From Diadema setosum (lineage: Eukaryota > Echinodermata > Echinoidea > Diadematoida > Diadematidae): DNA of 64,000 bases. Both the position numbers and the translations under genes were made by a program. Where the stretch lies: positions 19,709,206 through 19,773,205 of the forward strand of contig NC_092693.1 in the NCBI RefSeq assembly GCF_964275005.1, read 5' to 3'. The notes under the pieces were generated by a model. That model had not been told where the DNA came from, made no database searches, and worked only from the letters and a program-made list of their open reading frames with translations. This document shows positions 1-64,000 of this stretch, piece by piece; position 1 is the first letter of the stretch; each line of letters begins with the position of its first letter.

Positions 1-708
1 GGAGCTTGTTTTAATTTGTACATCAAACAGTACAGATACTATTGTGAAGAGAGTTTGAATTGATTTTCTCGTATTTTATCCTGTACTCGTGAAATCTAAC
101 TGTATTGTTTGTTGCACTGTTGTGTTACCATAGCACACAAGATTTTGTGTGGTTTTTTTTTTTTATCAGTCAAATGTCGTATTTGCCATAGACAAGCTAT
201 ACTGCCTCTGAGAAAAAGTTTTTATTTTAATTTGAAATCAACAAAAAAGTGGCGACAACAACAACAAAAAACAAATGTGTACCAACTGAAATTATGGTAA
301 TTTTCACGTATGCAACTGTCGAGAGACGGCAATAATTATATTCTATGAGGGTGCTGTTATGAATATTATAAATGCTCTTATGTTAAGTCATAAATTACTA
401 CTGGTAGTACTAGTAGTGTTTTAAGTAGTACAGTGTAGTATTACTGTACATGTGTAGTAGTAACGCAGATGTAGAAGTAGAAATGCACTGTGGTAATCGT
501 AGTAGGTTTCTTTATTTTACATAGTGGTAACATGTCCATTTCACATGGTTACTATTGTGGCATTATAAATCATCACTATCATGAAGGAGTAAGAACTGCT
601 GCTAATAATAAATCTGTTCTTTGTACAATCATTATTAGTATCAAATTCAAAAAGACACTTCAATGTTGAAAGTAGTGATGTAGACAGTGCACTCATGCCT
701 GTGCTGTA

Positions 709-840
709 TACTGTATTTAAGCTGTTATTTTCATGTACAGATATTTTCACGAATGGGGAGGTCACAGACATTTTCGCAAGATGTTGTTTTCGCGGATTGA
801 CACCGATGCAATCGTAAATGCACTATTACACTTTGGCTAT
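709..840 (+). repeat. Fragment of TACTGTAT-type MITE family
   Basis: The segment starts with TACTGTATTTAAGCTGTTAT and runs in parallel with the element at 62335-62540. Shared blocks include CTGTTATTTTC, GTACAGAT, GACATTTTCGC and GTTGTTTTCG. A matching right inverted end is not clear, so this copy looks truncated or decayed. Confidence 0.5.
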
Positions 841-1177
841 TACCAAAGGTGTACCGACATGCATTTGGGTCATTGGTTAATTTGCCGAGATTAGCATCTG
901 TGATGTGATGATTATTCATGTGATCCTTATAAAGGGTACTTTCCAGCTCATCCACCTTACAGCAAGCCTGGTATTTGGCAATATCAAAAGAAAAAGGCTG
1001 TTATTGTAGTACTAGTAGTAGTAGTAGTAGTTGTATTTGTATTTGTAATTGTCATTATATATGATTGTTTACTGTAGTTTATGTGCATGTCCTTATTCAT
1101 TGTTTTCTTCTTCACTTGTTCTCTATCTATGGTTTTCCCCAGCGCTTAATGATATAATGTTAAGCACTTAATAAACG

Positions 1178-1345
1178 TTATGTATTATTATTATTATTAT
1201 CATTATTATTATTGGTGTTATTATTATTATTGTTATTATTATTATTATTGGTGTTATTATTGTTATTGTTATTATTATTAATATTATTATTATTCTCATT
1301 ATTGTTATTATTGTTATTATTATTATTATTATTATTATTTTTATT
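1178..1345. repeat. (TTA)n/(TTG)n trinucleotide repeat
   Basis: About 165 bp of interrupted ATT/GTT triplets follow AGCGCTTAATGATATAATG...AAGCACTTAATAAACGTT. The AGCGCTT-plus-(ATT)n combination also appears as a fragment near 6190-6255, suggesting the 3' tail of a dispersed element. Poly-Leu and poly-Ile frames here are artefacts of the repeat. Confidence 0.8.
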
Positions 1346-2409
1346 ATCATTGTTGCATTCAATACAAAACAGTGAAATGGATTTAAAATGTCAACTGACA
1401 GACTATTCTGGTCACCTGGTCTAAACGCAAGTTCATTCTTTGTTTTGAACACGAATTCCAGAAATTGTTACATTGGGCAAGCTTAAATGTATTTGTAAAA
1501 GAAAGGTCATTTGTACCAATGTGTACATGAGCTAATTACGAACTGGCTTATAAATACAGCATACACATGTAGGAAAGCTGATCTGTACATACAGTGTACA
1601 GTACAAAATATAATAAGAGTCAGGATGTTGCTCAAACTCATGAGATGACTCATTTTGCTGAGGTTTTGACGACTTGTGCCAAAAAGTGACGATAATTCCC
1701 AGTTTACGACTTAAAGTGAAAGGAAAATTGCAAGTGTAGTGGGTTATCCAACCACGGTTATTTTTAACTGGGTGTAGTCCAGTTTTACACTGGAGCTGCT
1801 TTAAGACCACTTTCAATGGAGCTGTTCCATCCTTTCTCACATTGTATCATGTATATTGTAGCATGATATGGCACCCGAGACTGTATTGAAGAGACTGCCT
1901 GCACAAGTTTACATTGGGTATCTATTACCCATGTCTTGTCACGTCATTGCCCAAACTGATACTCATCATGTCTTGCTCGGATATATCTTGCTCAAATATC
2001 CTGCTCGACTTCAGGGTACACAGTCAGCACGGAGAGGGAATATGAGAGGGGCATTTTAAATTAATACAAACTGTGTCTCTCTGTCTGTGCTTTGTCATGA
2101 TTCTTTTTCTTTTTTTCAATGCAAAATGTGCATTGAACCCCCTCAAAGTTGCCACTGATAATTCCTTCCATACGAGCAGATTTCCGATGGTAATGACACT
2201 TTTGAATGTAACAGAAGAGAGTGAGAACAGTTGCATGCATGACAGGAATTTGTTCTTCAAAGTAATAGATCCTGCACATGTATTTCAATTTGTTTAGTTT
2301 CTTGACAAAGCTGTTGTTCCACCCTCTGTATGCATTGAGTGCTTAGTGGCGCAGAAAACCCCATAATGTTGTACACAGTGTCTGAAGTCCCTGTCATAGG
2401 AAGGGTTAA

Positions 2410-2790
2410 AAGGATCGTATAGTTTTGGTTGAGACCTAATTTCAGGTTTCTAACATTTATTGGTGAGATAATGAGAAACCTCTTACGAAATATGAAAAAG
2501 CATGTAATTCTATGAGGAATTCAACGTTTATTTGATGAAAATTGGTTTTGAAATGGCAGAGATATCCAAAAAGGGCGATTCTAATAAAGTGTGGGACCCA
2601 CACTTTATTACAATCGCTTTGTTTTACTTTGTTTTTTGATGTTTCAGTCATTCCAAACCCGATTTTCATCAAATAAACTTTGAATTCCTCTTAAAATGGT
2701 GTGTTCAGTACTACATCATGAGTGTTTTCTTGGTATCTCGCAAAAAGTTAAAAGCCCAATTCTCATCTCCACCAATACTGTACCATCCCT
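2410..2790. mobile_element. T2/Kolobok-like fold-back MITE, copy 1 (TTAA target duplication)
   Basis: The 381-bp element is flanked by TTAA at 2406-2409 and 2791-2794. Its two arms are inverted repeats of each other, and the centre holds a palindrome around AATAAAGTGTGGG/CCCACACTTTATT. Copies 2 (15862-16237) and 3 (32597-32979) share the sequence. TTAA duplications with AGGRR-type ends (TTAAAGGRR) are known for the T2 group of the Kolobok superfamily; the assignment is inference from ends only, as there is no transposase. Confidence 0.8.
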
Positions 2791-4511
2791 TTAACTGCAA
2801 GTGAAACACATTTAGCTTGAGCTGTATTGCAATTCTGAGCTCAGTGCTTGAGAGCAGGTGCAGAATTCAATTAAATTATTGTTACTTTTTTTTTTTTAGT
2901 ACATAGTACAATAGATGAGTAATTTTGCCCTCCCCTCAAAAAAGAGGGAGAGAGAGAGAGAGAGATAAAAAAAAAAGCCAACTGTATGTAATGACGTACG
3001 TGCAGAGTGCAAATATTTACAAGTATGATGATTGTATTTTCAACCAGTGAATTTGATCATATTGTATGGGTTCTCACCAGAACTATTCCAAAGCTGAAAG
3101 CCTTTTTAAAAACAACAAAGCAAAAGCTATTTCACAGCCGTATCTAACATAATGTTGTTTTGAAACTGACTCTACGTACCCTAAGATAATTCTTTTGTTG
3201 CTGGTTTTACAGAAATGTGATACAGAATGTAATGTGATATGTATGTAATGAAACACCCATCATACACTTTTAACATGATTGTACACATTTAATTACACCT
3301 CACAATGTAAACACCGAGTATACTATGTATTCCTATTCAGTATTTCCTGAAATTTCATTGCTCAATTTACAGTCTGCATGGTTACACATCCTACAACACC
3401 TGTAGTTGTCCAGTTCATACAGATTTTATATGCTGCAATACATGCCTGCTTTAGCATATTGGCAAATGATAACCGCAGAGTGAATGTTCAATGTAAAATG
3501 AGATGCCAATATCATTTTTAATGAACTGATGGATTTCTTTGAGTTTTGTTAAAGAAGCTGTTCCAAAAAAAAAAAAAAAAAAAGGCTATACAGTCCGAAG
3601 GGGAAAATAAAAAGTAGGACAGTTTTGCTCTGTCACCAACACTTGCATTGCATTGTATTGACAAACCCAAATAGATGATCTAATCTAAAGGCCTTGATTA
3701 AAGTAGGAAAAAACAAAGAACATGCAGAGCTCATGCCTGAAGCACACCGTGGCCTTTTTAAAAATTGCAAGAGAAGAAAAAGACTGCAAAACAACCTGCT
3801 TTGATTTTGTGTGCCTTGGCTAGAATACTACATAGACCAGCATCGGGCCTGTAAAACGTATCCGGACACATCACGGCCCACAGGCTTCCCTTTCCCCTTC
3901 CGCATAACCTTGCGATTGATGTTGTTTTCAGTTTTTCTCTTTACGGTTTTATCGAGCACTTGTACGAGAACAGGAAAAGGTGGGCTATTATTTACATGCC
4001 CTTATATGGGAACCACTATTAAGTACCCTTTTACCGAGAATAACTCACCATGGTACCAAATGTGTTTGTACTTAACACACTTGATTCTTCTCCCCCCCCC
4101 CCCCCCCACCCACCAACATATCAAGCCAAAATTTGAAAGCAAGGCGATAAAAAACTAGCTATTTCCTGGATGTACATTACTTTACATTACGTTTGTACTA
4201 TGCACAGAAAATGTTTAAGAAATGATCTCAAATTTGATTAAATGTGGATGGCTTTCCCCATTTTGAAAGAGAGAATGGGAAATTGTGAATATTTCTCTTT
4301 ATCAGCTTTCTCTCTATTTGTAAAGCATTGGGTACTCGAAAAGAATATTTAGACTATTAACTTCGGTGGTGGCATTTATGTACGTGGAACAAAGAAAACA
4401 GTTTGTCTGAGTGTGCGTGTTTGTGTGTTTATAATTTTTTGGTTGTAAATTCAGAGTTTTCTTGGGTATTGTCATGACTTTTTCGTTACAATTTGTCTTT
4501 CTGCACTGCAG

Positions 4512-26311
<21,800 letters not shown>

Positions 26312-29300
26312 TGCCACGACCGCCCACCGTGCATGCATTCGGGGTCAGGCACGTGATGGGTTCGGGATTCAGGTGGGCTTACGGCTACTGCAGTCTGGAT
26401 GGGTGGTACTCTGTGTGCGCGCTCTCGCTCCTCTTCGTGTGTGTTGTCGCTGTTTTGACGATTGTCTGCCCGTCTCCCCCGTTTTGACGAATATCTGCCC
26501 GTCTCCCCCGCAAGTCAAGCCTCTCTCTGTGTCAATCCACATTCTGTCACCCAGAATATATTCCAGCCATACACGGGAGTGTAATCCACCACAAGTGACA
26601 TGGAATATATATTCCATCATACGAGGGAGAGGAGGACTCGCCCCGTGAAGTGGACGGAATTGCGTCATGCACCAGTAGTCGTCTGCACTCACCGTGTCTG
26701 TCAAATGGAGTCCATGGGGCCCTTGAGGATCATCTTCACATTCAGGGACCTGGAGACTGGTTGCTGGCAATCTCAATACTGATTAACTGAATGCTTTTAG
26801 AGCTCAGTAAACACATTTATGTTCCAGTGACTCACCAGTTAGAAAAACACAAAGCAAAAACACAGTCCTCTTTTTGTTAGTTATTTCAATTTTTCATTTT
26901 CAGTTTCAAATGAGATTTTATTTCCAATAGCACATTTTTGTCATTACCGATACTGAGATTCAGATCAGTCCTCAAAGGCACGGAGCAATTCTAGTGATGC
27001 CGTTCAAAGTCTGTGTTGAATTTTGGACTCTGATTCTCAATCACCCTCTTCAACTATATTACACGTGTATGTCTTGTCCAGAGAGGCGCTGTCTCCGATA
27101 AGCTGAGTAGCCTGTAGCTAGCCGTTGAAGGCAAGTGTTGCTTGTATTTGATATTGGTACTCTAATGTGTCGTGGCAAACCCGAGTCAAGCAATTTTTTT
27201 CTATCATGGATGGCTCATCGTGTATTCTCATTTAATATCTGTACCCCATATTCTTAACATCTATATGTTTATGAACTGCAGCTGACAGTAGAGAATTAAG
27301 TTCTTGTTTCTCTTTTCTATTGTTGTTAAAGAACCACAGAAAATGTGTTAGTCTCACCCTTCTTATTTTTTTTTCTCTCTCTTTAAGTTGGTAGCCACAG
27401 TTGTTGACCGATGGTATTGCATGTTATGAGAGGTTACATGTCAAAGAGAACTGTGACTCCTCACTAGTTAAATGAATGTGTTCTGATTGCCATGGTCATC
27501 TTTTATTTTCCCTAGGGATTCTCATGACCTAGTGCATCAATTGATTTTGTCTTGCTGTTGGTGGTTGCCCATATGCAACATCAGATTAGATATTTCAGAA
27601 CCATGTTAGGCCATACCTTTAATTTTATTTTTGATCACTGTGTGGAAATTTGGGGGAAGTACTGATGCCGCGGGCTTATTGTCTAGGTTAAAGAGGCAAA
27701 CTTTGCAGATAGCATTGTGGGTGGATGCATGTGCAAATTGTCATTTTCTCAGGAGAAATCTGATCAGTTTTTCAAATCAAATTAGAGATGGCTGACCAAT
27801 GACAGACTTCACTTCATTGAGTTCATTTTTCCACTGTTGTAGGGTGAGTCAGGAAATAGCTCAGCCAATCTGACAGAATAGCCGACGGGTAAAATGTAAT
27901 GCAAAGCTTTTCTCGAAGAACCGCTTAAAATGAAGACGGAACTTTCTCTACAAGTCTGTTTGATGCGCTCGTTCTGTGTCGTCCAATGTCGTACCATGAT
28001 GTGTTCTGTCTCTAGAGCGCCCTCTGCTGGCGACGACAGGTGTTTGGCTCCCGACCAAATGCCTGTAATGTAAATAGGAGTGGACAGTTCACATCATGGA
28101 GGGACTTCATTGGGCCGACCTTGCACCTCCCTCGTTCACTGTAACCTCCACAGTGTTAGGCGCAGATATATATTTGGCCTTGGGTTTTTAATCTCCAGCT
28201 TGTGAATTTGTTTCAGTTTTGTTTTGTACTTAAGTGGATTATACAGCCAGTACAAAACCACTGATGATGTAAATATCTATCATGTACATAGAGGAGGTCA
28301 AGCTGTAGATATCTCTATTTTTGTTGCATTGCTGCTCTCTCTATAGCGGTGATGCACCATTGGTCCTGTTGGTCCTGATCAAGTCTGCTTGTCTTGACCT
28401 TGTTGGTCAACTCCTCAATTGTGGGAGAAAAAATCTCGCAAAGCTGGCGGTATGCTTATGGAGCCAGCCGTATAACATGTTAACTTGTTTTTATCGTATG
28501 TCGTGTATTCTGCCGAGACTGTGAAGTGTTTTTTTGCAATCTTCTCTCCAGTCCCCAAATACGAAATCATATATTTTGCATATAATGTACTACCGGTAGT
28601 CGTGTGATGTTGGGACTGTGCGTCTTACCCATTGAATTGTGTTACTTTCACGTGAAGTTTGACTGTTTGAAGATTATTGTAGTGGCCCAAATGGTAAAAA
28701 CTACCTGTGTGAATTCTCATAGTTATGTGTTCTTACGTGTTAACTACCTTTATGTCCCTAACCTGTAATCCCCATGTTTTGTTCTTGTTGAAAACCTCCC
28801 AACGTGAGAGTAGAAATGCAGACAGTTTGAATCGATGCTACTAATAACATACATTATACTTAACAGTCAACATGACTAGACATTCATAAGTAGACTTAAT
28901 TAACATGGGAATCATTACATCGGCACCACATATGGACACATGTATTTGAAGCATTTAAACCTATCTTAAGTACAAAGACTTCAAAAATTTTTGAGATGTC
29001 ATGGGAAGCTTGTTCAGGTTTCTGGCATGATTTAGCTTGAGCGTATTTTAGACAAAGTCATTTTAGTCTCACAAGAAACGTTTCTCGACTTGGCTTGGAT
29101 CGTTCTGTAGTTGTTGCAAATTGCATTTCAATGAGCCTTTTCCAGCGGAAAAAAAAGCAAACAAACAAACAAAAGACAAAGTAAAAATGTTTGTCGGAAT
29201 GACAATTTGTGGGTGTTTACTGTTGCAGTTTTTTTGGATCATCTTGACCAGTGCACAATTGAGTGTATCACGTTTTGTTTTGTATTTTTTGGATGTCTCT

Positions 29301-31435
29301 GAATTTGTGCCACGTTTTTGGACACAGAGTGTTGGCATTGTTGAAGCAGTTTTCAATTTGTTGTTCTCCTGTGAAGCGTTGTGTTAATACCAGTGGATGC
29401 ATCTTGAATTGTTGGTGGTGTTTTTTTTTACTGCACTTTGTTATGTTTCTTCATATCTGATGTGATGACTTTGAATGCAGTTTACCCCTAGCCAAACATT
29501 ATGACCAGTCTGGAATGCCTCTAGACCCACTGGATATAGGGAAGCCTGCAGCATACACATTCACAGTTATCACAGCTTAATCCTTCATCACTCAAGAGAC
29601 TTCTCATAATGTCAGCCTCTACCCAGTGAATAATTTGAGTAAATTTGACACCATTTTGTAAGGATTTTTGAGAAAAAAACCCAAAAACCTAATCATGTCT
29701 TTATGGAGATTAGAATGCAGAGTAGGGGTAAAATGCCTACCGTGAAATATCCTATTGCAGTTAACCAGTTGAATGCTTGCATTTCAGCTTGTAGTTGTTG
29801 TATTGCAGAACAAGACATGGGTTTGTTGCAGTGATCTATAAAACAAATAACTCCTCTTCAAGTCCACATTGATGGTGTACCCAGTCAACATTTGCTAACA
29901 GCAAAAAGGAGTCTTAATGACGTGATGTGCCACTGCCCTCCTTCAAGTTGCATGGTGCTAAGGATTTCATCTTTGTTGTTTCCATGACAATGGTTAATTT
30001 GCAAGGCACCCAGCTTTGCCTTGTCTCTGTTTGACATTAATTTGAATTGAATGTAGAGCACATCACAACACAACTTGTGTGAAGTCGTAACAAGGTCTAT
30101 ATATTATCTATATAAGACCCGAGGGGCAGTATTGAATAACCAGTGGTTCTCATTGTGAGATTACTGCCAGCCAGCTCACATTGTTATCCTCTGTTTACAT
30201 TTTAATGTCAACTAGAATCTCTTGCTGTAAGAGGAACTGAAGTTAGTTGTGTTTGCTCCATGTCTTGTTATGCAATGTGCATCAGCAGCAAAGTTTACAA
30301 ACAACAGCAAGCTTTCTCTAAAGAAAAAAAAAAAAAAGATGGCAGTAGCTCATCACACTTAGGAATTCAAACAGGAAGTAAAATTACACAGGCCATTTCA
30401 TGATTTGCTCCTTTTTTGTTTGTTTGTTTGTCTGTCTATGGCAACTGATGTACAAGGTACATCACAGTCAGAGATCATTAGGATGTCCTGTGGGATTAAG
30501 CACCAGACCAGTGCAAATACATTGTTCTCAGAAATAGACAGAATTAGTGGTATAGTATTTTCAGAAGTCTCATCTTAAAAGGGGTATGCTTTGAAAGTAG
30601 AATGCTGTCAGTTGGCTTTTTTTTTTCAACACACACATACACACACAAAAAGAAGAAAAAAGTGAGAATTGTATCTAAGTTCATTGTGTCACTTTCCAAA
30701 GCTTATGTTTGCAGAGAATTAAGTCATGTTATTGCATATCTCAAGTGTGTGATATTTGGCATCTCTCATCATATATTTCGGCAATTTTTTTTTTCTGCCT
30801 AAAAGGTACCGGTAGACACTTCTCAGACTACATCTGTTTACTCCTATACACATTAACCAAATTCATTGTGGTAGTATATGTCATCTCTCCCTTTAAACAT
30901 CCTCCTCTTCCCATTGTTGTGATATTGCTGAAGCTCTGTAGGATCAAAGAAAATTTCATGTCATTGCGTGTATTACATATGTGCTTGCAGTCTCTACATT
31001 TATCGTAGGGACTCCTGTTATATGGCATTGAAGTTACACTAGTGGTGTTTACCAGTTATTAATTTTTCGAAGGAGATAACTAGTGAGTAACACACAGTGG
31101 GTATACAGAGCTTGGAAAAAAAAAAAAGAAGAAGAAAATATAAAAGGTCTAACACGGCAGGTAGCTAGAAATTCCAAAAGTGTACTAGTTCCTTGCATCC
31201 ATTTGTGCCTTTGTGTGCAAATGTAGACATTTGTTGTTTCGAACGAGGTAGAGATGGCGGAAAGACCGACTCGAGGTCATCAGTGGATATATTTGATGTG
31301 TATTAACATGTTGACTTGTTAAATGACCCACTGTATTCTATCGTTATACAATGTGATCACAGTTTAGCCACTGTACAGCGGCAGCGAAAAAAAGGGGGAA
31401 AGTTTCTCCTGGTGGAAATTTTCTCATGAAATAAA
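26312..31435 (+). other. Probable 3' UTR and downstream DNA of ANKRD11/12
   Basis: No protein-like frame is seen. I found no AATAAA between the stop and 31430-31435, where AATAAA occurs, so the 3' UTR could be about 5 kb or may use a variant signal earlier. The stretch is unusually free of the MITEs common elsewhere in the window, which would fit transcribed UTR sequence, but this is inference. Confidence 0.4.
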
Positions 31436-31675
31436 CATGTAGAAAACGATCTAGTCGGTGTAATTGGCTCCAAAGTTTCGATGTCATTGTGGTTTACGAG
31501 ATGGCTGAAGTGAGGTCGATGTAGAGTTCATGGTCAATGTAAGGGAGATGAGTCTGGGAGAGAAAAGAGAGATCATGTGGTGGTGTGGTTTGAGGCTGGT
31601 GAAGCATCCTGGAGAAGTGTTGAGGAATGACAATCATATACCAGTATGCCTCATATTTCACTCTATGCGTATTTC

Positions 31676-31745
31676 TTTCATTCATTCATTCATTCATTCA
31701 TTCATTCCTTTATTCATTCATTCATTCATTCATTGTTCATTCATT
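31676..31745 (+). repeat. (ATTC)n microsatellite
   Basis: About 70 bp of TTCATTCATTCA with small interruptions. The following text (ACAGAAATATTTTACAGAAA, CTGAATACATGAATTACATC) may be the antisense 3' end of a LINE or SINE, which often ends in such tetranucleotide tails; this is only a suspicion. Confidence 0.85.
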
Positions 31746-32596
31746 TTTTCCATTTCCAACAGAAATATTTTACAGAAACTGAATACATGAATTACATCAC
31801 AATACATGATTAAAGATAAGTTTGCAGAATATTTTAAGTGTACGGAAATGCTTGAAATGGGGAGGAATGCTAAAAAGCAGTGCTTGTGGGGTGAATTCCC
31901 CGCACACATAATGCAACAAAGTATAAGATTGATATACTGTTATACATAAAAAGTAGAAATACAAAAGAAACTAACATATGGAAACCTAACTAACCCGAAA
32001 CAAACACCGTGGACAAATCCCTACACTAAGTCGCTGTCATGCAGGAAGAGAAAGGAAAGAGTGAGAGAGAGACAGAAACTTATTACGTGGTGTGAAGATA
32101 ACAGATAAAAATAGAAGACTATAACAAGAGAGTTAATGTATGGTTGGAGCTGCTCAGCAGTGATTGCTTGATTTTAACAGAAAATAAAGTTGGATTTTCC
32201 AGTTCTTTGCAACTATTAAAGGATCAGCACAATTTTACGAATTCATGATGTTGATATTTACATTAATTTTGGTGATGAGACTCAAATGAATTCTTGTAAA
32301 TAATCAGAATAATCAGAATTGCACAAGTCAACCAATATATGCAAATTTATTTGGCAAAATATTTCTTACCGTAGCAGAAATGCAGTGCAAATTGTCTAAA
32401 AAAGGTGGAAAATTGCTAACTCTTCTCTTCAATGGGGATAATACTTAACATCTCATATCCATTGAATAATTCAAGCTGCTGATATGATAGAAAGTGTAAG
32501 ACTGTGAGAGGAATGCAGTGATGACACCCCCCCCCCCCAAAAAAAAAAAAAGAAGTTTGATCTAACTGTCTGGTAGTCTTTGCCACGTCAGCTTAA

Positions 32597-32979
32597 AGGG
32601 ATGGTACACTATTGCTGGAGATGAGAATTGGGCTTTTAACTTTTAACAAGATACCAAGAAAACACTTAAAATATAGTACAGAGCATACCATTCTAAGAGA
32701 AATTCAAAGTTTATTTGATAATAATCAGTTTTGGAATGACTGAAACATCCAAAAAACAAAGTAAAACAAACAGATTGTAATAAAGTGTGGGTCTCACACT
32801 TTATTAGAATCGTTCTGTTTTTGATATCTCAGCCATTTCAAAACCAATTTTCATCAAATAAACATTGAATTCCTCATAGAATTACATGCTCTTTCATATT
32901 TCATAAGACATTTCTCATTATCTCACCAAAAAATGTTAGAAACCTGAAATTATGTCTCAACCAAAACTATACGATCCCT
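32597..32979. mobile_element. T2/Kolobok-like fold-back MITE, copy 3
   Basis: Flanked by TTAA at 32593-32596 and 32980-32983. The left end AGGGATGGTACACTATTGC and the inverted right end (AGGGATCGTATAGTTTTGGT on the other strand) pair along nearly the whole 383 bp. The centre is the palindrome AATAAAGTGTGGG/CTCACACTTTATT. Confidence 0.85.
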
Positions 32980-33496
32980 TTAACATGGCAAGGAAGTTGG
33001 ATCATTTTTTTACATCATTTATACCACAAAAGTAAGGCATGATTTACATTCCAGCTGTCAATAGCATGGCCTCAAACTTTTAACATTGAGAGTAACCACT
33101 GTTATCTAGCTAGACAAAAAAAAATAAAAATAAAAAATAAAAAAAATAGTTAGATACATGACACATGTATCAAAGTGATAGGGTAAAGGGAAAAAAAAAA
33201 ATTAGTGGGTATGAGTGATTGCAAAACTTTGATTTTGATGATTGTGTGCACAAATCTCAAACTAGGTATAAGCAGATTACATTATGATGCTAACATTTAA
33301 TGAGATGAAATATGTAGGCCTAGTCCATAATGTTCTAATGCACACTGGACTAAATGGCATTGTTATAGCAATATTAAATGTGAATGAAAATGTATTTGTA
33401 TGTGTGTGTGCATGCATACAGAATTCAATCCAGTCATGTGTACTTCCTGAGTGAAAGAAATGACCTTGTTGCTGAAGACTGACTATATAATATAAA

Positions 33497-34032
33497 ACAG
33501 GCCAGTTAAAAGTTAGTCTGATTGCACACAGTAAAATTTTATCAGTACAACAGTGTAAAATTTGATAAAAATCAAATGAAAATTAAGGGAGTTATTAAAA
33601 TTGTGAAGTTGTGCTGGTTTTCACAAAACACGTCTTGAACAGTCGATCCTACAGAGTGTAAACAAAATCTCAAAATGTTCGGTTTTTATGTTCCAATGCA
33701 TTTTTGTCCCAGTCTCAAATCTTAATATATCTTAACTTTTTCAGCCAGGATTACAATGTTTTATACTTTTAGAGTAGGAAATTTGAATTTTTGTCAATTT
33801 CTTGTACATGTTCAATATAAACTGTGAGGTGATTACCACTGGTAAATCATCAGCTCGCTCATTGCATTTTCATGTCAACTGTTGGATAGCTGTTTTGTAA
33901 AAGTTAGTGAAACTTCACAATTTCATAAATTCCCTAACTTTTATCTGGGTTGATCAAATTTTCACCACTGCGCTTTCTAAATGTTACTCTTATTTTTCAG
34001 ACTTACCTTTAACTGATCCAGAATTTCCCTCA
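33497..34032. mobile_element. Fold-back element with AAAGTTAGTCT arms, copy 1
   Basis: The left arm CAGTTAAAAGTTAGTCTG, then GTGTAAAATTTGATAAA and AATTGTGAAGTTGTGCT, is mirrored by the right arm, which on the other strand reads CAGTTAAAGGTAAGTCTG, GGTGAAAATTTGATCAA and AATTGTGAAGTTTCACT. The element spans about 535 bp. The same arms build the element at about 55618-56206. Ends and superfamily are uncertain. Confidence 0.65.
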
Positions 34033-34164
34033 AGTATATGCCTGTTTAATGCAGAAGGTTCTTCATGCTAACGAGAAAAGAAGACTTAAGCAGGAAAAAA
34101 GAGGAAGAAAAGCTCTAAGCTGATGATACTGAGTGCTGATAGGTGACAATGGTCATACAAACAT

Positions 34165-34255
34165 CATATACATACTTACATACATACATACATGCATACT
34201 GTACAAACATACATGCACACATATACCCATACATACATACATTGCAACATACATG
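34165..34255 (+). repeat. Imperfect (ACAT)n repeat
   Basis: CATACATACTTACATACATA and similar tetranucleotide runs with interruptions. The Ile/His/Tyr-rich frame here is a repeat artefact. Confidence 0.85.
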
Positions 34256-34758
34256 CACATATGTTATAGTATGGGTATTGAATGTTTTATGATTTGTTAT
34301 AATTATTATTATGCATTGAAATCAAATAGAGAAAAATTGTAGAATAGAAAAAAAAATGTATTTTCTTGGGTTAGTGGTTGGGCATGAGCCCCTACAGAAA
34401 AAAAGTGTAAGCTCCCTTTTGTCTTTACCCTCCCCCCCCCCCCCCCCCAATCTAAATCTGATTTGGATGTACCTGTTTCATTGCTATTTCTATATTATTC
34501 ATGTTCTCAGAGAGAGAGAGAGAAAAAAATTAAAAAAACTGGGAAAAGTAGAGCAGGGGGAACAATATTGCCTTCAAGATATTTCAGTAACAAATCGATG
34601 GAACGTTTGGTTTTTTATGAAAAATGCAATGTTGAGGAACTCTCCTTATATTTTCTATATATTCTTCTCCGTAATGACTGTTGTTTTTGGTTTTAATGGC
34701 GTGTATGACTCAGGATTGAGTATAATGACGTCATGAACTGTAGTAGTCTTCTTATCCA

Positions 34759-35095
34759 CAGGGGCGGGGGGGGGGGGGGGGTTAGGGCGGTATGCGAGGG
34801 AGCGGAGCGAGCAAGGGGGGGGGGGGGGGAGGGTGTCGGAGGAGGGTTTCCCCCCTCCCACAGGAGGGAGAATTTTTGAAAATCTGTTTGTGAAAATGGC
34901 ATTTTCTTGCATCTAAAACACCACTATTTTTGGTATAGAGGTCATTGCCATAAATAGAAAAAAATAGAATTACAAGTTTAAAAAAAATAAGATAAAAGAA
35001 AAAAATGGTCCCCGGATTTTTTTTTTTTTTTTTTTTTTTTTGGGGGGGGGGGGTTTGCAACCCCCCAACCCCCCCCCCCTCTAGATCCGCTTCTG
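34759..35095. mobile_element. hAT-like non-autonomous element (CAGGGGCGG ends)
   Basis: The left end is CAGGGGCGG plus a long G run; the right end reads CAGAAGCGGATCTAGAGG on the other strand. TATCCA directly precedes the left end (34753-34758) and directly follows the right end (35096-35101), part of an imperfect target duplication. The interior carries GGAGCGGAGCGAGC, more G runs, and a T run beside a G run. The related end CAGTGGCGGATCCAG occurs at 63073. Confidence 0.6.
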
Positions 35096-36285
35096 TATCC
35101 AGCAGGGACAGCACTGAAATTTTAAGAATTCATGACTTTTCAATCAATTGTCTGGCTTTTCCTCAAACTTTCAGTAATGTGGTCTACGTACTAAGTATTG
35201 CTGCTTTCAATAAATCCACATTTTTATATCTGGGTTTTGTTCCCTTGAAAAATGCACACTATAAATTGGAGTACGATTATGGCAATATCCATCCACAAGC
35301 TGGCGCTGTTCAGTAATTGTTGGCAGAGATACATGTGTCGGTGGGTCAAAAAGTGTCAAAAGTCTCGGCCGTCGATCCACATCACGTTTTCTTTCCAAAA
35401 ATGCTGAAATAAAACTGGAACATTCATAAAAGACTAGCTTTGCCTTGCAATCCTGTTAAAGATCGTGTAGTTGCTGGTTTATTTTCTCATTTACTGATCA
35501 AATCATTGATAAAATCCAAGTGTGAAGTTAAAAGGGGGGGGGGGAACTCTGTCGCTCCCGCAATCCCCCCCCCCCCCACACACACACACACGTACTACAC
35601 GACAGTAGTACAGTACGCATGCTGCGCTCGTACAGATGAGTTAGATGCCTTCCTGTTCGCCTGTGCTGTGTTAATAAGGGTAAGAAACTGTAAATGACTC
35701 AACTGCTGCGTGAGAAAACTGTGTGTGGTCTAATATCCCATACATCGCGATCAATATTAGCCCATTTTTAGTAAGTAAACTATTAGTGCATGTATGCTTG
35801 TTGATCTCATTTACCGAGGAAGTTGCCAATCCAAGCAAAAGTACGTCGACAAGCGAGTCGAAGAGAGTCAGTCCCGTGCATGCATTATTGTGTTAGTGCA
35901 ATCACTGTCTCGGATCTCACTCGATTTTATTGGTCCCAATCACTGTCGGTAAAGTTACGCTTTTCCGGATCGTGTTTTTTTTCCCACAAATTCTCTGTGT
36001 GTGGTTCCAAACCCTTACTGCTGTAGTTTATTGTTGTAGCTGTAATTAATTCATTCCATATTGTCTAGGTCTAAATTTATTATAAATTCGGGGGGGGGGG
36101 GGGAGGGTTGAGTGAGAGTGAATCAGTCTGACACCCTCACAGTCACAGATACACTGTCGCTAAGCATCTTTGCTTCAGGACTCGCATTTCGCATGCATGC
36201 TAGCTCCACACAATGCACTGGAGGTAGGTTTTACTTGCACCATGTAAATATTTGCACAGCCATCTACCAGCATGACTAGCCCGAC

Positions 36286-36319
36286 CAGACGCTGTTACGC
36301 TATGCGAAAACAGCGTCTG
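36286..36319. other. Perfect 11-bp inverted repeat (hairpin) upstream of the PIGN promoter
   Basis: CAGACGCTGTT and AACAGCGTCTG are separated by 12 nt. The preceding CCCGACCAGACGC recurs near 36692 as CCCGACCAGACGCC, on the other side of the predicted factor sites. The role is unknown. Confidence 0.6.
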
Positions 36320-36539
36320 ACGAGCGCGGCATGCAGCCTCAAAGTGAGGAACCTCAGCACAACTACAAAACTTAGGAAAATGTATACTTTTCTCCTTTAA
36401 ACAGAATACTTTACTCACGTTAAATGCATGTTTCTATTACAGAAGAATAGTTCGCCACACCGGGTCCATGGAGACCACTTGCGATAAGTCCGTGGAACAA
36501 ATAAATGACACTTTCTGGTGCAATTCCTGACCGTCAGGC

Positions 36540-36876
36540 TTCGTCATTGCAGGATTCAAAATGGCGCCTTGACTTATGCGCATGCGTGACCGGAAGTGCT
36601 CCAGAGCGAGCGGCGGCGTGTGCGTTGAAAGTGTTGAACAAACCTTGGCGTCTGCTACACAATAACCGTGGTATGGAGCTCAATGCTCCTCGCCCGACCA
36701 GACGCCAGCCGCCGCCAAGCCCAGTACAGTTTATAGCTGTATACTAGTAACCGTGCTTGCGCTGCTTGAGTGTAGCAGCATGGTCGACAGCGCGACCTTT
36801 TGAAAGGGCATTCACATCACGTGACCACCCGATATCTAAACTTGGCCTGGCGTGAAAGATTGTGTACCGTGTGGAC
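36540..36876 (+). promoter_or_regulatory. Probable housekeeping promoter of PIGN
   Basis: Within about 45 bp lie AAAATGGCG (36558-36566, YY1-like), TGCGCATGCG (36577-36586, NRF1-like) and ACCGGAAGTG (36589-36598, ETS/GABP-like). TCACGTGA (36817-36824) is a USF/TFE-type E-box. The stretch has more CpG than its surroundings, lacks an obvious TATA box, and leads to a short exon with a consensus donor. This combination is typical of broad housekeeping promoters. The transcription start is not determined. Confidence 0.6.
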
Positions 36877-36901
36877 ATGCTGGATATGATGATCAATTTC
36901 G
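36877..36901 (+). CDS. PIGN: Candidate first exon of PIGN (donor GTAAGT), possibly coding
   Basis: ATCAATTTCG is followed by the donor GTAAGT at 36902. An ATG at 36877 gives MLDMMINF and one extra base. Spliced to the acceptor at 42497, this reads [20 protein letters not shown], in frame with the conserved PIGN start at 42508. The exon may therefore add a 12-residue N-terminal extension or be only 5' UTR. The 5' limit of the exon lies upstream and is unknown. Confidence 0.45.
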
Positions 36902-37496
36902 GTAAGTTTCATTACGTACATTTGAATACTGATAGCATCAGATGTAGAATGGAGTCAAAAGGGGCCTGAGCTTTCGATCCTAGCAGAATCTTCGTCAGAG
37001 GCAAAATGACAAACATGCAGGGAAAGCAATCACATATAAGGACTTTACACAACAAGAACAGACAGGGACAAGCTGGGTACACAGAACAAAGAAACAAAGG
37101 AGAGGGAGGTCATGGGCAAGGAGCCCAACAGGTAAAAGGAGGGGGATTAAAGCAGGAGGGTGGACAGACAATAGGCAGAGGAGAGGGGACAGACAAAAGG
37201 CAGAGGGGGTCAGTGATGATCATGAGGATCAAGGAGGCAACCAATGAAGAAAAAGGATGAATAGGGAGGCAACATCAAAGAAGATAGGGAACACCAGAGG
37301 GATAAAGAAAGGGAAAGAGTGAAAAAAGCAACAGCAGGAGGAAGGGAGGGGGGGGGGGGGGGGGCTGAGCAAACAGTGAGCCCTGAAAGGTGTACCAGGA
37401 GGAGGCAACAAGGGGAAGAAATCAAACATCAAAGTGTATACATATACACACACAGTAATAATAATGACAATGAAATAACAGTAATGAAAAGAATTA

Positions 37497-37559
<63 letters not shown>

Positions 37560-40500
37560 AGAGATATAAGAGGTGGTTAGTCATTTCCCTCCTGGATGTT
37601 GAGGCCATGGGGTTGGATGGTGTGAAGTCGTCTCATCCAGAGCTTCTCTCTGCTGGTTCTGACTGTGTCTGGACGAGTGCCTAAAGATTCAATGCCCTGT
37701 AGAGTCATATCAGTGATGGAATGATCGGGTAGATTGAAATGGTGGCCCACTGGAGTGTCGAGCTTGGCTGTGTTGACAGTAGATCTATGTCCGTAGAAGC
37801 GTCTTTTGAGTGTTGTCTTGGTTTCCCCAACATACTGGATTCTACAAATTCTGCAAGTGATGAGATACACGACATTAGTGGTGGTACAAGTGATGTTTCC
37901 CTTTGTGTGGTGAGAGAGGCCGGTAGAGTTGCTGGTGAAAGAGTCACTCTCATGGATGTGTATGCTACAAATGATGCACCTGCTGGCTGAACATTTGAAT
38001 GTGCCATGCTGTAAAGGAGAAGAATTGTCAGTGAGGGAGGGTACTTCAGCACGGACGATGAGATCCTTGAGGTTGTGGGGGCGCCGGTACGCCAGGATGG
38101 GAGTATCTGGGACGGCCTGGGAGAGACGATCAGAGGTGTGAAGGATATGGTGATTATCACGAAGGATATTGTGGAGAGAGGGTAGATTGGGATGGAAAGT
38201 GGTCACGAGTGGTATTCTGTCAGTGGTGTCCTGCTTGTTGGTTTTCGGTTTGAGAACTTCAGATCTGGGGAGAGAACGAACTTTGTTGATGGCTTGTTGA
38301 ACTCTCCTGGTACCGTAGCCCCTGGCTGCAAGATGTCTCTTCAGGTTCCTGGCATGGAAAGAAAACTCAGAATCCTCAGAGCAGATACGGCGAAGTCTGA
38401 GGGCTTGACTGTAAGGGATACTGGTTTTGCAGTGGCGGGGATGGCAGCTGGCTGAGTGAAGGTACTGATGGGTGTCTGTGGGTTTAGTGTAGAGAGTGGT
38501 GGTGACATGGTTAGACTCCTTTCTAACGGTGACATCGAGGAAGTTGGTCTCTTCTTGGGAGAAGTCGGAAGTGAATTTGATGGTTCTGTGGAAAGAATTG
38601 ATGTGGTCAATGAAAGTATGGAGGCTTTCTTCCTCCCTGGTCCAGATGAAGAAAACGTCATCGATGTAGCGCCACCAAATCCATGGACGACAGGGCGCTG
38701 AATCTAACATCTGCTGCTCTAGCTTGGTCATGAAGAGACAGGCGAAGGAAGGAGCCATCCGGGTACCCATTGCTGTGCCAGATACCTGTAGGTAGTGCTT
38801 GTCCATGAATGTGAAGTTGTTTTTCGTCAGTACATGTGACATGAGGGATTTGATGTCAGATATGGGGGGGTTGGAATGGCCGCTGCATGTCAAAGCCTCA
38901 CAGGAGGCTAGAATACCTTCATCATGGGGAATATTGGTGTAGAGAGAGGAGACGTCGAAAGTACCGATGATTGCTGTCTCGGGTATCTGGTCCTTGATGT
39001 CATCGAGCTTCCTGAGAAAGTCTGGTGTGTCATGAATGTAGGAGGGTGCGAGTGAGACAAGAGGTTTAATGTGGTGATCAACAAAGAGGGAAATGTTCTC
39101 TGTTGGGGAACCATTTCCAGAGAGGATGGGACGACCAGGATTGCCAGGTTTGTGGATCTTGGGGAGGAGATAAAATCGGGCAGGTTTGGCATTAACGGGG
39201 GAGAGAAATTTGTGAGCCTTCTTGGTGAGGTGTTCATGTTCCTTCATGTCATCGAGTGTCGACTGGATCTGTTGGGAGAAATTATCTGTGGGATCAAAGT
39301 CAAGAGGTGTGTAGTGGGAAGGATTGCGGAGATGTTTCATGGCTTCATCGATGTACTGCTGGCGGTCCATTACTACAACAGCTGATCCTTTGTCTGCGGG
39401 CTTGATGATGATGTCCGACCTGTTTTTGAGAGATGAGAGAGCCTGGCGCTCTTCCTTTGGGAGATTGTCATGTGATGCAATGTCGAGGGTATCTGCGGAG
39501 TGGACTTGAGATGAGACAGCTTCGATGTACGTTTCCAGGGAGGGAACTCTATTCTTGGGGGGAATCCATGAGCTTTTTTGATGAAAGGGCTCAGGAGCAG
39601 AAGGGGGTTCATCGAGAAAAAACTCTTTGAGGCGTAACCTGCGGTAGAAAGAAGAGAGGTCTTGGCTGAGTGCTATCTGATCGACCTTGGGTGGAGTGGG
39701 GCAAAACTTGAGACCTTTTGAGAGAAGAGACGTTTCTGCTTGAGAAAGGGGAGAAGAAGAAAGGTTAACGACAGAAGTGGAGGATACATCAGTGGATGTG
39801 GTGTGTCGCCTGAATCTGTTAGACCGTTGACGTTTCTTCGTGAAGTTGCCTATTTTCTTGTTCCTGCGAGCAGTGAGTTCAGACACATGTTTTGAGAGAC
39901 AAGATTCAATTTCATCATTGTATTTGAGCCACTGGGTGTCGGTGCAGCAAGAGCGAAGTTCACTCTCCAGTCTGTCGATGTCAGCTGAAGAGGAAGTGAG
40001 AGAGGCGGTACACTGTTCGGAGAGAATGTTAATCAAGCGGATGGAAGCTCCACGTAGAGTCTGGTTCCAGCGTTTCCGTAGTTCAGGCGAGAGTGTTCCA
40101 AGAGCTGGAGTGCAGTGGAGTTGGAGGCCTGCGGGTATCATGCGGTTGAGGGAGTAGAATCTGTAATTATCCTGGTGAAATGAGAATCTGAGGGCCTTGA
40201 GCTTGGTTTTCCTCAGTTGATGAAAAAGAGATAGATGGTTGGCCATGGTAGGCAGAGGACAGAGAAGAACAATGATAGCCAAACAAGGGAAGGAGAAATA
40301 CATAACCTGTCAGAATAGAGGGAAATTCAAAAAAGGAAACAAGAGAGACCTGTAAGGCGAATAAACCAAAGGAAAAAAGGTGAGTACAGTCGGTCAATGT
40401 ACAGGCCAACCTGTGCTAAGCAGAAAAGTGAGTGGAGAGAAAAGATAAAGGGAGATGAGACAAGCTCAGAGACAAAGGCACGGAACTGAAGAGAAAAATA

Positions 40501-43500
40501 ACAAGGACGGAGACAAACACCTGAAAAGAAAGTAAGAAATATGTTACAAACAAATACAACACTGTAGAAACAAAGATACTACAAGTCGAGAAGTGGGAGG
40601 GAAACAGGGCAAGGAAGGAGACTGAACTGGAACAAAGCAATAAAACAGTTAAAACAATTAAAACAGAACAGAGAAGACAAAAAGGATAAGGAGGATCACG
40701 TGGGCGTGATGCAACAGCAGAGAATGAACTTAATGTAGCAAAAAAAGCTGCCGAAAACTGCTTATCCAATAAGGGCGAGCCAATGGAGTAAAATGGAGTC
40801 AAAAGGGGCCTGAGCTTTCGATCCTACATTAGCATCAGATGTAGAGTAAATATTGAAGAGTATACTCGATGAGTTTGAGGTGACAAAAATGATCGTAAGT
40901 ATCAAAAGTCAAAGCTATCGTGATACGATTACGTCGCTCTCCTAGTGGTTGGTGGTCGCGCTCGTACAGCCCTGTCGCGACGTACCATGTACAGCGACTG
41001 GGCTGTGTATAGTTAAGCATGACCAGCTAGCTTCATATAGTCTAGACTCTATAAGGAGTCTATGAGTCTATGCAAGATTCATCCTTGATCCTTGATGACC
41101 TAGCGACCTTGGCATGGCAGTTGAGTTATGGCTTCAAGCCATCATATCCAGAATTGGACTTTGCTGAGTACTGACGTAGATGTAGATATGAGTCTATGAC
41201 GTCTGAGCCTGTAAATGCCAGAGCTAGACAGACCTAAAAGCAAACTACCCATAATTCAATTTATATCGCTTTCCAAGATTTGACTGCCGGCTACATATAA
41301 AAGTAAACCTATGCATTTTCATGTGGTTGAATTTTGGCACCGGAGGTTGAACCTTGGTGCAGGTTTTTAAGTAATTCACAGTCAAATCATGTATAGAATA
41401 AATTCTAGTCATACTAGTCTAGCATCTTGAGATATTTAGCCTGGCTTGCCAACCCCTGAACAAATGTTCATATAAATTTTAAGCTTCAGGACTTCTGTAG
41501 CTCATTTTTAGGTATAAAATGTATAAACAACAAAGATTCACAAATGTATACTGTGTGAGTACAAAAATCAAATAACACACGTCTCTTAATCCAGTAAAAT
41601 ATGTGCTTTGCAACTCAGAAAAATATTGCATTTGTGATGACTCAAGCAGTTGTGGATCATGTAACCTGTTGGTTAAGTGTTGCCTGGCAAAAAATTGGGA
41701 ATAAACTATGATTTTTAGTAATGACAGTTCACAATTAAAAGCCAAATAAAGGTATTAAGACAGCAAACCTTAACTGATTCTGATGATTTCCTGGTTGGGC
41801 AGCTGCAAGGTTCCACCTTTTGAGCTTTGTGTGCAGCTGAAAATGCCACAGAGTAAACATACATTGTATGAAAAGTGAAATAGTGTTACGTGTTCTCCCC
41901 TGTGATAGACTTACAATTGTGGATGACCCAACTATAGCAACCTGAAGATTAATGTTTCTGAATGGTATTTGAAAGTTTGGGTATGTATACCAACATTCAC
42001 CTGAATGTTATATATTCAGTAAGAACAGAAAGGGGTGGTCCATATGGTTGAATAGATCATGAAACACTTTCCCTTTCTGTGAACTGCTTCAGTTCAAATT
42101 TTTTGGGTCAAATATTAACAGTGTTGATTTAATGTTAAATGCCAATATTTTTGTATATGTGTCTGAGTGTCTGTTTTCTTGCTGGGTAAAATGTATACCT
42201 CTAGCAAAGATCCTAGTGTAGTGCCTTGTACAAATCAAGAGTTTCATCATAAAATGAGTTCAGTCCTTTCTTGTCAATTTGAGATATTTGCAATTCAACC
42301 TGCTTGGGAAAAAAAAAAAGGTTACTAAGGAAATGTAGGATATTTTCAATCATAACTCTCAGAATATTCCTTGTTATGCAACAAGTGAGGTATCATTGGA
42401 AAGGTTCTATTTTGCTCTGTCTGATGGTGGACTTACTTTAAAACATTTGAAAATGTTACCCATTTTGCGATCATACTCTTCATATGTTTCTGGCAGAATG
42501 TGCCATCATGAATCTGATGCTCGTGGTTGTCGGGTTCGTCGTCCATCTCATCCTGTTCGCCTCCATCTTCGACATCTACTTCACGTCCCCTCTTGTCCAC
42601 GGCATGACCCCGTATACCACGCCCCACGAGCCGCCAGCCAAGAGACTCGTCCTGTTCGTGGCTGATGGCCTTCGAGCTGATAAGCTGTTTGAACTCAATG
42701 AAGAGGGGAGGACAAGGGCTCCCTATTTGAGGTATGGCTCAACTAATTTGTATACTGTTAGAGTGTATGTGTGTGAGAGTAATTTTAGTGGTTGGCTAGG
42801 TAAGATGAGATTTATAATTCAACAGAATAAAGACATTAAGCAGTGGTACATATAACAAGCAAATATATTTGCATGCTTTTATTTTTACATTAGCTTGTGG
42901 TTGCACAAAATGCACAAAAATTTCCACACTGCAAAAATTTCCACTTCTGCAATATCTCATGAATTGTACTGAATGTGACAGTAGTTGTATTCAGCAGAAA
43001 AAGGCGAAGAATAATAAGGAGGGATACTGGTTTTCAGGCAAAAGCCTCAAATCAGGCCCTTGCTGTATCAGATTTCAGGCCCCTTTAATGTACACACTAG
43101 CTTTTCCTGTAGATAATTTTCAGGTCCTCTCTGTCATTCTAATTGGCATCCCTGAATAAAGAGAAGAGAGGATAACTAAAAAAGAAGGAGAGGGACGAGG
43201 GGGAGAACGAGATCTTCCCATTGAAACTGAAATGCTACATTTCACTGATTGTTGTTCTATGTTAATGTATACCATTCTGTCAAAATGAGTCAAGACTTGC
43301 ACACAGTGTTCCATCATTCTTTGCATATATTGTTCTCACCAGCTTGAGACTGACCCCATTGAAAGGTTGTATGCGTCATGCGCAGCATGCAAATGATGAA
43401 CAGTTGAGCGGTCAGTAGGAATTGTGTGCATATTGTAAACTATGGAATTGCTTTACCCACAAGGCACAGCCGTGAGGGTGTTGTGTAGACTATCTGTAGT

Positions 43501-46500
43501 TACGGCATACACACTATTCCTGCTGATGCAAAAAAGACATGTGCATTATCTATTTTGTAGAATGATGTACAAACCTTTCACACACACACACACACAAAAG
43601 AAAAAATTGTTTCAATCATGCATCCTGTAATAACATACACATGGCATATTTACTGGATGCCCGGCTAGCCATCTCTTGCTAAGTGCACAAACTCTTGCTA
43701 CAATTGTGCAAATTCTTGCCATAAGTGCATGATGGCATGTTTGCAGTGACTATCATGAGTGATCGCAATAATTATGAGACAGTCATCTAAGATAGAAACA
43801 GGTTACGATCTTGAAAAGAGCCTGAACATTGTTCTCAGTTTTTAAAGCTGTTTTTAATATCCAGCACTGGGCCACATCATACATCATCTGAAAGCACTTT
43901 AAGCCTCTTAAGATCCACTTCCAGCCAAATCAAAATCAGAAGACGCGATAAAATATTTCATCAGCACCGTAACTACATCTAGAAATTTTTATATTCCTTT
44001 GCTTGGTATTTTTTATTTTATTTTATTTTTTTTTGTGTGTGTAGGAACATCATTGAGAAACGTGGATCTTGGGGCGTTTCCCACACAAGGGTCCCGACCG
44101 AATCCAGGCCTGGCCATGTTGCTGTTATCGCAGGATTCTATGAAGATGTCAGTGCTGTAGCAAAAGGTAAGCCAGGAGGAGCATATGTACTTCCAAAAGG
44201 GAGATTTGCTTTTAAGTGTGTTTTACAAATTCATGCTCTAGAACAAAAGCTGCAGATAGTTGAAAAAAAAAAACCAAACAAACAGACATTGAAATGGAAC
44301 ATATTGGATACATATGCATCTAAATTACTGCTTTTGTATACATATATGGCTAGATATGAGTTCTTAATTGCTGATTGTTGATAATCTAAATAAAAATTCA
44401 CTGGGCACTTTTGATTGTTTGTTTTGGTCAAGTGAAGCGACCAAGGTTGCTATTGAACTGAACCCTGCATGTTTGTTTGTTTGTTTGTTTATTTTTTTTT
44501 AATTGCACTTTAAAAATACCCTGACTGAACTTTTGATCCTGTGTGACATCATCGCCTGATTTTGTCTGAAATTCTTTGTAGAATACTGCTCCACATACTG
44601 GACAAGAGAAAAGAAACTTCTCATACATATATTTTCCTTCTGAGATTTCTAAATTAACACTTTCTCCTTGGCTTTATGAGATGACATTTGTCTTTTTGCA
44701 GTGACACACATCTTACTGTTTGACAAATACAGTGTACATACATGTAGTCATGGCAACATTTTGGTGTTACCACTTCGACAGCACTCAATCAATTTGTGTG
44801 GACTGTCTTCAAAATAAGTTGGCATTTCATTTGTCAATTTGATTCCTGTAAAAAAAGTCACTGCAGAATTGTTTCTTCTGCTGCTATCACGAGGGCAGAC
44901 ATCCAGATACAAGATGATTACTGTCAGACCTGAGCACAGAGCAAAAAGTTTTCCATTCTAAAGGCTACATTCTAAAGGTTTTACTCCTTGTGAAGCCAAT
45001 ATTCTGACTGTGTGCTAATCATCTTTCTGCAGGTTGGAAGGAGAACCCAGTGGAATTTGACTCCGTTTTCAACGAAAGCCAGTACACATGGTCATGGGGA
45101 AGCCCAGACATCCTTCCCATGTTTGCAAAAGGTACGTTTTCATATCATGGTATATGATAATCTCTCCTCTTCTCTTCTTTTGAGTAAGTGTAGTCCACCA
45201 TCTGGTGTATTTTCACTCCTCTATAGGAAGTGCTGTGATAAAGTACTTGACCAATTTTCTTCATGGCGGTCTTGTCTCAATGTTCTGCCAGCGAGATTCT
45301 TGAATGTTCTTTGGATAAATAATCAGAGCTCCTTTATTTTATGACACCGGAGGCTGCCCTCTTTTACACTGAATAGGAAATAATTCAGGGGAAACTATGA
45401 CAAAAATATACAGAAGTTTGTGTTGTTTCCATGCTTACCTGCATCTATGTCACTGGGATGTTATGTGTGCATTCCAGGTGCATCTGGAGATCACGTCTTC
45501 ATTCACATGTATCCGGCCGAGAGTGAAGACTTTGCAGACGCTGATTCATCTGCGCTGGACACCTGGGTCTTTGACAGGGTCAAGGTATACGAGATATTTG
45601 AAATTCCACTGTTTAGTAGTCTTTGTGTCATTATTCAGACAGAGAAATAAATCGCTTTCCCATCACACTGCATTGATGAAACCATAAGCAAATGCTGTAT
45701 AAGCAACTGGGACTTTTAAGGCAGTTTTGCGAGTGGTCGAATTCATGATGTATTTGTGGTTCGTAAGAATGATATACTCTCACTTCTCGAGAGAAAAAAT
45801 TGCAATATCCCAACTTGGAATGGATACATAACTGTGTAATGTGTGGCAATATACAAAAATGCTGCACAATATTGTGAATATATGAGAGTGAGCTGCATCT
45901 CCACTAAGTGTCTCAAACTTAAACCTGTGCAATATTTGCATTATAAATGGTTGTATGAACTATATTTCATTCACCCTTACAGATAATTACCAGTCAGTTA
46001 CATGTAAAACTTGCTTTAAATTTGAAAAAGCCAAGATGTCTGAAGAAATGTTTCAAACACACTGGTACTAAACACAAACTTGTTTACGGTAAAATAGGTG
46101 ATTAAATGCATGTTGGAAACTGACTGAGTGCCAAATTGCTAAAGTATGCAGTTTGTGATGTCATTGACTGTGATTACAGCAAACCACAGTTATGTGCATA
46201 TCTCCAAGCAGTCATTAGTACCTGTTATTAGTACACGGTAAATGGTAAAAACGTATGCCCGCTGGGCATGTAAGGCAAAATAAATGACTGTTCATATGGT
46301 TACTGTCAGTCAGTCCTTTGCTTTGGATACACATAACCATTTTACAATAGTCATGAATGTCATGAATGTTGGTCAATTCATGAAATCTGTGAAAATAAAA
46401 ACAAGTTGAAATATTCCACACATATACAACATATAGAGCAACTGGAGCTCCTCCAACATTTTTTGTATGCAAAATTGAACATGACAGGAATTCCTGGACA

Positions 46501-49500
46501 AAGCCAGAGACGATGCATCGCTGAACGCCAAACTTCACAAAGATCGCGTCGTCTTCTTCCTGCACCTCCTGGGTCTAGACACCAACGGTCACTCGCACAA
46601 GCCATACTCCCGGGAATATCTGGACAACATCGGCCTGGTGGACAGAGGGATACAGGATGTGGTGAAGGCCCTGGAGGACACCTTTGGGCGCGACGGAAAG
46701 ACCGCCTACGTGCTGACCGCGGACCACGGCATGACAGATTGGGGTGAGAAAACAATGTCTCCTTTGCCACACTCATGCTCGTAATCTATTCAAGGAGTCT
46801 GTGATATTTTTGTCTTTCGCTCAATTGACTGATCGATACAGCACTTGTTGAGCTAGCAGCACAGATAAAAAGCTGAGGATATACACTGAAATATTCCAGT
46901 AAACAATGATGGAGTAAAGAAAGAGAAGTAATTATTTTAAATTTTCCTTGTTTCTGCCTACTGTGCATAAATGGTGCTCACAAAAGTGTTCAGCAGGTTG
47001 GGTTGCAGCACATACATGTAGGCCATGAGTTTAAAAACTTATCAAGACGTATTCACCATTTTTGGGGTAAACACTCTTCAAACAATTTGATCATATACCA
47101 GTATCTGAATAGTTTTATAAAATAAAAGTATGTAGTACTTGTAAGTATTCATTTGTACCCGGGAATCAAATTTTGTGATATTTTCCATCTCAAGCATGAC
47201 TATAAGCTGTAAGGAACTCTCAAAACTTATCTAGATGTATTCCCCATTTTTTTTTTGAAAAAAAAAAACACTCCTCAAACAATTTGATCATATTCCAATA
47301 ATTGAATAGTTTGATAAAATAAAAGTATATAGTGGTATGCGTAAATATTAATTTGCGTCCATGAATCAAATTTTGTGATATTTTCCATCCTAAACAAGAT
47401 GATGAGCTGTAAAAAGCCTTACATGCTGTTATAACTTCTGGACAGGTGATCATTTTCCTAGATTATTTTTTCCCCTGTGTCACTGCCTGCAGGATCTCAT
47501 GGAGCTAGCCATCCCTCGGAGACTCTGACCCCCCTGGTAGCCTGGGGGGCTGGCATCAGAGCAGCCAGGGCAGGAGGGGATCAGAGCTTCAGTGACAACT
47601 TCTTGAAAGGTAAGGCCTCTAATTATTAAAGGGGAATGATACCCAAATACATATATTGTGTATGAGGATTGAGTGAATGTAGCAATATTAGTAGACCACA
47701 TCAGTATAGTTAACGAAAAATTAGACAATCCGTTCAAAAGTTATGAAGTTTTCAGCTCATCTGAACCAAAGACTTACATGAGCTATTGCAGTCATGCATC
47801 AGCCCTTGTACGTCTTGTGCAAACTATTTACATTTTCAGCTTCTTTTTTGAAAACCCCTTCCGTGGATTTTCACCAAACTTGGCCATGAAGCATCATCCC
47901 TTGGTTGGGAGGACGTCAACTCTGTTCAAATGGATACCATGCCCCCAAAGCCCAGTTGCATAATGACAGAGCACTTGACTTACCTCTTTCAGAAAGCAGG
48001 GGAAATGAATTTAAGTATGTCAGTTACCAGTTGAGGGAATGTCTACTTTTCATAGAAAGTACAATTTCGTTAATTTCTCTTTGTATTATTTTTCATTTCA
48101 TTGTCCTGCAGTGAGGTCACAGTCTGTTGTAGTCTTCTCATCCAGCAATAACTTCATCAAAACTTGAAAGCTTCATAACTTTCGAATGGATTGTCAGATT
48201 TTCCTTAAATGTCACTGATGTGTTCTACTAATATTGCTGCATTCACTCAATCCACTTATACAATCGGGTATCACTCCCCTTTAATGCCCTTTTTGAAGCT
48301 TAACTGACATTGTGTTAAAGAACATGTACTGCCGTGTTTGTTTGGGGGTTTTTTTTGGGGGGGGATGTTTGATGGGGGGGGGGGAGTTATTTGCCACCAG
48401 ATGCAGGATAGATTGTTAAAATTTTGAAATGAATGTTCTTTTATGTTCTTTCTCTCATTCGCTCTTGAACAGAGTGGCATCTGGACCACGTGGAGCGAAT
48501 CGACGTGAACCAGGCAGACATCGCCCCGCTGATGGCATCCCTGATAGGCGTTCCTTACCCCCTCAACTCGGTGGGCGTCCTCCCTGTTGAATACCTGGAC
48601 GGCGGTGAGGAATACAAGGCGCGCTGCTTGCTGACCAATGCTAAGCAGATTTTGGCCCAGTTCGACGTGAGTCCAATGTCTGTTCTCAATATTTGTGGTG
48701 TTCCTCAGAGTTATCAATATGCACATTTTGCTGGCAAAATTGCAGTCACCTCTTCATTGATGTCAGTTCATTCAGAAAAAGATAAAAAGAATTGGCAGGC
48801 CCATTTTGAGGCGAGCCAAATGTTTCTTCTTAAAATTTTCAGTATTCCTCTAAGTAATTGATCTATGCACAGTTTGCTGTCGAACTTGCAATCAACTCTT
48901 TAGTGATGTCAGTCTTTCAGAAAATGATGAAAGAGAAATACCAGAGTTTTGCCCCGGTTTCATGTTTTTATTCCAATATATGAAGTAATTTAAAATCACA
49001 TTTTGTGTGTTGAATTGGGGATTAATTCTTCAGTGATATCTATTCATTCAGACAAAGAAGAGAGAATGAAAAGGAAAAGGAGAAGGAATAAGGAGAGAGG
49101 AGAGAGGAGAAGTGGGAGGAACTTTTCATGCTATGAGACACTCGTCTCGAGAGATATCTAGCTCACGATTTTGCTTTGTGTAAATTCACGGCTACAGGTG
49201 AAGGAGACGCAGAAGGAGGCCACAACACTGAGGGCGCTCTTCGTTCCCTTCAGGGGGCTGAGCGGAAGTGAGAAAGAGTCGCTTCTAAAGCGGATCAACA
49301 CCCTCATGATGAACCGAGTCTTCGCAGATGCAGTGAGTGAAGGAAATTATTTTAAAACAAGAAACTTTTACAAATTTGCAACCGACTGCCTTTTTTGCGG
49401 CATGAAACTTTCGCGAAATGCCACTGGCATTCAATGCATTGTGTAGACAAACTTTCAAGAATCTTTGCTCTTCAAGAAATTCATGAAAATTTTATGCACA

Positions 49501-50758
49501 TGATGATTTCTGGTTTTGCAGTATACAATTTGCTTGATGTGCTGAGAATGAAGCTATCACTTTCATACTGGATATTGTTGTGACCTTGAGTTTTGTACCA
49601 TTGCCCTATGAGAGTCACAAATATTGTGCACACTCTCTCACGTTTTATCCACTTTGCTTAAAGGTAGGGGATACCTTTTACAGACCTCCCAAAATGCAGC
49701 AAAACATTAAATATGAACCTCAGGGGACTTGCTTAGGCCACTGCTTAGAAATTTGGAAGTCAACAGTTACCTAAAATTTGAATAATGCACAAAATTCAAC
49801 TACTCAGTAGTTCTGTGTGTCAGCCACACTTAAGCCTTTTTGTTGCATTCTTCTGTATTTGTGATCTCTAAACACAAATCTAAAAGTACAAGAGCTGATG
49901 TAATAACATATAGAGTGTGTGGCAAGAATGTATATAGAAATGTTTGTAAGTGTTGAACTTTCTTCACAAAATATACATGATGGACACACATGCAGTACAT
50001 GGGTCTGCAAAGGTAGCCTAGTAATGTACTGGAATTTACGGTGAGCCCCGAAAACAATTCAATTCAAAATCTAACGGTCAAAAAAATGTACTAAATGTTA
50101 CCTTCCACTTTCAATACTTTATGGGAGTTTCTAAAATGATACTCTCTTCAACATACCACTGTATTCATACAACTCTTCATTTAAGGCGTGCAAATGGGAT
50201 TCCCTACCTTTAAACCACGCTTTCAAAGCATTTGCATAATGAAATTGGTTTAAAGGACATTCTGAAAATCATTGGAATCTTTTGCTCATTTGAGCAGTTT
50301 CCTGCATTGACAACATTGTACGATAGAGAATATGACAAGATAACAGATATGGAAGATAAAATGAGCTCACAGAAAATGAGAAGGAAGAATTTTTCACTCC
50401 AGAATGTGCCATAATCTTTTTTTTTTTTTTTTTTTCAGAAAAATGCAAGAACAAATAGCTAAGTTCAGTGAAACCCCCTTGATTTTTAGATTGTGATAGC
50501 AGTCACTTTTTCATTGCTCTCATCTTTGTATTTGATTGTTGTTAGCCACTAATCTTTCACTTGATTTCAAGTCTCAATCCAGATGAAAGTTCAAGATAGA
50601 ATGTTTCACAAGTTTGAACTCCATATTGTCCCTGGGGTAACAAGACCTTGTATTTCAAAATGCTGAATTTTCAGGAGAGCCAAAAATGATCTTTATTTTC
50701 ACAACATTTTCTCAAAAAAAAAAAACACATCAATTTTAATGCCAGTAATATCAAAACA

Positions 50759-50789
<31 letters not shown>

Positions 50790-53700
50790 GTATGCCAATC
50801 TGAGATACAAAGTTTTGTCACCCCCGGGACCATATGCTTGTCATCATGAATCTATTAAAAAAATGATAAAGACGATGAACAAAAATGAAGTTAGCAACTG
50901 TGTAAATGAATAACTTAACAAACGTGTGAATAACTGGATGAAGAAATAGGGGGAAGAATTCGGAAAGTACTAGATAAGTGAGAAAGTGGATGAGAGTACC
51001 TGGATTTCGTTTTAAAGTGCATGTGTGACATCTACACTACATCTTTTGTATTGCAGTCCTCATTCCTAGACCAACCACTGCATCAGAGCTTTGACAGGGT
51101 GGATAATTGTAAAGTTTGTGTTTTGCAAATTTGTGTTTTGCAAACAAAGTGAATGACTGCTTTTATTGAAATGTATAATTTGAATTGATATGTTTAATAA
51201 TAATATTAGATATAGTCATAACGCATTCTTAGATTTCATTGTTGTCATTATTGTAAAACCTTTTTTGTGTGTATGCTTTCATTAACCTGCGCTGTAACAA
51301 GAGATTTCAACCTCGGACATAACAAAGGATGTCATGCTATACAGATATGGACAGCTTTTCGGGGTATTGTTGATATCATTGGATATAGTGATCCATTGAC
51401 TCCGAGCTATACTTGGCTGATCGCACTAGCCAGTTCACACATTAAATGCTGCCATCAGATGTTATGCAATGTGATCACATTGGACAAGGGTAACCTTTTA
51501 TGCTATGGAAGCCAAGTGTTTACAGTACATATACATGTACATATGTACTACATATGTAAAAAAACAAGAAACAAACAGGAAAAAAAATGCAGTTTAGTAA
51601 TATCAGGCGGTTTAGTGCTATGGGCCAGTTTTGGAACTATGAGGGTTTTAGAGTTTCAGTTTCATCTATTGCCACATTTTTTAAGGTACTATAAACAATC
51701 TCTTGGGCCTTTCAGTGTGTGTATATAGTGCTGACACAAGCAACATTTGTTCACAGTGTACTACCATGTCTAATGTCTTTTCGACAGATTATTGAAACAA
51801 AGAAGCTAATAGATGTGGCCTTGGATGGGCTGAATTATTATCAGACTTATGACCGCTTCTTTCTTGGGTAAGTACAAGACAGATGGAGCTAAAACATATG
51901 TCTTTGTTTGTTGTTTCATTATACCCCCGGGGTATATAGGAATCAGCGGGCGGTCGGGCGGTCGGGCGGTTGGTCCGTTGCAAATCTTGCGTCGCGAACT
52001 ACTTCCTCAGTTTTCAACCGATTCCCATAAAACTTGGCACAGATGTGTGCCTTGGGTTGTAGATGTGCAAGACGTATTTTTTGACAGTACCCAAAAGTAC
52101 GTTGCCATGGTAACGGCATATTATGGGCAAAAATGGGTACAAATCTTGCGTCGCGAACTCCTCCCACAGTTTTTGATCAATTTTTATGAAATTAGGTACA
52201 GATGTTCATCTGAATATGTTAATGTGCAAGACACATATTTCCGTAGTGGCAAAAAGTGCATTGCCATGGTAACGGCATGTTATTGGTAAAATATAGGGCA
52301 AAATGCTTCATGGCAAAACTGCTTCATCAGTATTCTTCCAATTCTCATGGAATTCATATTGAATGTTTGTCTTAGGATATAGGTCAGCTTGACACATTTC
52401 TTGACAGTGACAAAAAGTATGTTGCCATGGTAGCAGCTCACATATTATGAGCTAAAATGATGGAAAATTTTGTGTTGCAAACTACTTCCTCAGTTTTTGC
52501 CCAATTTCCATGAAACTTGGTACAGATGTGTGCCTTTGGTTGTAGATGTGCAAGACGCATTTTTCGACAGTACCCGAAAGTACGTTGCCATGGTAACGGC
52601 ATATTAATGGCAGAAGATCAAGGAAAGATCTTGCGGATTTAACTTCTTCCTCAGTTTTTTGACCAAAGCTTATGAAATGTTGTTTTGACCAAAGCTTATG
52701 AAATGTTGTTTGGCGGAGGTATAACCAGTCGCTGTAGCGACATTTCTAGTTGAGTATGAAGCCTCAAGTAATTGAGGCATAGATTGGTATCACATCAACT
52801 CTAGGGCAAGAAGTCAGTATGTCATGATTTTATACAAATTCGTTCGTAAGCTGAGAGCGCCAAAAGTGTGGCATGTGACTTGACAGGAAATTAGAAATTT
52901 TAGATTTTTACACACTCTACAAGAGCACCTTAAATGCCAGTTCAAGTAATATTTTTCCCAGCAATCCCAAATGGTATGTATGACATGTTTAGATAAAAGA
53001 CTGTATGAAATGAATGTGCATCTGACTCTTTTGAATGTGATATCTTCCTGGAAACTTCATGTCAGTATTTTATATGTGAGTGCATCCGTTACCTTGAGTG
53101 TTCTTCCACATGCTCGCTTTAAAAAATCAGTCACTCTCCAGTAGGGCTGCACTACCTTGTGTGGCAAAATTTTGACCTGCATGGTGGAAATTGATCTCAG
53201 TGCTGTAGTGGGTGTGCTTTTTTGTTATGGCATACAGCTCTAGCGTCACAATGAGCTACCTTGGCTGGATGGGCTACATACTCCACCTTCTCCTGAAGCA
53301 CCACACCGACCTGGCCACACCATCCACAGCATCCGCTGCTAGGGGCAACAGAGAACCGCGTTGGCTGCTACCGGGGTTCTGCGCCCTGGCTGGTCTGATC
53401 AGCGTTCTCCTGGCCGTCCAGTCTTCTCCTGTTAAGCACTACGTCTACACTCTCCTCCCGATTCCGCTGTGGTATGCTGTGGCTAGGAGGTAACTTATCT
53501 GAGAGGCGACCAAAATATTTGCTCAGCAGATGCTGTTGAGAAATCAATTCTTTCAGCATTAAAGCTAAAATGGGAGTGTGAGAGGATTTTTTTTTTCTTT
53601 TTCTTTTTTTGCTGGTATTAGTCACATACATCCCATCTTGTAAACCTTTTTCATTTGTTAGAGATATCTCATGTTCAATTCAACTATTTTTATCATTTCA

Positions 53701-56700
53701 TTTATCAGCCATTTTTATTGCTTCAGAGGTTTGCAGTAACACCATGATTATGTAGTCCTTAAAAAGACAGTTGTTTGGAACCTAGACACAGGAGAGAAGA
53801 GGAGAGAAGCAACATAGGTGGAGGCAAATGGTGACAGTCGAAGGGCAGCAGTGAACTAGAAGTTCAGGTTGCACTATTAGAGATGGGAGAATAAGAGACA
53901 AGGACAGTTGATACATGAGAGTGAGAATCAGCTAAAGGGTTCGGAAGTCGGTGGGAGGAGAAAGATGAAGCAGAAAGGAGGAGGAGAGGGGGAAAGAGAA
54001 GGATGGAAAATCATGGAGATAAGAGAGAGAGAATTGAAAAAGGACGTGAAATTAGAAATGATGCATTACAAAGTGAAGCAAGAGACGACAAAGTCAGTGA
54101 GCAATTGAGAATGCATACTGTATACGCCGAATATTTCACAAGGTTTTTATTTTTGCAGATTTCTTGAGTCATATGCTGTCAGGGGAATTTAAGACACAAA
54201 AATATTGACTCTGATCCCCGACTTGAATGCCACGTGCACACCTACATTTCTCCATTCGGTACTGTACTCCACGATCACAAATTTAACCACTCACAAAATC
54301 GACGAGAAGTCCTGATTCGCAAAAATGTAGACTCGCTAAATATGTGGCGTATACAGTACTTGCATGGATCCCAGGATTGACTCCTATGGAAGAGAGCTGT
54401 GGGAGAGAATGAATACTGATTAACAGTGTAGTCCTGAAAAAAAAGGGTTCAATGACCTTTGCTGCTGCGACAATTGCTCTAATGAAACATCTGCATGCTA
54501 AGTCAAACATAAATTCCACCAACAAGCGCATCCCTAGCCCTGATCCTGAACCTCACATTAAACTAAACCTAAAACCCTATCGCAACCCTAACCCCAACCC
54601 TAAGTCCTGGGAGAAAATATGACCGGAGCAATTGGCTCAGGAGTAAATTTTGTGTCACCAAAAAAAGGACTCCAGTAGAGGAGGGAATGTGGCAGAGAAG
54701 ACAAAGTTAGAATGTAGTCCCAATTAGGGGGCCAAAGAACTGAGGAATTGGTCCTTGCAAATGACTGTAAAGTGGTGAAGTCGTCCTGAAAAAGACCAGT
54801 GGGTCATTAGGAAAGTAGGAAATAGAAAGAGGAAGGAAAAAGATGAAATTGAGAAGAAGTTGGACTACAGACTGTATATGATAGGAGAAAGAAGTGGAGA
54901 ATTGTAAAAATAAATGAGCAAAAGCTCTAGAGATCTAGTATGAGAATGACTAAGATACTCTAAGTGCATGATATTTCAGTCCAACTGACCAACCTTCGTC
55001 AGAAGTGAGGTGCAACCTAAGCGAAGGCGACTTATGTATGGAGAGTGCAGACCTAGAAGGAGATTGTTTGCCGCATCAGGCTGGGCGGTGTGTGTTGCCG
55101 TGGGTGGTGGCGCGATTTATTCGTTGATGAGATTAAGTTGTTGCATTGTTGTTGGGGTGCGTCAATTTTAGAGTGGATCTGGGAGGATTAACTCGGGTGT
55201 TGGTAGATAGTGGGCGGAATGAGGTATGGGGGGTAGATGGGATGGATATGGGTGCAGCAGATGATTTGCATCGATGGGGGCGTTCAGTGTGCATGTATGC
55301 ATTTCTTGCATTGAAGTCTGTGAGTCAGGCATCAAGACAACTGGTAAAGAGTTACAGTTAGAATGGTGAGAAGATTGTGCTAAGGGAGCGGGAAGAAAAA
55401 CTGAGGGGGTAATCTCCTAGTTTTCAACAAGTATGTTGTTAATGGGCTTGTTATTGGCTGTGTCCGAACGAAGAGATGTGAGACTGATACTGTATATGTT
55501 TGAAGAAGAGCATTCACAAAATTTATATTACGCCTTTTTTTCCCCCCTTTTTTTTTGATGGAAACCAGATTGTCACATCTTAGCCCTATGGGGAATTATA
55601 TTACATTGGAGGCACCCCTAAAAGAGAATTTGTGGCCAATCAAAAGTTAGTCTGCAAAGGAAGAGTCTAATTTTATAGCAACAACAGTGAAAATTTTGTC
55701 AAATCCAGATCAGAATTGGGGAAGTAATCATGAAATTATGAAGTTTCACTAATTTTTGCAAAGCATTTCTGGGACAGTGAAATGACTATGCAAATATGTG
55801 AGCTGGTGATGTCATAATTTCCCAATTTTCCATCGATCATAAGAAAGAAATAGATGATTTTTTTTTTCTGCCATGAAATTGTTCAATATAATGTTATTCC
55901 TGGCTTAATAACTTCAAAATAATGATCAGTCAGATATATCAAGATTTGAGACTAGGGCATAATTGCATTTGAACAAAATAGTGGAAATGTCAAGATTTTG
56001 AAGTTTTGAGGCAATGACATCAGCTCACCCATTTGCATATTCATATCGACTGTTCCAGAAGTGTCTGGTGAAAATTAGCAAAAATTCACATTTTCATAAC
56101 TTCTTAAATTTTTTATCCAATTTCAATGAGATTTTCACTATTGTGCTGATGAAATTTAAATCTTTCTTGTGAGACCAACTTTGAACAGGTCTGGAATTCC
56201 CCTTCGAAGTGCCACAGTCTGCAACATGCTGTCCATAAAGCAGCCATGAAGTACTCCCTCTATAGTTTCCACTCGCTGAGGCAGACATGTTGATTATTAA
56301 ATACCCGTATGTCTCTCATCAGTGGAAGAATGGACCCGTGGCACTTTCGCCACAAAGACAGAAATTAGAAAGGAAATCAGAAAGGTGTTATAAAGTCTTG
56401 AAAATGACATTTGATGAGCATCATTCGGTCTGCTTTTCCTGACTTTGCAGAGTTGCCCCACTTCCTTTGCCTTTTGTGTGTCTGTGAGTATATGTGTGTA
56501 TGTTAGTTTGGCGTGTCCAAATGTGTACAAGTCTTGAGGGTGCACTTGTATCAACTATCAGTGATCAGTGCTGTGAAGAAATATGCCAGCATACAGGATG
56601 TGAATTCTGTCAGGCTTTTCTGCATTACATCACATCTGTTCACTAGCTGTACAACAAAACATTGACTGGGTGACAAACACTTCTCTCTTTTTGTTGTTTG

Positions 56701-59700
56701 TGGGGAAAGGATAGGCTCTATGTGAAGGAAGTGCATATCTTGTACAGAGAGACTATACACAGTCTTTTCACACATGCCATGTCTGACTCACCTATGGTAG
56801 TGTGTGCCCAAAAAAAAAAGAAAAAAAAAGGTTTTGGTATTGTTTTTATTTTTGTTTTTTATTTTGAGTTTATTGTTATTTCTGTGGGTTTGTGTAGAAG
56901 CTCATACAGCCATTTTCTGACAGGTGTGATAGACTATCATGATTCGTTGGTGTGAAACGGCTTCAATCAAGTCAGGCGAATTCAAGAGTAGACAATTTCC
57001 CTCTCCCCGCCCCCCTCCTTTTAGTATGTTGCACAACTCACCAGTGTTGATCAGACGTTTCTTATTGATGTGTCATTATGCGAAATGTGGTCAATAGAAT
57101 GCTGGTGGATATTGGAAGGTTTTCAAGTGCAAATTTACTATCTGTTTATTATTCAGTGAGGAGAATTTTTTTTTTTTTTTTGCAAAACATAGTGACTCTG
57201 CCTGAGATAGATAATGAATAGATGATGAATAGGTTGTTGGAGCTCAATGCGGTGTTTCTTATAAGGGAAGCACCCATACAGCACATGGTCATTTGGTTAC
57301 ATGAATCACAAAGATAGATCTCGTGGGTGCTGGAAGATTTTTCTTTCTATTTCATTTAATTTGCCCATATGTTTTCGATAAGATGGACATGCACGCACAC
57401 ACACACATACACACAAAAATTATAAAATGTGAAATGATGAGTCAAGAAATTAGTCAAATGCTCAGCAACATCACTCCTGTCTTAATCTCAACACTATGAA
57501 AACTCCATTTGCTCTGCAACTCAGTATTTCTCAAGTTTTCCACACTGAAACATTGACAAATAAACAAAAGGAAAAGAATAATTGTATCAAATTGCAATAT
57601 CCTTAATGCCTTTATTTTAGAGACAAGTTATGTGAAACACAGCGATGTCCTTTCCAAAGTGTCCATGGGGCTAATCGCACCATGGCGTACTTTCAGCGGG
57701 TTAAAGTAGTTAGCTGTAACCCAGATCTGTAATTGGGAGACCGATGTTGGTTGTCAATCTTTATTTCAAATATTGGCCGAGCTTCACTTCGCACGTCATT
57801 CTATTACAAGGATGGGCGGAAGAAATCCCAAGTGTAGCTGGCACTGACATTATAAATGTCATATCTACTACCATGACAAAGCTATTTTTTTTTTTTTTTT
57901 TTTTTTTTTTTGCCATGGAGGTTACGGGTATGCAAGATTAATATGAAAAAAATTGCATAATCATGACAATCATTCCCATCAAGCTATGGAAACTGCTACA
58001 GGACAGGAAATGATTTTATTGCAACTCAAACGACAAGTTGTCATGCATATTGTAGGATTAAATGCAGCCTTTATGTCATACCTGCTGGAGATGGTATGAC
58101 ACCGTTTACTCATGAACATTTGTGAGTGACAATGTATCGCCATTTAATTGTACAATAATTGTTTTGAAAAGAAAAAACAAATCCACCGACAGTTCAGTGG
58201 GCATTCTCCATGCCATACTTTAGTTACACATATTTGCATCCTCTCATATTGTAATGCTGGGATGTGGTTTGACCATTTTGCTTGCACACAAGCAGAGGAA
58301 GGATTAGGATGAAGAGGAATGAATGGATAGGAAGAAGGAGGAGGAGGATGAGTAGGAAGAGGAGGAGGAGGAAGAGGAGGAGCAGGGAAAGTTAAAAAAG
58401 GAAAAAGATGAAAAAGTAGGACCAGGAGCAGAAGAGGAGAACAACTAAAGATGAAGAGGACAAGGGGTAAGAGGTAGAGGGGACTGAGGAGAAAGAGAGG
58501 GAGAGGAGGAGGAGGAGGAGGAGGAGGAGGATGAGAAGGAAGAGTGGAAAGGAAAACAGAAAAGAAGAGGAAGTGGTACCAGGGGCAGAAGAGTATGGAG
58601 GATAAAGATGAAGAGGAGATTGATGAGAGAGAGAGAGAGGAAGAGGAGAGAGGATGATAGGAGGAGGAGGAGAAGGAGGATAGGATAGGAGGAGTTAGAG
58701 GAGGATGGGGAAGAGGTTGAATCATAGGAGAAAACAAGAGAGAGGAAGGGGAGGAGGAAGAGGAGAGGAAAATGAAATAAGAAGATGAGGAGGCGGAGGA
58801 GGAGAAAGAGCAGTAAGAGGAGTAAACAAGTGGAGAGGGAGGAAGTGGAAGAGGATTAGGAGGAAAAAGTATGAAGGAGGAGGTAGAGCAGGAGGATGAG
58901 GAGACCAGATGGAGGAGAAAACTTGAGGATAAAAAAAAAAGATGAGAAGGAAGAAGCAGAGCATGAGCAGAAGAAGAGGATGTCAAAGAATAAGAGAAGG
59001 GAAGATACTGAAGATTTTGTTTTTGGAAGAATAGTGAAGGAGAACAGTCAAAAATAGTGAAGCCAGAGTAGGTTACATTTCTCTGCTCTTTTTATGTCAG
59101 ATCTGTATTTATCAAGCACAGTATACATTAAATAAATTATCTTTGTCACGCAAAATATAATTGGTTTTGCCCTGTGGGAAAAAAATACTGGTTTCAATCA
59201 TATAATAGTCTGTGTGAACTATAATTATATGACAAGTGAGTTTTCACTTGTTCCATTAGTTCTTTCTTTCTTTTTGATGTAAATTAGCTACTTGCTGTAT
59301 GTGCAGTACGATGTTATCTCTGTGTTACTGCCCTTTGTACCTAGCCAACACCATTAGAATCTAACTGAGATGATAATGCAGTGCATGTAGAATTTATCAC
59401 ATTTTGCTGGGTCTAAATGTCTGCCATTGTTTTGATTAGCCCGAGTAGTGATGATATTGGCATAATTTTTCTCTTTTGGACTTCATTTATTAAGATTCAA
59501 TGACGGTTATAATTCATTCATGGAACTGTCTGTATAAAGGATGAAGGTAATATGGGGAAAAAATACAGATACACATTTCCTGCATTGCTCTGTAAATTGG
59601 TTCTCTGAACAAGCCACTAGACTTTGTTAAAAGATGGTTGTTTACGATCAAGCGACCAGTCGGGAAATTACAAAATCTCATTGAGACACATCCGCACGTT

Positions 59701-60502
59701 TACATGTGCGTGACGTGGGCAGCGAGAAAATCAAACTGTCACACATATGTTGATGCAAGAATATTGGCAGACGTCCACTCTTGTTGCACATGGGTCCAAC
59801 GATAAAAAGCATCCCATGTTATGATAACAGGGCTGGTGCTTTGGTTTCTGCGGTTTTAAGTGTATGTCATGGCCGTTAATCGTCTCCTTTGTTTCAGACA
59901 GTTATGGGCGTGATTGACCTTAACGATCATTGAGAAGAGAGCACGCTGTTTCGCACCATATATGGCGATAACCTTGATGCTTTCGGTGTGATGACCAGAA
60001 AAAAAGAAGAAAGAAAATAGGATGGAGAAAGAAATCAAGAAAGCTTATGTGTGTCGGTGTTTAGGTGAACAAAGCTAACTGGATTTTGGGTATTAATTTT
60101 CACTAGGTTATTAGCTATGACACTGCATTTGATGTTCAACAATGAATATACTTGTACTTGGAGAAAGGGAAAAAATGGAGTGTCAGTAAACAGGGATACA
60201 ATGCATGAGTCATGCGGTCTGACATTTTCGCCAGAGGCAGGATCCAAGTGTTCGTGCCAAGGACGATGCCCTCTACCAGGAATGATTTTTATCTCTCGAT
60301 TGATAGGTGGGATGTGTTCCGCCAATCATTCCGGGCCATCGCGGCGAGGTACAGCTGGCAGAGGGTGGCGGCCGCGGCGGTGCTGGGTCTGGTTGCCATA
60401 GAAACGCTCGTGTTGAGCCTCTTCCACCGGGAGGTGATCTCGCTCGGACTTCTGGGAGTGGCGGTGTGGCCGCTGTGCAGCGAGCAGAGGGGCAGAAGCA
60501 AG
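36877..60502 (+). CDS. PIGN: PIGN, GPI ethanolamine phosphate transferase 1 (3' partial, continues beyond window)
   Basis: Recognised exons are a candidate first exon ending 36901, then 42497-42731 (ATG at 42508), 44045-44166, 45033-45131, 45478-45584, 46488-46743, 47493-47609, 48473-48666, 49198-49332, 51788-51867, 53238-53489 and 60307-60502. From 42508 they join in frame to 594 residues, about the first two thirds of a protein that is 931 residues in human. PIGN sits in the ER membrane and transfers ethanolamine phosphate from phosphatidylethanolamine to the first mannose of GPI precursors. Seen: an N-terminal membrane segment (about 4-22), then an alkaline-phosphatase-fold domain with D53 (FVADGLRAD), T93 ([10 protein letters not shown], the expected nucleophile), D215/H219 (LDTNGHSH) and D263/H264 (TADHGMTDW) as metal ligands, then the start of the multi-spanning C-terminal part. 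All key residues are present. Confidence 0.95.
36949..36982 (-). repeat. 3' copy of the 34-bp direct terminal repeat of the Penelope-like element
   Basis: It is identical to 40793-40826 at all 34 positions. In element orientation it begins TAGGATCGAAAGC and ends CTTTTGACTCCAT. This copy forms the second half of the hammerhead-like motif and directly abuts the target duplication. Confidence 0.95.
36964..37002 (-). ncRNA. Compact hammerhead ribozyme-like motif of the Penelope-like element
   Basis: Read on the minus strand, the 39 nt divide into GCCU (stem I), CUGACGA (core), A, GAUUC-UGCUA-GGAUC (stem II and loop), GAAA (core), GC, UC (cleavage expected after this C, between 36968 and 36967) and AGGC (stem I). 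Stem III is reduced to a single possible A-U pair closed by GC. Small hammerhead variants with minimal stem III are known from Penelope-like elements and are thought to work as dimers. The additional A after CUGACGA departs from the textbook core. Activity is inferred, not shown. Confidence 0.75.
37503..37557. repeat. (AT)n microsatellite in the 3' region of the Penelope-like element
   Basis: About 55 bp of perfect AT dinucleotides lie just beyond the end of the reverse transcriptase ORF. The perfect repeat fits a young insertion and is probably variable between individuals. Confidence 0.95.
37577..40303 (-). CDS. Penelope-like reverse transcriptase with C-terminal GIY-YIG endonuclease (908 aa)
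   Basis: The frame is open for 908 codons; a second Met ([11 protein letters not shown]) 20 codons in may be the real start. The protein copies element RNA into the target site. Residue positions are approximate. RT signatures: [20 protein letters not shown], motif [20 protein letters not shown] (about 445-460), motif [17 protein letters not shown] (about 508-520) and motif [11 protein letters not shown] (YIDD about 545-548), then TNFLDVTV. A Cys cluster (CSASRCIIC) precedes the nuclease domain, which shows VVYLITC (about 810) and [17 protein letters not shown] (about 823-838), the GIY-YIG core with its Arg and His. C-terminal placement of the nuclease fits canonical Penelope families and excludes the permuted Naiad/Chlamys type. 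Catalytic residues look intact. Confidence 0.93.
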   Translation of the reverse strand: MYFSFPCLAIIVLLCPLPTMANHLSLFHQLRKTKLKALRFSFHQDNYRFYSLNRMIPAGLQLHCTPALGTLSPELRKRWNQTLRGASIRLINILSEQCTASLTSSSADIDRLESELRSCCTDTQWLKYNDEIESCLSKHVSELTARRNKKIGNFTKKRQRSNRFRRHTTSTDVSSTSVVNLSSSPLSQAETSLLSKGLKFCPTPPKVDQIALSQDLSSFYRRLRLKEFFLDEPPSAPEPFHQKSSWIPPKNRVPSLETYIEAVSSQVHSADTLDIASHDNLPKEERQALSSLKNRSDIIIKPADKGSAVVVMDRQQYIDEAMKHLRNPSHYTPLDFDPTDNFSQQIQSTLDDMKEHEHLTKKAHKFLSPVNAKPARFYLLPKIHKPGNPGRPILSGNGSPTENISLFVDHHIKPLVSLAPSYIHDTPDFLRKLDDIKDQIPETAIIGTFDVSSLYTNIPHDEGILASCEALTCSGHSNPPISDIKSLMSHVLTKNNFTFMDKHYLQVSGTAMGTRMAPSFACLFMTKLEQQMLDSAPCRPWIWWRYIDDVFFIWTREEESLHTFIDHINSFHRTIKFTSDFSQEETNFLDVTVRKESNHVTTTLYTKPTDTHQYLHSASCHPRHCKTSIPYSQALRLRRICSEDSEFSFHARNLKRHLAARGYGTRRVQQAINKVRSLPRSEVLKPKTNKQDTTDRIPLVTTFHPNLPSLHNILRDNHHILHTSDRLSQAVPDTPILAYRRPHNLKDLIVRAEVPSLTDNSSPLQHGTFKCSASRCIICSIHIHESDSFTSNSTGLSHHTKGNITCTTTNVVYLITCRICRIQYVGETKTTLKRRFYGHRSTVNTAKLDTPVGHHFNLPDHSITDMTLQGIESLGTRPDTVRTSREKLWMRRLHTIQPHGLNIQEGND
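40304..40792 (-). other. CT-rich 5' leader of the Penelope-like element
   Basis: In element orientation this region is rich in C and T and carries a 128-codon open frame (40416-40802) of low complexity (Ser, Phe, Leu). It does not resemble a known protein and is more likely leader sequence than a gene. Confidence 0.5.
40793..40826 (-). repeat. 5' copy of the 34-bp direct terminal repeat of the Penelope-like element
   Basis: It is identical to 36949-36982. Here it lacks the first half of the hammerhead-like motif, so the element's 5' end starts inside the loop of stem II. Confidence 0.95.
42497..42731 (+). CDS. PIGN: PIGN exon: conserved start, signal-anchor, first metal-binding Asp
   Basis: Eleven bases after the acceptor comes ATG (42508), giving [20 protein letters not shown], then [15 protein letters not shown]. 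Human PIGN starts with a similar hydrophobic segment and [32 protein letters not shown] contains the first active-site Asp. The exon ends in phase 2. Confidence 0.97.
42732..44044 (+). other. PIGN intron, no recognised feature
   Basis: AT-rich intron of 1.3 kb with a short (CA)n run near 43580 and a T-rich acceptor ending TTTTGTGTGTGTAG. No exon or known repeat was seen. Confidence 0.8.
44045..44166 (+). CDS. PIGN: PIGN exon: catalytic Thr
   Basis: It encodes [20 protein letters not shown], then [13 protein letters not shown]. The Thr in [10 protein letters not shown] (T93) is the expected nucleophile by analogy with alkaline-phosphatase-fold transferases. The human segment is nearly identical. 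Confidence 0.98.
44167..45032 (+). other. PIGN intron, nothing notable
   Basis: AT-rich, with a GTTT repeat near 44470. The acceptor is ATCTTTCTGCAG. Confidence 0.85.
45033..45131 (+). CDS. PIGN: PIGN exon: ENPVEFDS...[14 protein letters not shown]
   Basis: It encodes [20 protein letters not shown] and [12 protein letters not shown], matching human PIGN almost residue by residue. Phase 1 at both ends. Confidence 0.98.
45132..45477 (+). other. PIGN intron, nothing notable
   Basis: This is 346 bp of AT-rich intron without recognised elements. Confidence 0.85.
45478..45584 (+). CDS. PIGN: PIGN exon: GASGDHV...LDTWVFD
   Basis: It encodes [20 protein letters not shown] and [10 protein letters not shown]. 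Human PIGN has ASGDHVYTYSY and LDTWVFDNVK here. Ends in phase 0. Confidence 0.96.
45585..46487 (+). other. PIGN intron, nothing notable
   Basis: AT-rich intron of 0.9 kb; no repeat family recognised. The polypyrimidine tract before the acceptor (GAACATGACAG) is weak. Confidence 0.8.
46488..46743 (+). CDS. PIGN: PIGN exon: metal-binding DTNGHSH and ADHGMTDW motifs
   Basis: It encodes [20 protein letters not shown] and [13 protein letters not shown]215, H219, D263 and H264 are the expected metal ligands of the active site. The exon ends in phase 1 with donor GTGAGA. Confidence 0.98.
46744..47492 (+). other. PIGN intron with a two-copy tandem duplication
   Basis: Most of this intron is the duplicated unit at 47035-47414. 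Nothing coding is visible. Confidence 0.85.
47035..47414 (+). repeat. Two-copy tandem duplication, about 187-bp unit
   Basis: AAACTTATCAAGACGTATTC at 47035 recurs as AAACTTATCTAGATGTATTC near 47223. Both copies share ACACTCTTCAAACAATTTGA or a close variant, AATCAAATTTTGTGATATTT and end near AGCTGTAA. Divergence is perhaps a tenth of positions. Confidence 0.9.
47493..47609 (+). CDS. PIGN: PIGN exon: [20 protein letters not shown]
   Basis: It encodes [20 protein letters not shown] and [10 protein letters not shown], parallel to [20 protein letters not shown] in human. It completes the catalytic domain's last metal-site region. Phase 1 at both ends. Confidence 0.98.
47610..48472 (+). other. PIGN intron largely occupied by a TTAA-flanked MITE
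   Basis: The fold-back element at 47630-48280 starts only about 20 bp after the splice donor. A T/G-run (about 48340-48387) follows. The acceptor is TTCGCTCTTGAACAG. Confidence 0.85.
47630..48280. mobile_element. T2/Kolobok-like TTAA MITE, second family (651 bp)
   Basis: TTAA at 47626-47629 is followed by AGGGGAATGATACCCAAATA, and the right end TATCACTCCCCT runs into TTAA at 48281-48284. Inner arms also mirror: TAGCAATATTAGTAGACCAC against CTACTAATATTGCTGCATTC. The ends fit TTAAAGGRR but the body differs from the family at 2410. Confidence 0.75.
48473..48666 (+). CDS. PIGN: PIGN exon: [24 protein letters not shown]
   Basis: It encodes [20 protein letters not shown] and [16 protein letters not shown], nearly identical to human PIGN. 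Ends in phase 0 at donor GTGAGT. Confidence 0.98.
48667..49197 (+). other. PIGN intron, nothing notable
   Basis: AT-rich with a short AG-rich run near 49070-49120. No repeat family recognised. Confidence 0.85.
49198..49332 (+). CDS. PIGN: PIGN exon: luminal linker
   Basis: It encodes [20 protein letters not shown] and [20 protein letters not shown], corresponding to [20 protein letters not shown]...ILRKARSYIKHRKFDE of human. Less conserved than the catalytic exons, but phase and position fit. Confidence 0.93.
49385..49525 (+). repeat. Dispersed repeat with CACTGGCATTCA core, copy 3
   Basis: The segment shares ATGAAACTTTCGCGAAATGC, CACTGGCATTCAATGCATTG and the end TTTCTGGTTTTGCAGT with the copy at 12745-12900. 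It begins about 50 bp after a splice donor. Confidence 0.65.
50622..50835. mobile_element. Fold-back MITE with GACAAGACCT-type ends, copy 2
   Basis: The left end CATATTGTCCCTGGGGTAAC, AAGACCTTGTAT is mirrored by the right end, which reads CATATGGTCCCGGGGGTGAC on the other strand. The ends are related to the element at 23459-23714. Confidence 0.65.
51788..51867 (+). CDS. PIGN: PIGN exon: [11 protein letters not shown]
   Basis: It encodes [17 protein letters not shown], matching [17 protein letters not shown] in human. This is the junction between the luminal domain and the membrane part. Phase 0 in, 2 out, donor GTAAGT. Confidence 0.98.
51868..53237 (+). other. PIGN intron carrying a Helitron-like tandem-repeat element
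   Basis: The element at 51919-52749 begins about 50 bp after the donor and takes up most of the intron. The rest is AT-rich with no further feature. Confidence 0.8.
51919..52749 (+). mobile_element. Helitron-like (HINE/Helentron-type) element, second family
   Basis: The 5' end has TTATACCCCCG (51919-51929) inside the palindrome TATACCCCCGGGGTATA, then GGGCGGTCGGGCGGTC repeats. The core is about five diverged units of roughly 110-190 bp built on TTGCGTCGCGAACT, TGAAACTTGGTACAGATG and GTTGCCATGGTAACGGCATA. The 3' end has CGGAGGTATAA (52714-52724, inverse of the 5' end with one mismatch), the hairpin GTCGCTGTAGCGAC (52728-52741), ATTT and CTAG. Hairpin plus CTAG fits a Helitron 3' end. The family call is inference. 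Confidence 0.65.
53238..53489 (+). CDS. PIGN: PIGN exon: first C-terminal membrane segments
   Basis: It encodes [17 protein letters not shown], then [20 protein letters not shown] and [17 protein letters not shown]. Human PIGN has FVGWISYASLLIIKSH, FVAIGILVAFFLLIQACPW and YVYGLLPLPIWYAVLRE. Two or three hydrophobic spans are visible. Phase 2 in and out. Confidence 0.96.
54116..54358. mobile_element. TACTGTATACGCC MITE (TA-flanked)
   Basis: TACTGTATACGCC at the left is perfectly inverted as GGCGTATACAGTA at the right (54346-54358). ATATTTC/ATATTTA-type sequences continue the pairing. The 243-bp size and TA ends fit a Tc1/mariner-like MITE. Members or relatives occur at 709 and 62335. Confidence 0.75.
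55618..56206. mobile_element. Fold-back element with AAAGTTAGTCT arms, copy 2
   Basis: The left arm AATCAAAAGTTAGTCTGC, then CAGTGAAAATTTTGTCAAAT and TTATGAAGTTTCACTAATTT, is mirrored by the right arm: on the other strand GTTCAAAGTTGGTCTCAC, TAGTGAAAATCTCATTGAAA and TTATGAAAATGTGAATTTTT. GCAAATATGTGAGCTGGTGA against GCAAATGGGTGAGCTGATG continues the pairing. Same family as 33497-34032. Confidence 0.7.
58292..58985 (+). repeat. Long polypurine tract (GAGGA/GAGGAAG repeats), about 690 bp
   Basis: The plus strand is almost only A and G with scattered T and rare C, built on GGAGGAGGAAGAGGA units. The complementary Ser/Pro/Leu-rich 280-codon frame on the minus strand is a by-product of the repeat and not a gene. 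Polypurine tracts of this length can form triplex (H-DNA). Confidence 0.9.
60307..60502 (+). CDS. PIGN: PIGN exon: further membrane segments
   Basis: It encodes [20 protein letters not shown], then [18 protein letters not shown]. Human PIGN has [20 protein letters not shown] and YRYMLTAGLTAFAAWPFL. The exon is strikingly GC-rich against its introns. It ends in phase 0 at donor GTACGT; the next exon is outside the window. Confidence 0.93.
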
Positions 60503-62334
60503 GTACGTCCCATAATTGACACATTTTTCGCTGTAATCAAACGAAAAGAGGCCTCTCTCTCCCTTAAAAAAATTCTCACCCCAATGGAAAACTGCAGGGA
60601 ATTGAAATGGTTGGTGAACCAACTAGATGTCAGTCACATGCAGTCTTTGTTCATATCGACAATAAAAGAGAGGTAAAGATAAGAGATGAATATCCTTGAA
60701 TTGTGCTCCTGTTGTTGTTAAGCTGGTACATGAGATGAGTCCATGGAGCATCTGTATAGATGAGTTTATCCCACTTGCTATCGTCTCTGCCTTTTCCATT
60801 CCACATTTCTGTGGCAACACGATTCTGATGGGAGTGGATATTTGACACTGTCTGTGCCAGGGACCGTGGACAGTGTGTGCAACTCTCTGGAGTTATCTGT
60901 GGCAATCAGCACTCATATCGCACAAAGGGTTAAAGCAGTGTCACAGAGAACAGAAGGAGTTAAATGAATAGTGCTCAATCCACATTTACTGCTAAGGAAT
61001 GGTTAAAACTGGTATTTATCATAATTTGACCTTTATCAATTTTCTCCTTTCTAGAAAGCCTCTTTCCCTTCATGCTGTAGTTTTTGCCTTTTTGATGAAG
61101 GGTAAGCCTATTGAGGTGCTTGGGCAGTCGAGCTAATTCCTCAAACAATATCAAGGTTGAAAGGTTAAAAGCAGAGGAAAAGGCAGAGGTGATAATCAGG
61201 GGTGATGTATTCAGATTTTGAAGTTATGTTCCTCTCCAAGGATGACTTGACATCTTTGTCCTGTAGTTGGAGTTGTGTTTTGTGTGAGTCAGGCCAGTGG
61301 AATGATTGTGTACAGTTTCATTCTCGTCAGTACGTATTCATATTTGTGGTGTCGAGAGGCCAAAATGTCCCAAAATAAATCGTGAAGACAGTTTGCACAT
61401 TAAAATGAGAGCTACCGGTATATCTTACACCCCGGTGAGCACACATGTCATTGGAAGTTTGTGTCGATGAATATTCTGTAAAAGTATGGTACCATGTTGT
61501 GTGAAGGGATTGTGAAGCATACCATAGCTTTTGCCAACCTGCCTATTTTGGGTCGCTCTTTTCCATATTCATATCAAAAGCATGGGTGAACGCAACAGCC
61601 AACAAAGATGCTCGTGGAATGTGAGGAGCTTGAAAAATGAGAAAATTCATGTGAAACATGGGCTTCCAAAAAAATCCCCACTTGTAAATTTCCATGTGAT
61701 GTGAAGCTACTATCAGCCAGCTTGGGGGGGGGGGGGGGGGGGAGGGTGGGGGAGGAAGGGTTGTAAAATCATTGCCCCCAAAAAGATGGAATCTATCAGC
61801 AACAAGGTATATTAAGAAGAATATTTTCCTGTGAGGGACTCGGGGGAACTGAATTTCTAGAATGTATATCTTTTTTCCCTTTTTTTTTTTGTGAGTCACT
61901 TAAGAGCCTGATGCCTTTTAAGCTATGTTGTCTGGCTATACTGCCAACCAGTGCCAAGGGCTATCAGTCCCATGCAGTGGTAATTGATGATGGCAATCAG
62001 TTGGCTGTAGTGTTGGGTAATAAATTTGCCCAATTGTGATAGGGTCAGTGGACTCTTTATCAGCACCAAATCATTTTGTTCCCCCTCCTTTTTTTTTTTT
62101 CTTGATGCGTTTGCTAGTCTGCAAATGGATTACGGTTATCTGGAAAATTAGTTCGGGAAGTGTTGTGTTTGAACATGTGATATCAAGGTGCTTGTGCGAG
62201 CTCGTCTGACTTATGTGAGATTTTTTTATTAACCAAACCTTAGAGTATTGAACAAAGAGCAGTAATATTTGCTCCATGAGTGTGCATACTTGTAGCCCCT
62301 TTTAAAGTTTTATCATACCTTCAAACCTGTTTAA

Positions 62335-62540
62335 TACTGTATGCACTGTTATTTTCGTGTACAGATTTTCTCGAGAATGAAGAAGTCATTGACATTTTCG
62401 CGAGACGTTGTTTTCGTGAATAGACGCCTACGCAAATGTAAAGGCAGTACTGCCCTAGCGCATGTACATTTTCGCGTGTTGTTAAATTCGCGATCCAACT
62501 GTGATATGCAAAATTCGCAAAAATAAGAGCGTATATAGTA
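62335..62540. mobile_element. TACTGTAT-type MITE (206 bp)
   Basis: The left end TACTGTATGCACTGTTATTT TCG is mirrored by the right end, which reads TACTATATACGCTCTTATTT on the other strand. The interior has CGCGAGACG and CGCGATCC segments. It shares its left half with the segment at 709. Confidence 0.7.
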
Positions 62541-63072
62541 GAGGGGGAGTGTTTAAGATGTGTGGTTGGCCAAAATATTTTCGTTTTCTTTATCACATGT
62601 CTATTAAGCATAGCAACAAGTGCCACAACTATTTTTTCTTTTATGTTTTTTTTTGTAGTACTTAAGGACCTGTAGAATAAAGCAGGGAGTATTACATGAC
62701 ATTATGACATTATGACATTATATTGTAATGGCACATATCAACTGAAAATGCTGTTCCATACAATTTTATCTATTTTGTTTTGTTTTGTTTTCAAAGATCA
62801 ACTGTTTTCGTACATACGTGTACATATGAGTTAAAGAAAAGATTCAGTTTGCGGAGTTTCTAGATAAATGCTTTGATCCGTCAGTGCATGTCACACCAAC
62901 ACAGGTCTTGCATCTGACAAAGAAAAAATGAGGAAAAAACAAACAAACCTAAGAGCAATCTTCCCATAATTTATAAATTTACATTACTCACACTTGCAAA
63001 TATGGTATTTTAAAATAGTATGAATGCACACTGGTTTTCATGCAGAATACATCAGACTCGATATACTTCAGG

Positions 63073-63229
63073 CAGTGGCGGATCCAGAGGGGGGTGCTCC
63101 GGGCGCGCGCCCCCCTCTTTATTTTTGGTTAAAACAAAAGAAATAAAAAGAAAAAATGGGGGATGCATGCGCCCCCCTATAATTTTGCAAAGACACCTCC
63201 CCTTAACAGAATTCCTGGATCCGCCCTTG
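63073..63229. mobile_element. hAT-like MITE (CAGTGGCGGATCCAG ends)
   Basis: The left end CAGTGGCGGATCCAG is mirrored by CTGGATCCGCCCTTG at the right. CTTCAGG directly before and CTACAGG directly after look like an imperfect target duplication. CAGTGGCGGATCCAG-type ends are widespread among hAT MITEs of animals. No coding capacity. Confidence 0.7.
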
Positions 63230-63538
63230 CTACAGGGGTGAACAAAACATCTCATCTAGAGTTACAATTGACTACATACTCTGTGATCAGGATCCTTACT
63301 AACAACCCCATCCCCTGAAAAGTTTACGAGGTGTTTTTTGGCAAATACCAGCTTTGGATTTTGGCACAAATACAACTGCACACACAAAGAGAGCACCAAC
63401 TCTACTTCATAGACATTACATGTGCAATAGCAATGTTTGTGTGGCATGTTATATACACACATGTATACACACAGACATACCCATAGGGCTATGGTTGCTA
63501 CCATACCCCCCCCCCCCTTTTTTTGTGTCACTCCTGTA

Positions 63539-63653
63539 GAGTACCAAAGTGATGATTGGAACCAGGTCCGAGCATAAACACTTGGGCCAAGTGAGGTTGT
63601 TTAGAGCCAGTTTTCATGGCGATGAATGGCGATGACATCACTCTTTGGTACTC
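63539..63653. repeat. Short fold-back element (115 bp)
   Basis: GAGTACCAAAGTGATG at the left is inverted as CATCACTCTTTGGTACTC at the right, with one small bulge. GGCGATGAATGGCGATGA is a short internal repeat. Class unknown. Confidence 0.6.
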
Positions 63654-64000
63654 CATTTCATACATAAGAGATGGAATCTTTTAGCAACATTTCATGTAAT
63701 TTGAAAAGATAGACATTGAGTTCTGTTATTTAATTTTCAATTCAAAGTTTTTGCTCAATCATCCTGGACTGATATCATTCCCCCCCCCCTTCCTTGTCAA
63801 AGTAAATGTAAAGATTGGTGTAATGTGTATTGTTTGGTAGGTGTGGGGCATTTAATGTAGATTGCCAGTATTAGGTGTACTATGGCATATATTAGGCCCG
63901 TTCACAGTCACCCATAGTTACAATTATTTGAATTGTGAATTGAATTGTGAATTGAATTGCAACACAAAAACCTCTTTTTTTTCCCTGATGAATTTGAATA

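Follow-up and report, generated by a model that had tools for sequence, protein, structure and literature searches.

Penelope-like elements (PLEs) have been followed into their target in vitro for PAc, the endonuclease-bearing Poseidon element of the lizard Anolis carolinensis: the purified PLE cuts and extends both target strands, starting internally at two adjacent RNA sites that bound a tail, with the start site apparently alike on the top and bottom strands (PMC11167929). In the accessible portions of that report, the PAc hammerhead cleaves only with protein, its mutation was without effect on insertion in vitro, and the later steps of integration are described as yet to be validated. In the Penelope families of Adineta vaga, one of the inverted pLTRs optionally carries a tail, and the authors proposed self-priming (PMC3846280). 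Minimal type-I hammerhead motifs have been reported in PLE pLTRs, with their role given as unknown (PMC7761336). The asymmetry of the ends, a tail on one side, is already remarked upon in this earlier literature; a count of how strictly the two kinds of end are paired, or the use of such a count against fold-back, was not found in the openly accessible literature searched.

Here, a 3.88-kb PLE was analyzed within a 64-kb stretch of Diadema setosum DNA (the window), where it occupies 36949-40829 with its sense strand on the minus strand (Table 1). Like PAc, it has a single ORF with the reverse transcriptase followed by a putative GIY-YIG domain, a hammerhead motif, a tail delimited by what appear to be two neighbouring internal start sites, and partial tandems (PMC11167929). 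Unlike PAc, in which the hammerhead overlaps the ORF start, its predicted hammerhead cut precedes the first ATG by 508 nt when read in tandem register, and its tail is about 60 nt long versus 30-40 bp (PMC11167929). With the A. vaga families it shares pLTRs, an optional tail on one inverted pLTR, target duplications (8-10 bp in those families), and partial tandems, but those families are of very low copy number, compared with hundreds of 3' motifs here, and an Asn-rich stretch was not seen by eye in the present ORF (PMC3846280). The hammerhead motif resembles the minimal type-I PLE hammerheads thought to act as dimers, with a CUGANGA...GAAA core, a short stem I, and a stem III of two self-complementary bases that pair between two molecules only (PMC7761336); it lies beyond the reach of Rfam models.

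Table 1. Features of the element, its target, and the surrounding host repeat (positions in the window)
Feature	Position	Strand	Remarks
Host repeat holding the element	36269..41023		~850 bp without the element, non-coding, dispersed
Target-site duplication, left copy	36933..36948		TAGCATCAGATGTAGA; single copy in three paralogous empty sites
3' terminal repeat, 34 bp	36949..36982	-	End type A at the outer edge (sense ...TTTTGACTCCAT)
Minimal type-I hammerhead motif	36964..37002	-	Pattern match
Hammerhead stem I', AGGC	36964-36967	-	Stem III is GC, self-complementary; predicted cut 36968/36967
Hammerhead GAAA	36972-36975	-	
Hammerhead stem II/loop	36976-36991	-	
Hammerhead CTGACGA	36992-36998	-	
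Hammerhead stem I, GCCT	36999-37002	-	
(AT)26 tract, perfect, in 3' UTR	37505..37556		Length and purity vary among copies
ORF, 908 aa (889 aa from second ATG)	37577..40303	-	Open throughout
GIY-YIG endonuclease match, aa 811-842	37778..37873	-	Pfam GIY-YIG, below cut-off
Reverse transcriptase match, aa 426-576	38576..39028	-	Pfam RVT_1
5' leader	40304..40792	-	Opens with the ~60-nt tail (end type B) seen past the 3' end of other copies
5' terminal repeat, 34 bp	40793..40826	-	5'-truncated second copy of the unit end; starts inside hammerhead loop II
CTACAT, candidate B arm (6 nt) from the opposite target strand	40824..40829	+	Suggested by sequence match to B ends
Target-site duplication, right copy	40830..40845		TAGCATCAGATGTAGA, identical to left copy

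Identification of the element as Penelope-like was supported by the reverse transcriptase match and a sub-threshold GIY-YIG match, by the pLTR/partial-tandem layout, by the tail, and by inverted inserts with target duplications. As the original prediction had it, the 908-codon frame contains no stop; the reverse transcriptase was recognized by Pfam (RVT_1, E 2e-9, 37.8 bits versus a cut-off of 29.6), and the GIY-YIG match fell slightly below its curated cut-off (E 7e-4, 20.2 bits versus 22.6), which we count against the integration mechanism proposed below. YVG, R, H, and REKLW residues, read by eye against the motifs of such endonucleases, are presumably those of the GIY-YIG domain. A phmmer search of PDB sequences at E 0.01 gave 0 matches to the element protein, no relatives were found in viral and genome contig collections, and BLASTN and TBLASTN searches of the window for a second copy of the element returned short matches only. 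Elsewhere in the window, 20786-22903 and 60212-60676 look like host exons with putative ANKRD11/12-like and PIGN-like coding sequence.

Direct comparison bore out the identity of the two 16-bp target copies and of the two 34-bp terminal repeats, and the (AT)n tract was likewise without interruption, as (AT)26; a CAT at 40827-40829, which separates the 5' repeat from the right target copy, had been absent from the original prediction. The element sits within a dispersed host repeat bordered on either side by the 8-bp string AGCATGAC (36269-36276 on the left, 41016-41023 on the right), which looks like the repeat's own target duplication; a short scan found no terminal inverted repeat of the host repeat. 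Edge strings of 7-9 bp were seen by eye in two other host-repeat copies (L066 and L067). Three compared paralogous copies (L065-L067) cross the insertion point with one 16-bp copy, which proves the target duplication. A 36-nt uninterrupted target string occurred at 472 places in the assembly (at most 3 mismatches; control, 0), and the empty-site text suggested earlier for checking other individuals is not specific to this locus, the target being part of a dispersed repeat; outer anchors are needed.

The family was searched for across the 912.7-Mb assembly (102 contigs) that contains the window. A 193-bit Pfam match to bindin, a sea-urchin gene, indicates a sea urchin as host. A 28-nt 3' motif was matched at 750 places (at most 2 mismatches; 374 and 376 by strand) and its reversed control at 0 places, and on these 750 matches the family is large. 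From a whole-element search, 39 of 1,039 candidates were scored: the element under study and 38 other retrieved loci, named by L-numbers. The whole ORF was covered in 12 of the 39 (the element under study and L009-L019), of which 5 kept a 908- to 910-aa frame (the element under study, L009, L010, L011, and L014). Coding constraint acts on the family: dN/dS was 0.13-0.27 in 6 of the 8 copies compared with the element under study, the values of 0.89 (L009) and 0.49 (L018) coming from the closest pairs, with only 8 differences each. These two are the nearest long relatives (8/2,727 differences each), and shorter near relatives differed at 1/1,535 (L031) and 2/2,054 (L025) positions; the search for near-identical copies that had been recommended yielded sisters whose identity reaches 99.9% across 1.5 kb or more. 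Private to the element under study were 2 substitutions in 2,727 coding bases (other covering sequences per site, minimum 11 and median 27; 12 and 13 at the private sites). The claim of a very recent insertion held in that the element is young by its 2 private substitutions and near-identical sisters, which are a better mark of recency than the short identical ends. The evidence first offered for it was weak: the 34 + 16 = 50 identical bases limit divergence to only about 6% (95%, by our own arithmetic), and perfection of the AT tract is poor evidence of age because its length and purity differ among copies. A recent, coding-intact PLE is supported.

The copies were mapped onto a reference unit of 3,844 nt in the sense direction (U). 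The element under study begins within a preceding unit, at U3811, spans one entire further unit, and terminates at U3844. Overlaps of this kind were found wherever a copy exceeded one unit (8 of 39 loci, 34-1,059 bp), a pLTR/partial-tandem arrangement; the other seven overlapped by 86 (L017), 123 (L009), 142 (L010), 252 (L011), 517 (L019), 584 (L015), and 1,059 bp (L016), the longer values being BLAST extents that could be lower bounds. Many other copies among the 39 were 5'-truncated inside the ORF. The original description of terminal repeats much shorter than usual was a misreading, corrected by this variable overlap: its length differs from copy to copy, and the ends are the family's ordinary pLTR and 3' end. 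The 34 bp are one draw from a range of 5' truncations, made on a template that exceeds one unit, and are not a structural LTR. A distinct type of element with true short terminal repeats, as the identity of the two copies and their position flanking the whole element might imply, is extremely improbable, given a 34-bp overlap in 0 of the 38 other loci mapped, the longer overlaps of the seven, and the many truncations within the ORF, which speak against fixed short terminal repeats.

Read in the sense direction, the sequence GCCT-CTGACGA-AGATTCTGCTAGGATC-GAAA-GC-TC/AGGC (37002-36964, predicted cut at the slash) fits a dimer-type minimal type-I hammerhead, in which stem III would form only between two molecules. 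A search of the window found this pattern once, and 300 mononucleotide shuffles yielded it twice. An identical core was present in 41 of 55 BLAST hits (some of the remainder cover the tail only), and in 14 divergent 3' arms from 9 loci, not all independent, identity was 98.4% over the hammerhead versus 88.6% over the remaining 3' UTR (U3360-3780). Rfam covariance models gave no hammerhead match, only chance hits, and free co-folding of two cores produced a long intermolecular duplex and no hammerhead dimer, so that the motif is assigned by its pattern only. The stretch from the hammerhead through the two end sites described below folds less stably than its shuffles do on average (z +0.89; 167 of 200 shuffles at least as stable), which is counted against the mechanism. 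Three short two-armed inserts (L051, L052, and L058) were seen by eye to carry 2-3 tandem hammerhead cores (~45-50 nt) in one arm, as if the reverse transcriptase had jumped across the sides of stem I or had read a tiny circular RNA.

Outward 3' ends at the sampled loci were of two types. End A lies at about U3841-3844 (sense ...GACTCCAT), and end B lies at about U53-66 (...GCTACAT), after a ~60-nt tail from the start of the next unit. Measured from the predicted hammerhead cut, site A is 19 nt and site B about 79 nt further on, so the templates of these insertions were continuous across that hammerhead. The copies longer than one unit and the conserved hammerhead motif, along with the tandem cores of some short inserts, could also indicate a hammerhead-made circular RNA read more than once in place of a tandem-array transcript. 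We regard such a circle as rather unlikely, since partial tandem copies in the genome (L015, L016, and L019) could be transcribed, and hammerhead mutants did not affect insertion in vitro in the accessible account of PAc (PMC11167929).

The two types of end were paired within inserts, a pairing that is counted here in addition to what has been described for the A. vaga families in the accessible text of PMC3846280. By eye, 11 of the 39 loci were two-ended, 21 had one readable outward 3' end (11 A, including the element under study, and 10 B), and 7 were unscored, the end being lost or outside the retrieved stretch (L021, L034, L036, L040, L041, L042, and L046). All 11 two-ended loci combined one A-side with one B end, the A side of L043 being ~24 nt short; among all loci read, L047 and L055 were ~6 nt and 3 nt short of A. 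Eleven pairs were then added, L047 and 10 minus/plus neighbours within 7 kb not previously sampled, the 10 having been picked by eye among 100 of the 750 motif places. A script scored the resulting 22 two-ended inserts as 20 A+B and 2 A/A, with the qualifications that this motif script was written after the same ends had been read by eye and that it accepted a truncated A, so that L043 counted as A. An earlier script on the same 22 pairs gave 14 A+B, 2 A/A, and 6 unclassified, in which an end was truncated or the alignment extended into the target. The A/A cases, L057 (6-nt flank match) and L060 with L061 (5 nt), are without target duplication and may be neighbouring independent insertions, although their exclusion is post hoc.

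A fresh set of 27 loci was chosen with another search pattern before their ends were seen (37 places, 7 already sampled). By tail alignment, 13 of 13 two-ended inserts in this set were A+B and the other 14 loci were scored as one-ended. A cruder motif script called 9 A+B and 5 A/A on the same 27 loci, and the tail was found on one side of all 5 of its "A/A" inserts (scores of 52-105 versus 10-17 for A ends). Combined, 33 of 35 script-scored two-ended inserts were A+B, a total that leaves out L069, L073, and L093 (among those 14, yet A+B by the cruder script) and L068 (A+B by eye). Independent 50:50 choice of ends would give 20 A+B in 20 with a probability of about 1e-6. Flank strings common to both sides were 6-16 nt long in the 33 A+B inserts, and a cross-locus control gave flank matches of at least 8 nt in 16 of 462 pairings (first set) and 4 of 156 (fresh set); the 5 of 33 inserts with flanks of at most 8 nt (6-8 nt) are within reach of that control and are counted against the mechanism. 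The 33 of 35 suggest that both target strands prime reverse transcription, with each site used once.

The two arms of one insert differed at 0-4 positions over 427-486 nt in all 12 inserts with both 3' UTR arms, compared with median mismatches to other loci of 2-26. The insert's own second arm was the nearest in 6 of the 12 (most clearly in L043, 4 versus 14) and tied with another locus in 3 (L029, L044, and L045); in the remaining 3 (L014, L020, and L026) another locus was nearer, which is counted against the mechanism. In so young a family, such likeness is compatible with, but no proof of, a single RNA or source copy behind each insert. It would fit equally a single cDNA that folds back and copies itself into head-to-head arms, single-orientation copies being those without fold-back. 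Self-priming of this kind was favored for A. vaga on the strength of palindromes at inverted junctions (PMC3846280), and perfect or near-perfect palindromes were seen by eye in L047 and L054-L056. Yet a copied-back arm should repeat the end of the first arm, and in 33 of the 35 script-scored inserts the ends differ by the ~60-nt tail; fold-back is very unlikely to have produced them. As further observations on junctions, the arms of L047 meet in a palindrome beside a G-tract, and those of L079 and L094 are joined by non-element filler, which suggests a template switch to another RNA. A tRNA piece was considered for the L079 filler and dropped when a tRNA scan of both fillers found none.

The 5' junction of the element under study reads, in antisense, GATCCTA-CAT-target, and B ends elsewhere read ...GCTACAT-target. 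Because its 3' end is A, B is the predicted partner at this junction, and there are about even odds that CTACAT is a 6-nt B arm overlapping the long arm by a CTA microhomology. Only slightly less than an even chance attaches to CAT being non-templated filler in a single-armed insertion: by eye, the majority of single-orientation copies whose duplication can be read abut the target directly (for example, L009, L010, L018, L022, and L027), so the B arm rests on 3 extra nucleotides and a 3-nt microhomology, and a given 3-nt match has a chance of 1/64. Against filler, these nucleotides and the microhomology spell a B end, the very type predicted when the 3' end is A. An inverted stub at the 5' end of every single-orientation copy was rejected, as it fails for most by eye. 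At the 5' junction of L024, GGAGTGGGGCAAAAC is present twice, a small local re-copy.

We infer from these ends two priming events, their order, the form of the template, and the 6-nt arm, and put the probability of the resulting two-primer mechanism, an A arm and a short B arm on a template longer than one unit, at roughly 0.7. The GIY-YIG endonuclease would cut the two strands with a stagger of 16 bp. Reverse transcription, primed by one of them, would begin internally at site A on a template RNA longer than one unit, presumably a tandem-unit or circular transcript; the enzyme would copy the whole 3,844-nt unit and then 34 nt of the following one, halting within the hammerhead. The opposite target strand would be primed at site B and extended by only about 6 nt, and the two cDNAs would be joined at the 3-nt microhomology.

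For PLEs more broadly, we lean toward integration as a coordinated two-strand reaction in which each start site would be used once per event, A on one strand and B on the other, probably with both primers on the same RNA or RNA dimer and a used site closed to a second primer; full-length single-orientation copies, the element under study included, would be the limiting case, with one arm all but absent. The lizard PLE start sites, without a difference between strands in the accessible data of PMC11167929, are counted against such a two-site, two-strand model here.

The hundreds of family ends in this genome record the PLE integration reaction, and the pattern of their pairing, which is what the present analysis adds, makes a long-open question of PLE integration testable from genome data. 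Unlike ends within one insert offer a direct, falsifiable test of one-template, two-primer integration. If true, the two-primer model would account for the tail as well as for the variable pLTR.
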